From Cyclobacterium sp. SYSU L10401 (GTDB taxonomy: Bacteria > Bacteroidota > Bacteroidia > Cytophagales > Cyclobacteriaceae): a stretch of 64,000 bases of DNA. The DNA lies in assembly GCF_010993705.1 (NCBI RefSeq), contig NZ_WOFO01000003.1, positions 186,001 to 250,000 on the forward strand. The letters run 5' to 3'. A program made the translations under genes and the position numbers. Every line of letters begins with the position of its first letter. Position 1 is the stretch's first letter. The notes beneath the pieces are model-generated. The model worked only from the letters and a program-made list of their open reading frames with translations. It did not search any database and was not told the origin of the DNA. Below are positions 1 to 64,000 of the stretch, in pieces.

Positions 1-1
1 T

Positions 2-1267
2 GCTATTCCGGCTTTGGGAAATTTGTTGCCTTCGAAAGAACTTACCCTTGAACCATTGATAAGGAGGGCTATTAATGCCAATTTACGGTGGGGATCCGAT
101 GAAGCAATGAATAACCTGCTGACCTATATCAATAATTCGAGTGCCCCGGAATCCATGAGGATTGAAGCGCTTGATGCACTCAGTACCTGGGCAGCCCCTT
201 CAGTACTGGATCGGGTTGATGGTTGGTACAGAGGGGAAATCAGCAGGAATCTGAAGGAGGTACAGGTAGCGAGTAGCACATCCCTTATAGAATTGACAAA
301 TGATGCCAATGCCAGTATCCGCCAGGCAACAGTAAAGGCGCTGGGATTCCTGAATATCAATGATGCCAATCAAAGATTATTGGCTGTACTCCAAACAGAT
401 CCGGAAGCGAAAGTTAGGGAAGAAAGCATTAAAGCCCTTGCCAAAATGGATCAGGCTCCTCTGGAAGCAGCGGTGGAAACGGCACTATCCGATAGCGAAA
501 AAAATGTCAGGGTGGCAGGATTGGATCTTATGGAGCAATTGGACATTGCTGGGGATGCAAAAGCCTCTTTGCTGGAAGAAGTCATTCAAAAAAGAACAGT
601 AGAGGAGAAGCAAGCTGCCGTCAATACCCTTGCCAAACTGGACGGAGAAAGTGCTTTTCCTGTATTTAAAAATTTGCTCGATCAGCTGGAAAAAGGGGAC
701 TTATCTCCTGCCATTGAACTGGAATTTTATGAAGCCATGGAAGGAATGGATAATCAGGACTTGCTGGATCGTTATCAAAAAATCAAGATGGACATGTCTG
801 ATGATGATTTATTGGCCAGTTACAGCGGCAGCATGTACGGAGGAGATGAATCCAAGGGTCGCAGGATATTTTTTCAGCATGCCACAGGTCAGTGTATCAA
901 GTGTCATGCCTATGATGATTTTGGAGGGAATGCCGGTCCGAAACTAAATGGAATTGGTGAGAAACTAAACAGGCAGGAATTGCTGGAGGCTTTGATTGAT
1001 CCCAGTAAAAGATTGGCTCCGGGTTTTGGTGTGGTTACCCTTGAACTCGAGACGGAAAAAAAATTGGCCGGAATAAAAGTAGCTGAAAATGACAACAGTA
1101 TTACTTTGAAAATGGGAAATCAGCCTGACACGGTAATTCTGAAATCTCAGGTAGTAGAGAGGAGAGATGCCCCCTCCAGCATGCCCGATATGAAGCAGTA
1201 CCTTTCCCGACGGGAAATCAGGGATTTGGTAAGTTTTCTCGCTACATTAAAGGAACCTTATCTTTAA
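2..1267 (+). CDS. HEAT-repeat / cytochrome c heme-binding protein (5' partial)
   Basis: The reading frame is open from base 2, so the start lies outside the window; a TTG at 14 is inside the frame and is not a credible start. The first ~260 visible residues form HEAT-like alpha-helical repeats (recurring 'VREESIKALAKM', 'VRVAGLDLMEQL' patterns). A cytochrome c domain follows with one CxxCH motif (GQCIKCHAYDD, near bases 893-907) and a distal Met in SSMPD that could be the sixth heme ligand. This arrangement matches the C-terminal part of large 'putative heme-binding domain / membrane-bound dehydrogenase' proteins of Bacteroidota and Planctomycetes (family knowledge), which usually carry an N-terminal beta-propeller. 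Likely periplasmic electron transfer linked to sugar or alcohol oxidation; the substrate is unknown. Confidence 0.85.
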   Translation, partial: AIPALGNLLPSKELTLEPLIRRAINANLRWGSDEAMNNLLTYINNSSAPESMRIEALDALSTWAAPSVLDRVDGWYRGEISRNLKEVQVASSTSLIELTNDANASIRQATVKALGFLNINDANQRLLAVLQTDPEAKVREESIKALAKMDQAPLEAAVETALSDSEKNVRVAGLDLMEQLDIAGDAKASLLEEVIQKRTVEEKQAAVNTLAKLDGESAFPVFKNLLDQLEKGDLSPAIELEFYEAMEGMDNQDLLDRYQKIKMDMSDDDLLASYSGSMYGGDESKGRRIFFQHATGQCIKCHAYDDFGGNAGPKLNGIGEKLNRQELLEALIDPSKRLAPGFGVVTLELETEKKLAGIKVAENDNSITLKMGNQPDTVILKSQVVERRDAPSSMPDMKQYLSRREIRDLVSFLATLKEPYL

Positions 1268-1285
1268 TTTTGTATTATTGCCTCA

Positions 1286-1678
1286 ATGTTGCAGCGCCTT
1301 AGAAACTCCCGCTTTTTAGGTAATTTTTGGATTTTTATGGCAATTTACCTTTTAAATTGTAGTGTAGATGTTGCCGATGAGAATCCAGATCACTTACCGG
1401 AGGATTTGACGATCAATGACCAGGAAAGTATGATTGAAATTTTTCTGGAGATAGGCCTTGGAATAGAAGATGCCATCCCTGAAAATGAGGATGCTGATGG
1501 GGATCAGGAAACCTCTCACAAAAAAAAGCTTAAAAAAGACATTCATTTTTATGTAGAAAATATAGGCAGGGCTTTTACAGATCTTAAAGCTTCTGCTCAT
1601 AATTTTTTAAGGTATGGTACTAACCGGCTAATTCCCGTATTTTTTAAAGTCCCTTCCCCACCTCCTCGGATTTCATAA
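1286..1678 (+). CDS. hypothetical secreted or membrane-anchored small protein
   Basis: A 130-residue protein starting 18 bp after the cytochrome gene, probably cotranscribed with it. Residues ~12-26 are hydrophobic and end in LLNCSVD, which could be a signal peptide with a lipobox-like Cys, though the context is imperfect. The middle is very acidic (DENPDHLPEDL, PENEDADGDQE) and is followed by a lysine run. The C-terminus is proline-rich (PSPPPRIS). I recognise no family. A second ATG at 1337 would remove the first 17 residues. A hairpin with a T tract follows the stop, which supports a real transcript end. Confidence 0.5.
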   Translation: MLQRLRNSRFLGNFWIFMAIYLLNCSVDVADENPDHLPEDLTINDQESMIEIFLEIGLGIEDAIPENEDADGDQETSHKKKLKKDIHFYVENIGRAFTDLKASAHNFLRYGTNRLIPVFFKVPSPPPRIS

Positions 1679-1696
1679 TAAATAAGTTGTTTAAAT

Positions 1697-1730
1697 TTCC
1701 TGTTTTACTTCAGCAGGAATGGTTTTTTTA
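1697..1730 (+). terminator. Rho-independent terminator
   Basis: Arms TTCCTG (1697-1702) and CAGGAA (1714-1719) enclose an 11-nt loop and are followed by GG and a run of seven T. It closes the cytochrome/130-aa unit and separates it from the gene at 1751. Confidence 0.6.
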
Positions 1731-1750
1731 TTAATTCAACAAATTTTATT

Positions 1751-2608
1751 ATGATGATTATTCGATTGGCTTTAATCAGTTATTTGCTATTTGGCCTGCA
1801 CACCCTTGCTAAGGGGCAAATAGATCAAGATATTCCAAATGTAGTATTAGATAGCATGTACCTTTCAGATGTGGAAAGCAGTGATACCCCTGCAAAAGTA
1901 TTGCATGCCGAACCATTATATATTGATTTAATTCGGGATTTGGGAGCCAGAAAAGGAGAAAAGGAGTGGAATCTTGGTCTCGGACTGACCGATAGGGAAA
2001 GGTTTGATGAATACCTGGCGCTGGTAGAATACGAATGGGCACCTATAGACAGGCTGGGCCTGGAGGTAGAATTACCCTTTTCCCTCTATTACCCCATCAA
2101 TGGAAATGCTCCGGGTAACAGGCTAAATAGTATAAAAGTTGCAGGACAGTATACCTTTTTGGTGTCGGAAAGACAAAAAACCTCTCTGGCCATAGGATAT
2201 ATCCATGAATTTGAAATGAATCAGTTCTCTGATTATAGAGAAGACCGTGTTTTTTCCGGCAATGCGTACAACCCATTTTTCATTGCGGCGAAAAGGTGGG
2301 GAACCAATTACCACAGCCTGATTTATACAGGACCTTTTATCCAGGATCATTTTGGGGCTGCAGGGGTAAATATTTCCTGGCAAATCAATTCCAATTTTCA
2401 CTATATGATCAGTGGTACCAGAAATTTTATCGGTATTGAATTCAATAAAGCATTTGAAAACGGCCAGTTTGACATGGTAATCCGGCCACAGATGAGATTG
2501 GGTATAGCTGACAACCTTTTGATTGGCATTGTGACGGGGGTACCTGTCAGCAGAGAAAATGAAAGATTCAGTTCCTTCCTGAGATTGATTTATGAACCGG
2601 GCCATTAG
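1751..2608 (+). CDS. outer-membrane beta-barrel-like conserved protein
   Basis: A 285-residue protein with an N-terminal signal peptide (MMIIRLALISYLLFGLHTLAKGQ, cleavage probably after AKG). The conserved-looking block HAEPLYIDLIRDLGARKGE lies around residues 52-70 and is followed by alternating aromatic/polar strands typical of a transmembrane beta-barrel (LGLEVELPFSLYY, FHYMISGTRNFIGIEF, MRLGIADNLLIGIVTG). I remember the HAEPLYIDLIRDLGARKGE block from Bacteroidota hypotheticals but know no function. It precedes a porin gene in the same orientation, so both may serve outer-membrane traffic. Confidence 0.65.
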   Translation: MMIIRLALISYLLFGLHTLAKGQIDQDIPNVVLDSMYLSDVESSDTPAKVLHAEPLYIDLIRDLGARKGEKEWNLGLGLTDRERFDEYLALVEYEWAPIDRLGLEVELPFSLYYPINGNAPGNRLNSIKVAGQYTFLVSERQKTSLAIGYIHEFEMNQFSDYREDRVFSGNAYNPFFIAAKRWGTNYHSLIYTGPFIQDHFGAAGVNISWQINSNFHYMISGTRNFIGIEFNKAFENGQFDMVIRPQMRLGIADNLLIGIVTGVPVSRENERFSSFLRLIYEPGH

Positions 2609-2621
2609 AAGCCTGGTTCAT
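2592..2621 (+). terminator. hairpin overlapping the stop codon of the preceding gene
   Basis: ATGAACCGGGC (2592-2602) and GCCTGGTTCAT (2611-2621) pair at 10 of 11 positions around an 8-nt loop that contains the TAG stop. Only a short T run follows, so termination would be weak; it may instead protect the mRNA 3' end. Confidence 0.4.
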
Positions 2622-2685
2622 TTCCCATTCAAATAAATTTTCCATCTTTACCCTGTTTTGTCTGAGCAATCAGCCTAATTAAGGT

Positions 2686-2693
2686 TAATTTTG
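2686..2693 (+). promoter_or_regulatory. candidate -7 element (TAATTTTG) for the porin gene
   Basis: It matches the Bacteroidota -7 consensus TAnnTTTG exactly, about 70 bp before the porin start. The nearest upstream TTG (2658-2660) is 25 nt away, longer than the usual 17-23, so the -33 part is unconvincing. Confidence 0.3.
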
Positions 2694-2761
2694 TCAAAAA
2701 AAGGAGCTTTGTTTACTGATTTTATCCATTGACCTGCTTTTGTAATTCTAACATCTTGTTT

Positions 2762-4105
2762 ATGACGAAATTAACGATTCTTTCGCTGCTATTTTTAAGT
2801 TTTCTGTTCTCCACTGATTTATATGGGCAGAAGGTGGGTTCTCCTGAGACGGAAAAAGATAAAAGTGAATTAAAATTTCTTTTGAATAAAGATGGAAGCC
2901 ACTATGTAAAGGCTACTTTTCTGAACCAAATCTGGCTGAGAAATACCTGGAACAACCCTGGAACTACCGTAGATGGTTACCTGGAAGACCAAACATTTGA
3001 TATAGGGCTACGCCGTACCCGAATTCAGCTTTTTGGAAAAATAGCTGATAAAATATTTTTTTATACACAGTTTGGAAATAATAACCTCACCTATTTAGGT
3101 GAACGAAAGCAAGGATTGTTCTTTCATGATGCATTGGGGGAGCTTGAAATTATGGAAAATAAACTTTCCATAGGTACAGGACTTACAGGTTGGAATGGGG
3201 TATCCAGGTATGCCTCTCCTTCCATAGGCTCCATCCTTTCGTTGGATGCCCCATTGTATCAACAGACAACCAATGACGCCACCGACCAGTTTTTAAGAAA
3301 ATATTCTGCCTATGTTAAGGGGAAACTCAATCGGTTGGACTACAGGATGGCCATCAGTAAACCCATGGCAGTGAGTAGGTCCACTGTTCAGTCAGCGTTA
3401 CCTGCGGAGCAGGCCCTTTTCGCTGCTTCTCCGGCTGGGCTGCAGTGGCATGGTTACTACATGTATCAATTTCAGGATCAGGAATCCAACCTTACGCCAT
3501 ACAATGCAGGCTCCTACCTGGGAGAGAAAAGTGTTTTTAACCTGGGTACGGGATTTCTTTTCCAGAAGGATGCCATGTGGTTTCAGGAGGAAGCAGGTGG
3601 GGAGGTAGCCTATAGCGACCTGGCCCTTTTTTCGGTTGATGTTTTTTACGACCAGCCCCTTGATCAAAGTAAGGGAACAGCTATTACTGCCTATGCCGCT
3701 TTTCATTCAAACGATTATGGAAGAAATTACATTAGAAATCTCGGGGTAATGAACCCTGCCAACGGCAGCCTGGACGGTGGTAGTTTTAACGGGGCAGGTA
3801 ATGGCTTTCCCATGATGGGGACCGGCAATAGTTACTATGGTCAAATAGGTTATTTGATGAAAAAAAATCTTTTGGGAAGCTGGGGTACCCTGCAGCCTTT
3901 CCTTACCAGCCAGTTGTCGAATTTTGATGCCCTGGATGATCCCATGCTCATGTACGAATATGGTTTCAATTGGTTGATCAATGGTAATCAAACCAAATTG
4001 TCTGTCAATTATCAAAGCCGGCCCGTCTTTACGGAAGAAGCAACAGGAATATTTCAATCTGAACGAAAAGGAATGCTCGTCATGCAATTTCAAATTTCTA
4101 TCTAG
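2762..4105 (+). CDS. porin, phosphate-selective OprO/OprP-like
   Basis: An outer-membrane channel protein of about 447 residues. I choose the ATG at 2762 over an upstream start at 2729 because it begins directly with a signal peptide (MTKLTILSLLFLSFLFS...DLYGQ). The mature part opens with a HYVKATFLNQIWLRNTW strand and the block FDIGLRRTRIQLFGKI...IFFYTQFG, typical of OprO/P-like 16-strand porins (family knowledge). It ends with a membrane strand MLVMQFQISI with a terminal aliphatic residue. It converges on xdhC with only 13 bp between the stops. The name does not prove phosphate selectivity; in Bacteroidota these porins have varied or unknown substrates. Confidence 0.75.
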   Translation: MTKLTILSLLFLSFLFSTDLYGQKVGSPETEKDKSELKFLLNKDGSHYVKATFLNQIWLRNTWNNPGTTVDGYLEDQTFDIGLRRTRIQLFGKIADKIFFYTQFGNNNLTYLGERKQGLFFHDALGELEIMENKLSIGTGLTGWNGVSRYASPSIGSILSLDAPLYQQTTNDATDQFLRKYSAYVKGKLNRLDYRMAISKPMAVSRSTVQSALPAEQALFAASPAGLQWHGYYMYQFQDQESNLTPYNAGSYLGEKSVFNLGTGFLFQKDAMWFQEEAGGEVAYSDLALFSVDVFYDQPLDQSKGTAITAYAAFHSNDYGRNYIRNLGVMNPANGSLDGGSFNGAGNGFPMMGTGNSYYGQIGYLMKKNLLGSWGTLQPFLTSQLSNFDALDDPMLMYEYGFNWLINGNQTKLSVNYQSRPVFTEEATGIFQSERKGMLVMQFQISI

Positions 4106-4118
4106 GAATACCTTGTTC

Positions 4119-5270
4119 TCAAGGCTCTAAGCTGCCTTTTTCATCCGCATGTATGGGACCCTTTTTTGCCTTTAAATGTACCGGATTGTGCCCGGAAATC
4201 ACTGTTTTGATTTCAGCAATTATGGAAAGGGCAATTTCTTCCGGACTTTCAGCTCCTATATTCAGGCCCATGGGACCAAAAATGACTTTTTGATCTTCTT
4301 CATTCAGATCAATACCAGAAAGTGATAAATTTTCCACTAATTTTTCTAACTTTTTCCTTGGACCTAATACCCCCAAATAGGGAAATTGGTAGGGATACAG
4401 ACCTAGCATGACCTCCAGGTCATAATTGAAATTATGGGTCATTAAAACGACTGCAGTTCGCCTGTCGGCATGGATCTGGGAAAGGATGTCAATGGCCTTT
4501 CCGGATAAAACTTGATCGGCCAATGGAAAACGATCCGTAGTAGCATGATCTGACCTTCCATCTGCCAGCGTCATTTCCCAGCCCAATACAGCAGCCAATT
4601 GAGTCAAAGGTTGCACGTCATTTCCAGCTCCAAAAATGAGTAACTTGATAGCGGCAGGAACAAACTCTACAAAAGCATGAAGATTACTCCCATCACTCAG
4701 GGGCCATATGGTGGATTTCCCTGTTGCGATGGCCTCTTGTGATTTTTCTCTGGCAAATGTCTGAGCGGATTGACCGATATGGTTGAAATTGAGGTTGGGG
4801 AAATATTCTTCCTTATTGTACAGCAAACAGGTGCCTATCTGGCTTGACCTTTTATTTTTTACATCATAAAAGGTTACCAGGACCTTGTCATTCCTGTCAT
4901 TGACACATTGCTGGAGTAAATCGATGGGGTTGTTTTCCTGTTCCTCATCGATGGGTTCCATTAAGATATGGATGATACCATTGCAACCCAGTCCTACACC
5001 GAATTTGGCATCATCTTCATCGGTAGTGTCATAGGTCACCAGCATGGACTTTTTCTTAAAAATGACCAGCTGCGCTTTCTTTAGTGCGTCTCCTTCCAGG
5101 CACCCCCCCGAAATGGCTCCTGTAAGTTGACCATTTTCGGTGACCAGCATCCTGGCCCCTGGTCTTCGGTACGATGATCCATCGACTTGTACCACAGTGG
5201 CTAATGCCACTTTTTCTCCTGTTTTTCGAGACCGTGCATAGGCCTTAATTATTTCTTTGATCTCTTTCAT
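4119..5270 (-). CDS. xdhC: XdhC/CoxI family molybdoenzyme maturation factor
   Basis: A 383-residue cytosolic protein. The N-terminal XdhC_CoxI domain has VDGSSYRRPGARMLV and the GAISGGCLEGDA loop. The C-terminal half is the Rossmann-like XdhC_C domain, starting at LLIFGAGNDVQPL and containing YLGVLGPRKKLE. XdhC proteins bind molybdenum cofactor and help insert its sulfurated form into xanthine-dehydrogenase-type enzymes (established for the family). It is the last gene of the moaD-moaE-moaA-moeA-xdhC run, 15 bp after moeA, which fits its job. No molybdenum hydroxylase is encoded in this window, so its client must be elsewhere. Confidence 0.88.
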   Translation of the reverse strand: MKEIKEIIKAYARSRKTGEKVALATVVQVDGSSYRRPGARMLVTENGQLTGAISGGCLEGDALKKAQLVIFKKKSMLVTYDTTDEDDAKFGVGLGCNGIIHILMEPIDEEQENNPIDLLQQCVNDRNDKVLVTFYDVKNKRSSQIGTCLLYNKEEYFPNLNFNHIGQSAQTFAREKSQEAIATGKSTIWPLSDGSNLHAFVEFVPAAIKLLIFGAGNDVQPLTQLAAVLGWEMTLADGRSDHATTDRFPLADQVLSGKAIDILSQIHADRRTAVVLMTHNFNYDLEVMLGLYPYQFPYLGVLGPRKKLEKLVENLSLSGIDLNEEDQKVIFGPMGLNIGAESPEEIALSIIAEIKTVISGHNPVHLKAKKGPIHADEKGSLEP

Positions 5271-5285
5271 AAATTTGGAAAATGA

Positions 5286-6482
5286 TTAGAACCAGGCCTG
5301 ATTCAGGAATGTCAAAGGATAGTTTGTTCCTTTTTTGAACGATGCCGATTGGGCAGGAAGAGAAAGAAATCCATCTGCTTCTGCCAAATGTACCAGGTCC
5401 CCGGATCCGGAATTGACTACCGGTACTGCTACCAGTTTGTCCTTTTCTGCCATTACTTTTACCAGGATATGGTAGGTGACGGGTCTTTTAAAACTTACCT
5501 CCTCAGCCAGGGTCGCAAAGATTCCGCTATTAGGTATGCCCCAATGGGCCATCAACCAGGCTTTAAAATACAGGTGAAAACAGATAAGGGTAGAGGCAGG
5601 GTTGCCTGGAAAGCCGAAAATAAGCTGCTTATCCTTTTTACCAAACAGAAAAGGCTTTCCTGGCTTCTGGGCTACACCATGGACCAGTTTTTTGATCCCC
5701 AGGCTTTCCAATACCTCCGGCAAAAAATCATATTTACCCTTAGAAACCGCTCCCGAGAATAACAGTATATCGTTTTCCTCCATTAATTTTTCTACACTTG
5801 TTTTTAATAGCTGCTTATCATCCTCCAAATGAAGTATTTGAGCAGGGATCCCAAGAGATTTCAAAGCTGCCTGCAGCATGTAAACATTCGATTTCCTGAT
5901 TTGATGGGCGAGGGGCTTGTCAGAAATGTCTACCAGTTCATTTCCTGTAGCACATATAGTGATTTTTGGAGCTTTTATGACATTAACTTTTGAAACACCA
6001 ACAGTTGCCATCACCGCAATGCTGCCTGGCTGGATCAAAGTACCTTTTTGTATCAGCAGGTCACCGGTTTTTGCATCGGTCCCCTTTAGATGTACGTTTT
6101 GGTTTTCCTTATAATCAAATTTCGCCAGGGAGGCTGTGCCATTTTTAATATCTATTTGCTCATAGGGTATGACACAATTGGTATTTGAAGGTAATATGGC
6201 TCCTGTCATGACTTCCAGGCAATTCTCTCTGCTGGCTAATGTTTTTTGGGCATCTCCGGCGGCCTGTATGCCTTCTATGCGAAAAGTACCTTTCTTATCC
6301 AATTGAGAGCTGTGGATCGCAATGCCATCCATACTCACCCGATGAAAAGGAGGCGCATCTCTATCTGCAAAAACTTCCTGGGCTAAGATGCGGTGTAGAG
6401 AATCCTCTATGGGGACGCTTTCAATTTGCCTGGGAAGTTCATTTTCCAAAACCAGTTGCAAGGCTTCCGCTACACTTTTCAT
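5286..6482 (-). CDS. moeA: molybdopterin molybdotransferase MoeA
   Basis: A 398-residue enzyme that inserts molybdate into adenylylated molybdopterin. Visible family motifs are the DRDAPPFHRVSMDGIA block near residues 37-54, EVMTGAILPSNTNCVIPYE, and the MoaB/Mog-like C-terminal fold with LLFSGAVSKGKYDF and FGFPGNPASTLICF. Length is typical for MoeA. In this family the usual block is GGVSVGDYDF; here it reads GAVSKGKYDF, a modest variation. It lies between moaA and xdhC on the same strand and is probably cotranscribed. Confidence 0.92.
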   Translation of the reverse strand: MKSVAEALQLVLENELPRQIESVPIEDSLHRILAQEVFADRDAPPFHRVSMDGIAIHSSQLDKKGTFRIEGIQAAGDAQKTLASRENCLEVMTGAILPSNTNCVIPYEQIDIKNGTASLAKFDYKENQNVHLKGTDAKTGDLLIQKGTLIQPGSIAVMATVGVSKVNVIKAPKITICATGNELVDISDKPLAHQIRKSNVYMLQAALKSLGIPAQILHLEDDKQLLKTSVEKLMEENDILLFSGAVSKGKYDFLPEVLESLGIKKLVHGVAQKPGKPFLFGKKDKQLIFGFPGNPASTLICFHLYFKAWLMAHWGIPNSGIFATLAEEVSFKRPVTYHILVKVMAEKDKLVAVPVVNSGSGDLVHLAEADGFLSLPAQSASFKKGTNYPLTFLNQAWF

Positions 6483-6535
6483 GCTATTATCCGTTTGTTA
6501 TGGGTTTAGATTGTTCTTTAGATTTTACTGAGTGC

Positions 6536-7525
6536 TTAGCCTCCCAAAAAAGACATTGATTTTTTTGGTGTTTTGGAGTTTAACTCCTCTGCTTTAAAGC
6601 CATCTTTTTCCTTTTTAGCTACTGCATTGCGGATTTCAGTTATAATGGACTCCTCATTAGCACCAGCTCGCAATATGTCTCTCAGGTTGGTGACCGGGGG
6701 GCCGTAAAGGCATGTCCTCAATTCACCCGTTGCAGAAAGCCTTATCCTGTTACATGTTCCACAAAAGGTTCGGCTAAAAGCAGGTATAATACCGAAAGTG
6801 CCCTGGTAACCCGGGATTTGATAATTGACAGATGTGCTGTTTTTTCCATCCTGAATTTTTTGAATCTCAGGGAAGTGGCTGGCGATATAGTCATATAGGG
6901 CGAGATGGTTCCACTCAGGTATTTCAAATTTCCCGGTTCCATTGAAAGGCATTTCTTCCAAAAACCTGACTGCTAAAGGGTAGTCGGCGGTCAATTGCAC
7001 AAAGGGAATGATATCTGCAATATTCTTGTTTCCATCTACCACACAGTTAAGCTTGACATAAAAACCCTGTTTTAGCAGTGTGAGAATACAATGGAATACT
7101 TCATCAAACTTATCTCTTCTGGTGATTTCAAAAAACCTTTGTTTATCCAATGCATCAAGGGAAATATTTATTTTTTTTATACCCAAATGTTTCAGCTGTT
7201 GAATTTGATCCTCGCTGATGGAACCATTGCTGGTAAGGGTAATTTCACGCAAATCCTGGTGCTGCCTCAGTTTGGTAAAGAAGTCCATGATTCCCTTACG
7301 GACAAAAGGCTCCCCTCCGGTGATCCTGATTTTCGTAACGCCAAGCTTTACAAATATTCCGGTAAGGTAATCCAGTTCTTCATAGGTAAGCAATGCTTTC
7401 CTTTGAACAAAATCCATCCCTTCTTCTGGCATGCAGTAGTAACACCTGAAGTTACATCGATCAGTTACCGATAATCTCAGGTAGTCCAACTTTCTTCCAT
7501 AGCGGTCAATCAGTTCGTTTTCCAT
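6536..7525 (-). CDS. moaA: GTP 3',8-cyclase MoaA (radical SAM)
   Basis: A 329-residue radical-SAM enzyme for the first step of molybdenum cofactor synthesis (GTP to 3',8-cyclo-GTP). The SAM cluster motif is DRCNFRCYYCMP with Cys24, Cys28 and Cys31. The second cluster sits in FCGTCNRIRLSATGELRTC. The protein ends in FLGG, the C-terminal double glycine important in MoaA. GGEPFVR and TSNGS motifs are present. It follows moaE and precedes moeA. MoaC, the partner that makes cPMP, is not found in the window and must be elsewhere. Confidence 0.95.
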   Translation of the reverse strand: MENELIDRYGRKLDYLRLSVTDRCNFRCYYCMPEEGMDFVQRKALLTYEELDYLTGIFVKLGVTKIRITGGEPFVRKGIMDFFTKLRQHQDLREITLTSNGSISEDQIQQLKHLGIKKINISLDALDKQRFFEITRRDKFDEVFHCILTLLKQGFYVKLNCVVDGNKNIADIIPFVQLTADYPLAVRFLEEMPFNGTGKFEIPEWNHLALYDYIASHFPEIQKIQDGKNSTSVNYQIPGYQGTFGIIPAFSRTFCGTCNRIRLSATGELRTCLYGPPVTNLRDILRAGANEESIITEIRNAVAKKEKDGFKAEELNSKTPKKSMSFLGG

Positions 7526-7555
7526 AGAAAATTAATTTTTACATTAGCAGCCGCA

Positions 7556-7969
7556 TCAAGGGTGGGCATTTACCCAGACCGTATGGTCTGTAAAATGTTC
7601 CTTTTTCCAAATGGGAACAGTGTTTTTGAGTTCGTCAATCAGGAATTTGCAGGCTTCAAAAGCATCGTTCCTATGGGCCGTGGCCACCCCAATGACTACC
7701 ACAGGATCACCAATATTTTTACTTCCCAAAGCATGAATCATCAATAATCTTTTTAGGGGCCATTGTTTTATAGCTTGGTCGGCCAATTTATTCATTTGAT
7801 GAATGGCCATGGGTTCATATCCTTCAAACACCAGTTTGATAACCGATTTTCCGTGGGCATGGTTTCTTACACTGCCAATGAAAAGGTCTATTCCTCCTGC
7901 CTCAGGGTGTTGAAGCCAGGAATACAGGCCATTGAGGTCGATTTCACTTACCAGTTCTATTTTTTTCAT
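7556..7969 (-). CDS. moaE: molybdopterin synthase catalytic subunit MoaE
   Basis: About 137 residues. It carries FIGSVRNHAHGKSV, LVFEGYEPMA, GVATAHRNDAFEACKFLID and the catalytic-lysine region VPIWKKEHF, all typical of MoaE. I choose the ATG at 7969, one base after the TGA of moaD, because this allows translational coupling; a GTG at 7981 would add four residues and overlap moaD. MoaE transfers sulfur from MoaD thiocarboxylate to cPMP to form molybdopterin. Confidence 0.93.
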   Translation of the reverse strand: MKKIELVSEIDLNGLYSWLQHPEAGGIDLFIGSVRNHAHGKSVIKLVFEGYEPMAIHQMNKLADQAIKQWPLKRLLMIHALGSKNIGDPVVVIGVATAHRNDAFEACKFLIDELKNTVPIWKKEHFTDHTVWVNAHP

Positions 7970-7970
7970 G

Positions 7971-8210
7971 TCAACCACCACTTACCGGAGGAATAAGGGC
8001 AATTTCTTGCCCATCGGAGATGTTCAGCTCATCGTTCGCATATTCCTGATCCACAGCTATGGCAAAACTATCAAGATTTCCCATTTCCGGGTATTTCTCC
8101 AAGATCCATTTCTTTAATTCCAACACAGTGTTGATTTTTAGGTCTGATGATACATCAAGGGTTTGTTGGCCGGTTATTTCTTTAGATATTCCGAATAGCA
8201 GCACTTCCAT
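7971..8210 (-). CDS. moaD: molybdopterin synthase sulfur carrier subunit MoaD
   Basis: A 79-residue ubiquitin-like sulfur carrier. It begins MEVLLFGISKEITG and ends in IALIPPVSGG; the terminal Gly-Gly is the residue pair adenylated and thiocarboxylated in this family. FAIAVDQEYANDE fits the central fold. It is the first gene of the Mo-cofactor operon, and the adjacent moaE encodes its obligate partner. Confidence 0.92.
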   Translation of the reverse strand: MEVLLFGISKEITGQQTLDVSSDLKINTVLELKKWILEKYPEMGNLDSFAIAVDQEYANDELNISDGQEIALIPPVSGG

Positions 8211-8617
8211 AATTGGTTTTAATTCCTCGTTTTGTAAAGGTTAAATTTACACAATTGGATTAGATTAACCACGAATTTGAGCAGTATATTAAAAGGATCC
8301 CAGAGACATTGAGGTCAGCTGTTCGGAAAAAAATATAGCGCAAATCAAAAGCTATCTTTTCACTATCACCATTATGAATGATAAAAAAATATTAATTGTA
8401 TCAAACTAATAATAAAATAAACACATGAATGAAATTCTATTGATTGAAATTATTATATTTTAATGCCAATATTACTAATATTTGATGCTTATTTGTGGTA
8501 AAAAGATTAAATTTAAGTCTAAAAAATTATCTTTTATAAAAAATATTAAATGGGATAATTAATTGTGATTTTTAGTAAAAATACATTAATTGTAAGACTA
8601 AAAAGTTTTAAAAGCCG
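8211..8617. other. AT-rich divergent intergenic region
   Basis: These 407 bp separate the minus-strand Mo-cofactor operon from the plus-strand ECF sigma gene and must hold both promoters. It is markedly A/T-rich from about 8390 on. I found no exact TAnnTTTG with a suitable TTG on either strand, no convincing hairpin with a T tract, and no small ORF I would defend. An ECF-dependent promoter would not show the housekeeping consensus. Confidence 0.5.
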
Positions 8618-9211
8618 ATGATAACTGATAATTCTTATTCGGTTCCGGAGCTGGTAAATTTGTTAAAAGCTGGTGATCCCAATGCTTTTCGGCAACTTTA
8701 TGATCAGTTTGCATCAAAAATTCTGAACACCTGCAAGCAGATGTATTTGTCACATGAAGATGCAGAGGAGGTGGTTCAGGAAGTGTTTTTAAAGGTTTGG
8801 GAAAAAAGGGAAAGCTTAGATTGCTCCTTGTCTTTTAACGCCTATCTGTTCACTATCATGAGATTTTCTATTTTTAAAAGGTCCCGGAAACAGGCTTTGG
8901 AAATTGCTTACAAAACCTACCAACTGAACTACGGGGTTCGCACAGATTGCTGTACGGAGGAGGAATTGGCATTTGAAGAATTGAAGGGTTTTTCGGAAAA
9001 GATCATCAACTCCCTTCCCAAGGGGCAACAGCAAATTTTTAAGCTGAAATTCACCGAACATCTTACTGCTGATGAAATTGCCTGTAAACTGCATTTATCG
9101 AAAAGAACGGTGGAAAACCAATTATATAGAGCAAATAAAAGGTTAAAACAGGAGTTTTTATCCAATGATCTGGTTCCGTCGGATTTGTTTTTTTTGTTTT
9201 TGATTTTTTAA
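8618..9211 (+). CDS. ECF RNA polymerase sigma factor (FecI-like)
   Basis: A 197-residue sigma-70-family factor. Region 2 is visible as FRQLYDQFASKILNTCKQMY followed by HEDAEEVVQEVFLKVWEKRE; region 4 is LPKGQQQIFKLKF...LTADEIACKLHLSKRTVENQLYRA, with a clear helix-turn-helix. It is followed by a FecR-like anti-sigma gene and a SusC receptor bearing an STN domain, the standard Bacteroidota cell-surface signalling set-up (family knowledge). It probably switches on the acid-sugar locus when the receptor is occupied. The hydrophobic C-terminal tail (DLFFLFLIF) is unusual. Confidence 0.93.
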   Translation: MITDNSYSVPELVNLLKAGDPNAFRQLYDQFASKILNTCKQMYLSHEDAEEVVQEVFLKVWEKRESLDCSLSFNAYLFTIMRFSIFKRSRKQALEIAYKTYQLNYGVRTDCCTEEELAFEELKGFSEKIINSLPKGQQQIFKLKFTEHLTADEIACKLHLSKRTVENQLYRANKRLKQEFLSNDLVPSDLFFLFLIF

Positions 9212-9338
9212 GAAACCATACCTAAAATTTTTGATTTCATAAAAACGGGTTAATCCATTAATAAATATGGAAAAATTATTTTCTGCATGAGTAAATGCCC
9301 TGTGTTAGGGATATATACCATATAACCTGGCAGAAAAA

Positions 9339-10367
9339 ATGAAGGACTTTACCCAAAAATGGAAGCAATTTCATGAAGGCAAGCTTTCCGGAACGGATGC
9401 AAAATCCTTTTTGGAGCACCTGAATAGTCCCGAAGGCAAAGTTGATTTTCAAAAGCTGTTGAAGATGATTTGGGAGGCGGAAAATGTGCCTGAGCGAAAT
9501 GAGTCCACTCCTGCTGGGAAGTCATCCAACCTGAATTCCTTCAATCGGCAAAAAAAAAGAGAGGAATTGAAAAACCATAAACCAGGTAAACAGCTTTCTG
9601 TTCTTACCTGGATCCGTTATGCTGCTTCATTAATAGCCATTATCCTTATTTTGAAGGAATGGGGTTTGATTAACCCGAACTCATCACAGCAAGGGAATTT
9701 TCCTTTGGTAAAAGAAACGGAATGGGTCATAAAATCAAATCCTAAAGGGATCAAATCCAGGATTCTATTACCTGACAGCTCTTTGGTGTTTTTAAATGCC
9801 GACAGTCAAATCAGGTACCCTAGGGATTTTACTATCAACAGGCGGGTAATATTAACGGGTGAAGCATTTTTTGATGTAAGAAAAAGGGAGGGAAAGCCAT
9901 TTTATGTGCAGGCCGGACCGGTCTCCACTACCGTGCTGGGCACTTCTTTTAATGTAAATACAGACTACCTGGAATCCATAGAAATTGCTTTAGCCACAGG
10001 AAAAGTGCGGATTCTAAATGAAAATACTGGAAAGGATATACTGCTTCAACCCGGAGAAGCAGGTAAAATATCCAGAACGACCCAATCCATCCAAATATTT
10101 GATGTGGATCCCAGCAAAATTTCTCTTTGGAAGGAGGGAATTCTCCATTTTGATAAAGAACCCTTTCAACTTGTGATTAAGAAATTGGAAAACTGGTACG
10201 GGGTCCAAATTTCAGTAAAGGGAGAAATTCCAAATGAGCTTTGTTCCGGGACATTTCAAAAGAAAGCATACCTGAGCGATGTTCTTAATGTCTTAGGACA
10301 CTCATTACGTTTTGAATTTGATTTAAATGGAAAGAATGTAGCCATTTATCCCTCTTTACCGGCATAA
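9339..10367 (+). CDS. FecR-family anti-sigma factor / regulator
   Basis: A 342-residue single-pass inner-membrane protein. A cytoplasmic N-terminal part with a basic stretch is followed by a transmembrane helix around residues 85-105 (WIRYAASLIAIILILKEW). The periplasmic FecR domain shows SRILLPDSSLVFLNADSQIRYP, VILTGEAFFDVRKREGKPFYV and TTVLGTSFNVNTD. The C-terminal DUF4974-type domain begins near PFQLVIKKLENWYGV. It would hold the ECF sigma factor until a signal from the STN domain of the SusC protein arrives. It lies 127 bp after the sigma gene and 47 bp before the receptor gene. Confidence 0.92.
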   Translation: MKDFTQKWKQFHEGKLSGTDAKSFLEHLNSPEGKVDFQKLLKMIWEAENVPERNESTPAGKSSNLNSFNRQKKREELKNHKPGKQLSVLTWIRYAASLIAIILILKEWGLINPNSSQQGNFPLVKETEWVIKSNPKGIKSRILLPDSSLVFLNADSQIRYPRDFTINRRVILTGEAFFDVRKREGKPFYVQAGPVSTTVLGTSFNVNTDYLESIEIALATGKVRILNENTGKDILLQPGEAGKISRTTQSIQIFDVDPSKISLWKEGILHFDKEPFQLVIKKLENWYGVQISVKGEIPNELCSGTFQKKAYLSDVLNVLGHSLRFEFDLNGKNVAIYPSLPA

Positions 10368-10414
10368 ATGGACTGACTTATATACCTCTAATTTTAACCA
10401 ATACCCAAAATCCT

Positions 10415-13400
10415 ATGAAGCATGTTTTATTAAAACCCTTTGAAAATCTGAAAGTCAGGATACTGGCTTTAGGAATCCTAGGCATACTGGTATGTCCTGC
10501 CGGTTATGCCATGGACAGTGTGAAAAGTATTGAAGATGTGTTTATCAAAATGGATATCAGGCAGGGAAGCTTGCAGGATTTACTGGCACACATCGAAAGC
10601 AAAACAGAATACCGTTTCTTTTATACGGAAAGCGGACTCAATGATCAGGAGGTAGTAGCGTTGAATCTGATCAAAGGAAGTGTTGCTGAAATTCTGAAAG
10701 AATTGGCCCGTGAAAAAGGGCTACATTTCAAACAGGTAAACAATAGCATCAGTGTGCGGTTTATCCATGATCATTCCAAAGAAAAGGAACTGGAGATCGA
10801 TCTTTATCGGGCAGACATAGAGGTTTCTGGTAAGGTAATAGCCGAATCAGGTGAGCCATTGCCAGGCGTTGCAGTATCTGTAGCCGGCACCACCATCGGT
10901 ACCATCACCAATATTGATGGTGAGTTTTCTCTCACAGTACCAGAGGATGGGGTTTTGTTGGTTTCTTATATTGGTTTTGCCACCCAACAGGTCAATATCA
11001 ATTCCAGGTCTGTCATCAATATTACCCTGATGGAAGACATAGCAGGTTTGGAAGAGGTAGTAGTAACAGCACTGGGGATTAAGAAAGAAGCTAAGAGCCT
11101 CGGATATGCTACGTCAACGGTCGAATCGGAGGAGATGACCATCAACAGAACCCCGAATTTCATGAACGCTCTCCAGGGCAAGGTAGCTGGGGTGAACATT
11201 ACCCCAATGGGGTCCGGGCCGCAGGGAAGCAGTAAGGTCCGGATCAGGGGAGTGTCCTCTTTTGGAGGAAACAATTCACCCTTAATAGTGGTCAATGGGG
11301 TGCCCATAGACAATACCAATTTTGGGGTAAGTGGAGATGTATCCGAGGTGGGTAGCAATCGAAAATCTGATAGTGGAGATGGATTGAGCAGTATCAATCC
11401 GGACGATATTACTTCCATGTCAGTTTTAAAAGGAGCGGCTGCTTCTGCACTTTATGGTGCCAGAGCCAAGGATGGCGTCATCATGATAACCACCAGAAAC
11501 AGGGCTACCGGGTCAGGAATCCAGGTAGAACTCAATTCTAACTTTACGACAGATACCCCGCTTGATTTTACAGATTACCAATACGAATACGGGCAAGGTG
11601 AAGGAGGGGTAAGGCCTAATTCTCCCAGACCAGTTTCCGGCGTCTGGAGTTTCGGAGAAAAATTTGAGCCGGGAATGACCCAGATTTTATTTGATGGGAT
11701 CGAGGTACCCTACGAACCTCAGCCAAACAAAGTACGGGATTACTACCGTAATGGATCTACTTTTTCCAATACCATTACACTCTCTTCAGGAGGAGAAAAT
11801 GGTGGGTTTAGTCTATCAGTAGCCAATATGGATAGCAAGGCCATTCTTCCGGGTTCCAACTATAACAGGAAGACCATTAATTTGGGATTCACACAAAACA
11901 TCAAAAATCTAACCGTCTCCGGAAATGTAAATTATTCCAAAGAAGACCGGATCAATCCTCCGAATATTGCTGAGCAGGACTTTAGTCCGGTGGTCATTTA
12001 TACCCTGGCTACCTCAATGCCGATGGATCTGTTGGAACAATACGCCTTTGATGAAAATGGGGATGAATTTCCCTATTCCAGGTTTACCAATAGGACCAAT
12101 CCCTATTTTGCGTTATCCCGATTTGAAAACAATGTACGTGACAGGGTCTATGGCAATATTACAGCCAGGTATGAATTTACAGATTGGCTGTATTTGCAGG
12201 GAAGGTTTGGTCAGGATTTTTACTCCCGGGATTCGGAGTATAACCTTCCCACAGGTTCACAAAGGCAATCATCACCACCTCCGGGTTTTGTGAATGGGCA
12301 ATATATCCAGGATCTAAGGCGATTCAGGGAGGTAAATGCGGATTTCTTGCTTGGAATAGACCGCACATTCGGTGATTTTGGACTACTGGTAAATTTGGGA
12401 GGTAATCAAATGTACAGAAGGTTGGATGTGAACACCCTTTTGGGAGAGAATTTTTATACCCGTGGTCTGTACACCATCGGCAATTCCAGTAAGATTACTA
12501 CCAATTACACGATTTCGGAAAGGCAGGTGAACTCTTTGTACGCAAGTACAGAATTGTCTTACAGGGGTTATTTATACCTCAACGGAACCGTCAGAAACGA
12601 TTGGTTTTCTACCCTCTCCCCGGCCAACAGAAGCATACTCTACCCTTCCATAACCGGTAGTTTTGTATTTTCTCAGGCATTTGCCAATTTACCAAACTGG
12701 ATCTCGTTTGGAAAAATCCGGTTAGCTTATGCTGAAGTAGGTAGTGATACGGATGTTCAGCCCTATGCCAATAACCTTTTTTATAACATCAACCAGCAGC
12801 AATTCCCCAATTCCAATGGCATTGCCCAGCCGGTAGGAGCAATCAGTGGTTCTGTGGTTCCCAATGATGACCTCAGGCCCATGAGGGTAACTGAAAAAGA
12901 AATTGGCCTGGAAATGACCCTTTTTGATAATCTTCGGTTTGAAGTTTCCTATTATGATAAATTGTCATCCGATCAGATCCTGCAGGCTCAGATTTCAGAT
13001 GGCTCGGGTTTCCTGAATCAGTTGATTAATGTGGGTGAAAGTCAAAACCAAGGGGTTGAAATGTTTGCCGCTATCTCTCCGGTGACTACCAATAGTTTTA
13101 ATTGGAATTTCAGTGCCAATGCCTCTTACAATCAATCCAAAGTGCTGAGCCTGGGAGATGATGTGGATGGCAGTTTTATAACGGTAGGTACAGCCGAGTT
13201 TCATGGTGAAGTAAGGCAGGAGGTTGGAAAGCCAATGGCCCAGTTATATGGATGGGGATACCTTAGGGACGAACAGGGGCGACAGATATTTGATCCCAAT
13301 AACGGAAGGCCACTTCGTTCAAACCAACAATTGAATTTTGGAACTGCCATCCCCATTTGGGTAGGTGGTTTTACCAATGGTTTCACCTTTAAGAATTTGA

Positions 13401-13876
13401 ATTTTTCCTTTCTGATTGACTACAAGCTCGGTCATAAAATGATTTCAGGTACGCATACCAATGCCTACCGGCATGGCCTGGATAAGGCTACCCTGGTAGG
13501 TCGGGACCAGGGTTTCGTAGTGGGTGATGGCGTAAACCCAAATGGGGAAATAAATACAGCCCAATCACCTGTTCAAACCTATTATGAAACCATACGGTCC
13601 GGCAGGATGTCGGAGCAATCTGTATTCAATGCTGGTTCCTGGCAGTTAAGACAGTTAACCCTGGGTTATGACTTTACATCCCTAATCCCGGAAAATAATT
13701 TTATCAGAGGACTTCGACTGAACCTGGTTTCCAATAATGTGGCGGTGCTGAAGAAGTGGGTACCCCACATTCACCCGGATCAAAATGGCATCATATCAGA
13801 CAATAATGCAGGACTGGAAGCAACAGGTTTACCTGTAACCAGAAGCACGGGATTCAACTTAAATGTGAAATTTTAA
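10415..13876 (+). CDS. SusC-like TonB-dependent receptor with STN signalling domain
   Basis: An outer-membrane active transporter of 1153 residues. After the signal peptide (cleavage near AGYAMDS) comes an STN domain (about residues 45-115, MDIRQGSLQDLLAHIESKTEYRFFY), a carboxypeptidase-like beta-sandwich (about 130-205, VSGKVIAESGEPLPGV), the plug with the SusC hallmark ILKGAAASALYGARAKDGVIMITT-like block near residues 338-360, and the 22-strand barrel. The STN domain should contact FecR in the periplasm, linking transport to sigma release. The SusD partner follows 51 bp downstream. By context the ligand is likely an acidic sugar or an oligomer containing one. Confidence 0.95.
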   Translation: MKHVLLKPFENLKVRILALGILGILVCPAGYAMDSVKSIEDVFIKMDIRQGSLQDLLAHIESKTEYRFFYTESGLNDQEVVALNLIKGSVAEILKELAREKGLHFKQVNNSISVRFIHDHSKEKELEIDLYRADIEVSGKVIAESGEPLPGVAVSVAGTTIGTITNIDGEFSLTVPEDGVLLVSYIGFATQQVNINSRSVINITLMEDIAGLEEVVVTALGIKKEAKSLGYATSTVESEEMTINRTPNFMNALQGKVAGVNITPMGSGPQGSSKVRIRGVSSFGGNNSPLIVVNGVPIDNTNFGVSGDVSEVGSNRKSDSGDGLSSINPDDITSMSVLKGAAASALYGARAKDGVIMITTRNRATGSGIQVELNSNFTTDTPLDFTDYQYEYGQGEGGVRPNSPRPVSGVWSFGEKFEPGMTQILFDGIEVPYEPQPNKVRDYYRNGSTFSNTITLSSGGENGGFSLSVANMDSKAILPGSNYNRKTINLGFTQNIKNLTVSGNVNYSKEDRINPPNIAEQDFSPVVIYTLATSMPMDLLEQYAFDENGDEFPYSRFTNRTNPYFALSRFENNVRDRVYGNITARYEFTDWLYLQGRFGQDFYSRDSEYNLPTGSQRQSSPPPGFVNGQYIQDLRRFREVNADFLLGIDRTFGDFGLLVNLGGNQMYRRLDVNTLLGENFYTRGLYTIGNSSKITTNYTISERQVNSLYASTELSYRGYLYLNGTVRNDWFSTLSPANRSILYPSITGSFVFSQAFANLPNWISFGKIRLAYAEVGSDTDVQPYANNLFYNINQQQFPNSNGIAQPVGAISGSVVPNDDLRPMRVTEKEIGLEMTLFDNLRFEVSYYDKLSSDQILQAQISDGSGFLNQLINVGESQNQGVEMFAAISPVTTNSFNWNFSANASYNQSKVLSLGDDVDGSFITVGTAEFHGEVRQEVGKPMAQLYGWGYLRDEQGRQIFDPNNGRPLRSNQQLNFGTAIPIWVGGFTNGFTFKNLNFSFLIDYKLGHKMISGTHTNAYRHGLDKATLVGRDQGFVVGDGVNPNGEINTAQSPVQTYYETIRSGRMSEQSVFNAGSWQLRQLTLGYDFTSLIPENNFIRGLRLNLVSNNVAVLKKWVPHIHPDQNGIISDNNAGLEATGLPVTRSTGFNLNVKF

Positions 13877-13927
13877 GGATGAATTGCCTCATTAAATCTT
13901 TGATAACTACGAAAAAATATAACTGAA

Positions 13928-15460
13928 ATGAAAAAGTCAAAAATAATATACCTGATTAAAGGGCTGCTTGTGGTTTTCTGCATTGGCTCCTGTGATGAAG
14001 GTTTTGATGAAATGAACACCAATCCGGTGCGGCTTACTTCTCTTGACCCCACCTTCCAATTGAATCAAGCCATTATTTCCAGTTCGCCCGGGTATAACAA
14101 CCTGACCTACGAAACAACGATTGTCAAGCAAATGATTACTCCATTTCAGGGAGTGGGTACGGGAGGAAACCTTAATCAGGACAATCGATCTGCCACCCAG
14201 GGAAACTGGCAAACCGGATACCGGACCATTGTGAAGAATTTAATTGATGGTCTGGAAAGTCTGGGAGAGACGCCAGAAAGAACCAATCTGTATAATATCA
14301 TGCGTATCTGGAAAGCCCATGCCTTTATGATGCTGACCGATACCTATGGGGACATTCCTTATTCTGAAGCAGGGTTGGGATATATTTCGGGAAATGTATT
14401 CCCAAAGTACGATTCGCAGGAAGCCATTTATACCAGCATCCTGAATGATCTGGAAATGGCCGTTCAGGGCCTGGATGAGACCAAGGACCCCATCAACCAG
14501 GAAATTCTTTATAGCGGAAATATCGGGCAATGGAAGAGGTTGGGCAATTCCCTGTTGTTACGGGCAGCCATGCGGATGGTAAAAGTCGCCCCGGCTACAG
14601 CTTCAGAGTATGCATTAAAGGCAGTCAATGGAGGCCTGATGCAGTCCAACGAAGACAATGCGGTGGTAAGGCACAATGCCGACTACCGGAACAATGTTGG
14701 TACCAATCTAAATGGGGGACAAGCGCCTTTTTATTACCTGGATGAAGATTTTGTTAATTTTCTTCAAAGCAACAACGACCCAAGGTTAGCATCCATTGCC
14801 GTAAGGTATGTGGGAGCCTTGAGTGGAGGAGAGCAAGTGGAGGCAAATGCCAACAGGTCTCCGGAGATCCAAATCGGGATGCCACAGGGATATGACAACA
14901 CCACCATTATTCCCGTAGCAGAAGCTGCCGGCCTCGCCAGTTTATTTAGTTATAGTCAGTTGGATCGCACCCGGTTGGGAAATCCCGAGGCACCTAACTT
15001 TCTGGTAACCTATTCCCAAACGCTGTTACTACATGCCGAAGCGGCTGCCAGGGGATGGGTGCCGGGAGATGCAGAACAGCTCTATCATGATGGCATCAGG
15101 GCGCATATGGAACAAATGGCCTTTTGGCCCAATGACACAGAAATAGAACAGGAAGCCATTGATGCCTACATTGAGAGTCATCCGCTGGAAACTGGTAAAG
15201 AACTGGAACTGATCAATACACAATATTGGGTATCTTCTTTTCTTATTGGACCTGAAACCTGGGTAAACTTCAGGAGAAGTGGCTACCCATTGGTTAACCC
15301 CAACCCCTATCCGGGAAGTGACTTGCAAAATGAAGATTTCATCAGACGGTTAACCTATCCGGACTCAGAATTGACCGTGAACAAGGAAAATGTAGACCAG
15401 GCAACCAGTCGGATGGGCCCGGATGTATTGGATACCCGGGTTTGGTGGGATGTAAAGTAG
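13928..15460 (+). CDS. SusD/RagB-like surface lipoprotein (SusD-like_2 type)
   Basis: A 510-residue lipoprotein; the signal peptide ends in VFCIGSC with Cys22 as the lipidated residue. DEGFDEMNTNPVRLTSLDP right after the Cys, YNIMRIWKAHAFMMLTDTYGDIPYSEA and TYSQTLLLHAEAAARGW are typical of the SusD-like helical TPR fold (PF12771-type). It covers the SusC pore and binds the substrate outside the cell. It directly follows the SusC gene and precedes the catabolic genes, so it belongs to the same operon. Confidence 0.93.
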   Translation: MKKSKIIYLIKGLLVVFCIGSCDEGFDEMNTNPVRLTSLDPTFQLNQAIISSSPGYNNLTYETTIVKQMITPFQGVGTGGNLNQDNRSATQGNWQTGYRTIVKNLIDGLESLGETPERTNLYNIMRIWKAHAFMMLTDTYGDIPYSEAGLGYISGNVFPKYDSQEAIYTSILNDLEMAVQGLDETKDPINQEILYSGNIGQWKRLGNSLLLRAAMRMVKVAPATASEYALKAVNGGLMQSNEDNAVVRHNADYRNNVGTNLNGGQAPFYYLDEDFVNFLQSNNDPRLASIAVRYVGALSGGEQVEANANRSPEIQIGMPQGYDNTTIIPVAEAAGLASLFSYSQLDRTRLGNPEAPNFLVTYSQTLLLHAEAAARGWVPGDAEQLYHDGIRAHMEQMAFWPNDTEIEQEAIDAYIESHPLETGKELELINTQYWVSSFLIGPETWVNFRRSGYPLVNPNPYPGSDLQNEDFIRRLTYPDSELTVNKENVDQATSRMGPDVLDTRVWWDVK

Positions 15461-15522
15461 GTTTTTATTTATAAAATTCTAACTTTAATACTTTCTTCCA
15501 AATAACCAACCTAAGATATGGC

Positions 15523-16293
15523 ATGAAGCAAATTAAAAAACGATTGAAATCCGGTGAAACCTTGATTGGTTGCTGGTTGAATTTAGGCAGTTCCATTACA
15601 GCTGAAATTGTAGGCCTTTCGGGCTTCGATTGGGTGCTGATAGACCTGGAGCATGGTGCAGGAGAACCCAAAGACCTGCTGCACCAACTCCAGGCCCTGG
15701 AGCATACCCGGGCCGCTGCCATAGTGAGGGTAGAAAGTCACCAAAAGGAGCGCATTCACCGGGTGCTGGACCTGGGTGCAGAAGGGGTCATGTGTCCCCG
15801 GGTTTATTCAGCCGAAGAGGCCAACACAGCAGTCAGGGGAATGCATTACCCGCCAAAAGGTATTCGGGGAGTGGCTAAAATGGTTCGGGCTACCGGCTTT
15901 GGAAAAGCCTTCGACCAATATAAATCGGGCACATCTGAAAGCATTTTGGGTATCATTCAAATAGAAACCGTCGAAGCCCTGGAGGAACTTGATCAAATAG
16001 CCAATACCTCAGGGGTAGATGTCTTGTTTATTGGTCCTGCTGATTTGACTGTCGCATTGGGTATTGATGGTGATCTGAACCACCCCTTATTTCTTGAAGC
16101 TGTTGACCGGATTGTCAAAGCTGCTAAAAAAGCCTCCAAAGCAGTGGGGATTTTAATTTTTGACCCCGAGGATTTTAAGAAGTACCAGGAGATGGGCATT
16201 CAGTTGATAGCCTGTGGGTCGGACGCCACCTTTGTTGCTTCTGGTGCCAGGGAGCTGCATGGTAAACTTAGCCAATACAAAAAATCCAGTTAA
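15523..16293 (+). CDS. HpcH/HpaI (GarL-like) class II aldolase
   Basis: A 256-residue cytosolic TIM-barrel aldolase. The catalytic-base region WVLIDLEHGAGEP (His46), IVRVES, VMCPRV, the metal-ligand Glu in IIQIETVEALEE and the Asp in GPADLTVALGIDG are all present, as in 2-keto-3-deoxyglucarate and 4-hydroxy-2-oxo-acid aldolases. These split 2-keto-3-deoxy acids to pyruvate plus an aldehyde (tartronate semialdehyde, glyoxylate or another). Its neighbours encode a glucarate-dehydratase-like enzyme and a tartronate-semialdehyde-reductase-like enzyme, so a GarL-type role is likely. It abuts the GntP permease gene with no gap (TAA directly followed by ATG). Confidence 0.88.
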   Translation: MKQIKKRLKSGETLIGCWLNLGSSITAEIVGLSGFDWVLIDLEHGAGEPKDLLHQLQALEHTRAAAIVRVESHQKERIHRVLDLGAEGVMCPRVYSAEEANTAVRGMHYPPKGIRGVAKMVRATGFGKAFDQYKSGTSESILGIIQIETVEALEELDQIANTSGVDVLFIGPADLTVALGIDGDLNHPLFLEAVDRIVKAAKKASKAVGILIFDPEDFKKYQEMGIQLIACGSDATFVASGARELHGKLSQYKKSS

Positions 16294-17727
16294 ATGATAC
16301 AGGATCCCTTTGTCATTTTATTGGTAGGTATGCTGATGGTAGTCGGAGGGATTTTAGCAGGCAAGTTAAACCCCTTTATGGCGCTGCTTCTTGCCGCCCT
16401 GGTGGTGGCCTGGATGACTCCCAGTCGGGCAATTGTGGAATTTGCACTCAGTAAAGGGCAGTCCGAAACTGCTGCCAATGCCCTGGCATCTACCTCCATT
16501 GGAGAACGGATAGCCGGAGCATTTGGAAATACCGTAGGGAAAATCGGAATCCTGATAGCCATGGCAGCGATCATCGGTAAATCCATGCTAATGAGTGGGG
16601 CAGCAGAGCGGATTGTACGTTCCATCCTGGGCCTGACAGGAGAAAAAAATGCCCCTCTGGCATTTTTGAGCGGCAGTTTTTTCTTGGGTATCCCTGTTTT
16701 CTTCGATACCGTTTTTTACCTCATGATCCCATTGGCCAAAGCCATGGCGATGCGGTTAAAGAAAAGTTATTTGTTACTGGTGCTTTGCATTACTGCCGGC
16801 GCAGCTATGGCCAATTCTCTGGTGCCCCCTACACCCGGTCCTTTATTTCTGATTGCAGAAATGAACATTCCTATTGGCATGATGATGGTTGGCGGGTTTT
16901 TGGTAGGCCTGGTTACCATAGCAGCAGGATATATCTTTGCCGTTTGGACCAATAAACGAAACCAAATCCCTTTAAGGGACTCCTTGGATGCACCCTTAAA
17001 AGAAATTCAATCGCTGGCCGACATGGATAGCAATCGTTTGCCGTCTCTGGGTTTTTCTTTATCTCCCATTTTGGTCCCGCTTTTATTGATTACCGGCAGT
17101 GCTACCATCAGTACCTTTTGGGGCAGTATTGAAGGGGGGACAGCAGGGATGATTTTTGATGTGGTACATTTCCTTGGAGAGAAAAATATGGCGTTGATAC
17201 TGGGTGCATTGGCCGCTTTGCTGACCCTGTATTTTCAGCAGGACAAGGAAAGAGCAGGCATGAAGGGAGCTGTTCAGGCAGCCCTGACCAGTGGAGGAGT
17301 GATCATTTTGATCACAGCAGCCGGTGGTGCTTTCGGGGCCATGCTACAGCAGACTGGAATAAGTGTCCGGATAGAATCGTTGACCGAGGGTTTTCAGATG
17401 GCTTTGATCCCATTGGCCTTTTTTATTACAGCTCTGGTAAGAACAGCCCAGGGTTCTGCAACAGTAGCCATGATAACGGCTTCTGGCATACTATCCGGAA
17501 TGTCCACAGCAGGATTGGAGTACCATCACCTATACCTTGGACTTTCCATAGCCTGTGGATCCAAACTGATACCCTGGATGAATGACAGTGGTTTCTGGAT
17601 CGTATGCAAAATGAGTAACCTGACAGAAAAAGAAGCTTTAAAGACTTTCTCACCTTTATTGACAATTATGGGAGTAGTTGGATTGATCACCATTTTGGTA
17701 GCTGCAAAACTTTTCCCATTGGTTTAA
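16294..17727 (+). CDS. GntP-family permease for sugar acids
   Basis: A 477-residue inner-membrane transporter with about 12 hydrophobic segments. Family features include LVGMLMVVGGILAGKLNPF at the N-terminus, ASTSIGERIAGAFGNTVGKIG, FFLGIPVFFDTVFYL, NSLVPPTPGPLFLI and TAQGSATVAMITASG, the conserved regions of gluconate:H+ symporters. The ATG starts immediately after the stop of the aldolase gene, indicating coupled translation. It presumably brings aldonate, aldarate or dehydrated keto-acid intermediates from the periplasm into the cytosol. Confidence 0.92.
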   Translation: MIQDPFVILLVGMLMVVGGILAGKLNPFMALLLAALVVAWMTPSRAIVEFALSKGQSETAANALASTSIGERIAGAFGNTVGKIGILIAMAAIIGKSMLMSGAAERIVRSILGLTGEKNAPLAFLSGSFFLGIPVFFDTVFYLMIPLAKAMAMRLKKSYLLLVLCITAGAAMANSLVPPTPGPLFLIAEMNIPIGMMMVGGFLVGLVTIAAGYIFAVWTNKRNQIPLRDSLDAPLKEIQSLADMDSNRLPSLGFSLSPILVPLLLITGSATISTFWGSIEGGTAGMIFDVVHFLGEKNMALILGALAALLTLYFQQDKERAGMKGAVQAALTSGGVIILITAAGGAFGAMLQQTGISVRIESLTEGFQMALIPLAFFITALVRTAQGSATVAMITASGILSGMSTAGLEYHHLYLGLSIACGSKLIPWMNDSGFWIVCKMSNLTEKEALKTFSPLLTIMGVVGLITILVAAKLFPLV

Positions 17728-17755
17728 AACTATAACATGATAAACCCATTGAACT

Positions 17756-18916
17756 ATGAAACATTTCCTGAAAGACCTGCACAGACGAAAGTTCGTCAAA
17801 TTGTTTGCCTCCGGAACAGCCGGAGCCTTTGCTGCCGGTTCGGCTGCTTTTGGATCAAGTCATGAGCCTGGTCAGAAGATAAATAAACCCTCGGTCCCTA
17901 AAAAAGAGGTGCTGATGAAGGTTGGGTGTCAGTCAGGAGGTACCTCTGAAGAGAACCTGGCTTTCAAGGCCCGCCATGGAGTATTCAATATGGATGGCGG
18001 CATGCCAAAGTTCATTGAGGGAAAGGGCTGGGACCTGGAAGATTCCCTTAGAAAAAGAGATGCCTGTGAAAAATATGGCATCAGCCTGGATGCCTACCAC
18101 CTGCCTTTGACTTCTGCAGGAATTGACCGGGTAAACATACCCCATATCATGATGGGAAAAAGTCCCGAAAGAGACCATGAAATAGAAATGGTCCAGCAAA
18201 TGATTGAAGTAGCCGCCAAGACAGGGGTGAAATTACTGAATTACAATACCACTATTTTACCCGTTTTGCGCACCGGCAGAACCATTGATCCGGCCAGGGG
18301 GAATGCTTCCTACAGTACCTGGAATTATGAAGAAGCGTTGAATCGTGAAGAACAACTTACCAAAGCAGGAAGGGCAGATGCAGATGAAGTTTTCGAAAGA
18401 ATTACCTATCTTTTGGACAGGATTCTTCCTGTAGCTGAAGAATACAAGGTCAAATTGGGCAATCACATCGCCGATCCTCCCGTTCCGGCTGCCTATAATG
18501 GCATCATGCGCTGGAACAGTCCCGAGGTTTTTGAGGGCATCAAAAGGTTTGCCCAATTGTATGATAGTCCCTATCATGGGTTTAACTTCTGCATAGGTTC
18601 TATTGCTGAAGGCCTGAGGGATCCAAAAAATGAAATATTCCCGATTATCGAATGGGTGGGTAAACGTAAACAGATTTTCAATATTCATTTAAGGAATATA
18701 AAGGGGAGCTACAATAATTTTCAGGAGGTCTATCCGGATAACGGAGAAATGAATTTCTTCCATGTCATCCGGGCCCTACGGGATGTGGGATTTGATGGTA
18801 TGGTCATGCCTGACCATGTACCACAACATGAAGCTGAGGGTGCCGGCTTACAAGCCTTTGCTTTTGCTTATGGCCATATCATCGGTCTCCTGCAGGCGTT
18901 AAAAGATGAAGCTTGA
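17756..18916 (+). CDS. UxuA-like mannonate dehydratase family protein with Tat-type leader
   Basis: A 386-residue protein. Residues 1-35 look like a Tat signal (HRRKFVKLFASG followed by an Ala/Gly-rich stretch). The rest resembles mannonate dehydratase: GNHIADPPVP (His237), FNFCIGSIAEGL (Cys279), IFNIHLRNIKG (His311) and MVMPDHVPQ (Asp353, His354) line up with the UxuA metal-site motifs (HPDDPP, NLCVGT, HFRN, PDHG), with the first motif altered from HPDDPP to HIADPP. UxuA normally dehydrates D-mannonate to 2-keto-3-deoxygluconate in the cytosol; an exported form is unusual. It could act on another aldonate or aldarate. Confidence 0.8.
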   Translation: MKHFLKDLHRRKFVKLFASGTAGAFAAGSAAFGSSHEPGQKINKPSVPKKEVLMKVGCQSGGTSEENLAFKARHGVFNMDGGMPKFIEGKGWDLEDSLRKRDACEKYGISLDAYHLPLTSAGIDRVNIPHIMMGKSPERDHEIEMVQQMIEVAAKTGVKLLNYNTTILPVLRTGRTIDPARGNASYSTWNYEEALNREEQLTKAGRADADEVFERITYLLDRILPVAEEYKVKLGNHIADPPVPAAYNGIMRWNSPEVFEGIKRFAQLYDSPYHGFNFCIGSIAEGLRDPKNEIFPIIEWVGKRKQIFNIHLRNIKGSYNNFQEVYPDNGEMNFFHVIRALRDVGFDGMVMPDHVPQHEAEGAGLQAFAFAYGHIIGLLQALKDEA

Positions 18917-18980
18917 GACCGTTTGATAAACTGTTGTTCGAAAAGATTAATCATGTAGTACATATAAATTACAATTTGTT

Positions 18981-19859
18981 ATGACGAAAGTAGGATTTAT
19001 AGGTTTGGGAATTATGGGAAAACCCATGGCAATCAATTTGATGGATGCAGGCTACGAACTGCTGGTATTGGAAACCAACAAGGCTGCCGGAGATTTGACC
19101 CACAAGGGAGCAACTGCATTTTCCACCTGTAAAGAAGTAGCTGAAAATTCAGAAATCATCGTTACCATGCTGCCGGATTCTCCGGAAGTAAACGATGTTG
19201 TGTTTGGGGATCAGGGAGTATTGCAAGGCATAAAAGCCAAAAGTATTTTTGTAGACATGTCTACCATTGCCCCGTCTACGGCCAGGGAAGTGGCAGATGC
19301 CATGAAGAAAAAGGGCGTGGAGGCACTGGATGCTCCGGTTTCCGGAGGACAGGTAGGTGCTGAGTCCGGAAACCTATCCATCATGGTAGGAGGTAGCCAG
19401 GATGCCTTCGAAAAGGTGAAACCTTTATTTGAGGTGATGGGAAAAAGTGCTGTTTTGATAGGCGATGCCGGCGCAGGACAGATGACCAAAGCCTGCAACC
19501 AAATGATTGTGGGAATGACCATTCAGGCAGTGGCTGAGTCCTTTACCCTTGCCAAAAAAGCGGGGGTAAACCTGGAGAAAATGAGAGAAGCGTTGCTTGG
19601 AGGCTTTGCGCAAAGCAGAATTCTGGACCTGCATGGACAGCGGATAATCGACCGTAATTTTGATCCCGGATTCAAAATTAAATTGCACCGCAAGGATATG
19701 AATATCGCATTGATGGCCGGTAAGGAATTCAAAGTACCGCTATACGGATCAGCTTTGGTGGCCAGCCATATGGATGCCGTGCTGGCATCGGGTCTGGATG
19801 AGAAAGACCACAGTGCCCTGGCTTTATTAATGGAAAAACTCAGTGGTCTTGAAGAATAA
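18981..19859 (+). CDS. garR: 2-hydroxy-3-oxopropionate (tartronate semialdehyde) reductase-like protein
   Basis: A 292-residue beta-hydroxyacid dehydrogenase. The NAD(P)-binding motif is GFIGLGIMGKPMA at residues 5-17, the substrate-binding loop DAPVSGGQVGAESGNLSIM, and the catalytic Lys is in GAGQMTKACNQMIVG. These fit GarR/GlxR, which reduce tartronate semialdehyde to D-glycerate, although other beta-hydroxyacid dehydrogenases share the motifs. Its place between aldarate enzymes favours GarR. No glycerate kinase is seen nearby. Confidence 0.85.
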   Translation: MTKVGFIGLGIMGKPMAINLMDAGYELLVLETNKAAGDLTHKGATAFSTCKEVAENSEIIVTMLPDSPEVNDVVFGDQGVLQGIKAKSIFVDMSTIAPSTAREVADAMKKKGVEALDAPVSGGQVGAESGNLSIMVGGSQDAFEKVKPLFEVMGKSAVLIGDAGAGQMTKACNQMIVGMTIQAVAESFTLAKKAGVNLEKMREALLGGFAQSRILDLHGQRIIDRNFDPGFKIKLHRKDMNIALMAGKEFKVPLYGSALVASHMDAVLASGLDEKDHSALALLMEKLSGLEE

Positions 19860-19883
19860 AGGCAGTAGGATACGATATAGTAT

Positions 19884-21197
19884 ATGAAGTTAGAAAAATC
19901 AGGTAAAGGACCTTTGGTCCGGGAGATCCGTATCACGCCTATTGCCATCGTAGATCCTCCGCTGCTAAATGCCGCAGGATTACATGCTCCGTATGCCTTG
20001 CGTACCATTGTTGAATTGGAAACAGAGGATGGTATTGTCGGTATAAGTGAAATCCCCGGCAATGAGGCAATTGATGAAGCCCTGCGGGAGGCCTCAAATA
20101 TTATCATTGGAAAAGATGTCTATCAATTGGGTAAAATTCAACGGGAGCTTGAAGCCTGGTTTGGAAAAGACTCCAGCCAGGATCGCGGAGATGCACCCTG
20201 GGACCAGAGAAAGTTGGTCCACATCTTCTCAGCTTTAGAGGTGGCCTGTCTGGATATTATAGGAAAAATCACCAATCGTCCTGTGGTAGACCTTCTGGGC
20301 GGGAAAATGAGGGATGCTGTTCCTTTTGCGGCTTACCTTTTTTTCAAATATGAGGGGGCTGGAGGTAAATTAGGTTTTTCCAAGGATCCGGCAGCCAATG
20401 GATGGGCCGCCGCAAGACAGGAAAAAGCAATTGATCCGGAAGGAATCGTTGCGCAGGCCCGGGCCATGTGTCAGGCTTACGGTTTCCAATCCATTAAATT
20501 AAAGGGGGGAGCTTTTGAGCCGGAGGTAGAGGTGGCCAGTATGCAGGCACTCTACCAGGCATTTGGTGAGGGAGTTCCACTGAGATTTGATCCCAATGCC
20601 ATTTGGAAGCCTGAAACTGCCTTAAAATATGGAAAAATCATGGAACCCATATTGGAGTACCTGGAAGATCCGGTAAGGGGACAGGATCACATGGCCTGGT
20701 TGCGAAAAATGATTCAAACCCCCCTGGCCACCAATATGTGTACCACCTCCTTTGATGAAATCCCCGCAAGTATAGACTTGGGATCTGAGGACATCATCCT
20801 CAGCGACCACCATTTTTGGGGAGGATTAAGGGCTTCAATGGAACTATCCAGGGTCTGTACCACTTTCGGCCGGCAGCTTTCCATGCATTCCAATAGCCAC
20901 CTGGGCATCTCCCTGGCTGCCATGGTGCATTTGGGGGCAGCGCTTCCCGATCTTCCATATGCCCTGGATACCCATTATCCCTGGCAGTCCGAAGAGGTAA
21001 TTACCGGAGGTGCTTTGGAGTTTCAGGAGGGTGCAGTGCCTGTACCATCAGGGCCGGGACTGGGCGTGGAGCTGGATCGCTCAGCTTTGGCGACATTACA
21101 CCAGCAATACCTCGATTGTGGCCTAAAAAAACGAAATGATGAAATAGAAATGCAAAAGGTGCATCCGGAATGGACCTTTAAAAAAATCCGATGGTAA
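19884..21197 (+). CDS. gudD: glucarate dehydratase-like enolase-superfamily enzyme
   Basis: A 437-residue protein without a signal peptide. The KxK catalytic pair is SIKLKGG (Lys205, Lys207). Metal-ligand regions are LRFDPNAIW and YLEDPVRGQ, and LATNMCTTSFDEIP, DIILSDHHFWGGLR and MHSNSHLGISLAAMVHLGAA match the glucarate-dehydratase subgroup closely (family: ATNM, DPHFW, HSNNH). The likely reaction is dehydration of D-glucarate or L-idarate to 5-keto-4-deoxyglucarate. It starts 24 bp after the reductase gene, in the same operon. Confidence 0.87.
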   Translation: MKLEKSGKGPLVREIRITPIAIVDPPLLNAAGLHAPYALRTIVELETEDGIVGISEIPGNEAIDEALREASNIIIGKDVYQLGKIQRELEAWFGKDSSQDRGDAPWDQRKLVHIFSALEVACLDIIGKITNRPVVDLLGGKMRDAVPFAAYLFFKYEGAGGKLGFSKDPAANGWAAARQEKAIDPEGIVAQARAMCQAYGFQSIKLKGGAFEPEVEVASMQALYQAFGEGVPLRFDPNAIWKPETALKYGKIMEPILEYLEDPVRGQDHMAWLRKMIQTPLATNMCTTSFDEIPASIDLGSEDIILSDHHFWGGLRASMELSRVCTTFGRQLSMHSNSHLGISLAAMVHLGAALPDLPYALDTHYPWQSEEVITGGALEFQEGAVPVPSGPGLGVELDRSALATLHQQYLDCGLKKRNDEIEMQKVHPEWTFKKIRW

Positions 21198-21275
21198 GTT
21201 TTTATTCCATTCTATTGAAAATTATACTTGAATCTTATTGCTTTCCTCAGGGATGTGATCGATAAATTAAAAAAA

Positions 21276-22226
21276 ATGAAAAACCTCGTTCCCCATTTGA
21301 ATCTTTTTTTGATAACGGCCTTTTTGTTGTTTTCAGTCCAGACAATAAATGCCCAACAAATCTCCAAAGAAGAAATGCTTTTCCTGACGCCTCTTTGGGA
21401 GGGAGAACGTTTTGAAGATGGCAGACCCAAGGTGCCGGATGATATCATTGAACGCATGAAAGAAGTAACCCACGATGAGGCCTGGGCGGTCATGAAGAAT
21501 GAAGGATACAGGTACCAATATGCGGAAGGCTGGGAAACCATTCACCGGGACAGCATTCTGGTAGGCAGGGCGGTGACCGCTACCTTTATGCCGGGAAGAC
21601 CTGATATTCACGATGCCATCGATGAAAGGGGAAAGGCAGCAGGAAAAAAAGGCCAGAATGCATGGCCGGTGGATGTATTGGTTCAGGGAGATGTGTATGT
21701 GGCTGACCAGTTTGGTGCACATATCGACGGACCTACGATAGGAGACAATGTAGGCAATGCCATTTTTGCCCGATCCGGAAATGGAATCGTATACGATGGT
21801 GCCATCAGAGATATTGTTGGTTTGAGGGAGATAGAGGGGTTTACCTCTTTTTTTACCAGTTACCACCCCTCTCACCATAACCAACGCGGAAATTTAAATA
21901 CCATGTTAATAGGGATCAACAAACCCACCAAAATCCGGCAAGTGACGGTAATGGCTGGAGATGTGGTGTTGGGCAGGGATGGTGCGGTTTCCTTTATTCC
22001 TCCTCACCTGGCTGAAAAAATAGTGGTTACATCAGAAATTGTAAGACTCAGGGACATGTTTGGCCATGAAAGGCTTAGGGCTGGAGTCTATTCAGCTGGA
22101 CAAATAGATACCAGGTGGTCCGATGAAATCGAAAAGGATTTTTCAGGCTGGCTCAATGAACATATCGATGAATTGCCTGTGCCCAGAGAACAGGTACAGG
22201 AAATTCTGAAAAACAGGACCTGGTAA
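21276..22226 (+). CDS. exported RraA-like (HMG/CHA aldolase fold) protein, paralogue 1
   Basis: About 316 residues. I choose the ATG at 21276, which starts a normal signal peptide (MKNLVPHLNLFLITAFLLFSVQTINAQQ); an upstream TTG frame at 21228 only adds unlikely sequence. After an extra N-terminal region with WEGERFEDGRPKVPDD comes the RraA fold: GRAVTATFMP, DVLVQGDVYVADQFG, TIGDNVGNAIFARSGNGIVYDGAI-type block and the Arg-Asp pair of IRDIVGL. Cytosolic family members are either RNase E regulators or metal-dependent 4-hydroxy-2-oxo-acid aldolases/oxaloacetate decarboxylases. The export signal and the setting argue for the enzymatic role, acting in the periplasm. Confidence 0.82.
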   Translation: MKNLVPHLNLFLITAFLLFSVQTINAQQISKEEMLFLTPLWEGERFEDGRPKVPDDIIERMKEVTHDEAWAVMKNEGYRYQYAEGWETIHRDSILVGRAVTATFMPGRPDIHDAIDERGKAAGKKGQNAWPVDVLVQGDVYVADQFGAHIDGPTIGDNVGNAIFARSGNGIVYDGAIRDIVGLREIEGFTSFFTSYHPSHHNQRGNLNTMLIGINKPTKIRQVTVMAGDVVLGRDGAVSFIPPHLAEKIVVTSEIVRLRDMFGHERLRAGVYSAGQIDTRWSDEIEKDFSGWLNEHIDELPVPREQVQEILKNRTW

Positions 22227-22320
22227 GCCACATTTTAATCATTCAAACCCAGTTATCCTTCCGGAGTAGGAACCATGCTAATCCTGTTAAAGGATTTTTA
22301 AACCTCAAAATATTCCTTTT

Positions 22321-23598
22321 ATGAAAAGTAAACTAAACAGAAGATCATTTCTTTCCAAATCCACATTGGCCGGGATTACGGGTGCCGCATTTCTATCCAA
22401 CTATGGTTCCGACCTCTCTGCAGCAGTGGAAAGGATGCCATCCGCATCCAATCCATCGGACCTGAAAATCACAGATGTCAAATGTGGCTTTGTCAGGGGA
22501 GCCGTTTATGTAAAAGTATATACCAATCAGGATGTTTGGGGCTGTGGGGAAGCGGTAGATGCCATTCATGGTACTTATCACCTGGTCAAAAGATTAGGAA
22601 ATCAAATCAAAGGACAAAATCCTTTAAACCCCAATAGACTGGCCGAGCAGTTGAGAAAAGGAGCATTTTTTGGTGGTGCCCAATCTGGTGTTTTCGTGGC
22701 GGTTTTGACGGCCATAGAAACGGCGCTATGGGATATCACCGGCAAGGTTTTTAATGTGCCGGTGTACCAGTTATTGGGAGGGAAATTCCGGGATAAAATC
22801 AGGGTTTACTGTGATACCGCCCTTTACACAGCCACCAATCCTTCACCAGCTGATTATGCCGAAGCCGCCAGGGGAGCAGTAGATCGGGGTTATACGGCTG
22901 TAAAGTTTGATGTAGACGACGCCAGAGATCCCAATAAATATGACCGGTTCAACTGGACCGCCAGCCCCGCTGAAATCGAAAGGATGTACAATGCCATTGC
23001 TGCGGTGAGAGAGGAAGTTGGACCCAATATAGATATCTGTGTGGACATGCACGGAAGGTATGATTTTATCACCGGTGTTAAAATGGCCCAAAAATATGAA
23101 GACCTTGACCTGATGTGGCTGGAAGAACCTTTACCTGCAGATAATCCAGACCTTTATCAGCAGCTTACCAAAGAAACATCCACCCCCATTTGTACGGGAG
23201 AAAACATTTACCTGGCCTATGGATTCGTCAACTTATTGAGTCAGGGTGGGGCGGACATCATCATGCCCGATATTCAAAAAGCCGGAGGGCTGGGTGAAGC
23301 CCAGAGAATTGCTAATTTGGCCAACTTGTATTACGTGCCCTTTAGTCCCCATATGGTGGCTTCTTTTTTAGGAGCCATGGCCTCCTGTCATGTATGTGCT
23401 TCCGTTCCTAATTTTCAGGTTATGGAATGGCAAATATACATGGACACCGATCAGCTATGGCAGGATATTGTTACCTATGATGGACCCAGAACAGAGGACG
23501 GATTCATTACCCTTTCAGAAAAACCAGGAATAGGAGTGGAGATTAACGAAGAGGGGATGAAAAAGTATGCCGTTAAGGGGATTCCCTTTTTTGAATAA
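22321..23598 (+). CDS. Tat-exported mandelate racemase/muconate lactonizing-family dehydratase, paralogue A
   Basis: A 425-residue enolase-superfamily protein with a Tat signal (NRRSFLSKSTLAGITGAAFL). The N-terminal capping domain is followed by a barrel with AVKFDVDDARD (a lysine plus Asp instead of KxK), IDICVDMHGRYDF (Asp and His, DgoD-like), MWLEEPLPAD, PICTGENIY, DIIMPDIQKAGG and FSPHMVASFLG (the His that often acts as general acid). DMHGR and the downstream spacing recall galactonate dehydratase. The enzyme probably dehydrates an aldonate or aldarate outside the cytoplasm. Confidence 0.83.
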   Translation: MKSKLNRRSFLSKSTLAGITGAAFLSNYGSDLSAAVERMPSASNPSDLKITDVKCGFVRGAVYVKVYTNQDVWGCGEAVDAIHGTYHLVKRLGNQIKGQNPLNPNRLAEQLRKGAFFGGAQSGVFVAVLTAIETALWDITGKVFNVPVYQLLGGKFRDKIRVYCDTALYTATNPSPADYAEAARGAVDRGYTAVKFDVDDARDPNKYDRFNWTASPAEIERMYNAIAAVREEVGPNIDICVDMHGRYDFITGVKMAQKYEDLDLMWLEEPLPADNPDLYQQLTKETSTPICTGENIYLAYGFVNLLSQGGADIIMPDIQKAGGLGEAQRIANLANLYYVPFSPHMVASFLGAMASCHVCASVPNFQVMEWQIYMDTDQLWQDIVTYDGPRTEDGFITLSEKPGIGVEINEEGMKKYAVKGIPFFE

Positions 23599-23626
23599 GC
23601 ATGTCAATTAACCAAACCCATACACC

Positions 23627-25102
23627 ATGAAACCTTATCACAATTCCAAATTCAATGAATTATTTAAACTTCCCGAAAACAGGAAAGTCAAGGTAGAAAA
23701 GGCCAGGGAAATAAATCCCAATCGAGTGCCTTCCAGAAGGGATTTTATCCAAAAAGCAGGATTGGGAGGCTTGACCTTGGGAGCCTTTATGTTTCAACCT
23801 ATAGAAGATACACTGGCCCACAGTACCCAGAGGGTAAACAGAAATTCCAACCCTTCCGATCTCAGGATTACCGATCTCCGCATTGCCGAAGTGGCTGGAG
23901 CCCCCATGCGCTGTCCCATTATCAGGATTGACACCAACCAGGGGATTTATGGTTTGGGAGAAGTAAGGGATGGAGCCAGTGCCAGGTATGCATTGGTCTT
24001 GAAAAGCAGGCTTTTAGGAGAAAATCCCTGTCAGATTGAAAGGATATTTAAAAGGATCAAATTGTTTGGAAATCATGCCAGGCAGGCTGGTGGGGTTTGC
24101 GCAGTGGAAATGGCCCTTTGGGATTTGGCAGGGAAGGCTTATAATGTTCCTGTATATCAAATGCTAGGCGGTAAATATCGGGAAGAGATTCGGCTATATT
24201 CCGATACTACTCAATCTAATGATCCAGAAGTATTTGCGGACAGGTTGAAAGCGAGAATGGATTTGGGATATACCTTTCTCAAAATGGATTTTGGTGTTCA
24301 AATGGTGCGGGACAATGAGGGCTCTGTGGTCAATACCAAAGCCTTCCAAAAGGGGAATCAATGGGCATCTGAATATGGGAGTTACAGCCGGACAGCCCAC
24401 CCTTTTACAGGTGTACAGATTACAGATAAAGGGCTGAGTGAGATGGTGGAATATGTGGCGGCAGTAAGGAGAAAGGTGGGGTATGATATTCCCCTGGCGG
24501 CAGATCACTTTGGACATTTTGATTACAAGGAGTGTATCCGCCTGGGAGAAGCACTGGAGCCCTATCGACTGGCCTGGCTGGAAGACATGGTCCCCTGGTT
24601 TTATACAGAAAAATGGAAGCAAATAACGGACGCCATCAAAACCCCCACACTTACGGGGGAGGATATCTTCTTAAAGGAAGAGTTTATCAAACTAATTGAT
24701 GCACGTGCCATTGATATGATTCAACCAGACCTGGCCTCTTCAGGGGGAATTCTCGAAACCAAAAAGATCGGAGATTATGCCGAAGAGCAGGGGATACCCA
24801 TGGCCATGCACTTTGCAGGCACACCTGTATCTTTTATGGCCAATATTCACTGTGCGGCAGCTACAGAAAATTTCATTTCCCTGGAACACCACTCGGTAGA
24901 TATTCCCTGGTGGGAAGATCTGGTGAAAGATATTCCCAAACCATTGGTGGTAAATGGTTTTGCCAAAGTTCCGGAAGGACCGGGTTTGGGGGTAGCATTG
25001 AATGAAGAAGTGATCAAAGAGCACCTGGTAGAAGGAACGGAGTATTTTGCACCCACCGAAGAGTGGAATACGGACCGCTCCAATGACAGGTGGTGGAGTT
25101 GA
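23627..25102 (+). CDS. Tat-exported mandelate racemase/muconate lactonizing-family dehydratase, paralogue B
   Basis: A 491-residue enolase-superfamily protein. The Tat motif PSRRDFIQKAGLGGLTLGAF starts about 36 residues into the protein, behind a charged N-region without hydrophobic segments; a GTG just before the twin arginines could be the true start. The barrel shows TFLKMDFGVQMV, IPLAADHFGHFDY, AWLEDMVPW, TLTGEDIF, DMIQPDLASSGG and AMHFAGTPVSFMA. It differs from paralogue A at the catalytic His region and carries an insertion of about 40 residues after KMDFGVQM. Substrate unknown; context suggests an acid sugar. Confidence 0.82.
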   Translation: MKPYHNSKFNELFKLPENRKVKVEKAREINPNRVPSRRDFIQKAGLGGLTLGAFMFQPIEDTLAHSTQRVNRNSNPSDLRITDLRIAEVAGAPMRCPIIRIDTNQGIYGLGEVRDGASARYALVLKSRLLGENPCQIERIFKRIKLFGNHARQAGGVCAVEMALWDLAGKAYNVPVYQMLGGKYREEIRLYSDTTQSNDPEVFADRLKARMDLGYTFLKMDFGVQMVRDNEGSVVNTKAFQKGNQWASEYGSYSRTAHPFTGVQITDKGLSEMVEYVAAVRRKVGYDIPLAADHFGHFDYKECIRLGEALEPYRLAWLEDMVPWFYTEKWKQITDAIKTPTLTGEDIFLKEEFIKLIDARAIDMIQPDLASSGGILETKKIGDYAEEQGIPMAMHFAGTPVSFMANIHCAAATENFISLEHHSVDIPWWEDLVKDIPKPLVVNGFAKVPEGPGLGVALNEEVIKEHLVEGTEYFAPTEEWNTDRSNDRWWS

Positions 25103-25217
25103 TGTTTACCTTACCAATTCAGTAAATCAGTAACCATTCGGATAAAAGGAGGGCTTACAGGTTGCTTTATTAGGTTCTTTTCAAGAAATTGACGAAAAAA
25201 AACTACTTAAACCTAAA

Positions 25218-26153
25218 ATGATGAATAAAATAACAATAGTATGTTTGGTTTTGTGTTTCACTTTTGCCGGAATGGGCTTTTCCCAACAGATTTCGCCTAC
25301 CCCGGATCAGGTCAGGGCCTTGACTTCAACCTGGGAAGGTGAAAGGTTTCCCGATGGGCGCCCTAAAGTCCCGGCTGATTTATTGGAACGGCTCAAGGGA
25401 ATTTCCATGGAGGAAGCCTGGGGAATACTACGGAATAATGGCTATAACAACCAGTTTGAAAATGACTGGATCATTTTAAAGGAAGATGAAGTATTGACAG
25501 GCCGGGCGGTGACAGCCCAATACATGCCATTCAGGGAAGATGTAAACGAGCTGGTGAAATCGATAGGTAAAGCCGAAAACAGGGCTCAATCCGGTGGAAC
25601 AAATTCCTGGCCTATAGATGTCCTGACCGATGGCGATGTTTATGTGGCCGATGGTTTTGGAAAAATAGTGGATGGAACCCTAATTGGAGATAATCTAGGT
25701 AATGCCATTTATGCCAACTCAGGAAATGGTGTTATTTTCAATGGATCTGTCAGGGATATGGCGGGTTTAAGTAAAATTGACGGCTTCAATGCCTGGGTCA
25801 AAGGCCATGATCCTTCCTACATCCAAGAAATGATGTTGACCACCATTAACTACCCGATCAGAATGGGCAGGGCAATTGTTTTACCTGGAGATGCGGTTTT
25901 AGCCAATAAATGGGGTGTCATATTTATTCCCTCCCATTTGGTGGCTGACCTGGTCATCAATGCAGAATTCACTGCTTTAAGAGATCAATTTGGTCATCAG
26001 CGCCTCAGGGAGCAGAAATATACTGCAGGAGAAATAGACAGCCGTTGGAATGACACCATTAAAGAAGATTTTTTGGGCTGGCTGGAAGAAAAGCAAGACT
26101 TACCCATGAGTAGGGAGGAGTTGGATGCTTATCTCAAAGATCGCAATTGGTAA
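25218..26153 (+). CDS. exported RraA-like protein, paralogue 2
   Basis: A 311-residue paralogue of the RraA-like protein at 21276. It has a Sec signal (MMNKITIVCLVLCFTFAGMGFSQQ) and the same N-terminal addition (WEGERFPDGRPKVPAD) before the fold; the core shows GRAVTAQYMP, DVLTDGDVYVADGFG, LIGDNLGNAIYANSGNG and SVRDMAGL, keeping the Arg-Asp active-site pair. The two RraA genes bracket the two exported dehydratase genes. A strong terminator follows eight bases after the stop, closing this transcription unit. Confidence 0.82.
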   Translation: MMNKITIVCLVLCFTFAGMGFSQQISPTPDQVRALTSTWEGERFPDGRPKVPADLLERLKGISMEEAWGILRNNGYNNQFENDWIILKEDEVLTGRAVTAQYMPFREDVNELVKSIGKAENRAQSGGTNSWPIDVLTDGDVYVADGFGKIVDGTLIGDNLGNAIYANSGNGVIFNGSVRDMAGLSKIDGFNAWVKGHDPSYIQEMMLTTINYPIRMGRAIVLPGDAVLANKWGVIFIPSHLVADLVINAEFTALRDQFGHQRLREQKYTAGEIDSRWNDTIKEDFLGWLEEKQDLPMSREELDAYLKDRNW

Positions 26154-26160
26154 CCTATCA

Positions 26161-26201
26161 AAATCCCTTTCAGCTGCAGTTGAAAGGGATTTTATTTTTT
26201 T
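26161..26201 (+). terminator. strong Rho-independent terminator
   Basis: AAATCCCTTTCA (26161-26172) pairs perfectly with TGAAAGGGATTT (26181-26192) around an 8-nt loop and runs into TATTTTTTT. It divides the acid-sugar locus into an upstream unit (SusC to RraA 2) and a downstream one (propeller, malate synthase, permease). Confidence 0.85.
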
Positions 26202-26275
26202 ATACCTGTCATTTGCACCCATAAGGTCTTTTTCTATAAATATATTGTAACCCTGTAATCAATAAACCCAAAATA

Positions 26276-27403
26276 ATGAAAGCAATCAGCCCTTTAAGAG
26301 CCCTCTCCTTGTTGTTTATTTTTTCCTTGTTCGGTTTTGTCCCATGGAAGGATGTTCAAATGGATGCTGAAATATCCAGCAAAAGCAATCGGTATTTGTA
26401 TGTCGCTGTACCCGGTATAAGAAATTACCTGGGATATGGTGGTCACGGATTACTGGTCTTTGATATGGACAATGAGCACCAATTTGTAAAAAGGATACCC
26501 ACCAGAGGTTTCAAGGCTGATGGTAAGCCCTCCAATGTGAAAGGGATAGATGTCAGTATCCCCTTGAACAGTATATTTATCAGCACCCTTGAGGGCTTGC
26601 AAAGAATAGATCTGGAAACAGAGGAGCTGGTATGGGAAAGGCAATATGAGGGAGGAGCAGACCGCATGTCCATCTCACCAGATGGTCTGACCATGTACAT
26701 GCCTTCTTTGGAGAAAGATTTTTGGAATGTGGTAGATTGTGAAACCGGAGATTTGATTGCCAAAATTGATGTGGTGCAACGGGCGCATAACACCATCTAT
26801 GGGCCCTCAGGAAAACATGTATACATGGCGGATATTGCCTCCCCTTTATTGCATGTGGCTGAAACGAAAAACCATACGGTAGCTAAGAAAATTGGTCCCT
26901 TTTCCAATGGTATCCGGCCATTTACAATCAACAGCGATGAGACCCTTGTCTTTGTAAATGTGGATGATTTGTTGGGATTTGAAGTAGGAGATTTGAAAAC
27001 CGGAGAAAAATTAGCTCAGGTCATCGTCGAAGGTTGGGACAAGGGTCCGGTCCGCCGGCATGGCAACCCGAGTCATGGCATAGGATTGACCCCAGATGAG
27101 GAGGAATTGTGGGTCAGCGATGGCCACAACATGCGCATGCATGTATTTAGCGCAAAACCTCCTTATCAGCAATTGACCACCATACCCCTGCAGGATATGC
27201 CGGGATGGGTCACCTTTAGTTTGGATGGTAAATATGCTTATCCTTCCAGTGGAGAGGTAATTGATGTAAAAACCAGATCCATTCTCTATACGCTTCAGGA
27301 TGAGTTTTACAATTTTGTGGCCAGTGAAAAAATGATCGAAGTACACCTGGAAGGTAACAAAGCCATCGCTGCAGGAGACCAGTTTGGTTTGGGTAGAAAA
27401 TAG
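26276..27403 (+). CDS. secreted YncE-like beta-propeller protein
   Basis: A 375-residue protein with an N-terminal signal-anchor-like segment (LRALSLLFIFSLFGFVPW). The body is made of repeated four-strand blades: RYLYVAVPG, HGLLVFDMDN, GLQRIDLETEELVWE, MSISPDGLTMYMPS, FWNVVDCETGDLIAKI, HGIGLTPDEEELWVSD and WVTFSLDGKYAYPS, the pattern of YVTN/YncE-type seven-bladed propellers. Such proteins are usually periplasmic or extracellular; the ligand here is unknown. It is the first gene of the unit containing the malate-synthase-like protein and the permease. Confidence 0.75.
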   Translation: MKAISPLRALSLLFIFSLFGFVPWKDVQMDAEISSKSNRYLYVAVPGIRNYLGYGGHGLLVFDMDNEHQFVKRIPTRGFKADGKPSNVKGIDVSIPLNSIFISTLEGLQRIDLETEELVWERQYEGGADRMSISPDGLTMYMPSLEKDFWNVVDCETGDLIAKIDVVQRAHNTIYGPSGKHVYMADIASPLLHVAETKNHTVAKKIGPFSNGIRPFTINSDETLVFVNVDDLLGFEVGDLKTGEKLAQVIVEGWDKGPVRRHGNPSHGIGLTPDEEELWVSDGHNMRMHVFSAKPPYQQLTTIPLQDMPGWVTFSLDGKYAYPSSGEVIDVKTRSILYTLQDEFYNFVASEKMIEVHLEGNKAIAAGDQFGLGRK

Positions 27404-27543
27404 CCTGCAATGGATGGACTAGCAAATGAATAATATAAATAAAAAAAATAACTAAATTGATTCTTTAACCTGGATCATGAATTCAGTCTTCTTAGCTAAA
27501 TGTCTGAATCCGGAAAATTAAACTTAACCTTTTTGAGTAAACT

Positions 27544-29430
27544 ATGAGTGAAAAAAGTATCATTATCCGCGATAATTTAAGTCAAAAATACCAGGATGTC
27601 TATACCGATGAGGCATTGGCTGCCCTGGATGTTTTATCGCCTTTCAATGCAGAAATAAAAAAATTAATGGATATCCGCATGAAAAGAAGGGAGGAAAGAA
27701 GCCGAAAAATGAAGCGGATTGACTTTTTGGACCCTTCTACCAATATTCCCGGAACATCTATTGGCGTGGAAGATGCCAGAAACGGGAAATTTGAGGGAGC
27801 CTCCATTCCTGAAGACCTGCAGCGGCAATGGGTGCAAGGTACCGGGCCGGGAGCCAAACCCAATGCTCCCCTGGAGAGCAGTATTCGTAATGTAGCCTAC
27901 GCCCTGTTATCAGGTGCTGATGGCTGGATGTTTGATGGGGAAGATGCATTGGGCCAAACCAGCACCATGTCTTTAGATAATCAGCAAAACCTTAAATTGG
28001 CCATTCACCGAGCACCGGTTTTTTTAAAGGTGGCTGAGCAGGTTGCATCACAAATGAACCTTTGGTCCAAAGAATTTTTTGGGGAAGAAAAAATCAATGA
28101 TTATAAATCACAGTTAGATTTTACCACCATTATTTTTAGGGCAAGGGGCCTTCACCTGGATGACAGACACCTGCGCTTGAAAGACGGTACTTCATTCGCA
28201 GCCTCTATTGCCGATCTGGCCTTGTACGTGACCAATAATTATCAGGCACTCAGAGAAAAGGGTTCCTCCATCGTGTTGTACCTGCCAAAGATTCAGACCG
28301 CTGAAGAAGCTGCCTTATGGAACAGGATGATATCCCATCTTGAAGCGCATCTCGGATTGGAAGAAGGAGCGGTAAAGGTATATGTTTTGGTAGAGCAGCT
28401 TGAGGCTACTTATCAGTTGATGGAAATAAGGGCTGCCCTGGGCAGGCATTTCGTAGGGTACAATACAGGCAGGTGGGACTATATCAATAGCGTATCCGAT
28501 GCCATGGCGTGGGACCCTGTCTTTATCAACCCAAATATCGAGTCCATAGGAATGACCTATGGATACATGAGAAATTATGAGGACCGTGTGAGAAGGGCTG
28601 TCAATACCCCTGACCAGGATGGTAATTTTGCCCTTTGGCAAGGGGGAATGGAGCCCAATATTCCCGTGGGTTCAGAAGAAGGAGTAAGTAACAGTATGAA
28701 AAAAGCCGTTGCCGGTGCCGAAAGAGAGCAACGGGAAGGGGCAAGTGGTAAATGGGTGGCACATTGGAAAATGGTTCATATCATACGGCCGGTATGGGAA
28801 GAGAAAGGCGAGGCCAATCAACTGGGAAGGAAATTTTCCCCCTTGACGTATACTCCTGCAGATGCAGAGGGTTTGATTCTACTTGAAAAGGCGCCAAGGA
28901 CCATTAGAGGCGCCAGAAATCTGTTGAGTGTTGGATTGCAATACGGAAATGCCTTTGGGCAAGGCATGCAGGCAGCCGCCCTAAAACCTGCAGATTTCTT
29001 TGGTGATGAGCATGTACTTTACCTGATGGAGGATATGGCCACTGGAGAGATTCGTTTAAGTATCCTTTGGGAATGGCTTCATAAAGAAGCTGAAATTACG
29101 GAAGATGATCCGGAAACAGGCTTGGTTAAAGGGACTGCTTTTTCCAGAAATATTTTCAGGAAATTACTTGAGGAAGAGTATGATAAACTACTGAATGCCA
29201 GAGATAAGGATGTCTATAATTCATCAAAAGATACAACGCTTCCCATCGCAAGGAAAATCGTTGAAGTCTATGTGAATGAGGACATTAAAATTCCATGGTT
29301 TATAGATTTGCTGAATATCAACCTGAACAATTCAGATTTGAAAATGGCAGAGGAAAGGATACAGCTATACGTAAAAAGATTGAAAGAAAAGGGAGAGCGG
29401 GTCACAGAAAATCTGGATTTTACAGTTTGA
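27544..29430 (+). CDS. malate synthase A-family protein
   Basis: A 628-residue cytosolic protein. The conserved malate synthase sites are present: WMFDGEDALGQ (Glu133/Asp134), FRARGLHLDDRHL (Arg201), VYVLVEQLEATY (Mg ligand Glu284), YNTGRWDYI (Asp312) and the catalytic Asp in LMEDMATGEIR (Asp497). Malate synthase condenses glyoxylate and acetyl-CoA to malate. At 628 residues it is about 100 longer than usual malate synthase A, with a longer N-terminal region. No isocitrate lyase gene is near, so glyoxylate would have to come from the acid-sugar aldolases or from imported glycolate. A related acyl-CoA/2-oxo-acid condensation cannot be excluded. Confidence 0.85.
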   Translation: MSEKSIIIRDNLSQKYQDVYTDEALAALDVLSPFNAEIKKLMDIRMKRREERSRKMKRIDFLDPSTNIPGTSIGVEDARNGKFEGASIPEDLQRQWVQGTGPGAKPNAPLESSIRNVAYALLSGADGWMFDGEDALGQTSTMSLDNQQNLKLAIHRAPVFLKVAEQVASQMNLWSKEFFGEEKINDYKSQLDFTTIIFRARGLHLDDRHLRLKDGTSFAASIADLALYVTNNYQALREKGSSIVLYLPKIQTAEEAALWNRMISHLEAHLGLEEGAVKVYVLVEQLEATYQLMEIRAALGRHFVGYNTGRWDYINSVSDAMAWDPVFINPNIESIGMTYGYMRNYEDRVRRAVNTPDQDGNFALWQGGMEPNIPVGSEEGVSNSMKKAVAGAEREQREGASGKWVAHWKMVHIIRPVWEEKGEANQLGRKFSPLTYTPADAEGLILLEKAPRTIRGARNLLSVGLQYGNAFGQGMQAAALKPADFFGDEHVLYLMEDMATGEIRLSILWEWLHKEAEITEDDPETGLVKGTAFSRNIFRKLLEEEYDKLLNARDKDVYNSSKDTTLPIARKIVEVYVNEDIKIPWFIDLLNINLNNSDLKMAEERIQLYVKRLKEKGERVTENLDFTV

Positions 29431-29453
29431 ATATTGTTTAAAATGGCTTTTCC

Positions 29454-31157
29454 ATGTCTGTGAACCTGTTGTTTTTATTAGCCCTTCTTCCAATAATTTT
29501 AGCTGCCACCATGTTGGTAGGTTTTCGTTTGTCTGCAAGAATCACCATGCCGGTGACCTTTCTGCTAACGGCGTTCCTGGCTTATCTCTTTTGGGAAATG
29601 TCCCTGCTCACCATTTTGGCCGCTACCATTCAGGGTTTTTTCATCACTTTTGATATCCTGTATATTGTTTTTGCAGCGATTCTGTTGCTTAATTTATTGA
29701 AGTATTCAGGTGGAGTGGATACCATTCGGCAGGGGTTCCAGGGAATCAGTGCTGACAGAAGGGTGCAGGTGATCATCATCGTGTGGCTTTTCGGCTCTTT
29801 TATCGAAGGAGCAGCCGGCTTTGGTACCCCTGCGGCTATCGTTGCTCCTTTGTTGGTAGCCTTGGGCTTTCCTGCACTGGCAGCGGTAGTCTTAGGGATG
29901 ATGGTGCAAAGTACTGCGGTGACTTTTGGAGCCGTAGGTACACCTATACTGGTGGGTATAAGAGGCGGTTTGGAAAGCCCTGAACTGACTTCAAGGCTTG
30001 ATTTACTGGGTTGGGAGTTTTCGGAAGTTTTGCTAAAGATTACCGCCAATGCAGCTTTGATTCACGCCCTTGTAGGGACCCTGATGCCCTTTTTAATGGT
30101 ATTGATGCTGTGTCGGTTTTTTGGTAAAAACAGGTCCTGGAAAGAAGGCCTTCAAATCTTCCCTTTCGCCTTATTTGCAGGCCTGGCCTTTACCATTCCG
30201 TATCTGGTTACGGGCTTATATTTGGGACCTGAATTCCCCTCTCTCATCGGATCCTTGGTGGGTCTTTCCCTGGTGGTTTTTGCAGCCAAAACAGGATTTT
30301 TAGTCCCTGCCAAGGTTTGGGATCTGGAAGCTGCCGATAAGTGGCCCTCAGCATGGAAAGGTACCCTAAATATTTCTGAGGGCAGTCCCGGGAAATCTGT
30401 ACCTAAAGTTTCGTTAGCAAAAGCCTGGAGTCCTTATGTCCTGCTGGCTTTGTTGTTGGTTATTAGCCGATTACCCCAATTGCCCGTTAAAGCCTGGTTG
30501 ACCGGTATTTCTTTTGAGTTGGAGGGAATTTTAGGAACCAATATCTCTGGGAGCAGCACGCCCTTGTATTTGCCAGGAACGATACTTTTGCTGGTTTGTT
30601 GTATAACCTATTTCCTGCATCAGATGAAAGGTGATGCGGTGAGGTTTGCTTTGCGTGACAGCGGTTGGATGATAATCAAGGCTGGTGCGGTATTGCTTTT
30701 TGCCGTAGCCATGGTGAGGGTTTATATCAATTCCGGAGAGAATGATTCCGGTCTGATCGCCATGCCGATTTTAATGGCGGAATGGACGGCTGGAAAGGTG
30801 GGGATGGTTTATCCCTTTTTTGCCCCCATGATAGGAGCTTTGGGAGCGTTTATAGCCGGAAGTAATACGGTAAGTAACCTCATGTTCAGCCTGTTTCAAT
30901 ATGGTGTTGCGGATAACCTGGGTATGGCTCCCACCTGGATCCTGGCATTGCAGGCCGTAGGAGCAGCGGCAGGAAACATGATCGCTATTCACAATGTGGT
31001 GGCTGCTTCAGCTACTGTTGGCTTACTGGGTAAGGAGGGAAGTGTATTGAGTAAAACGGTTTTGCCTACCATCTATTATTTGGTATTCACCGGATTGATT
31101 GGTCTGCTATTGATTGGTCTGATAGGGGTTGTAGACCGGTTTTTAATCAATATTTAG
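29454..31157 (+). CDS. LctP/GlcA-type lactate/glycolate permease
   Basis: A 567-residue inner-membrane protein with about 13-14 hydrophobic segments. [50 protein letters not shown] and [16 protein letters not shown] are signatures of the L-lactate permease family, which also includes the glycolate carrier GlcA. It starts 23 bp after the malate-synthase-family gene and is surely cotranscribed. The pairing favours a two-carbon hydroxy acid (glycolate) or lactate as substrate; this is inference. Confidence 0.9.
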
Positions 31158-31161
31158 GTAA

Positions 31162-31224
31162 TTTATCATCATTTTAAATGATAAATTTGATTATCATCTA
31201 AATAAGTGATAATTTTAATTATCC
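31162..31224. promoter_or_regulatory. operator-like TTATCA inverted repeats around a -7 element, upstream of satD
   Basis: Two inverted repeats stand side by side: TTTATCAT (31162-31169) with ATGATAAA (31178-31185), and ATTATCA (31190-31196) with TGATAAT (31207-31213). A further ATTATC half-site is at 31218-31223. An exact -7 match, TAAATTTG, lies at 31182-31189 between them. The downstream SatD protein ends in a helix-turn-helix, so autoregulation is plausible. Confidence 0.55.
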
Positions 31225-31247
31225 TTTAAAAATAGGATACTGATAGG

Positions 31248-31862
31248 ATGATAGCAATCATAACCGGAGACATCAAAGATTCCAGGCTGGTACCTGTGGA
31301 TAAGTGGATGACGCTTTTGAAAGCGGAGTTGGGACTTTGGGGCAAAGCAGCGGAAGACTGGGACATCTACCGGGGAGACAGCTTTCAATTGAAATTAAAA
31401 AACCCGGTAGGTGTACTGGAAGTAGCAGTTAGAATAAAAGCGACCATCAAATCCATACCTCCATTGGATATCAGAATGGGCATAGGTTTGGGAGAGGAGA
31501 ATTTCAAATCAAAGCGCTTGCTGGAAAATAATGGGACAGCTTATATTCATTCCGGAGAGGCATTTGAGGATTTATCGAAAATGAACCAGAATTTGTTGAT
31601 CAAATCTTCTATTGATGAATTCAATGAGGAAATGAATCTGATGTTGAAATTAGCCCTGACAGTAATGGATGAATGGACGCCTAGCTCAGCCAGGACCGTT
31701 TATCTGGCAATGAAACACCCTGAAAAAACCCAGATGGAGCTTGGTAAACTGGAAGGTGTAAGCCAACATGCCATTAGTGCAAGGTTATCCAGGGCCAGGT
31801 ATGAGGCCATCAGGTCTTTTTTGGATTATTTTCCCGGAAGATTGGAAAAGTACATGGTATGA
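31248..31862 (+). CDS. SatD family protein
   Basis: A 204-residue protein matching the SatD family (PF16264-type): it begins MIAIITGDIKDSRLV, continues DWDIYRGDSFQLKLKNP and LDIRMGIGLGE, and ends with a helix-turn-helix-like segment (TQMELGKLEGVSQHAISARL). The N-terminal half looks like a nucleotide-cyclase-like alpha/beta fold with a DNA-binding tail, although no enzymatic role is known to me. Its stop overlaps the DUF3307 gene by four bases (ATGA), and this SatD-DUF3307 pairing recurs in Bacteroidota. Confidence 0.8.
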   Translation: MIAIITGDIKDSRLVPVDKWMTLLKAELGLWGKAAEDWDIYRGDSFQLKLKNPVGVLEVAVRIKATIKSIPPLDIRMGIGLGEENFKSKRLLENNGTAYIHSGEAFEDLSKMNQNLLIKSSIDEFNEEMNLMLKLALTVMDEWTPSSARTVYLAMKHPEKTQMELGKLEGVSQHAISARLSRARYEAIRSFLDYFPGRLEKYMV

Positions 31863-32572
31863 TCATTTTCATTAAACTCATATTGGCTCATTTACTGGGA
31901 GATTTTATCTTCCAACCCCGACAGTGGGTGGAAGCGAAGGAACAAAAAAAGCTCGGTTCCTATCAATTTTACCTGCATTTGCTGGTACATGGTCTATTGC
32001 TGCTGCTTCTGGTAGCTGATATTGGTTTTTGGCCATTTGCCCTGGGGATTGCCCTGGCACACGGGCTCATTGACCTGGTAAAATTATTTGCTCAAAATGA
32101 GCAAAGCAGGCGCTACTGGTTTTTTATTGACCAATTCGCTCATTTACTTTCCTTGGTGATTGCCCTCTGGTTTTATGATTCTTCTTTGTTTGCTGGGATG
32201 GAAACAATCACAGATAAACATTGGCTGAGCATCACCATTTTTGTGTTTTTATCCTTACCCGCATCGATGACCATCAAAACCTTCATCTCCAGATGGACTC
32301 CGCTGCCAGATGAGCATTCGGCTTCGCTGGACAAGGCAGGGCAGTATATCGGAATTCTGGAGCGCTGGTTTGTATTTGTTTTTATCATGGCAGGAAGATG
32401 GGAAGCCATAGGCTTTTTGGTAGCAGCAAAATCTGTTTTCAGATTTGGAGACCTCAGGCAATCGAAGGACAGAAAGTTGACAGAGTACATTTTGATCGGC
32501 ACCTTATTGAGCTTTGGATTGGCCATTCTATCTGGCTGGCTGTATGAGCAATATGCCAGTCAATGGCCATGA
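31859..32572 (+). CDS. DUF3307 integral membrane protein
   Basis: A 237-residue inner-membrane protein with about 6 hydrophobic helices. The DUF3307 signature occupies the N-terminal part: ILAHLLGDFIFQPRQWVEAKE, LHLLVHGLLL and LAHGLIDLVKL, with conserved His and Asp residues inside the membrane region (HLLGD, HGLID). The C-terminal half (ERWFVFVFIMAGRWEAIGFLVAAKSVFRF) is also conserved in the family. Function unknown. It is translationally coupled to satD, and the first repeat copy begins just after the stop codon. Confidence 0.82.
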   Translation: MIIFIKLILAHLLGDFIFQPRQWVEAKEQKKLGSYQFYLHLLVHGLLLLLLVADIGFWPFALGIALAHGLIDLVKLFAQNEQSRRYWFFIDQFAHLLSLVIALWFYDSSLFAGMETITDKHWLSITIFVFLSLPASMTIKTFISRWTPLPDEHSASLDKAGQYIGILERWFVFVFIMAGRWEAIGFLVAAKSVFRFGDLRQSKDRKLTEYILIGTLLSFGLAILSGWLYEQYASQWP

Positions 32573-32573
32573 G

Positions 32574-32665
32574 TTTCATGTGTCTATAATTTGTTCTTTA
32601 ATGGTCACATGGAATCTCGCATGTCTGATAGTCATTCCAGTGTGTGACGGCTACGTCATGCTCGA
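32574..32665. repeat. palindromic intergenic repeat, copy A
   Basis: First of a ~92-bp family. It starts TTTCATGTGTCTATAATTTG directly after the DUF3307 stop. It holds ATGGAATC (32609-32616), GCATG (32619-32623), TGACG (32645-32649), CGTCA (32654-32658) and CATGC (32657-32661), and the outer arm GATTTCAT (32664-32671) closes the palindrome. Confidence 0.85.
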
Positions 32666-32756
32666 TTTCATCTGTTTATAATTTGTTTTTAGCGGTCAGA
32701 TGGAATCTCGCATGCTTTATAATCATCCCATTGTGTGACGCTTTCGTCATGCTCGA
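32666..32756. repeat. palindromic intergenic repeat, copy B (tandem with A)
   Basis: Directly follows copy A, sharing the TTTCAT junction, and has the same order of elements: TTTATAATTTG, AGCGGTCA, ATGGAATCTCGCATG, TTATAATCATCCC, GTGTGACG, CGTCATGCTCGA, then TTTCAT at 32757-32762. Confidence 0.85.
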
Positions 32757-32762
32757 TTTCAT

Positions 32763-33229
32763 GTATATACTGGCATTAGATAATGCATGTCTCAAATATT
32801 GGTATGGGTTTTTCGCCCGGTAATAAATTGATTTAGCCGGCAACAAGAACAATTTTGCAACATTCCCCCCTTTTACCTGTAAAATAGCGGTAACCAATTG
32901 ATTTTTAGCACTATGATCCGGATAAACCTCTTTAAACACCTTGGGAAATACAAAATATAGTATTTAAAATTATCCGTATTATAATTTGTGTAATTCAAAA
33001 TAAAAAAACTGTTTTGTTAATTTTTATAGTTAAAAATATGGTAAAATATTATAATTGCCATTTTTTTCTATTACCTTTATTTCATCAAACAGCAATAAGA
33101 TTAAAAGAAACTTTTTGAGGTTGAGTTTTTGGAAATTACCAGGCGCCCTGGCGTGAAGTGGAATAGCAGGTAGCGTACTGGATTGGATAAAATTTGGTTA
33201 GTTGGTTATTTTTTAAATGTAGGGTTTGT
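32763..33229. other. intergenic stretch between repeats and an orphan terminator
   Basis: These 467 bp hold no gene I can support. The right part is very A/T-rich. A CCAGG-CGC-CCTGG hairpin is at about 33139-33151. An 87-codon minus-strand frame running through copy B (32676-32939, GTG start) has no recognisable features and I do not call it. Confidence 0.5.
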
Positions 33230-33269
33230 CCGGGGTCTCATGAAAAATGAGGCTCCGGCCTTTTTTTTT
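33230..33269 (+). terminator. orphan Rho-independent terminator
   Basis: A 12-bp stem (33230-33241 with 33247-33258, two G-U pairs) closed by a GAAAA loop and followed by CC and nine T. It reads on the plus strand, yet the nearest plus-strand gene ends 660 bp upstream; the minus-strand direction has no T tract. Confidence 0.8.
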
Positions 33270-33312
33270 AGAAAATAGGAGGAAGGAGGCATTCAAATCC
33301 CAAAATACATCT

Positions 33313-34275
33313 TTAATATCCTGGCCTGTATTGCCCTACCATCAAGGCATCCAGTATTTTAGCTACTTCAGTTGGAGGAGTATTGGCGATCAGGTACTGT
33401 TGCTGCCCACCTTCACCCTCCTTCCATGCGTTGCTACCATCTTCATGTACAATAGCCTTACCTTCAGGGCTTAGTTCCCAGTAGCTGTTCGGGGAGATAA
33501 GGTATAGCAGAATAGATTGGTCCCAGCTCTGTCTGCCTGAAAAATTATTATATAGTTGATAAGCCTGGTAAACGGGACTATCCGGACTCAGGGATTTTTT
33601 CAGGTATTCTCCGCCGGTAATGATGTCATTGCCGATTTCCCATCCTGAAAAAATCACCTTTCCCGGCCACTGGCCTACGGTGATGAGCGTAGATTCCGGA
33701 TCGGGTCTGTAAAAATTGGCTTCCTTTCCTTCAGGAAATTGCCCGCCCATACAGGCCCAAAGCTTTACTTTTTTTCGGACCAGTTCCAAACCGGAAAGCT
33801 CACTGATATCATCCGGATCAGATTGGATCAAGTGCATCAGGTTGGTTAAATGTCCGATGGTCACGATAGTGACGGAACCGTCTGCCTCCTGTGCCAGGAG
33901 TTTGCGATAAAGCCGGCCGGCATCTTCGGCATCTTCATAACGCTCAAGCCGGTGGGGAAAGGTCTGGCTAAGGGCCTTGGTGTATTTGGAGAATTCATTC
34001 AATTCAATGCCTTTTTCTACACCTATGGGAATATGAGGCCGCTTGAAATAGTGGTTGATGGCATCGGCACATTGAGGGGCGTGAAGGTCATCACTGCTGA
34101 CAATGATTCCCAGAATTTCCACCCGACCATGGTCTGCCAAAGTATGCAGCATGGCCATGGCCCCTACATCATCCACATCGGAATCCAGGTCCGTATCAAG
34201 GATGACTTGCTGGGTTTGGGCAAAAGTTAATTGGCAGCATAGCAGCACCAGGCAATTTAGAAAAAGGCTTTTCAT
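33313..34275 (-). CDS. secreted inosine-uridine-type nucleoside hydrolase
   Basis: A 320-residue protein with a signal peptide (MKSLFLNCLVLLCCQLTFAQ). The nucleoside hydrolase calcium-binding motif is seen as VILDTDLDSDVDDVGAM, followed by VEILGIIVSSDD and, in the middle, TIVTIGHLTNL and WACMGGQFPEG. The usual pattern DTDxGxDDxxA is altered to DTDLDSDVDD, as in a branch of exported Bacteroidota members. Expected reaction: hydrolysis of a ribonucleoside to base and ribose in the periplasm. Repeats A/B stand downstream and C/D upstream; the start codon itself lies in the TTTCAT edge of copy C. Confidence 0.83.
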   Translation of the reverse strand: MKSLFLNCLVLLCCQLTFAQTQQVILDTDLDSDVDDVGAMAMLHTLADHGRVEILGIIVSSDDLHAPQCADAINHYFKRPHIPIGVEKGIELNEFSKYTKALSQTFPHRLERYEDAEDAGRLYRKLLAQEADGSVTIVTIGHLTNLMHLIQSDPDDISELSGLELVRKKVKLWACMGGQFPEGKEANFYRPDPESTLITVGQWPGKVIFSGWEIGNDIITGGEYLKKSLSPDSPVYQAYQLYNNFSGRQSWDQSILLYLISPNSYWELSPEGKAIVHEDGSNAWKEGEGGQQQYLIANTPPTEVAKILDALMVGQYRPGY

Positions 34276-34361
34276 ATGATTATAATTTGCTTTTTTTAGG
34301 CCCTAAGGAGTCTCGCATGTTGGATAATCATCCCGGTATGTGACAGGTACGTCATGCTCGA
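34270..34361. repeat. palindromic intergenic repeat, copy C
   Basis: Same element order as A/B (TTATAATTTG, TCTCGCATG, GGATAATCATCCC, GTATGTGAC, ACGTCATGCTCGA). Its left edge TTTCAT (34270-34275) contains the complement of the ATG start codon of the nucleoside hydrolase. The left outer arm is degraded (AAGGAGTC in place of ATGGAATC). Confidence 0.82.
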
Positions 34362-34452
34362 TTTCATGTGTTTATAATTGTCTTTTAGCGGTCACATGGA
34401 ATCTCGCATGGTTTATAATCATCCCGGTGTGTGACGGGTACGTCATGCTCGA
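34362..34452. repeat. palindromic intergenic repeat, copy D (tandem with C)
   Basis: Near-identical to copies A and B: TTTCATGTGTTTATAATTG, TAGCGGTCACATGGAATC, TCGCATG, TTATAATCATCCCGG, GTGTGACGGG and CGTCATGCTCGA, ending at TTTCAT 34453-34458. Confidence 0.85.
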
Positions 34453-34572
34453 TTTCATCTCTTAAAAATTTTCTTTTAATGTTCAGATACCTGTCCCGAT
34501 CATAAATCGGGAGCGTCTTCGCATGCTTTTTATTCATCCATCCGCATGTCGCATACCACATGCCCGGTTTAA
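34453..34572. repeat. degenerate repeat copy with inserted hairpin
   Basis: Continues the C/D tandem. It retains TTTCATCTCTTAAAAATTT, TTTTAATGTTCAGAT, TTCGCATGCTTTTTATTCATCC and a degraded end. An extra segment containing CCCGAT-CATAA-ATCGGG (about 34494-34510) interrupts it between the left outer arm and GCATG. It occupies the gap downstream of the symporter gene. Confidence 0.55.
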
Positions 34573-34577
34573 TCTTT

Positions 34578-36110
34578 TTAGGGTTTTGTTTGTGTAATGG
34601 AACCTTTGTCTTTGGTATGGGTCAGGTAGGAAACCACTACAATGGTAAGGAGGCTGGCCAGCATGGCAAAGGTACGAAAAGGAAATTGTATGCCTTCTAC
34701 AGGATCATTCATGGGATAAGGTAGAAAGGGTGCAATACCGAAAATTGGCTCCCCACCACCAAACCTCAGTACCAATCCCATCAAAATTCCTGCGACGGCT
34801 CCATATTGATTGCTCTTTTTAAAATACAGGGCCAATACCAATTGAGGGAACAGCACCACATAGACCAGATCGGCACAGAGGTACCATAACTCATACACGC
34901 TTTGGAGGGTAAGTGCCAGCCAGGTGGAGATGCTGCCAATGACCAAAATAGCCAGGCGAATGGTAAGCTTAACTTGTTTGTCCGTGCAGGATGGATGGAT
35001 AAGCGGCCTGTATAGGTTCCAGGTAAACATGGAGGAGGCAGACAAAATGGAGGAATCCACGGATGACATAACAGCCGCCGCAACCGCTCCCAGGCCTAAG
35101 GCTGCAATTAAAGGGGGAGTCATTTCCAGTAAAACGTAAGGAAGGACCATGGTGGCTTCAGGTGCGGTACCCAGGGAGGAGCTGCTCCAATCAAAACCTA
35201 CCCCGGCCACGCCAATAAAAATGGCCGGAATGGCCATCAGGGCGCAACAAATACCGCCATAAATGGAAAGCCTTACGGCAGAACGGTCAGAATTGGAAGA
35301 CAATACCCTTTGGAAATAAACCTGCCAGGGAATACCTCCCATGATCAGCAGCAATGCAAAATCCATCCAAACCCAAATGCCGTTTCCCCAGGCGGGATCA
35401 TTACCCGAGAAGGCACTCAGGGAAGGAAGTAAGGTAAAACCATTGGCAATATTTTGGTCATAGAGGGTCATGGCTTGTTCAAAGCCGCCAATCTTATCCA
35501 AGGCAAATGGAATGCTGATGCCCAGACCAATGATAATAAACGCAAGCTGCACCACATCTGTGTAGGCTACCGACCATAGTCCTCCCATCATGGTGTAGCC
35601 GACGGCGATACTGGCAGAAACCAAAATGGAAGTCTCCAGGTCAAGACCAAATATGGTGGCAAAGGTAATTCCCAGTGCAGCCAGTATCGCGGCACTCCAG
35701 AATATTTCACCAATCAGGGCCGGAATAAAAAGGACTGCAGCCGTCTTTTTACCATATTTATATTCAAAAACATCTATAAAGGTGGTAAAGCCAAAACTTC
35801 TGATCTTTTTGGCAAAAAACAAGCCTCCCAGGATCAGGCTTAGGGCATATCCCCAGGGAGCCTGAGCCCATACCAGGCCCCTGGTACTGTCGTATACAGC
35901 TTCACTGGTACCGATGATATATCCACCTCCTACCCAGGTAGCTGTCATGGTAAAAATTCCTATCCAGGAAGGCATCCGCCTGCCTGCAAGGAGCATACCC
36001 TGCGAACTTTGATCTCCGGATTCCTTTCTGCTGGCATAATAGCCAGTGAGCAGGATGATCAGGTAAAAGAAAACAGTTACGAAAATGCCTAGGGTCCTGG
36101 TATCGATAAT
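34578..36110 (-). CDS. sodium:solute symporter (SSS family), non-canonical start
   Basis: An inner-membrane symporter. The first ATG in frame is at 35996 (giving 472 residues), but the frame stays open for 38 more codons to an ATT at 36110-36108, and these encode a good first membrane helix plus the usual family linker (LGIFVTVFFYLIILLTGYYAS, then RKESGDQ). There is no ATG, GTG or TTG in that stretch, so either ATT/ATC is used or the original start was mutated. The core shows LLAGRRMPSWIG, MGGLWSVAYTDVVQL and SSVDSSILSASSMFTWNLYRP, all SSS features. It lies 9 bases after betB and in the same phase, hence probably a choline- or betaine-related transporter. Confidence 0.82.
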   Translation of the reverse strand: MIDTRTLGIFVTVFFYLIILLTGYYASRKESGDQSSQGMLLAGRRMPSWIGIFTMTATWVGGGYIIGTSEAVYDSTRGLVWAQAPWGYALSLILGGLFFAKKIRSFGFTTFIDVFEYKYGKKTAAVLFIPALIGEIFWSAAILAALGITFATIFGLDLETSILVSASIAVGYTMMGGLWSVAYTDVVQLAFIIIGLGISIPFALDKIGGFEQAMTLYDQNIANGFTLLPSLSAFSGNDPAWGNGIWVWMDFALLLIMGGIPWQVYFQRVLSSNSDRSAVRLSIYGGICCALMAIPAIFIGVAGVGFDWSSSSLGTAPEATMVLPYVLLEMTPPLIAALGLGAVAAAVMSSVDSSILSASSMFTWNLYRPLIHPSCTDKQVKLTIRLAILVIGSISTWLALTLQSVYELWYLCADLVYVVLFPQLVLALYFKKSNQYGAVAGILMGLVLRFGGGEPIFGIAPFLPYPMNDPVEGIQFPFRTFAMLASLLTIVVVSYLTHTKDKGSITQTKP

Positions 36111-36119
36111 CTTTCAGTT

Positions 36120-37595
36120 TTACTTCCCAAACCAATTCATGGGCTGGGGGTTAAAGTTTTGATAAACATGTTTGATTTCCTGAAACTCTTCCAGGCCGGT
36201 AGAACCAAGTTCTCGACCCAGACCGGATTGTTTGTATCCTCCCCAGGGAGCCTGGGTAAAATATACATTGAAATCATTGATCCACACCGTACCAAAGCGC
36301 AGTGCTTTGGAAACCCTGGCGATGCGTTGCGGATCTTTGGACCAAAATCCCCCGGAAAGACCATAAATGGTATTGTTAGCCTTTTTTATAGCTTCTTCTT
36401 CCGTCTCAAATTTCTCCACATGGACCACTGGCCCAAATATCTCCTCCTGCACAATGCGCATGTTTGCTTCACATCCTGTCAATAGGGTAGGAGCATAGAA
36501 AAACCCATCTTTCAGGGCTACTTCCTCCGGCCTGTTTCCCCCGCATAAAAGTTGGGCGCCCTCCTGAATGGCTGTCTGTACGTGGTTGTCTACTTTTTGC
36601 AATTGATCAGCAGAAATCAAAGGGCCCATTTGGGTTTTATCATCCATGCCATTTCCCAATCGGATGTGACGGATTCTTTGTTCCAATTCGGCAACAACCC
36701 TGTCATGTATACCAGCTTCCACCAATACCCGGGTACCAGCGGAGCAAATCTGTCCGGCATGGAAGAAAACACCATTGAGTATAAAATCTATGGCCGTCTG
36801 CCAATCACCGTCTTCGAAAAGGATATGGGGATTTTTGCCACCCAGCTCCAAAGCAACCTTTTTTACATTTCCTGCCGCTGCCTGCATGATCTTTTTACCC
36901 GTTTGGACACCACCGGTAAAGGAAATCATATCTACCGCATGATTTTCAGCCAGTTCAGCACCGACCGTGTGACCCGGGCCAAGGACCGTGTTGATCACTC
37001 CGGAAGGAAACCCGACCTTTGTGGCCAGTCTGGTCCATTCGAGTGTGGATAAAGGGGTAAGTTCACTGGGTTTAATGACCAGTGTACAGCCTGCTGCAAG
37101 TGCCGGAGCAATCTTCCAGGCGGCTTGGAGCAAAGGGTAGTTCCAGGGACAGATCATCCCTACCACTCCCACAGGTTCCCTTTCCAGCCGGCTATGCGTA
37201 TTGGGGTTGGGGCTGGCAATAACTTCTCCTGCATGTTTATCCGCCAGACCACCGTAATACCTGAAGATGCCGGCAATATCATCCATATCCCAAAGGCTTT
37301 CCGTATAGGTTTTTCCGGTATTCAAAGTTTCCAGTTCTGCCAGCTTTTCTTTATGGGCTTCTATGAGGTTTCCCAACTCATAGATCATTTTACCGCGTTC
37401 GGTGGCCGGTAATTCAGGCCAATCTCCCTGGTAAAAGGCTTCCTGGGCACTATTAATGGCTGCCCGGGCATCTTCCCGGTCTCCTTCTGCTACCTGGGCG
37501 ATCACTTTCTTGTCAAAAGGATTGTGGATGGCCCTCTGGGCTCCGGACTTTGCCGGAAGCCATTGGCCATTGATAAACTGTTTACCTGAATCCAT
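36120..37595 (-). CDS. betB: betaine aldehyde dehydrogenase-like NAD-dependent ALDH
   Basis: A 491-residue aldehyde dehydrogenase. NAD-binding and catalytic features are GMICPWNYPLLQAAWK, GCTLVIKPSELTP, SFTGGVQTGKKIM, the catalytic Glu in KVALELGGKNPHI and the nucleophile Cys in FFHAGQICSAGTRV. The sequence around the Cys and the PWGGYKQSGLGRELG end fit betaine aldehyde dehydrogenases. It oxidises betaine aldehyde to glycine betaine, an osmoprotectant. Its start codon shares one base with the betA stop (TAATG), so the two are translationally coupled. Confidence 0.9.
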   Translation of the reverse strand: MDSGKQFINGQWLPAKSGAQRAIHNPFDKKVIAQVAEGDREDARAAINSAQEAFYQGDWPELPATERGKMIYELGNLIEAHKEKLAELETLNTGKTYTESLWDMDDIAGIFRYYGGLADKHAGEVIASPNPNTHSRLEREPVGVVGMICPWNYPLLQAAWKIAPALAAGCTLVIKPSELTPLSTLEWTRLATKVGFPSGVINTVLGPGHTVGAELAENHAVDMISFTGGVQTGKKIMQAAAGNVKKVALELGGKNPHILFEDGDWQTAIDFILNGVFFHAGQICSAGTRVLVEAGIHDRVVAELEQRIRHIRLGNGMDDKTQMGPLISADQLQKVDNHVQTAIQEGAQLLCGGNRPEEVALKDGFFYAPTLLTGCEANMRIVQEEIFGPVVHVEKFETEEEAIKKANNTIYGLSGGFWSKDPQRIARVSKALRFGTVWINDFNVYFTQAPWGGYKQSGLGRELGSTGLEEFQEIKHVYQNFNPQPMNWFGK

Positions 37596-39274
37596 TAATG
37601 GGACAACTGATTTTTTTCCACCTCTGGTGAATGTTTGAAAAAAGGTACCTCTTGTGGTTCTTCGGGTGTATTACCCAATAATATATCGGCAGCTTTCTCT
37701 GCGATCATGATTACCGGCGCATAGATATTGCCATTGGTAATATAAGGCATGACGGAGGCATCCACCACGGTCAGGTTATCAACCCCATGTACTTTCAATT
37801 GGTTGTTTACGACAGAAAGGTCATCGTAACCCATCTTACAGGTACAACTGGGATGATAGGCACTCTCTCCTTCCCTGGCCACAAAATCCAGGATTTCATC
37901 ATCGGTCTCAACACTTTTTCCAGGGGAGATTTCCTGGCCCCGAAGTTCATCAAAGGCCGGTTGATTGATCAGATTACGCGTACAGCGGATAGCTTCTATC
38001 CATTCCTTTCGTTCCTGATCCGTAGACAGGTAATTGAATAGTATGCTGGGGTACTCTGCGGGGTTGGTAGATTTTATTTTTACATGCCCTCTGACATCGG
38101 TATTCATAGGACCTACATGTAACTGGAAGCCATGCCCCTCATTAGGCGCCGAACCATCGTATCGGATGGCTATGGGCAAAAAGTGGTATTGCAGGTTGGG
38201 GTAAGCAACCTCCTCATTGCTTCTAATAAAGCCGCCTGCTTCAAAGTGGTTGCTGGCACCTATGCCGGTTTTATTGAAAAGCCATTCCAGCCCGATTTTG
38301 GGTTGGTTATAAAATTTTAGGGATGGGTAAAGGCTGACCGGCTTTTTGGCTGCCCATTGCACATATACTTCCAGGTGGTCCTGGAGGTTTTCGCCAACGC
38401 CCTTGAGATCAGCAATAACAGGGATGCCCAGCTTAGTCAATTCTTCCCCATTGCCAATTCCAGACAGCTGCAATACCTGGGGGGAATTGATGGCCCCACC
38501 GCAACAAACGATTTGTCCGCCATGGACGGTATGCTCTTTACCTCCCTTGGTAAAGACAACACCGGTGGCCGTATTCCCATCAAACAGGATTTTTGATACA
38601 TTGGATTTCAGGCTGATGGTCAGGTTTTTGCGGTCCATTACCGGATGAATATATGCTCTGGCCGCATTCCACCGCCTGCCTTTGTATATGGTAGCATCAA
38701 ATTTCCCAAACCCTTCCTGCTGGTAGCCATTCACATCCTCTGTCAGGGGATGGCCGGCCTGCTGCACAGATTCGAAGAAGGCATCGAATAAAGGATTGTC
38801 ACATTTTGGGGTGGTCAGGTGAAGTGGACCTCCTTCACCCCGGTAACTATCAGCACCGATCAGCCGGTTTTCCATCCGTTTGAAGTAGGGGAGGCAATGG
38901 GCATAGCTCCAGTCTTCCAGTCCTTCTTCCTGCGCCCACTTTTCGTAGTCCAGGGCATTGCCCCGGATATAGATCATGCCGTTTATACAGCTGGATCCAC
39001 CCAAAACCTTACCTCTTGGCTGGTAAATCCGTCTGTTGTGCATATAAGGCTCAGGGTCTGATTCATATCCCCAATTGTAAAAATTATTACTAAGTGGATA
39101 GGTCAATGCTGCTGGCATGTGGATCCTGAAATCCCATCCATGGTCCATCCGGCCTGCTTCGATGACGAGTACTTTGTTTTTAGGGTCCTTACTTAATCTA
39201 TTGGCCAATACGCTTCCGGCAGAGCCGCCGCCAATGATGATGAAATCATATTTTTCGTTAGGCATTTTTTGCAA
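37595..39274 (-). CDS. betA: choline dehydrogenase-like GMC oxidoreductase
   Basis: A 559-residue FAD enzyme of the GMC family. The FAD dinucleotide motif is DFIIIGGGSAGSVLANRLS near residue 9. GKVLGGSSCINGMIYIRG, the second GMC signature NSPQVLQLSGIGNGEEL, and the C-terminal SAYHPSCTCKMGYDDLSVV plus VVDASVMPYITNGN are characteristic of choline dehydrogenase. The catalytic His is in the HPSCTCKMG segment. It converts choline to betaine aldehyde. An alternative start three codons in (39265) is equally possible. The neighbours betB and the symporter make a choline-to-betaine operon likely; another alcohol substrate is possible. Confidence 0.9.
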   Translation of the reverse strand: MQKMPNEKYDFIIIGGGSAGSVLANRLSKDPKNKVLVIEAGRMDHGWDFRIHMPAALTYPLSNNFYNWGYESDPEPYMHNRRIYQPRGKVLGGSSCINGMIYIRGNALDYEKWAQEEGLEDWSYAHCLPYFKRMENRLIGADSYRGEGGPLHLTTPKCDNPLFDAFFESVQQAGHPLTEDVNGYQQEGFGKFDATIYKGRRWNAARAYIHPVMDRKNLTISLKSNVSKILFDGNTATGVVFTKGGKEHTVHGGQIVCCGGAINSPQVLQLSGIGNGEELTKLGIPVIADLKGVGENLQDHLEVYVQWAAKKPVSLYPSLKFYNQPKIGLEWLFNKTGIGASNHFEAGGFIRSNEEVAYPNLQYHFLPIAIRYDGSAPNEGHGFQLHVGPMNTDVRGHVKIKSTNPAEYPSILFNYLSTDQERKEWIEAIRCTRNLINQPAFDELRGQEISPGKSVETDDEILDFVAREGESAYHPSCTCKMGYDDLSVVNNQLKVHGVDNLTVVDASVMPYITNGNIYAPVIMIAEKAADILLGNTPEEPQEVPFFKHSPEVEKNQLSH

Positions 39275-39297
39275 TTTGTGGCAATTATTTTTTCTTC

Positions 39298-39353
39298 AAA
39301 AATTTCTGGATAACCCGATACTTTATTGGGAGTATGTGGATATTTCCAGAAAT
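39298..39353 (-). terminator. nested hairpin between sugar dehydrogenase gene and betA
   Basis: Outer arms ATTTCTGG (39302-39309) and CCAGAAAT (39346-39353) are perfect, and an inner CCCGATA/TATTGGG pair forms a second stem. On the minus strand the structure ends in ATTTTTG, consistent with a terminator after the sugar dehydrogenase gene or an attenuator ahead of betA. Confidence 0.5.
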
Positions 39354-39365
39354 GATGATTGGAAA

Positions 39366-40490
39366 TTAGTTTTCAGGAACAATTTTTACAATTCCTTCCC
39401 CTTCTATTCCGGCATAAATATAGCCGTCCGGCCCCAGAACCACATTCCGGACCCTTCCCATACCATCGATAATTTTTTCCCTTTTGGTCACCTTATTGCC
39501 CTCCAAAGTGAGTTTCTCAAGGTAGGCAAAGCTCAGTGAACCCACCAGAAGATCTCCTTTCCAGGCGGGATAGTTTTCTCCTGTGACTACTGCAAAACCA
39601 CTGGGAGCAATGGAAGGTACCCAGTAATACAGTGGTTGCATCATTCCGGGTTTGGCTGTATCTTCTGTCAGGATGGTTCCATTGTAATTTATCCCGTAGG
39701 ATATTTCAGGCCAGCCGTAATTGGCACCTGCTTGCACCACATTGATTTCATCACCGCCTCTTGGGCCATGTTCGTTTACCCAGATTTCACCGGTATCCGG
39801 ATGCAGTATCATACCCTGGGGATTTCTGTGTCCATAGGAATAAATGGCTTTTTTTGCACCAGCATCATTGATGAATGGATTGTCTTCAGGGATACTTCCA
39901 TCATCCGTTAAACGGTATACTTTACCTCCGTCGCGGGTAATATCTTGTGGGTTTTCCTGGTGATTACCCCTTTCTCCTATGGAAAAGAACAGGTAACCAT
40001 CCCTGTCAAATACAATCCTGGAACCATAATGTTGTCCGGCCTCTGTGTTAGGCGTTGCTTTGTATAATACTTCCAGTCCGGTCAGTTGATCCCCCTGTAA
40101 TTTTGCTCTACTGATAGCAGTATGTGCACCATCTCCAGGGCCCTCCTCCGAAGAATAGGAGAGGTAAATCCATCCATTGCTGGAGTAGTCCGGGTGAAGG
40201 GTAATGTCCAGTAAACCGCCCTGACCTTTAGCCCTTACTTCAGGAACACCACCGATCATGGTTTTTTCTCCATTTTTGAAATGGATCAGTTCTCCGGACC
40301 TTTCTGTAATCAACATGCTGCCATCTGGTAGAAAAGTCAAACCCCAGGGCACCTTTAAATCATCAACCACTGTTTCAATGTTGTAATTGTCCCATTCAGG
40401 CTCAGTAACTTCTGGTCCGTTAGGAGGGGTCTGGCCCATACATGCGACGTACAGGCAGGTCATGATCACTGCAAGAAATGTTGATTTCAT
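39366..40490 (-). CDS. PQQ-dependent sugar dehydrogenase-like lipoprotein
   Basis: A 374-residue protein with a leader ending LYVACMGQ, a possible lipobox. The six-bladed propeller of soluble glucose/sorbosone dehydrogenases is seen as LKVPWGLTFLPDGSMLITERSG, GLLDITLHPDYSSNGWIYLSYS, YGSRIVFDRDGYLFFSIGERG (with the catalytic-site arrangement), YSYGHRNPQGMILHPDTGEIWVNEHGPRGGDE and GANYGWPEISYG. PQQ and calcium binding is expected from the family. It oxidises an aldose in the periplasm; the specific sugar is unknown. Same strand as betA but separated by a hairpin, so probably its own transcript. Confidence 0.88.
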   Translation of the reverse strand: MKSTFLAVIMTCLYVACMGQTPPNGPEVTEPEWDNYNIETVVDDLKVPWGLTFLPDGSMLITERSGELIHFKNGEKTMIGGVPEVRAKGQGGLLDITLHPDYSSNGWIYLSYSSEEGPGDGAHTAISRAKLQGDQLTGLEVLYKATPNTEAGQHYGSRIVFDRDGYLFFSIGERGNHQENPQDITRDGGKVYRLTDDGSIPEDNPFINDAGAKKAIYSYGHRNPQGMILHPDTGEIWVNEHGPRGGDEINVVQAGANYGWPEISYGINYNGTILTEDTAKPGMMQPLYYWVPSIAPSGFAVVTGENYPAWKGDLLVGSLSFAYLEKLTLEGNKVTKREKIIDGMGRVRNVVLGPDGYIYAGIEGEGIVKIVPEN

Positions 40491-40573
40491 AAGGTTCGGT
40501 ATAAATAGAAAGATTTGAACTCGGTTGACAAATAAAGATCTAATTTACGCTTAAAATCCCTCTAAAACAAGTT

Positions 40574-43018
40574 TTAAGCTAACAGTTCAGCCTGAATACG
40601 GTGTATGCGATCCTCTATTTTTTCAGAGCTAAGACTGTTTCTACTGAGCCGGTCCACCATGATCGGAAAGGCAAAAGGACTTATCCTCACGGTTTTAACC
40701 AGATGTATTTCTTGTTGGTTGATGCGCTGAACAACTTTCTCCAACCTGCTTTTTTCCATTTGTATGTTCAGCACTTCGCTTCTTGCCTGGGCCAACAGTA
40801 AATTGTCAGGGTCATAGGTTTCAAACACACCATATAATATGCCTGAACTGGCTTGCAGATGTTTGGTTTGGATTCCCTTACCTGGATAGCCCTGAAAAAC
40901 CAAACCGGCCACAGCTGCGATTTCTCTGAAACGCCTGCGGGCCATTTCGCTATCATTAATGCTGGAAAATACGTCTCCCATCAAATTTTCCGGAGAAAAT
41001 AGGTCCGTTTCCAGACAATCTTCAATTGGTATAGGGCTGTCGGATAGCAATTCAAAACCGTAATCATTCATGGCTATACTGATACTGATCGGATGGCTGA
41101 CGCTGATGCGATAGGCCACCAGTGCTGCCAATACCTCATGGACAAATCTACCCTCAAATGGATACATAAAGACGTGGTACCCTTCTCGGCTTTGACAGGC
41201 TTCAATCAAAAGAGAAGTTTGGTCCGGGATTCTGGACAGCGTTTGTTGCAGCTGTAGCATGGGCCGGATGGTATGGAGTTCAATTGAGTTGAACTGATCG
41301 TTTGCCGCTTTTTGCAATTCTGTTCGAATGAGTTCCGCCAATCTGGAAGAAAGGGGCATTCGTCCCCCCATCCAACGGGGAATGGTACCGGTTTTCTTTT
41401 TCGATTTTCTTACCAGGGCTTTCATTTCCCTGACCTGAACAAATTCCAGGCTCCTGCCGGCAAACCAGAAAACATCCCCAGGCTTGAGCTTGCTGATGAA
41501 ACTTTCCTCCACCGAACCTATGTACCCTCCTGTCATGTATTTGACCTGAATCATGGGGTCGCTGACGATGGTACCCATAGACAGGCGGTGCCTCATGGCT
41601 GTTTTTCGACTGGTTACCTGGTGCAGCCCGTCAGGTAGGATCTGTACTTTTGAATATTCCTCATAGCTCCCCAACGCTTTGCCCCCAATGGTGATAAATT
41701 CCAGCAGCCAGGCAAAATTTTCTTCATTCAATGAATGATAGGTATGGGCTTTTTTTATTACTGGGAAGATTTTTTCGGGATAGAAACCTTCACCCACTGC
41801 CAGGGTGACCAAAAACTGGATCAATACATCGTAACAATCTTCCAGGGGTACCTGCTCCTCAAATTGTCCGGAGTCGATGGCATGTCTCAGGGCACTGGCT
41901 TCAATCAATTCCAACGAATGCGTGGGTACGAAATATATGGTACTCCTGGCCCCAGGCTGGTGACCTGCCCTGCCGGCCCTTTGCACAAAGCGGGTAACGC
42001 CCTTGGGGCCGCCTACTTGTATCACAGTATCCACAGGACGAAAGTCTACCCCCAGATCCAGGCTACTGGTGCAGACCACCAGCTTGAGCTTTTTTTCATG
42101 TAAGGCATTTTCTACCCAGGCCCTGAGGTCGGGATCCAGTGAACCATGGTGCATGGCCATGATCCCTGCCCATTCCGGTCGGGCCTCCAGGATTTTTTGG
42201 TACCAGATTTCAGTTTGAGATCGGGTATTGGTAAAAAGTAGTACACTTTGGCTGCCAGCAATGATGGGAAGAACCTTGTGCAGCAATTTCACTCCCAAAT
42301 GGCCAGCCCAGGGGTAATTTTCCACCTCATCTGGAAGTACGGAGGTCACTTGTATTTCCTTCTTTAAGGAGGATCGAACGATTCGTAGGGGGGTAGATTT
42401 CCCCAGAAGCACGGTATGGGCTTGCGACAAGTTGCCAATCGTGGCTGAAATTCCCCATACCTTTAATGGTTTTTGGGTAAGGGTATGAATATATTGAAGT
42501 GCTAATTGGACCTGTACACCTCGCTTGTTGGCAAGCAATTCGTGCCATTCGTCCACTATCAAGGCCTTCAGGTTATGGAAGATTTGCGGATGGCCTTTCT
42601 GGGCAAGGAGTAAATGAAGGCTTTCCGGCGTAGTGACCAGACATTCAGGCATGGACCGTTTCTGTTTTTGCCTCTCGGCTGGGCTGGTATCACCATTTCT
42701 TACCCCTATCCTCCAGGGAAGCCCGGTCTCTTCACAAACTTGTGTCATTGCCTGCTGTATGTCCTGAGCCAGCGCCCTCAGGGGAGTAATCCAAATCACT
42801 TGAAGCCCGTTTTTTTGGGATTTGTTCCAGGTCTGAGGGTTTTGATGAACATACTCCATCAAGACCGGCATAAAAAGGGCCAGGGTTTTACCGGATCCGG
42901 TAGGGGCATTGAGCAGACCGCTTTTTCCTTTCAGGTAATGGTGCCAGCATTCCTTCTGGAAATCAAAAGGTTCCCAGCCCTTGCTGGCAAACCAGTCCCC
43001 TGCCCATTTACTTTCCAT
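40574..43018 (-). CDS. ligase-associated DEXH-box helicase (Lhr type)
   Basis: A superfamily 2 helicase of about 814 residues. I choose the ATG at 43018 (MESKWAGDWF), since a longer frame starting at 43066 would add 16 residues buried in the ligase gene. Walker A is NAPTGSGKT (residues ~38-45), the DEXH box is VDEWHELL (156-159), and motif VI is QRAGRAGHQPGA. The C-terminal Lhr-core region (LAELIRTELQKAAND, FVHEVLAALVAYRIS) is present. The start overlaps the ligase stop by 11 bases. In Bacteroidota and Proteobacteria this helicase accompanies the ligase in a DNA-damage-response cluster. Confidence 0.92.
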   Translation of the reverse strand: MESKWAGDWFASKGWEPFDFQKECWHHYLKGKSGLLNAPTGSGKTLALFMPVLMEYVHQNPQTWNKSQKNGLQVIWITPLRALAQDIQQAMTQVCEETGLPWRIGVRNGDTSPAERQKQKRSMPECLVTTPESLHLLLAQKGHPQIFHNLKALIVDEWHELLANKRGVQVQLALQYIHTLTQKPLKVWGISATIGNLSQAHTVLLGKSTPLRIVRSSLKKEIQVTSVLPDEVENYPWAGHLGVKLLHKVLPIIAGSQSVLLFTNTRSQTEIWYQKILEARPEWAGIMAMHHGSLDPDLRAWVENALHEKKLKLVVCTSSLDLGVDFRPVDTVIQVGGPKGVTRFVQRAGRAGHQPGARSTIYFVPTHSLELIEASALRHAIDSGQFEEQVPLEDCYDVLIQFLVTLAVGEGFYPEKIFPVIKKAHTYHSLNEENFAWLLEFITIGGKALGSYEEYSKVQILPDGLHQVTSRKTAMRHRLSMGTIVSDPMIQVKYMTGGYIGSVEESFISKLKPGDVFWFAGRSLEFVQVREMKALVRKSKKKTGTIPRWMGGRMPLSSRLAELIRTELQKAANDQFNSIELHTIRPMLQLQQTLSRIPDQTSLLIEACQSREGYHVFMYPFEGRFVHEVLAALVAYRISVSHPISISIAMNDYGFELLSDSPIPIEDCLETDLFSPENLMGDVFSSINDSEMARRRFREIAAVAGLVFQGYPGKGIQTKHLQASSGILYGVFETYDPDNLLLAQARSEVLNIQMEKSRLEKVVQRINQQEIHLVKTVRISPFAFPIMVDRLSRNSLSSEKIEDRIHRIQAELLA

Positions 43019-44600
43019 ATTTCTCCAAAAGTTGGTGTAAATCTTCCAATGTATTGGCTTCTTCAATGGGCTTATCTTTTCTCCAGCGTTGGATTCTGGG
43101 AAATCTCAGAGAAATACCAGACTTGTGCCTGGGGCTTTCCTGAATCCCTTCAAAGGCAATTTCAAATACCAAATCAGGCTTTACGGTTCTAACCGGCCCA
43201 AATCGTTCTTTGGTGTTCTTTTTCACAAAAGCATCCACCATTCTCATTTCCTTATCCGTGAGCCCTGAATAGGCCTTGGCGAAAGGAATGAGTTCAGCAT
43301 CCTTCCAAACGGCAAAGGTATAATCTGAGTAAAGATCGGCCCTTCTTCCGTGGCCTTTCTGGGCGTAAATCATCACCCCGTCTATGGTAAGTGGATCAAT
43401 TTTCCATTTCCACCAATTTCCCCTTTTTCTTCCGGTTTCATAAGAAGAGTACCGGTTTTTTAACATCATGCCTTCTGCTTTGACTTCCCGGGATTGGGTA
43501 CGGATTTCTGCGAGCTGTTCCCAGGTATCAGCATGAATTATCCTTGATATTTCTAATTTCTCAGCCGGATTTGCAGCCAGCAGTTCCTCCAGTTGTTTCC
43601 TTCTCCTTTCCAGGGGCCAATGTCTGACGTCCTGCCCCTCCCATTCCAGCAAGTCATAGGACATGAAGCTTATGGGAGCCTTTTTTATCAGACCTGGATT
43701 TACCTTTTTTCTGCCGAGCCTGGTTTGCAAGAGGGCAAAGGGCAGGGGTTTGCCATTTTCGAAGGGGAGGATTTCTCCATCTAAAACGGTTCCATCAGGT
43801 AAGCTTTCAGTCATGAGCTTTAATTCAGGGAATTTGTCGGTAAGCAGGTCCTCTCCCCTGGACCATATGTAGATTTCACCGTTACGTTTAATGATTTGAC
43901 CGCGGATGCCATCCCATTTCCATTCTGCCTGCCAGTCTGACCGCTCTCCTGTCAGCTCAGAGGTTTGTTCCAAAGGGTGGGCCAGGAAGAAAGGATAGGG
44001 GCGGGATAAGTCGTCTGCCAGATCAGGTTTCAGCAACATGCCGGTGAAATCTGCCTTCCTGGGATTCCATTGCCCCATGATGCGGTGGGCCACTTCTGTC
44101 TTTTCCAGGCCAAAAGTTTCTGCCAGAGCACGGGTAATCAGGTTTTGGCTTACCCCGATTCTAAAACCACCTGTAATCAATTTATTGAATACCAACCTTT
44201 CTTCTTTGGTAAGTGTTGTCCATGCATTGAATATGGCTGTTTTTTTGGCAGATTCATCCAGGTCCTTTACAGATTCCAGGAAATCTATCCAAAAATGCAA
44301 TGGTTGGTCAGAACTTGATGTGGCTAGGGGTAGTAACAGCGCAATGGTTTCTGCCAGATCCCCCACTGTCTGATACGATTCCTCAAAAATCCAGGGTGAA
44401 ATTTCTGCAAACTCACAACACCATTCCCGCAATTGCCGTGTATTGACTGACCTTTTGGGTCTTTTGTGTGTAAAAAGTGCCAGGGTCCACAGTCTATCCA
44501 AATCAGAGGCCGTCGAGAAATAGCCAACCAGAAGTTTGAGCTTGTCCCCGATCTTATTGGTCTGGTCAAGTTGACTGAACAAAAGTGAAAATTTTTTCAT
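43008..44600 (-). CDS. ATP-dependent DNA ligase of the ligase-associated repair cluster
   Basis: A 530-residue ATP-dependent DNA ligase. An N-terminal DNA-binding helical domain (about 1-200) precedes the nucleotidyltransferase domain with the adenylated Lys in AEWKWDGIRGQ (Lys228). Further motifs are LDGEILPF, SFMSYDLLEWEG, AEGMMLKNRYSSYETGRKRGNWWKWK and the OB-fold end GPVRTVKPDLVFEIAFEGIQ. It seals nicks, presumably in repair together with the helicase immediately downstream. The exonuclease gene that usually stands directly upstream in this cluster is missing here. Confidence 0.93.
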   Translation of the reverse strand: MKKFSLLFSQLDQTNKIGDKLKLLVGYFSTASDLDRLWTLALFTHKRPKRSVNTRQLREWCCEFAEISPWIFEESYQTVGDLAETIALLLPLATSSSDQPLHFWIDFLESVKDLDESAKKTAIFNAWTTLTKEERLVFNKLITGGFRIGVSQNLITRALAETFGLEKTEVAHRIMGQWNPRKADFTGMLLKPDLADDLSRPYPFFLAHPLEQTSELTGERSDWQAEWKWDGIRGQIIKRNGEIYIWSRGEDLLTDKFPELKLMTESLPDGTVLDGEILPFENGKPLPFALLQTRLGRKKVNPGLIKKAPISFMSYDLLEWEGQDVRHWPLERRRKQLEELLAANPAEKLEISRIIHADTWEQLAEIRTQSREVKAEGMMLKNRYSSYETGRKRGNWWKWKIDPLTIDGVMIYAQKGHGRRADLYSDYTFAVWKDAELIPFAKAYSGLTDKEMRMVDAFVKKNTKERFGPVRTVKPDLVFEIAFEGIQESPRHKSGISLRFPRIQRWRKDKPIEEANTLEDLHQLLEKYGK

Positions 44601-44702
44601 TAAATTGGATGATATTCGTCAGCTCCTGAAAGAAAAACAGCTGTTCAATAAACCAAAAATTCTACCTGTTCGTTTAGAAATCTGTAAACAATCTATAAAA
44701 TT

Positions 44703-45227
44703 ATGAAGTACAACTTTCTTCTTGGTTTATTGGCTCTGGCATTTTCTTCTTGTCAGTCAGAGGAAAATATGGTAAAAGATACCATGCTCTCTTACCAACT
44801 TTACCAATCCAGTGAATTTGATTTTGAGGGAAAAGCTACTTTTCAGGTCCTTGAAAATGGAGATACCGAACTCCTGATTCAGCTCTTTGGTGAAAAATCA
44901 AATGATCCTTATTTCTACACGGGGCACCTACATTTTGGAAGCTTTGATCAGGCGGATGCGCCCATTGCGCACCTTTTGAATCCCATAGACAGCAGGACAT
45001 TGGAAAGCCGGACAGTTATCGGAAAGCTATCCGATGGGAAGGAACTCGATGTGGAGTCTTTTAGCAAATTTGATGGACATATTAAAATCCATCTCGCTGA
45101 TCAGGGACCTGATTATAACATCATTCTGGTAAGTGGTAACATAGGAATGAATGACAACTCCAGAGAAGCCTTTAATGCACAAAACATCATGCTTTGTACC
45201 CCTTATTTTCCGTCTGATTCATTTTAA
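44703..45227 (+). CDS. lipoprotein of unknown function (CHRD-like)
   Basis: A 174-residue lipoprotein; the leader is MKYNFLLGLLALAFSSCQSEE, with Cys17 of FSSC as the lipidation site. The mature part is beta-rich, with GKATFQVLENGDTELLIQLFG and TGHLHFGSFDQADAPIAHLLNP. The HLHFGS region and the alternation of strands resemble CHRD-type domains, but the match is by eye only. It is transcribed away from the ligase gene from a 102-bp divergent spacer. Confidence 0.6.
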   Translation: MKYNFLLGLLALAFSSCQSEENMVKDTMLSYQLYQSSEFDFEGKATFQVLENGDTELLIQLFGEKSNDPYFYTGHLHFGSFDQADAPIAHLLNPIDSRTLESRTVIGKLSDGKELDVESFSKFDGHIKIHLADQGPDYNIILVSGNIGMNDNSREAFNAQNIMLCTPYFPSDSF

Positions 45228-45377
45228 TGAATGTTCATTCAGTATGGTGATGAAGAAATTATTTGTAAAGGATTGATTATAAGAATAGGATTGGAGTTGT
45301 AGTTAGATGATTCAATTGTAGGAAAATGATTCAGAAGATGCTTATTTTTCACAATATTTTTTGTAGGTAGTCAAACA

Positions 45378-45416
45378 ATTTTGTTTAATAATGGTTCTAT
45401 GATTATTAAACAAAAT
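45378..45416 (+). promoter_or_regulatory. perfect 15-bp inverted repeat just upstream of a small ORF
   Basis: ATTTTGTTTAATAAT (45378-45392) and ATTATTAAACAAAAT (45402-45416) are exact complements around a 9-nt loop, and end five bases before the ATG at 45422. As RNA it would form a long A/U-rich hairpin masking the ribosome-binding region; as DNA it could be an operator or a remnant of a small mobile element. Confidence 0.6.
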
Positions 45417-45421
45417 GAATT

Positions 45422-45628
45422 ATGAAAATTTCCTTTAAATACTTGGTAATCATTGTTCTTTTTTTTGCGTTAAGTCAGAATAGGAATTCAATTATCTTTG
45501 ATATGGAAGTTAAGGGCAACCTACTGGCAGGATTCAGTAATTTTTCATGGGTAGATAACATCCTTACTGAAAACAACCACCTGAATAGATTTCTGGAAAT
45601 GCCACATACTAAAATTTTCGTCGAATAA
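45422..45628 (+). CDS. hypothetical small exported protein
   Basis: A 68-residue frame. The N-terminus (MKISFKYLVIIVLFFALSQN) resembles a signal peptide or single membrane anchor, and the rest (DMEVKGNLLAGFSNFSWVDN...) shows no family I recognise. A perfect 15-bp hairpin precedes the start and a strong bidirectional terminator follows, so the transcript is plausible; coding itself is uncertain. Confidence 0.4.
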   Translation: MKISFKYLVIIVLFFALSQNRNSIIFDMEVKGNLLAGFSNFSWVDNILTENNHLNRFLEMPHTKIFVE

Positions 45629-45676
45629 TCATGATTATTTGTCAAAAAATATTAACTAGACCAATAAATATAATAA

Positions 45677-45716
45677 AAAAGCGCATCAATCAGGATGCGC
45701 TTTTTTATTTTTTTTG
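45677..45716. terminator. bidirectional Rho-independent terminator
   Basis: GCGCATC (45681-45687) and GATGCGC (45694-45700) with a 6-nt AATCAG loop; an A run precedes and a long T run follows, so it works in both directions for the convergent small ORF and the lipoprotein gene at 45743. Confidence 0.9.
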
Positions 45717-45742
45717 TGATATAAATCAAAACCTTCAGTCAG

Positions 45743-46702
45743 CTATTCTATGTGAATGGTATAAACCTGTTTGGTAGTATTCCCATTGCTGTCTTCGGCC
45801 CGAATGATCAAATCCAGGTGATCTTCTCCGGAAGGAATGTGGATGGCATTATCTCCAGTCAAAATTTTGCTCAAGTCAAGCATTTCACTGTGCGGCAGGT
45901 CGGGGCCGGTCCCTTCATCTATCCAGGCTGAACTTCCCCACATTTGATCATAAATATCTTCATCTGCTATTCGGTGGTTGTGTCCATCATCTTCATGACC
46001 ATGGTCTTCTCCCTCTTCTGCAACCCTGATCCAAAGAAAGGTGATGGGTGAACTTAATTCATGATCTGTTCTGGAAACAGTTCCCTGTACATCCAACAGC
46101 ATCCCTGCTTCAGCTTCCAGCTCCCCATCATGAAGGTTGGAGATGGTAATGGCGGGAGCGTAGGGGGTACGAATCTGAATGGTAGCAATATAGCTGCTGC
46201 CGTCAGCATAGCCCGTTTGGTTACCGAAAATGTCTGTGGCTTCTATGCCTACATCATAAGACCCGGCAATTACAGGACCATTGAGGGTCGAATTGGAGCC
46301 CGCCCAGTAGATATCGGTACCGGATGCATCAATATTGATTCGGGTACTCCCTTCGGGAAACCTGAAATCCGGATTTTCAGCTGTTGGACTGAAAACATTG
46401 TTAATATCCAACCGGGAAAATGTGTTATTTATCCTGGCATGGCTGTGTCCGTCGAAGTTGGCGTGCACATTTACCCTCACCTGTCCAATACCTGAGGGAT
46501 CCTCTGCAGAAAACCTTACATGCATGTGGTCTGAATTTTCTCCATATACCGCTCCGTTTTCAGGTTCGATGTGATCCCTTCCTTCAGCATGCTCTATTAC
46601 AGGTGCTGATAAATCATTAGGAAGATCTTCTGCGGGCTCACAGGATAAGAGAAAAATGAAAGCCAGGCTAAAGATTAAATTAGTTCTTTTGTGTAAATTC
46701 AT
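45743..46702 (-). CDS. His-rich DUF4625-like lipoprotein
   Basis: A 319-residue lipoprotein with leader MNLHKRTNLIFSLAFIFLLSC (Cys21). Repeated immunoglobulin-like beta-sandwich features are visible, and the signature of DUF4625 proteins is suggested by SDHMHVRFSAEDPSGIGQVRVNVHANFDGHSH and the corresponding C-terminal half (LWIRVAEEGEDHG...). Clusters of His (HVNxHANFDGHSHAR-like, EDHGHEDDGHNHR) and acidic residues suggest metal binding. It lies 128 bp after the TonB receptor gene, so the pair may capture a metal, with zinc the best guess. Confidence 0.68.
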   Translation of the reverse strand: MNLHKRTNLIFSLAFIFLLSCEPAEDLPNDLSAPVIEHAEGRDHIEPENGAVYGENSDHMHVRFSAEDPSGIGQVRVNVHANFDGHSHARINNTFSRLDINNVFSPTAENPDFRFPEGSTRINIDASGTDIYWAGSNSTLNGPVIAGSYDVGIEATDIFGNQTGYADGSSYIATIQIRTPYAPAITISNLHDGELEAEAGMLLDVQGTVSRTDHELSSPITFLWIRVAEEGEDHGHEDDGHNHRIADEDIYDQMWGSSAWIDEGTGPDLPHSEMLDLSKILTGDNAIHIPSGEDHLDLIIRAEDSNGNTTKQVYTIHIE

Positions 46703-46755
46703 GATAATCAGGTAAATGAATTTTAAATATGTTTACAAGCTCAATGATACAATAA

Positions 46756-46782
46756 AATTGCATATGCATTTATGTTGCAATT
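46756..46782. promoter_or_regulatory. candidate operator between TonB receptor and lipoprotein genes
   Basis: AATTGCA (46756-46762) and TGCAATT (46776-46782) form a perfect 7-bp inverted repeat with a 13-nt spacer that itself contains ATGCAT. It sits 54-80 bp before the lipoprotein start. It could be a metalloregulator (Zur/Fur-like) site; I know no Bacteroidota consensus that it matches. Confidence 0.3.
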
Positions 46783-46830
46783 ATAAAAGATTTACACCAA
46801 AGTTCCTAAAATTGAAATTAAAAAAATAGC

Positions 46831-49206
46831 TTATTTAATTTGAAATGGAATTTTCAGGTTGAAGTTGACATTTCTTCCCTGCTCCGGGAGATTGAGTAGA
46901 CGGTACCTGCTGAGATGATTAAAATAATAGGCATTGAGTAGGTTTTGACCACTTATTTGAAATTTCCAGTTCTGCCTGCCAATAGGGATTTCCCATCCCA
47001 GACCTGCATCCAGTAAACCATATCCAGCAGTAATCCGCTCATTCCTGTCCACCCTTTCCTGGGAGGCTACCTGTCGGTATTCCAGGTATAGATACCCATT
47101 GGTAAGACTGTGAATAAAGTTGGGAGGTAAAGTCCATTCCAGACCGGATAGCAGACTTGCAGGAGGTGTCAGGGGTAAGGGGAGCCCGGTATCCAGGTTG
47201 TAGTTATGGATGTACTCAACAGCCAGAGTCGTTTTCAAGGACTTTACAGGTACCCATTGAAATTTCAATTCCCCGCCTGTAAAAAATGCATTATTCTGCC
47301 GGTATTCCCAAAGTGTACCAGCACCTGGTAAGCTGGAAAATCTTCCGGTAGGGGCAAGGTAAATGTAACCCTCATAGTAGGAGACAAAAGGGCTGATACC
47401 CACTAGCAAATTGTCTTTGGAAAAAGTATAATTCATATCAGCTTGATAACTCCGTTCACTTTGCAGATTGGCATCCCCGACCTCATGCCTGAAGTTACCA
47501 TGGTGTATCCCATTGGTAGCTAATTCTATAGGAGTTGGAATCCGATAACTGCTTCCCAGATTAAGCTTGACATTATTTTTTTCATTAATAATCCAGGATA
47601 AGCCGGTAGAACCACTGAGGTTAAAAAAATCCCTGTTGATGTCCGGGTTACGCTGGGTGGTTTCCCCTGTGGGGTTAAGGGAATTGTCGTAAATGGGCTG
47701 TAAGTGGGCTTTAATATCATGGAGGGTTCCGTCTAGCCGTAAACCGGCATTGACGATAAAGTTATCTTTCCAGCGGTATTCGTGGAAATAAAACAAACCG
47801 GTACTCAGGGATTGAAATTCAGGAAGCAGAAATTCGAAACCTCCAAATTGATTGTTCATCAGTGAAGACTGAAAACCTATGATGGATTGGTGGTCTGGAC
47901 TGATGTGGTAGTTAAATCTTGCATTAGCAGTGTAAGTATCCAGAAAAAGGGCCAATGCCAGATTTCCTTCGGGAGTAGGGCCTACGCCATGAATATGGGG
48001 CAGTGATTGTTCGAGCCTATTGTTTCGTTGATAGCCCAGGTCAATTTCCAGCCAGTTTTTATTCCATTGTATATTGGTATTCGAGATGACCTTTAGGTGC
48101 ATATTATCCTGATGGGGAAATTCTATGTTACCAAATTCCCCATTATGTCTCAGGTTGTAACTGTTGGGAATCCCCACCGCACCTGTAAAAATACCTGCTT
48201 TTTGGTTGAACTGGCTAACGGTGAGGGTTGATTTTCCCCAATCCTTTCTCAAACCTGCCATAAAGGAGAAATGCCGTTCTCTGCCTGCGGTATTTTTTAA
48301 CCTGTTTTCATATACTGGTAATTCAAAACCAGCATAAACAAACCGGTCAGCAGGAACGCGGTAATCCTGAAAATCCTGTAAGGTAACACGCCCTTTAAAA
48401 ACAAAATCTTTTTCATTGCCTTCAACCATGGCAGAGTGGCTGCGCATTTGGTTATTGGTCCGATAGCTGTTGATCAAATGCCCCCTGATTGCTCCTTCTT
48501 CGGGAAGGGGGGCCGGGGAAATGTTGATTACACCAGACATGCCATCCGACCCATATATCAGGGAGGCAGGCCCTTTGACGATTTCTACCCTGTCTACATC
48601 GAAGGGGTCAATTTCAAGACCATGATCTGCTCCCCATTGCTGCCCTTCCTGTTTGATTCCGCGATCATTAACCATGATACGGTTGAAACTCATGCCACGG
48701 ATCACTGGTTTACTTATACCTACCCCGGTATTGATGGTACTGATGCCGGGTAATTTTTCCAGTGCATTTGAAAAAGTACCGGAATTATTCTTTTCAATAA
48801 AATCCCTGTCCACGACTTCAATGGTCTGGGATTGCTCTACCGGGCCATTTTTAAATGGGTTGGCTTCAATGGTAAGCGATTGCAGGGTAATGGCAGATTC
48901 TACCATCCTGAATTGGAGCTCCAAATCCTCGCTTTCCAGGTTGATGGTTTTGGTTAGGGACTTGTATCCTATATGGGTGATGTGGAGGTGATAATTGCCC
49001 GGATTCAAGCCTTTTATAATAAATGTTCCATCCAAAGCAGCGGCGGTTCCCTTGCCCAATTCATGAACCAGAATACTGGCTGGAAGGGGCTCCCCTGATT
49101 CATCCACTACCTTTCCCTTCAATGCATAGGTTTTCTTTTCTTGTGCGATTACTGAAACAATGGGTAATAGGAAGAGGATAATGCAGGATAGAAAGGATAC
49201 TTTCAC
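46831..49206 (-). CDS. TonB-dependent receptor, probable metal (zinc) uptake type
   Basis: About 791 residues from the GTG at 49206. I prefer this start to a TTG at 49254 because the latter lies inside the promoter (the -7 element at 49241-49248). The GTG starts a signal peptide (KVSFLSCIILFLLPIVSVIAQ). A carboxypeptidase-like domain (VVDESGEPLPASI) is followed by a plug with LEKLPGISTINTGVGISKPVIRGMSF, GIKQEGQQWGADHGLEIDPF and DRVEIVKGPASLIYGSDGMSGVINI, the form seen in ZnuD-like receptors. The barrel ends in VNFNLKIPFQIK. The following His-rich lipoprotein gene supports a metal role. The exact ligand is not shown by sequence. Confidence 0.87.
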   Translation of the reverse strand: MKVSFLSCIILFLLPIVSVIAQEKKTYALKGKVVDESGEPLPASILVHELGKGTAAALDGTFIIKGLNPGNYHLHITHIGYKSLTKTINLESEDLELQFRMVESAITLQSLTIEANPFKNGPVEQSQTIEVVDRDFIEKNNSGTFSNALEKLPGISTINTGVGISKPVIRGMSFNRIMVNDRGIKQEGQQWGADHGLEIDPFDVDRVEIVKGPASLIYGSDGMSGVINISPAPLPEEGAIRGHLINSYRTNNQMRSHSAMVEGNEKDFVFKGRVTLQDFQDYRVPADRFVYAGFELPVYENRLKNTAGRERHFSFMAGLRKDWGKSTLTVSQFNQKAGIFTGAVGIPNSYNLRHNGEFGNIEFPHQDNMHLKVISNTNIQWNKNWLEIDLGYQRNNRLEQSLPHIHGVGPTPEGNLALALFLDTYTANARFNYHISPDHQSIIGFQSSLMNNQFGGFEFLLPEFQSLSTGLFYFHEYRWKDNFIVNAGLRLDGTLHDIKAHLQPIYDNSLNPTGETTQRNPDINRDFFNLSGSTGLSWIINEKNNVKLNLGSSYRIPTPIELATNGIHHGNFRHEVGDANLQSERSYQADMNYTFSKDNLLVGISPFVSYYEGYIYLAPTGRFSSLPGAGTLWEYRQNNAFFTGGELKFQWVPVKSLKTTLAVEYIHNYNLDTGLPLPLTPPASLLSGLEWTLPPNFIHSLTNGYLYLEYRQVASQERVDRNERITAGYGLLDAGLGWEIPIGRQNWKFQISGQNLLNAYYFNHLSRYRLLNLPEQGRNVNFNLKIPFQIK

Positions 49207-49240
49207 AAATTTATGGTATGATTGAAACCGCTTTAGGGCA

Positions 49241-49271
49241 CAAAGGTATCCCAATTTATCAATTTTTGCAA
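49241..49271 (-). promoter_or_regulatory. Bacteroidota-type promoter of the TonB receptor gene
   Basis: Reading the minus strand, TTG (49271-49269) is followed after 20 nt by TACCTTTG (49248-49241), an exact TAnnTTTG. Transcription would start near 49234, about 28 nt before the GTG start codon. Confidence 0.65.
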
Positions 49272-49295
49272 CAGTATGGCATAGTAAGATAGGGC

Positions 49296-49511
49296 TTACT
49301 TTCTATTCCTGAGTCTATCAAGTAAGTGCTCCAGGCCATTGAGTCGGATTTCATACATGGTTTCCAACCAAACCCCTAATTTTCCCTCCGGAAATCCTTT
49401 TCTTTTGAACCAGATCAGGTAATGCTCCGGTATATCACAAATCAGTCTGTTCTTGTATTTCCCAAAGGGCATTTTTTTGGATACCAGGTCCATCAGGATA
49501 TTTTGATCCAT
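49296..49511 (-). CDS. DUF3820-family small protein
   Basis: 71 residues. MPFGKYKNRLICDIPEHYLIWFKRKGFPEGKLG is the DUF3820 core with the PFGKYKG-type motif followed by a tryptophan; the fold is a small helical domain seen as a stand-alone protein or attached to nucleases. Length is typical for single-domain members. Its ATG (49511) lies 5 bp after the stop of the membrane-protein gene at 49517, so the two may be cotranscribed. Function unknown. Confidence 0.8.
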   Translation of the reverse strand: MDQNILMDLVSKKMPFGKYKNRLICDIPEHYLIWFKRKGFPEGKLGVWLETMYEIRLNGLEHLLDRLRNRK

Positions 49512-49516
49512 CTTTT

Positions 49517-49948
49517 TTAATTTAACCAGGCATTCCAGGGGATTCTACTTAGGATAAGGATGAAAGCAATACCATAGAACATGTAAATGCTTCTGAAACG
49601 GCTCCTACTTTCGGTAAGTTTTTTAGCTCTACTATAGCCAATGGTAATCAGGGCAACTGCCAGGATATTGATCAAGGGATGCTCAAGTGCATATAACCTG
49701 CTCAGGCTATCTCCCATGGCTTCTCCGCTTAAGTTTGAAAAACCCAATGGACTCAAAAAATAAAGGACAATACCGACCAGCAGCTGAATGTGAGCCAGTA
49801 TCATTCCAATCAATCCGAATTTCCGATCTTTTTCACCAAATTCTTTGCCGCTCAGTGCCCCGAAAAGAGCTATAATAAAACTGAATGTAATTCCTGCCAG
49901 TACGATGTATGCCAGAAAGGAATGGAGGTGTTGGAATCCGGTAGTCAT
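49517..49948 (-). CDS. four-helix integral membrane protein of unknown function
   Basis: A 143-residue protein with four hydrophobic segments: LAYIVLAGITFSFIIALFG, FGLIGMILAHIQLLVGIVLYF, LINILAVALITIGYS and SIYMFYGIAFILILSRIPW. Conserved-looking His residues (FQHLHSF, AHIQ, LEHPLIN) are arranged as in small cytochrome b-like or cytochrome-oxidase-associated Bacteroidota proteins, so heme binding is conceivable but unproven. Followed by the DUF3820 gene after 5 bp. Confidence 0.65.
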   Translation of the reverse strand: MTTGFQHLHSFLAYIVLAGITFSFIIALFGALSGKEFGEKDRKFGLIGMILAHIQLLVGIVLYFLSPLGFSNLSGEAMGDSLSRLYALEHPLINILAVALITIGYSRAKKLTESRSRFRSIYMFYGIAFILILSRIPWNAWLN

Positions 49949-50253
49949 GATATGATTGGTTTTCTTTTACAAAAGCCTAAATAAAGAAAAAAAACCGATT
50001 CTTCCATTAAAAAAGCAGGTCTTTATGCCAGAAATATTAAAACCCGAATTCTTTCCAGGTAGTGAAGGGGAATTACAGGTGGTACAGAGTGTATGGATTT
50101 GAGGCTTAAGACGCTTTAAATGAATAGGACTGGAATTATCTTTTATATTTAGTAATAATGGTTTTTTACAAATTTATTTTTTGGTAATTTCACAAATTAT
50201 ATTTGCAAATACCCAAATGACCGCTTTAGAAAGCTGTACAAATCACAGATGCA
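49949..50253. other. divergent intergenic region
   Basis: A 305-bp spacer between the minus-strand membrane-protein gene and the MFS gene. It holds a plus-strand -7 element at 50198. I see no small ORF, terminator or strong hairpin. Confidence 0.5.
50198..50205 (+). promoter_or_regulatory. candidate -7 element TATATTTG for the MFS gene
   Basis: Exact match to TAnnTTTG about 49 bp before the ATG at 50254. No TTG lies at the preferred 17-23 nt spacing (a TTTG at 50180 is 14 nt away), so the call rests on the -7 part only. Confidence 0.4.
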
Positions 50254-51534
50254 ATGAATTATTGGAATTTTGTAATAGAAAACAGAAGGCTTCTGGCATT
50301 TGGGTTATTGATGACCTGTTTATCAGGGTATGGGCAAACTTATTTACTTGCCTTGTACGTTCCTTACCTGATTGAAGAATTTACGCTTCAAAATGCACAG
50401 ATTAGTGTATATTATATGGTAGCTACCATTGCAAGTGCATTGCTGTTGCCTCAGATTGGTAAGTATATAGATAAGATCAGTCTGAAAAGGTATACCCTGT
50501 TGTCTACCCTGATTTTTTTAATGGCCCTGATATTGATGAGCTTTAATACCTATTGGTACCTGCTCCCGGTAGCTTTTTTTGGTTTGAGAATAGCTGGTCA
50601 GGGACTTTTCAGCCATATCGCCATTACCAGCATGTCAAAGTATTTTTCCAAAGGTAGGGGAAAGGCCATTAGTTTAGCGTCTTTGGGGCACCCTTTTGGT
50701 CAGGCCATATTGCCCATTTTAGTAGTTGCTCTGATCAATCTTTTTGGTTGGAGGCAGTCTTTGTTGGTTAATGCGGCAATAGTGGTGTTGGTGGTTCCCA
50801 TTTACCTTTATTTTTTTATTGATGAAAAAAACCTCGTAGTACATGAAGAAGGTCCTCTTACAGGAATGGACAAGCCCAAAAAAGAAATTTCACAGTGGGA
50901 AATATTGAAATCAGGAACGTTTTGGTTATTGGCTCCCAATCTGTTTGTGCTTTCTTTTACGGTCACCGGGCTTTTTTTCTATCAGTTTGCCATTGCTGAA
51001 TTTAAAGGCTGGACGCTGGAATGGATGGCTGTTGGGCTTACTTTTTATGCCATAGCCGGATCTATGGCTATTTTATTTGCCGGGCCCTTGATCGATAAAT
51101 ATACGGCAAGGAAATTTTTCCCCTTTTATTTGATTCCATTTCTTTTTGCCATCTTATTTATTTGGCTGTTCGGTGATCAGCTGGTTATTTTTCCATACAT
51201 GATTATGATGGGAGCCTCTGCTGGTTTTGGAAATGCCATCATGTCTGCCTTGCAGGTAGAATTGTTTGGTGCCACTTTTATTGGTAAGGTAAGAAGTATC
51301 TTTGCATCTATCATGGTGCTTAGCTCTGCCGTAGGTCCTGCCGTTTACGGAGTAGTAGTAGATGCGGGATACAGTTTTGATGTAATATTTATTGGATCTT
51401 CTGTCTTGATGCTTTTTGTAATCATTCAGTCATTCCGGATTATCCCGGATTATACCTATGCCAAAATGAAGTATAAATTCAAAAAGCGACACAGGAGATT
51501 TGATTTTTTCAACATATTTAATTTAAAACATTAA
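50254..51534 (+). CDS. major facilitator superfamily transporter
   Basis: A 426-residue inner-membrane protein with 12 hydrophobic helices. The loop 2-3 motif A region reads LPQIGKYIDKISLKRY, its counterpart in the second half LFAGPLIDKYTARKFFPF. GQGLFSHIAITSMSKYFSKGRGKAISLASLG resembles the MFS subgroup of monocarboxylate/oxalate-formate-like carriers (GRG.A motif). A charged loop with DEKNLVVHEEGPLTG separates the two halves. Substrate cannot be deduced. It stands alone on its strand with its own promoter. Confidence 0.85.
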   Translation: MNYWNFVIENRRLLAFGLLMTCLSGYGQTYLLALYVPYLIEEFTLQNAQISVYYMVATIASALLLPQIGKYIDKISLKRYTLLSTLIFLMALILMSFNTYWYLLPVAFFGLRIAGQGLFSHIAITSMSKYFSKGRGKAISLASLGHPFGQAILPILVVALINLFGWRQSLLVNAAIVVLVVPIYLYFFIDEKNLVVHEEGPLTGMDKPKKEISQWEILKSGTFWLLAPNLFVLSFTVTGLFFYQFAIAEFKGWTLEWMAVGLTFYAIAGSMAILFAGPLIDKYTARKFFPFYLIPFLFAILFIWLFGDQLVIFPYMIMMGASAGFGNAIMSALQVELFGATFIGKVRSIFASIMVLSSAVGPAVYGVVVDAGYSFDVIFIGSSVLMLFVIIQSFRIIPDYTYAKMKYKFKKRHRRFDFFNIFNLKH

Positions 51535-51604
51535 TTCCCTGATTACAAGCAGAGGTTTTATTGTAGAAAATCTTCATTCTTCGGTGGGATTTATCAGATG
51601 AATT

Positions 51605-51635
51605 TTGGTGTTCTTCCGCAGGCAATTTATATTTG
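51605..51635 (+). promoter_or_regulatory. Bacteroidota-type promoter of the small membrane-protein gene
   Basis: TTG (51605-51607), 20-nt spacer, TATATTTG (51628-51635). It is the same spacing as the TonB receptor promoter. Transcription would start about 12 nt before the ATG at 51654. Confidence 0.65.
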
Positions 51636-51653
51636 TGACAACCAAAAATAGCT

Positions 51654-51875
51654 ATGCAAACATTTGTAGCCCTAATCATATTTACCATCAGTTACGGACT
51701 ACTTTTTCTTTCAATGTTTCCGGTGCGGCAGCTTAAAAAATTGAATCAGTTCACCCATTCCGCAAAGAAAGCCATCTACAAACAATATGATTTGACATGG
51801 CCCTATTTTATATCTTTTTTGGGGGGATATATTGTTGCCTCCGTCATGGTTTATCTGATTCAGGATTCCATCTAG
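51654..51875 (+). CDS. small two-helix membrane protein
   Basis: 73 residues with two membrane helices, FVALIIFTISYGLLFLSMFP (about 3-22) and PYFISFLGGYIVASVMVYLI (about 49-69), joined by a basic loop (QLKKLNQFTHSAKKAIYKQYD). No family recognised. A good promoter precedes it, which supports expression. It converges on argH with a 9-bp gap. Confidence 0.6.
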   Translation: MQTFVALIIFTISYGLLFLSMFPVRQLKKLNQFTHSAKKAIYKQYDLTWPYFISFLGGYIVASVMVYLIQDSI

Positions 51876-51884
51876 GCCTTTTGA

Positions 51885-53210
51885 TCAGGCCCATAATTCC
51901 TTTTCTGCCTGAAGGGCTTTTGAGAAGTCAATGCCTGATGCCTGCATCTTTTGTTTGATTTCCTCCAGGCAAAGGTTTCCTATACTCCCTTCATGGGTAT
52001 GCCTTACTTGGGTGCCCGGAGTAAAGTTGTTTTTCTCAATGTCCATCCCTACTTTTTTATAGGCGTCCCGGAAAGGCAGCCCTTCCAGCACAAGTCGGTT
52101 CACTTCTTCAACGCTGAACAAATAGGCATAAAAATCATCATCCAGCAGGTTTTTTCTGACGCTTATGTTTTCCAACATCAATTGTGCGATTTTCAGGCTG
52201 TCATTCAACTGCTCAAATGCTGGAAAAATGGTTTCTTTTAGCAGCTGCAGGTCCCTGTGGTAACCTGTGCTCAGATTGGTCAAAAGCATCATGATGCTTT
52301 GTGGATAACCTTGAATCTGATTGGTTTTAGCACGGATCAATTCAAAAACATCCGGATTTTTTTTGTGGGGCATGATGCTTGAACCTGTGGTCAGTTCGTC
52401 CGGAAAGTGGATGAAGCCAAAATGCTGGTTCATGTACATGATGGCATCTGTGGCCAGGCGATTCAAGGTGCCTGCAGTACCAGCCAGGGCAAAGGACAAG
52501 AATTTTTCAGCTTTTCCCCTGCTATTCTGTGCGTTGATCACATTGTGGTGCATGTCGGCAAAACCCAACAAGGTTGTGGTCATTTTCCTGTCTAATGGAA
52601 AGGAGGAACCATATCCCGCAGCAGATCCCAAGGGATTTCGGTTGACCAAGGCATAGGCAGATTGCCAGAGTAACATGTCCTCAGCCAAGCCCTCTGCCAG
52701 GGAGCCAAACCAAAGCCCAAAAGATGAGGGCATGGCCAATTGGGTGTGGGTATAGCCCGGCATCAGATCATCCTTGTGTTTTTCCGCCAGCTTAAGTAAC
52801 AAATTAAATAGTTCATCGATTTCTGCAACGGTTTCACGAATGGCCTGCCTGTAGTAAAGTTTGAGGTCCACCAAAACCTGATCATTTCTGGACCTTCCGC
52901 TGTGAAGTTTCTTACCCACATCTCCATAACGCTCGGTAAGTAAAAACTCTACCTGTGAGTGTACATCTTCCACACCCGGTGCAATGGCAAATTTTCCATT
53001 CTGTACTTCCTCCCGGATTTCTTTCAGGCCCTTTTTAAGCACCTGTAGTTCATCCGCTGTCAAAAGTCTAATGGATGCCAACATACTGGCATGAGCCATG
53101 GAACCGCTTAAATCAAAGGGAGCCAACAGTAGGTCAAACTCCGGATCGCGGCCAATGGTAAAAGTTTCAACTTCTTTTTTACTGGTTTTGTCTTTTTGCC
53201 AAAGTTTCAT
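51885..53210 (-). CDS. argH: argininosuccinate lyase
   Basis: A 441-residue enzyme of the fumarase/aspartase superfamily that splits argininosuccinate to arginine and fumarate, the last step of arginine synthesis. Visible motifs are EDVHSQVEFLLTERYGDVGKKLHSGRSRNDQ, MPGYTHTQLAMPSS, and the superfamily signature GSSIMPHKKNPD with the catalytic Ser in the mobile loop. It is the last gene of the arg operon and its ATG overlaps the argE stop by four bases. The N-terminal KLWQKDKTSKKEVETFTIGRDPEFD is normal for ArgH. Confidence 0.95.
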   Translation of the reverse strand: MKLWQKDKTSKKEVETFTIGRDPEFDLLLAPFDLSGSMAHASMLASIRLLTADELQVLKKGLKEIREEVQNGKFAIAPGVEDVHSQVEFLLTERYGDVGKKLHSGRSRNDQVLVDLKLYYRQAIRETVAEIDELFNLLLKLAEKHKDDLMPGYTHTQLAMPSSFGLWFGSLAEGLAEDMLLWQSAYALVNRNPLGSAAGYGSSFPLDRKMTTTLLGFADMHHNVINAQNSRGKAEKFLSFALAGTAGTLNRLATDAIMYMNQHFGFIHFPDELTTGSSIMPHKKNPDVFELIRAKTNQIQGYPQSIMMLLTNLSTGYHRDLQLLKETIFPAFEQLNDSLKIAQLMLENISVRKNLLDDDFYAYLFSVEEVNRLVLEGLPFRDAYKKVGMDIEKNNFTPGTQVRHTHEGSIGNLCLEEIKQKMQASGIDFSKALQAEKELWA

Positions 53211-54292
53211 TTTATCGGTTGTTTTAATAGAGAAAAATAGGTTTCCAGCAGGCGGATGTACCTGGATATGCCCAGGTTTATTTCTTCCACATATATAAAT
53301 TCATCGGGACTGTGTGATCGGGCAGAGTCTCCCGGACCGATTTTTACGGAAGGGTAAGGGATCAGGGCCTGATCAGATAAGGTTGGGCTACCAAAAGTTT
53401 CCATTTGCAGGCTTTTTGCTGCCTGAACCAGGGGGTGGTTTTCAGGTATATGGGAAGAATTCAGCCGCAGCGAACGGGGCTTGAGTTCAGCTTTCAAATT
53501 TTGCTGTAATTCTTCCAGTGCCTCTTCCAGCTTATAGGCATCCGTTACCCGGACATCCAGGGTATAGCTGCATAAGTCCGGTACTACATTGTGCTGGCTT
53601 CCTGCCTGAATAATGGTAGCGGTTACCTTGTTTGGCCCAAGAAAAGGAGAGGACTTTTTAAATTGGAAGTCCCTAATGGCGATTAAATCATCCAATGCCT
53701 CATAAATGGCATTGATGCCTTCTTCTCTGGCAGCATGACCTGCTTTGCCCTTTACCAGAGCATCTATCACCATCAGGCCTTTTTCCGCCACAGCCATTTT
53801 CATTTGCGTAGGCTCCCCCACGATGGCACAGGCCAGTTCGGGTAATTCAGGAATCATGGATTCCATGCCCCCCTTACCGCTGATTTCCTCCTCTGCAGAC
53901 GCCAGAAATAGGAGGTTGACAGGCAAGTCTTTCCCACAGAAATTAAGAAAGGTAGCCAGCAAACTTACCAGACAGCCCCCGGCATCATTGGATCCCAAGC
54001 CAAACAATTTACCATTTGCTTCTATGGGCTGAAAGGGGTCCAAGGTATAACCCTGATTGGGTTTTACTGTATCATGATGAGAATTAAGCATGATTACAGG
54101 TAAGTTAGGGTCAAATTCCTTGTGATAGGCCCAGATATTATTTCCTTTCCGATGGGTGAATATTGCCTTTTGTTTAAAATAAGCCTGAATTATATCCGCC
54201 GTCTTATCTTCGGATTTACTCAATGATGGTGTCCGGATCAGGTCTTTCAGTAATTGTATTGCTTCTTTTTTTAAATGTTCCAGGTTTTCCAA
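53207..54292 (-). CDS. argE: M20 deacylase, ArgE/succinylornithine-type
   Basis: A 361-residue zinc metallopeptidase-like deacylase. Metal-site motifs are VIMLNSHHDTVKPN (His and Asp), GLGSNDAGGCLVSLLA, FLASAEEEISGKGG (catalytic Glu pair), AIVGEPT and, near the end, PGDSARSHSPDEFI (His). Placed in an arginine operon it should remove the acyl group from N-acyl-citrulline or N-acyl-ornithine; with a succinylornithine-type carbamoyltransferase next door, N-succinylcitrulline is the likely substrate (inference). Overlaps argH by four bases. Confidence 0.87.
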   Translation of the reverse strand: MENLEHLKKEAIQLLKDLIRTPSLSKSEDKTADIIQAYFKQKAIFTHRKGNNIWAYHKEFDPNLPVIMLNSHHDTVKPNQGYTLDPFQPIEANGKLFGLGSNDAGGCLVSLLATFLNFCGKDLPVNLLFLASAEEEISGKGGMESMIPELPELACAIVGEPTQMKMAVAEKGLMVIDALVKGKAGHAAREEGINAIYEALDDLIAIRDFQFKKSSPFLGPNKVTATIIQAGSQHNVVPDLCSYTLDVRVTDAYKLEEALEELQQNLKAELKPRSLRLNSSHIPENHPLVQAAKSLQMETFGSPTLSDQALIPYPSVKIGPGDSARSHSPDEFIYVEEINLGISRYIRLLETYFSLLKQPIK

Positions 54293-54323
54293 GACAGTAG
54301 GGGCTTTAAAGCGGATGGATCAA

Positions 54324-55124
54324 TTAATACAAGTCGTACTTAAGGGACTCAATGATGGTGCCCGCATTTTTTCCTCTTGATGCCAAAAGTAAGTTTTCCG
54401 GCAAACCCATCCAAACATGGTTTACCCCTTTGTTGATGGCATTAAAGGCATTTTCTAATTTGGGAATCATCCCCGAATGTATGATTTTATCCTTTATCAA
54501 TTCCTTATAAATGTCTTCGTTGATCAAGGGAATAAGCGAGGATTCATTGTCTGCATCCATGAGTACTCCAGTCTTGTCAAAACAAAAATAGAGTTTTACC
54601 CGATGCATTTTTGCCAGAGCAGTGGCAATTTCAGAGGCGATGGTATCCGCATTCGTATTGAGCAATTGGCCCTTTCTATCATGCGTGATGGCGCAAAAAA
54701 CAGGGGCAATATTTTGTTTCAACAGGGATTCCAATAGCCCTGTATTGACGCTTTCTACATCTCCAACAAAGCCAAAATCCACTTCCTTTGCAGGCCTTTT
54801 GACGGATTTGATGGCATTGCCATCCGCCCCTGTGAGGCCGATGGCATTCTGACCATAAGCTTGTAAACTGGCTACCAGGTTTTTATTGATCAGGCCGGCA
54901 TAAACCATGGTCACCACATCAAGGGTTTCCTTGTCCGTGATCCTTCTACCCTGGTGCATTTTGGGTTCTATACCCAGAGATTTACCTATTCTGCTCGCCA
55001 TCACGCCTCCACCGTGAACGAGTATTTTGGTTCCGGGAAACTTGGCGAATAGTTTAAGAAAATGGATGGATTTATCAGGATGATCTATGACATTACCTCC
55101 TATTTTGATTACACTAATGTCCAT
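54324..55124 (-). CDS. argB: N-acylglutamate kinase
   Basis: A 266-residue amino-acid kinase. The phosphate-binding lysine and glycines are in VIKIGGNVIDHP and LVHGGGVMASRIGKSLG; DVVTMVYAGLINKNLVASL, GLTGADGNAIKS, VFCAITHDRKGQLLNTNADTIA and GMIPKLENAFNAINKGV are ArgB hallmarks. It phosphorylates the gamma-carboxyl of N-acetyl- or, by context, N-succinylglutamate. It lies between argF' (14 bp after that stop) and argE. Confidence 0.93.
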   Translation of the reverse strand: MDISVIKIGGNVIDHPDKSIHFLKLFAKFPGTKILVHGGGVMASRIGKSLGIEPKMHQGRRITDKETLDVVTMVYAGLINKNLVASLQAYGQNAIGLTGADGNAIKSVKRPAKEVDFGFVGDVESVNTGLLESLLKQNIAPVFCAITHDRKGQLLNTNADTIASEIATALAKMHRVKLYFCFDKTGVLMDADNESSLIPLINEDIYKELIKDKIIHSGMIPKLENAFNAINKGVNHVWMGLPENLLLASRGKNAGTIIESLKYDLY

Positions 55125-55138
55125 TGGTTCAAGCGGTT

Positions 55139-56080
55139 TTAAATCATACTGTCTATGACAGCTTGTGCTGCAAAAATCCTGTTTTTTGCCTGGGTTTGGA
55201 CCAGACTTCGTTTTCCATCCAACATTTCATCACTGAGTTCCAGGTTTCTTCTTACCGGAAGGCAATGCATTATTTTCGCCTTTTGGTTATTGCCAAGTTT
55301 GCTTTCTTTTAATAACCAGTTTTCGTCTACTTTTAGGATTTTTCCGTAGGGGTTAAAGGCACTCCAGTTTTTGACATACACAAAATCAGCATCATGCAGG
55401 GCCTTTTGCTGATCGTATTCTATCGTTGCTCCTTTGGTAAATTGTTCATCCAATTCATAGCCGACAGGGTGTGTAATGGTGAGTTCATGCCCACAACCCA
55501 AGGCCCATTCGGAAAATGAATTGGCCACTGCATGGGGGATAGACTTGATGTGGGGAGCCCAGGTCAAAACCACTTTAGGCTTTCTTTTTTCCTGAAAGCT
55601 TTCCCTGATAGTAACCATATCTGCCAGACTTTGTAAAGGATGCCTAATGGCACTTTCCAGACTGATCACAGGAATCCCTGCATATTTGATAAACTGGTTG
55701 ATAATGAAGTCTTCAGTATCTTCCTGTTTGTTAGTCAGAGAAGGAAAGGCCCGGATGGCCAACATGTCAAAATATCCTCCCAAAACCGCCGCTGCATCCT
55801 TGATGTGTTCTACCTTGTTTTTATTCATCAGTACACCATCCTGCATTTCAAGGGCCCAGGTCTCCTTGTCCATATTCAATACAAAACTTTCCACCCCAAG
55901 GTTAGAGGCTGCCAGCTGGGTGCTTACCCGGGTGCGCAAACTTGGGTTTAAAAAAATCAATCCAAGGCGCTTGCCTTGCCCTTTTTCTTTATTTTTTAGG
56001 GGATTGACCTTAAAGTTCAGGGCTTTTTCGATCAATGATTCTGCTATGGTGTTGTTTTCAAATTGGGTAAATCTCTTCAT
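55139..56080 (-). CDS. argF': N-succinylornithine/N-acetylornithine carbamoyltransferase
   Basis: A 313-residue transcarbamylase. The carbamoyl-phosphate loop is FLNPSLRTRVSTQ, and IRHPLQSLADM and the MHCLPVRRNLE segment match the Bacteroides fragilis succinylornithine enzyme. Residue 90, which separates acetyl- (Glu) from succinyl-ornithine (Pro) specificity in this group, is Val in NKVEHIKDA; published substitutions of that position by small or apolar residues favour succinylornithine, as I recall. So the substrate is probably N-succinylornithine, giving N-succinylcitrulline. Encoded between argD and argB. Confidence 0.9.
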   Translation of the reverse strand: MKRFTQFENNTIAESLIEKALNFKVNPLKNKEKGQGKRLGLIFLNPSLRTRVSTQLAASNLGVESFVLNMDKETWALEMQDGVLMNKNKVEHIKDAAAVLGGYFDMLAIRAFPSLTNKQEDTEDFIINQFIKYAGIPVISLESAIRHPLQSLADMVTIRESFQEKRKPKVVLTWAPHIKSIPHAVANSFSEWALGCGHELTITHPVGYELDEQFTKGATIEYDQQKALHDADFVYVKNWSAFNPYGKILKVDENWLLKESKLGNNQKAKIMHCLPVRRNLELSDEMLDGKRSLVQTQAKNRIFAAQAVIDSMI

Positions 56081-56082
56081 TT

Positions 56083-57234
56083 TTATTGAATGGTCTCTCG
56101 CTGGTTGATGGTTATTTCCAGACTATTGATAAATGATTGTAAATCTTTTTGCTGAATACCAAGGGGGGGAAGCAACCGGATGGTATGCTTACCTGCTGCG
56201 CTTCCTGTAAAAATGCGGTGCTTATTGATTAACTCCGTGCGGTAACCTGCAGCGTCGTGCTTCAAATCAAGTCCAATCATTAACCCTTTTCCCCTTACCT
56301 GGGTGATCTCGGGAATGGTATGGTTTAAAGCTTCCATTAAAAAGGCACCCTGAAGGGCAGCATTTTCCATCAGCTTTTCTGACTCAATGATTTCCAATAC
56401 TGCCAATCCTGCCGCACAAGCCAGTTGATTCCCCCCAAAAGTTGTTCCCAACATCCCATAGTGGGCTTGAATATCCGGACGAATCAATACGCCACCTATG
56501 GGGAAACCGTTCCCCATTCCCTTAGCGGTAGTGATCAGATCCGGCTCAAGGCCATCCGTCCACTGGTGAGCAAAGAACCTGCCTGTTCTGCCGTATCCTG
56601 CTTGCACCTCATCTAAAATAAATTTGGCACCATGTTGTCTGGCCAATACGGCTAACCCTGTTAAAAACTCCGGTGAGGCTACCTGTATTCCGTTTACGCC
56701 TTGGATGGGTTCAATGATGATGGCGGCAATAGCTTTGGTTTTCAAAATTTTTTCAACGCCCTCCAAATCCTCAAATTCTCCAAAATATACCTGGTGGCCG
56801 GTATTAAAAGGGGCGATAATTTTGGGATTGTCCGTAATGGCAACGGCTCCGGAAGTCCTGCCATGAAAAGCTCCCTTAAATGCAATTACACCTGGCTTTC
56901 CCGTTGCAAAAGAGGCCAGTTTAAGGGCATTCTCATTGGCTTCAGCACCTGAATTACACAAAAAAAGCTGGTAGTCCGGTAACCCGGATACTTGACCCAA
57001 TTTTTCGGCAAGGGCATTTTGTATCGGGATTTTAACAGCATTGGAATAGAAAGCCATTTTTTCCAGTTGCTCATTGATCCGGGCGACAAAGTGGGGGTGA
57101 CTATGTCCTATGGAAATCACAGCATGACCGCCATACAAGTCCAGGTATCGCCTGCCTTCCTGGTCCCAAATATAGACACCTTTGGCCCTTTCGGGCGTCA
57201 CATTCATTAATGGATAGACATCAAATAATTGCAT
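56083..57234 (-). CDS. argD: N-acylornithine aminotransferase
   Basis: A 383-residue class III PLP aminotransferase. LYGGHAVISIGHSHP, LCNSGAEANENALKLA, FKGAFHGRTSGA, ILDEVQAGYGRTG and LITTAKGMGNGFPIGG (PLP Lys in the TAKG segment) are all present, followed by GTTFGGNQLACAAG. It makes N-acylornithine from N-acylglutamate semialdehyde and glutamate. Located 66 bp after argC and 2 bp before argF'. Confidence 0.93.
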   Translation of the reverse strand: MQLFDVYPLMNVTPERAKGVYIWDQEGRRYLDLYGGHAVISIGHSHPHFVARINEQLEKMAFYSNAVKIPIQNALAEKLGQVSGLPDYQLFLCNSGAEANENALKLASFATGKPGVIAFKGAFHGRTSGAVAITDNPKIIAPFNTGHQVYFGEFEDLEGVEKILKTKAIAAIIIEPIQGVNGIQVASPEFLTGLAVLARQHGAKFILDEVQAGYGRTGRFFAHQWTDGLEPDLITTAKGMGNGFPIGGVLIRPDIQAHYGMLGTTFGGNQLACAAGLAVLEIIESEKLMENAALQGAFLMEALNHTIPEITQVRGKGLMIGLDLKHDAAGYRTELINKHRIFTGSAAGKHTIRLLPPLGIQQKDLQSFINSLEITINQRETIQ

Positions 57235-57300
57235 TGCTTGTACTTATGATTCAGGGTAGGATTGACACCGTACCGATTGAGACAAGAGATAAATAAATCA

Positions 57301-58269
57301 TTAAAAGACAGTACTTTTTAATCGCAAACCCATTTTTTCATCCAGTCCAAATGCAAGGTTCATGTTTTGTACAGCCTGCCCTGAAGCTCCCTTCAATAAG
57401 TTATCGATTGCGGTATAGACCACCAGCTGACCTGCTTCTTTTTTAAGGTGGACCAAACATTTGTTTGTATTGACTACCTGCTTGAGGTCGATATCATTTT
57501 TGCTGACATAGGTAAAGGCAGCATACCGATAAAAATCCTGATATCCCTGATAAGCCTCTTCCAGCGAGCCATCAAAAGGAAAATAGGCAGTAATCCAGAT
57601 TCCTCTTGTAAAATTGCCCCTATAGGGTACAAACAGCACCTGCTGATCAAAACCGCTATGCAATTTACCAAAGGTCTGATTGATTTCTTTCAAGTGCTGG
57701 TGCGTAAATAATTTATAAACCGAAACGTTTTGGTTTCTATGACTGAAATGGGTGGTTGGACTTAGGCTTTTTCCTGCTCCGGTACTGCCTGTAATACCCG
57801 AAACATGCAGCGCATTGCTTACCCAGCCTTGCTGTACGGAAGGTGCCAATGCCAGCTGTATACAGGTGGCAAAGCATCCGGGGTTGGCTATTTTTACTGC
57901 TTGCTGTATCAGCTGCTTATTGGTTTCCGGCAGACCGTAAATAAACCCATTTGACTCATCCCTGAAGTCGGTACTCAGGTCAATGATCACCGTTTCTTCG
58001 GCAAAGGAATGCTTTTGCAGAAATGGTTTTGCTTGTCCATGGGGCAGGCAAAGAAATACCAGGTCCAGGTTTGCACTGTCTATTTGATCCGTAAAAACCA
58101 AAGATGCGTCACCGATCAGGTCGGGATGGACGTCCTCCAATTTTTTTCCATTTTGACTGTTACTGTGAATCCAGACAAGGTCTACCTGGGGATGATGCAC
58201 CAGGAGCCGCACCAATTCACCACCTGTATACCCGGCAGCTCCTACGATTCCTGTTTTAATGGTCTTCAT
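57301..58269 (-). CDS. argC: N-acyl-gamma-glutamyl-phosphate reductase
   Basis: A 322-residue dehydrogenase with the Rossmann motif GIVGAAGYTGGELVRLL, the catalytic Cys in ANPGCFATCIQLAL, GITGSTGAGKSLSPTTHFSHR, and a C-terminal KGASGQAVQNMNLAFG. It reduces acylglutamyl phosphate to the semialdehyde with NADPH. The start overlaps the end of argG by 14 bp, so translation is coupled. Confidence 0.94.
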   Translation of the reverse strand: MKTIKTGIVGAAGYTGGELVRLLVHHPQVDLVWIHSNSQNGKKLEDVHPDLIGDASLVFTDQIDSANLDLVFLCLPHGQAKPFLQKHSFAEETVIIDLSTDFRDESNGFIYGLPETNKQLIQQAVKIANPGCFATCIQLALAPSVQQGWVSNALHVSGITGSTGAGKSLSPTTHFSHRNQNVSVYKLFTHQHLKEINQTFGKLHSGFDQQVLFVPYRGNFTRGIWITAYFPFDGSLEEAYQGYQDFYRYAAFTYVSKNDIDLKQVVNTNKCLVHLKKEAGQLVVYTAIDNLLKGASGQAVQNMNLAFGLDEKMGLRLKSTVF

Positions 58270-59461
58270 GTTCCAGACTTTGGTTTACTTGATGAAAAAT
58301 CGCTGTTTGGTTGCCAAATATTTTGGTAAATCCTTTGACATCCTCAGCAGTATAACCTTTATTCATCTCTCCATAACTACCGAATTTGGAGGACATGAGA
58401 TCGTGTTCGGATTTGATCCCGATCATGCTGAAGCGGTAGGGGTGCAATTGAACCTTAACTTCTCCACTGACGTAATTTTGGGTACTTGCCATGAATGCTT
58501 CCAGGTTTCGCATGACCGGATCCAGGTAATGACCTTCATGCAGGTGATTGCCATAAAATTCTGCCATCTGGTTTTTCCAGTAACTTTGCCATTTGGTAAG
58601 TATGTGTTTTTCCAGCAGCTGATGGGCTTTGATGATGAGCATGGGTGCGGCCGCTTCAAAGCCTACTCTTCCTTTTATACCGATAATGGTGTCTCCTACG
58701 TGTATGTCCCTGCCTATTCCAAAAGGGGCAGCGATTTCCTGCACCTTCAAAATGGCTTCCACAGGATGGCTGAATACCTGTCCATTCACCTGCGTTATTT
58801 CTCCCTTTTCAAACCCTATGTTGATGACCTCTGGTTTCGTCTTACTAACTTGTGTGGGGTAAGCTTCTTCTGGCAAAGCCTGGTCCGAAGTAAGGGTTTC
58901 CCTGCCTCCCACAGAAGTTCCCCAAATACCCTTATTGATTGAATAGGCTGCTTTTTCAAAATTCATGCTCACTCCATGCTTCTTCAGGAAGTTAATTTCT
59001 TCCTCCCTGCTGAGTTTAAGGTCCCTGATTGGCGTAATAATCTCTATGCCCGGAAGGATGGTTTGAAAAATCATATCAAACCGAACTTGATCATTACCAG
59101 CTCCTGTACTTCCATGTGCCAGGCAGCTGGCACCTATACTTTTTGCATGTTCGGCCAGGGCTTTTGCCTGTAAAATCCTTTCAGCACTTACCGAAAGGGG
59201 ATAGGTTTGGTTTTTCAATACATTGCCAAAAACCAAAAACTTAATCACTTCATTGTAGTAGGTTTTAGTAACATCCAAAACCTTAAAGGAAGCAACCCCC
59301 AACTTTTCGGCCCTCGCCCCGATATTTTTTAATTCTTCCTTCTCAAACCCTCCGGTGTTGACCAAAACAGCGTGGACTTCATATCCTTTCTCCTTACTTA
59401 AATGGATGGCACAAAATGTGGTATCCAAACCTCCGCTGTATGCTAATACTACTTTTTTCAT
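58256..59461 (-). CDS. argG: argininosuccinate synthase
   Basis: A 401-residue ATP-dependent synthetase joining citrulline and aspartate. The N-terminal PP-loop is LAYSGGLDTTFCAIHL. CLAHGSTGAGNDQVRFD and GIWGTSVGGRETLT follow, as expected in ArgG, although the latter has TSVGGRE where many have SIEG(R/A)E. Its ATG is embedded in the terminal TTTCAT of a repeat element. The gene is second in the arg operon, separated by that repeat from the GNAT gene. Confidence 0.93.
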   Translation of the reverse strand: MKKVVLAYSGGLDTTFCAIHLSKEKGYEVHAVLVNTGGFEKEELKNIGARAEKLGVASFKVLDVTKTYYNEVIKFLVFGNVLKNQTYPLSVSAERILQAKALAEHAKSIGASCLAHGSTGAGNDQVRFDMIFQTILPGIEIITPIRDLKLSREEEINFLKKHGVSMNFEKAAYSINKGIWGTSVGGRETLTSDQALPEEAYPTQVSKTKPEVINIGFEKGEITQVNGQVFSHPVEAILKVQEIAAPFGIGRDIHVGDTIIGIKGRVGFEAAAPMLIIKAHQLLEKHILTKWQSYWKNQMAEFYGNHLHEGHYLDPVMRNLEAFMASTQNYVSGEVKVQLHPYRFSMIGIKSEHDLMSSKFGSYGEMNKGYTAEDVKGFTKIFGNQTAIFHQVNQSLEHEDH

Positions 59462-59556
59462 CTGTTTATAATTTGTCTTTAAGCGGTCAGATGGAATCTT
59501 TGACGATTAAAATAATCATTGCCCTGTGTGTTTAATGATGATTTTAATCGTGTCGA
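59456..59556. repeat. palindromic intergenic repeat, copy F (divergent core)
   Basis: Shares the ends of copies A-D (TTTCATCTGTTTATAATTTG, AAGCGGTCAGATGGAATC, and GATTTCAT at 59555-59562) but has a different core: ACGATTAAAATAATCATT (59503-59520) pairs 17 of 18 with AATGATGATTTTAATCGT (59534-59551) around a 13-nt loop. Stem pairing is kept while the sequence changed. Confidence 0.82.
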
Positions 59557-59610
59557 TTTCATGTGATAGATTACCGATTTACTATATGGTTGATAAAAAC
59601 CAGTGATTGG

Positions 59611-60312
59611 TTAAGATGACTGGTTTACTTTTTCTTTAACTTTTGCCAGGGCATTTCTTTTTCCTTTGGCAATATTAAGAAACATGGCCCGTTTGATCTT
59701 GATTAAACGCTCAAAAAGGCTGAGATTCTTATTGAATTCTGCTGAAAGTTTCTTTTGTTCGGCTTTTTTTACGCTTTTGGGCTCATAAAGCATGGCTGTG
59801 CAAAGGCAATTGGATCGGTTTTTACTCATCAGAATGGGATAATTTACACAGCTTTGACAACCTTTCCAGAAATCGTCATCTGTGGTTAGGTCAGAGTAGC
59901 TTACAGGATAATAGCCAAGTTCTGAATTGATCTTCATCACTGCAGCACCCGTGGTAAGGCCAAAAATTTTAGCATCGGGGTATTTTTTGCGGCTTAATCT
60001 GAATACTTCCCTTTTTATTTCTCTGGCCAGGCCATGTTTTCTGAATTCCGGTGATACAATTAAACCTGAGTTGGCCACAAATTTTCCATGCCCCCAGGCC
60101 TCAATGTAGCAGAAGCCGGCCCATTGACCGGAAGAAGAAAGGGCGATAACCGCCTTTCCTTCTTTCATTTTGGTTTTGATATACTCAGGTGACCGTTTGG
60201 CTATTCCCGTACCCCTTGCCTGCGCTGAACGTTCCATTTCTTCAGTAATCGTTTCAGCATAATGGCAATGTTCTTCGCCGGCGGGTTTAATGATAAATTT
60301 TTGATTGGCCAT
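59611..60312 (-). CDS. GNAT N-acyltransferase, probable acylglutamate synthase, with Cys cluster
   Basis: A 233-residue GNAT-fold enzyme. The acyl-CoA binding signature is VSPEFRKHGLAREIKREVF (RxxGxA at 91-96) and the preceding strand GLIV. An insertion around residues 150-173 holds Cys152, Cys155, Cys169 and Cys171 (CxxC-x13-CxC), suggesting a zinc site not usual in GNAT enzymes. It heads the arginine operon, which otherwise lacks a gene for the first step, so N-acetyl- or N-succinylglutamate synthesis is the likely role (inference). The last ~50 residues are basic and helical. A TTGTTG/CAACAA palindrome lies 25-43 bp upstream. Confidence 0.75.
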   Translation of the reverse strand: MANQKFIIKPAGEEHCHYAETITEEMERSAQARGTGIAKRSPEYIKTKMKEGKAVIALSSSGQWAGFCYIEAWGHGKFVANSGLIVSPEFRKHGLAREIKREVFRLSRKKYPDAKIFGLTTGAAVMKINSELGYYPVSYSDLTTDDDFWKGCQSCVNYPILMSKNRSNCLCTAMLYEPKSVKKAEQKKLSAEFNKNLSLFERLIKIKRAMFLNIAKGKRNALAKVKEKVNQSS

Positions 60313-60336
60313 TGTATCATTGATTTAGGCTTATAG

Positions 60337-60355
60337 TTGTTGGTTCAATCAACAA
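60337..60355. promoter_or_regulatory. operator-like palindrome upstream of the arg operon
   Basis: TTGTTG (60337-60342) and CAACAA (60350-60355) with a 7-nt spacer, 25-43 bp before the GNAT start. The position suits an arginine-responsive repressor, but the motif does not match a consensus I know. It could also be the first hairpin of the structured region that follows. Confidence 0.35.
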
Positions 60356-60414
60356 ATTAGTGATAAGCCCTGAGAAAGATGGTTTGAATGATTGATGAAA
60401 TACTGTCGAAATAC

Positions 60415-60486
60415 TGGTACCTACGTAAGGTACTATAAAAGTTACACAGGGACTAGGCCCTGAAGACAACCCTAAGGGTTTTTTTT
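60415..60486 (+). ncRNA. candidate structured small RNA ending in a terminator
   Basis: Three hairpins follow each other on the plus strand: TGGTACCT with AGGTACTA (60415-60435, loop ACGTA), CAGGG with CCCTG (60447-60462, loop ACTAGG), and AACCC with GGGTT (60468-60480, loop TAA) followed by T through 60486. The last is a Rho-independent terminator pointing plus. No annotated plus-strand gene lies upstream, so this is either a small RNA or the attenuated leader of the ATP-grasp gene. Confidence 0.45.
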
Positions 60487-60847
60487 GAAAACAATATTGG
60501 ATACCCAAAAAGATTATTGTGGGCGAGGTAGGGATTATAGGCTATGTGCGCTTCTTTTTTCATTGTAAACCCTACAAATATTTATTTTTTTAACGAAAAA
60601 TACAAATATAGGGTGCATATAATTTTGTGGAAAAAAATACACGAAGGAAATTGAGCGGTTCGGGTACTTTGGTTCGGTTAGGAATTCACCTTTCCAATCA
60701 GTCAATTTTGCCAAATGCTTTGGCTGTTTTTAATTATATTAAGATAAGAATTCAATAAAATAGGAAGTTTTTTTTATTTATTACATATAATTGACTTTAG
60801 CCTGTTTTTTGTTGTAAGAAGAAACCGAATCAAAAAATAACAGAAAA
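60487..60847 (+). promoter_or_regulatory. upstream region of the ATP-grasp gene with repeats and -7 element
   Basis: 361 bp without a gene. TACAAATAT occurs twice in direct orientation (60573-60581 and 60601-60609). ACCCTA (60569-60574) and TAGGGT (60609-60614) form an inverted repeat across them. An exact -7 element TAATTTTG follows at 60620-60627, without a TTG at 17-23 nt. The repeats may be activator sites. Confidence 0.35.
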
Positions 60848-62068
60848 ATGGCAAAATGTTTCGCACTAATGGGTTGGAGTTTGCCCGTGATAGAAAGTAT
60901 GCAAAAACTCAACAAACCTTATGTTGTGGTATCCTATCCGGATTTTGAAGGCTATGCCAAAGAAAACAATATACCATTTGTATCCTACCAATTCAATGAA
61001 TGGAGCGATTCTTCCAATTCCCTGGACCTCAAGATCAAATTGGATGAGTTTGGTGCCGATGTAGCAGTTCCTCTGTTTGAGGAGACAGTGGAATGGGCAG
61101 GAGCGTTGAACTCTTTATACAGGGATGATCCCAGGGTGCTCAACAGGGCCTTTCTATTTAGAAATAAGGCCATGATGAAGCGGAAAGCCTTGATTGGCGG
61201 ACTTCGTGTAGGGCTTTTTGAAGAAGTACATAGCAAAGATGGGGTTATTAAATTCATGGATAGACTGAATCAAGCCAATCTTCAGGTAGATGGTGAAGAG
61301 GACAGTTGGGTTCATATCAAACCTTTTGCATCCGCTGGAACGGTGGGCCACAGATTGTTGAGGTCCAAACAGGATGTGATGGATAAATGTGTAGAGGAAG
61401 ATTTTCCCTGCCTGGCAGAAAGCCACCTTCCTGGAAAGGAATTCTCCTGCGAGGCCTTTATTCATGGAGGAAAAATCAGGTTTTTGAATATTACGGAGTA
61501 TGTCAAGCTTGGTTACAGTAACTTCATCCCAGAAGGTCATTATCTGCATACTAAAAGGGATAAAATCATGAAGGAAATGCAGAAGCTGGTCGACATTTTT
61601 GGTATCCAATACGGAATGATTCACCCAGAGTGGTTCCTGACCGAAAATGACGAAATTAGTTTTGGAGAGACAGCCTGCAGGATCCCTGGGGGGCATATTT
61701 TGGAGTTATGCAGTAAAGCTTATGGCTTTGACGCATTGGCTGCTTTTGTGCTTTGCCATGATCCGGATTTGACAGAGGATGAATTAGCTGAAATACTACC
61801 TCCACTGGATGCCAGGCCCAATCAGTTTTATGGCAATGTGATGATCTATCCACATAAAAACCAAATATCCAAACTGATCATTCCCGAGGAATTAAAAGAA
61901 GAGCCTTATTTTCTGGATCACAACCTGATACCTCCTATGACTACCCAGAAGATCAGCGACAGGGAGGGATTTGGCAATCACTTCGGTACGGTTAATTTTA
62001 AGGGGGAAGACCCGGATCGGATGACAGAACTATTACTCCATTACGAAAACGTTGACTTTTACCATTAG
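60848..62068 (+). CDS. ATP-grasp fold ligase-like protein
   Basis: A 406-residue cytosolic protein. The N-terminal preATP-grasp part starts MAKCFALMGWSLPVIESM; DVAVPLFEETVEWAGALNSL and FRNKAMMKRKALI lead into the ATP-grasp domain. Nucleotide and metal sites are suggested by VHIKPFASAGTVGHRLL (Lys and glycine loop), CLAESHLPGKEFSCEAFIHGG and MIHPEWFLTENDEISFGETACRIPGGH (the Glu/Asn-like metal ligands of carboxylate-amine ligases). ATP-grasp enzymes usually join a carboxylate to an amine through acyl phosphate. Substrate unknown. Its next neighbour encodes a large papain-like protein. Confidence 0.78.
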   Translation: MAKCFALMGWSLPVIESMQKLNKPYVVVSYPDFEGYAKENNIPFVSYQFNEWSDSSNSLDLKIKLDEFGADVAVPLFEETVEWAGALNSLYRDDPRVLNRAFLFRNKAMMKRKALIGGLRVGLFEEVHSKDGVIKFMDRLNQANLQVDGEEDSWVHIKPFASAGTVGHRLLRSKQDVMDKCVEEDFPCLAESHLPGKEFSCEAFIHGGKIRFLNITEYVKLGYSNFIPEGHYLHTKRDKIMKEMQKLVDIFGIQYGMIHPEWFLTENDEISFGETACRIPGGHILELCSKAYGFDALAAFVLCHDPDLTEDELAEILPPLDARPNQFYGNVMIYPHKNQISKLIIPEELKEEPYFLDHNLIPPMTTQKISDREGFGNHFGTVNFKGEDPDRMTELLLHYENVDFYH

Positions 62069-62144
62069 GAAGGAAAATTTCACCAACCATTTTTGACTTT
62101 AAAGTGAAAATTTCCGTCATTAAATGAGAGCAGGTAGAAAAAAG

Positions 62145-62175
62145 TATTGGCAGGTATAGCTGCCAATATTTTTTT
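62145..62175 (+). terminator. strong Rho-independent terminator after the ATP-grasp gene
   Basis: TATTGGCAG (62145-62153) and CTGCCAATA (62160-62168) are perfect 9-bp arms with a GTATAG loop, followed by seven T. The next gene starts 43 bp later and so needs its own promoter or read-through. Confidence 0.88.
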
Positions 62176-62218
62176 CTTTTATTATTACAATTATATAAAT
62201 TTAAGTGTTAGACCATTC

Positions 62219-64000
62219 ATGCAAGATCAGGAGATATTAGAGAGAAGCCAGGAGCTTTTTGATGAGTTATTCAAAGAATACAAAGAAGCTACAGCGCTGA
62301 CCAGTAACCAAAAAGCCCAGAAGATAATGGGCCAACTGGATACCTGGTGTGATAGTGAGGAAGGAATTTCCAGGATTTACGAAAACATTCCCAAGTTGGT
62401 GGAAGCCGGGATTTTAAAGGATTCTCCCTGGGAGCATCCTGGCAAGTTGGTTCCTGCTTTGGTAAATGGCACTTATAAAAGTGGGCATCCCAATTCTACC
62501 ATTGAATTAATCAGTGAATTGAGAATGCTGGCCATCGCAAAAGGTAAGATCAAATCTGCGGAAGTAAGTGCTGCAGAAGCAGAAAATTTTATCCAGGAGG
62601 TAATCGTATACAATTTGGAGTTTGTATTTAACGAGCCTCAGGAGGAAACAAGAATCGTAATGAGTGGGCATGAATTGAAAAAAGTTCATTCGCTTTTTAG
62701 CTTTTTGTCCAATAGTGTCAAGCTTTCGAAAGTTAAATCAAAGCTTGCTGAGGAATTGAGGCTAATTTGCGAACAGCGCCCTGTTGTGACGGAAAAGCAA
62801 AGGAGAATCATCGCTTTGGTGAAAGAAAAAATTGAGCTGGATCCCAATGATCCGGAGGATTTAGATTTGTTGGCGTTTCAAAGGAGCATCTACCGACCAA
62901 CGGATAGAACTACGGATAAAACTTTTCAGGAATACCGTCAGGATTTAGATAAATTGACCATCGAGGAGTTGGAAAAGGAAGCTCGTGAAATGGGTGAAGT
63001 GATGTTGCAGTTTGGATTGGTAAGTCAATACCATGCCGTTTTGTTGCTTCACCTGGTCAGAAAGGAGCTTTATGAATTGGTACCTCCTTGTTTTGCATTA
63101 AGTGCAGCAGGTGAGGCCAGGTACCACGAATTCAGGGACTTTGTAAGTTTTTTGATTGTTCAGGTCATAGATCCATTCAATGCACAATGTCTTTATGGCC
63201 TTGCTAAAATGCTTGAAAATGGTGTTTTGGCCAGAGAGGCTGTGCGATCGGGTTTATTCAACCTTACCAAGATCACCATACATCCGGAGGTTATCAAAAG
63301 AATTTTAAAATCCACCAGGACACCTCATGAGAAAGTAACGCCTAAACAATACCTGATAGGTGCACTTTTCAGAATTTTGGGTCAACCCCTGGGTGTCGGA
63401 CAGGGCAATAACCCTACCTGCCAGAGTGCCCGAGGTATCAGTATGTGGAGTCAGCATGCTCCGGCCAAATTGATTCACATGGTGCAGACAGCAGCGGAAT
63501 ATGATGACATATCCTTCAGGTTTGAAGGACAGGAAGTAAAATATTCCCAAACCCAGCCGGGATTGGTACAGGTGCTGGACCACCATTTGGATGCCGTCTC
63601 TGTTACTTTGGTCCCCATGCTGGACAGGATCTACAATGACATGATGCTTCGTGCATCGGGAAGGGGAGAGGATCCCCATAAATGGGTAAACCCTGCTTTG
63701 TATGGCCAATGGATACAGATAGGTTTCGCCTCTGCCTACGATTACACTTTTAATGCCATCATCGATTTTGATGGCTTTGTGAGGGTGTTTTATTCCATGT
63801 TCCATCCCAAATACAATGGTGGTCACCGGATGGTATATCCAAACCCGGTCGGTATCTTCGTTACTACGGCAAAAGGAGAAATGCTGGGATTCCATGCAAT
63901 ATCCTTGCTCAGGATAGATAAAGACAATAATGGAGATTTGAGGGCTTATTTTCTTAATCCAAACAATGAGGGCAGACAAGATTGGGGACAGGATATCAAA
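62219..64000 (+). CDS. large protein with a papain-like cysteine-hydrolase signature (3' partial)
   Basis: The ATG is at 62219 and the frame stays open for 594 codons to the window edge. Residues 1 to about 385 are mostly helical and charged, without a signal peptide. From residue 395 there is VGQGNNPTCQSARGISMW: Gln395 stands six residues before Cys401, exactly as papain Gln19 and Cys25. Then EMLGFHAISLLRI (His559) and AYFLNPNNEGRQDWG (Asn580 or Asn583, with a WG following) match the His and Asn of the papain triad in order and style. A papain-like peptidase, transpeptidase or acyltransferase is therefore suggested by eye; a family assignment is not possible here. It follows the ATP-grasp gene. 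Confidence 0.6.
   Translation, partial: MQDQEILERSQELFDELFKEYKEATALTSNQKAQKIMGQLDTWCDSEEGISRIYENIPKLVEAGILKDSPWEHPGKLVPALVNGTYKSGHPNSTIELISELRMLAIAKGKIKSAEVSAAEAENFIQEVIVYNLEFVFNEPQEETRIVMSGHELKKVHSLFSFLSNSVKLSKVKSKLAEELRLICEQRPVVTEKQRRIIALVKEKIELDPNDPEDLDLLAFQRSIYRPTDRTTDKTFQEYRQDLDKLTIEELEKEAREMGEVMLQFGLVSQYHAVLLLHLVRKELYELVPPCFALSAAGEARYHEFRDFVSFLIVQVIDPFNAQCLYGLAKMLENGVLAREAVRSGLFNLTKITIHPEVIKRILKSTRTPHEKVTPKQYLIGALFRILGQPLGVGQGNNPTCQSARGISMWSQHAPAKLIHMVQTAAEYDDISFRFEGQEVKYSQTQPGLVQVLDHHLDAVSVTLVPMLDRIYNDMMLRASGRGEDPHKWVNPALYGQWIQIGFASAYDYTFNAIIDFDGFVRVFYSMFHPKYNGGHRMVYPNPVGIFVTTAKGEMLGFHAISLLRIDKDNNGDLRAYFLNPNNEGRQDWGQDIK

Follow-up and report, generated by a model that had tools for sequence, protein, structure and literature searches.

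The window analysed here is a 64,000-nucleotide stretch of the genome of Cyclobacterium sp. SYSU L10401, and the locus of interest lies at its downstream end. The first gene of the unit, taken from the list of open reading frames and beginning with ATG, encodes an ATP-grasp carboxylate-amine ligase of 406 aa on the forward strand (60848..62068). It is followed on the same strand by the gene for a papain-like cysteine enzyme of 664 aa, whose conserved start is the ATG at 62219 (MQDQEIL...). This frame is still open at the end of the window (62219..64000), and its stop was located in the organism's own genome (locus L002) at window coordinate 64213. The numbering Gln395, Cys401, His559 and Asn580/583 fits a start at this ATG, and no hydrophobic stretch was seen by eye in the N-terminus (MQDQEILERSQELF). 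Entirely beyond the window (L002:6208-7365, or 64207-65364 in extended window coordinates) is a co-directional third gene, alanine-racemase-like and encoding 385 aa, whose first 7 nt overlap the end of the papain-like gene. Divergent to the pair, on the reverse strand, runs an arginine operon, argH-argE-argB-argF'-argD-argC-argG plus a GNAT gene (51885..60312), with gene names that we assigned by similarity; in the loci read, an operon so arranged was found beside the pair only in Cyclobacterium. The GNAT gene (59611-60312) was dropped as a member of the system and is counted with the arginine operon, because in other genomes arginine operons that lie apart from the pair likewise have a GNAT gene in front of argG.

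Profile comparisons bear out the earlier identification of the 406-aa frame as an ATP-grasp protein. Nearly all family members (27/28) match PF13535 at E<=0.001, with the window's own protein just under the 27-bit cut-off (25.5 bits, E 1.2e-5), and the family profile matches the solved L-amino acid ligase 4wd3 at E 8e-12 over about 250 residues, including the GE-x-A-x-R region. E261, E274 and R278, which we take to be the acidic metal-binding residues and the conserved Arg, are invariant in 28/28 members and align to the same region of 4wd3. The enzyme is predicted to form an amide bond with ATP. When set beside the L-amino acid ligases (4wd3; BL00235, 3vot; BacD), of which 4wd3 is its nearest solved relative, the family shares the expected chemistry of ATP-dependent dipeptide formation. 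However, the similarity is low, the NCBIfam BacD cut-off is far off (14.8 bits vs 850), and the ligase of the pair differs in having a constant papain-like partner.

The papain-type motif claimed for the second protein, Gln-x5-Cys followed by His and Asn, withstood alignment. Q395, C401, H559 and N580 are each present in 125/125 distinct homologues and Asn583 in 117/125; the 80 named loci were retrieved by two peptide patterns, and as one of these includes Q395 and C401, the set is biased toward those residues. H559 and N580 lie outside every pattern used, and 46 of the 125 homologues were obtained by protein, profile or tblastn searches or are the window's own sequence, 2 of these 46 being >=95% identical to one retrieved by pattern. 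The Gln-x5-Cys spacing equals that of papain (Gln19/Cys25). The second AlphaFold model of the protein (pLDDT 89.4, pTM 0.85) contains a helix at 401-413 and strands at 542-549, 555-568 and 574-579, which is the papain-type order. In a Foldseek search papain-family structures rank first, but with low whole-chain TM-scores and a best E of 0.055, so that a papain fold is suggested by the order of secondary structure and the ranking of papain relatives and not by a significant match. The family profile returned nothing relevant among solved structures, and the viral structure library gave papain-like matches only at E 0.057-0.5. The protein appears to match no known family: no Pfam, NCBIfam or PADLOC model describes it, and the Pfam matches of 48 members include no papain-clan family. 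Its nearest folds are clan CA enzymes, namely the Parabacteroides cysteine aminopeptidase (5wdk/3pw3/6w4n), staphopain, and plant and animal papain relatives, with which it shares the order of Gln, a Cys opening a helix, a His in a strand and an Asn just past the next strand. It stands apart from them by the absence of a significant fold or sequence match and of a Pfam family, by a helical N-terminal part of ~390 aa before the papain-like region, and by its coupling to a ligase.

The ATP-grasp and papain-like genes form a conserved unit, which confirms the pairing proposed in the earlier note. In one order of Bacilli, sampled with 249 genomes, the 36 that carry one gene are also the 36 that carry the other (thresholds E<=0.001 for the papain-like and E<=1e-40 for the ATP-grasp gene; Fisher p 3e-44, kinship ignored), and all 37 ATP-grasp matches lie directly upstream of a papain-like match. 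Among 59 relatives the two genes again coincide, in 19 genomes, and in both samples they are neighbours in an unchanged order; 10 further genomes contain weak ATP-grasp matches only (best E 1.9e-15) and no papain-like gene. The ATP-grasp gene is upstream in 75 of the 80 named loci, in one as a contig-edge fragment; four of the other five are cut off by the start of the contig, and L089 lacks an ATP-grasp gene although its upstream DNA extends for 7.9 kb. Across 108 adjacent pairs the median gap between the open frames is 30 nt. The distances within one protein family are correlated with those within the other (Mantel r 0.75, a value reached by 0 of 2000 permutations), which common descent would produce as well, and the window proteins are 40-50% identical to their Bacilli counterparts. 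Within the phylum, the pair was found in 4 of 296 sampled genomes, the window's own counted. In the open-licence PubMed Central literature, it is described in no title or abstract opening among those listed. The description as a two-gene system holds for the conserved pair but is too narrow for Cyclobacterium sp. SYSU L10401, where the unit comprises at least three genes, and further partners occur elsewhere.

The first of these partners is the third gene, which scores 278.9 bits against TIGR00492 (cut-off 168); all three third-gene proteins exceed this cut-off (279-285 bits) and carry the K of VVKANAYGHG and the Y of GYGT, in our reading the PLP lysine and catalytic tyrosine of alanine racemase. 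The third gene reads NMNL/NMNV where 4y2w has CMDQ, and an Asn precedes the C-terminal Glu, so that a substrate other than alanine is possible. Such an alanine-racemase-like gene is the usual next gene after the pair in Bacteroidota and Balneolota. Over the 80 named loci it is downstream in 45 and was not found in 35, some of whose contigs end there (e.g. L071, L082, L101). The genome of the window contains further racemase-domain frames of 894 aa, the size expected of a MurF-Alr fusion, and of 388 aa, the latter scoring like the third gene.

Ornithine biosynthesis is a second recurrent neighbour. A glutamate-to-ornithine operon (argB-D-C-J) lies alongside the pair in three groups of loci, with argB/D/C/J running in the direction of the trio in L169 (upstream), L170, L172, L048 and L052, and argD/C/J in L049 (downstream). 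Of 124 windows that hold a papain-like gene, 13 had arg markers, vs 0 of 40 random 18-kb windows of pair-bearing genomes; the 124 windows are not independent of one another, and the seed loci L169 and L170 are among them. A second argC type (420-455 bits) was detected in 11 of 12 genomes searched, all 12 pair-bearing, and in 7 of the 12, the window's own among them, it exists beside the ordinary argC of the arginine operon (285-310 bits).

The third kind of partner is an acetyltransferase. A subfamily related to the beta-lysine N-acetyltransferase AblB, whose members score >=218 bits against the L102 query while the next match reaches 157 (the border was set at this gap after seeing it), occurs in 12 of 36 pair genomes vs 0 of 213 others of the Bacilli order (p 1.4e-11, kinship ignored). 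Seven of the 34 AblB-family genes in pair genomes adjoin the pair, where about 0.08 would be expected, and 5 of the 12 AblB-like genes sit elsewhere in the genome, away from it. The other 24 of the 36 pair genomes lack the AblB-like gene, so neither it nor the racemase is universal. Measured against the AblA/AblB pathway for N-acetyl-beta-lysine, the pair-linked GNAT passes the AblB equivalog cut-off (TIGR03827, 221-240 bits vs 205.1, 4/4 scanned), but it forms its own subfamily, confined to pair genomes within the 249-genome sample, and no lysine 2,3-aminomutase (AblA) gene was noticed by eye beside it among the gene lists read. The N-acetyl-beta-lysine and N-delta-acetylornithine pathways are not known to need an ATP-grasp or cysteine enzyme. 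According to PMC2329653, N-delta-acetylornithine and N-epsilon-acetyl-alpha-lysine were compatible solutes known, as of 2008, only from aerobic Firmicutes.

Near-constant co-occurrence across widely differing bacteria, combined with the company of ornithine/lysine-type amino-acid genes, suggests that the pair probably builds a small metabolite. In its specific form, in which the two enzymes are the core of a cytosolic route leading from a diamino acid of the ornithine/lysine type to a small amide-linked metabolite, we give this reading about an even chance. The synthesis and maturation of a small peptide metabolite, one of two roles suggested earlier, is thereby supported in outline only, by ornithine-biosynthesis, racemase-like and diamino-acid-type N-acetyltransferase partners, and its chemistry is inferred. 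In the order of steps and with the substrates that we propose, ornithine would be supplied, in Bacteroidota and Balneolota often by a second argB-argD-argC-argJ operon, and the racemase-like enzyme, where present, would turn one building block into its D form. The ATP-grasp enzyme would then activate a carboxylate with ATP and couple an amine to it, yielding a dipeptide-like intermediate. The papain-like enzyme would form an acyl-thioester on Cys401 and pass the acyl group to a second amine (or to water), so that the product is completed or trimmed; we infer transfer rather than hydrolysis at this step. Finally, in some halophilic Bacilli, the AblB-like enzyme would acetylate a side-chain amine.

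The papain-like enzyme could instead be a hydrolase that degrades the product of the ATP-grasp enzyme, for instance to dispose of a solute after dilution. Most papain-fold Cys-His-Asn enzymes are hydrolases, and the Bacilli have extra papain-like copies that lack an ATP-grasp gene and keep the active-site residues, both of which fit such a make-and-break cycle. However, the constant tight coupling within one order would be more typical of two steps of one synthesis, and we regard degradation as possible but doubtful.

For the product of the proposed biosynthetic pathway, a compatible solute appears the likeliest physiological role. The evidence from salt adaptation gives this no support: ectoine synthase, a salt-adaptation marker, was detected in 12 of the 36 genomes with the pair and in 61 of the 213 without it (p 0.56), and protein acidity in matched windows of 20 pair vs 20 other genomes does not differ significantly (p 0.12). 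Osmostress genes among the neighbours (BCCT, betAB, proBA, MscS, Ktr, and Trk next to the second ornithine operon), picked as seeds after being seen, are scattered and mostly limited to one lineage each. This lack of association with salt markers, together with a patchy distribution in the phylum and in the Bacilli order that fits accessory metabolism, would agree with a signalling, antioxidant or antimicrobial secondary metabolite, the ornithine link being correct. Secondary-metabolite clusters usually carry an exporter, regulator or self-resistance gene, yet none recurs by eye among the neighbours listed, and the duplicated ornithine operons suggest a high flux. A secondary metabolite is an unlikely product in our assessment.

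Peptide tagging and untagging, the other role suggested in the earlier note, fares far worse. The ATP-grasp enzyme would add a peptide or amino acid to a protein and the cysteine enzyme would remove it, by the logic of the known add/remove pair of tubulin tyrosine ligase and vasohibin. Such pairs exist, and the papain-type motif is real, but the partners here are amino-acid biosynthesis, racemase-like and acetyltransferase genes; no tag peptide, protease, proteasome or other protein-modification gene recurs by eye among the neighbours listed, nor is there a PADLOC match. For want of a protein-modification partner among these neighbours we reject tagging as very improbable. Modification of cell-wall peptides via D-amino acids, to which the TIGR00492 match of the racemase-like gene and the weak D-Ala-D-Ala ligase likeness of the Bacillus member L084 (20.1 bits vs a cut-off of 245.65) would lend themselves, is equally remote, given the two racemase-domain frames already in the window's genome, the many loci in which no racemase was found, the absence by eye of mur or dac neighbours and the lack of an evident signal peptide.

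Two further known systems come close to the proposed pathway. The NAGGN (N-acetylglutaminylglutamine amide) pathway, asnO/ngg, shares the idea of a dipeptide osmolyte made with an acetyltransferase and an ATP-grasp ligase, but its ligase probably belongs to a different family, and no asparagine-synthetase-like gene was noticed beside the pair. The amidoligase gene neighbourhoods of Iyer et al. 2009 reportedly include ATP-grasp, GNAT and papain-like (C39/DUF3335) partners, and their logic of an ATP-grasp ligase beside acetyltransferase and papain-fold enzymes would be common to both; the papain-like protein of the pair, however, matches no DUF3335 or other papain-clan Pfam family. PMC10318531 refers to these neighbourhoods. 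Since the pair is highly conserved and near-constantly linked, and one of its enzymes has no family entry, genome annotation probably overlooks an entire metabolic product. With ornithine and AblB-like genes as partners, the candidate substrates shrink from any carboxylate to a small set that is testable with commercial amino acids, and if the papain-like protein is an acyltransferase, the papain fold would gain a new catalytic function in making small molecules. More tentatively, and with clearly less than even confidence, bacteria of at least 5 phyla, judging by record titles, may use the ATP-grasp ligase and a papain-fold acyltransferase to turn (acetyl- or D-) ornithine into compatible solutes of a new, peptide-like class, which would have escaped annotation because the papain-like enzyme is in no catalogued family.

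Anti-phage defence was also considered and set aside, with 0 of 3 proteins matched by PADLOC models at E<=0.01. A phage or mobile origin of the pair was dropped as well: no match was found in phages, no relative is encoded by the 12 stretches of viral contigs that fit a peptide pattern, and one match came from a plasmid entry, a Halomonas replicon of 1.8 Mb.

In the 5.9-Mb genome of Cyclobacterium sp. SYSU L10401 (window: G000:C13:186001-250000), the ATP-grasp gene is an open reading frame at 60848-62068 on the forward strand. It is followed on the same strand by the papain-like gene, which runs from a conserved start at 62219 to 64213, past the end of the window. A third, alanine-racemase-like gene (64207-65364, beyond the window) overlaps the latter by 7 nt, while an arginine operon with a GNAT gene (argH-argE-argB-argF'-argD-argC-argG, 51885-60312, reverse strand) lies divergent to the pair.

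The ATP-grasp and papain-like genes form a unit, as the earlier note had proposed. Among 59 genomes, comprising the window's own and its relatives, the papain-like gene occurs in 19, and a strong ATP-grasp match (E<=1e-180) in the same 19; ten further genomes hold weak general ATP-grasp matches alone. Within the order of Halobacillus (locus L091), each gene was found in the identical 36 of 249 sampled genomes (E<=0.001 for the papain-like, E<=1e-40 for the ATP-grasp protein; Fisher p 3e-44, with genomes counted as independent and relatedness uncorrected), and all 37 ATP-grasp matches sit directly upstream of a papain-like match. The ATP-grasp gene is likewise upstream in 75 of 80 named loci, themselves a subset of at least 580 relatives; one of the 75 is a fragment at a contig edge. 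Four of the remaining five contigs begin at the papain-like gene, leaving L089 as the real exception. Across 108 adjacent pairs, ATP-grasp first in all, the median open-frame gap is 30 nt. For 72 dereplicated pairs, the distance matrices of the two proteins are correlated (r 0.75, 0 of 2000 permutations as high), as shared descent would also produce.

Judged by record titles, pair carriers presumably span Bacteroidota, Balneolota, Gemmatimonadota and Bacillota, with one Oligoflexia MAG and one Halomonas. Across the window's phylum the pair is rare: of 296 genomes sampled there, four carry it, counting the window's own. One genome, G503, carries two complete pairs at separate places (L156, L157). 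A MAG titled Rickettsiales bacterium (L049) is probably mislabelled; it shares 97% identity in the papain-like protein, and a similar gene order, with Marinoscillum pacificum (L048). The Halomonas pair is distant (papain-like protein 35% identical) and lies on a 1.8-Mb replicon filed as a plasmid (L109, NZ_CP040452.1), whose record has a single annotated feature.

The papain-like residues Gln395, Cys401, His559 and Asn580/583 stand at the positions read in the earlier note. Across 125 aligned distinct homologues, every sequence has Q395, C401, H559 and N580, along with Q402, R405, N582, Q587 and W589, and 117 have Asn583. The 80 named loci had been picked by peptide patterns, one of which spans Q395 and C401; 46 of the 125 homologues came from outside these patterns, two of them at least 95% identical to a pattern-found one. 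The same residues were invariant in a first alignment of 14 relatives from a whole-protein search. Extra papain-like copies in Bacilli (L147, L149, L150, L151, L152, L153-L155) also retain the active-site residues. They are of two sorts: shorter proteins of 606-629 aa, four of which lie no more than a few kb from the pair, and full-length ones far from any ATP-grasp gene.

No fitting family for the window protein was found in Pfam or NCBIfam. Searched with 48 members, Pfam gave just scattered, unrelated weak matches (best E 0.0008, at most three members per family), and no NCBIfam model was matched at E<=0.001; sequence-profile search found no solved relative. Structure models were fair from 14 sequences (pLDDT 78) and good from 48 (pLDDT 89.4, pTM 0.85). 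In the latter, about 390 residues of helices precede a helix starting at Cys401, His559 falls within strand 555-568, and Asn580 comes right behind strand 574-579; this predicted order is that of papain's own secondary structure. Foldseek against the PDB ranks bacterial papain-like cysteine peptidases first for both models, with best E values of just 0.14 and 0.055, so that the papain fold expected by the earlier note is supported by the models, not proven.

A profile of the ligase family aligns with the L-amino acid ligase 4wd3 at E 8e-12 and, more weakly, with 4dim and 3vot; all 28 members compared keep E261, E274 and R278. PF13535 is matched by 27 of the 28 at E<=0.001, and scores 25.5 bits on the window ligase (cut-off 27). 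Iyer et al. (2009) reportedly noted gene neighbourhoods in which an ATP-grasp ligase has GNAT and papain-like partners, so such systems are known in principle and the pair is not a wholly new type; its central papain-like family is uncatalogued in Pfam and NCBIfam. No description of the pair itself appears among the titles and abstract openings listed by searches of open-licence literature.

Partner genes point to diamino acids. The racemase-like gene is downstream in 45 of the 80 named loci, some of the other 35 being cut by a contig end. Furthermore, genes from glutamate to ornithine, without argF, argG or argH, which lead onward to arginine, adjoin the trio co-directionally in six loci. The set argB-argD-argC-argJ is upstream in L169 (a genome classed in the window's phylum, its ATP-grasp protein resembling that of Fodinibius roseus), downstream in L170, where no gap exceeds 29 nt, and downstream behind one extra gene in L172, L048 and L052; L049 has argD, argC and argJ. 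In seven Cyclobacterium loci an arginine operon is the divergent neighbour. Thirteen of 124 windows with the papain-like gene contain arginine markers, as against none of 40 18-kb windows drawn at random from pair-bearing genomes; the 13 include the seven Cyclobacterium loci and the seed loci L169 and L170, and windows overlap in lineage. Of 12 pair-bearing genomes, 11 have the ornithine-operon-type argC (not found in G024), eight the ordinary type and seven both. The window's genome is one of the seven, with a second argB-argD-argC-argJ operon at G000:C12, about 453.0-457.3 kb. All four genes cluster in G000, G012, G014 and G352, and in G018, G045 and G282 they do so next to the pair. Three of the four were seen in G266, G356 and G161 (where the contig ends), and two in G023.

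In several Bacilli, a GNAT scoring above the AblB cut-off adjoins the pair. In the 249 genomes sampled above, the subfamily comprises 12 genes scoring at least 218 bits (157 for the next best), found in 12 of 36 pair genomes vs 0 of 213 others (p 1.4e-11, relatedness uncorrected); seven of the 12 adjoin the pair. In G503, the AblB-like gene adjoins one of its two pairs alone.

The ATP-grasp enzyme would join a carboxylate to an amine, the papain-like enzyme may contribute acyl-thioester chemistry, and the racemase, side-chain acetyltransferase and ornithine supply could complete a short pathway. Read together, these functions point to a small ornithine- or lysine-containing amide as the probable product. 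A first guess for its role is that of a compatible solute, since marine or saline names are common among carriers (record names, with no comparison set) and PMC2329653 gives N-delta-acetylornithine and N-epsilon-acetyl-alpha-lysine as compatible solutes known from aerobic Firmicutes as of 2008. Two comparisons leave this guess unsupported: ectoine synthase is about equally common with the pair (12/36) and without it (61/213), and proteins encoded around a shared gene do not differ clearly in acidity between 20 pair and 20 other genomes (p 0.12). Among pair genomes, ectoine synthase tracks the AblB-like gene (9/12 with vs 3/24 without).

Suggestive of an osmotic role are several osmostress genes close to the pair (BCCT transporter, betAB with proB, proBA, MscS, Ktr) and Trk genes next to the second ornithine operon of the window's genome, but these seeds were chosen after being seen and are mostly from one lineage each. 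The region L257:7992-16040 (G000:C12, about 453.0-461.0 kb) holds that operon, argB-argD-argC-argJ, together with the Trk-type potassium uptake genes, named by eye, which lie upstream on the same strand with one gene between. An MscS-like mechanosensitive channel gene (L170:16123-17034), also named by eye, lies 30 nt past argJ, where the combined operon of pair and ornithine genes ends.
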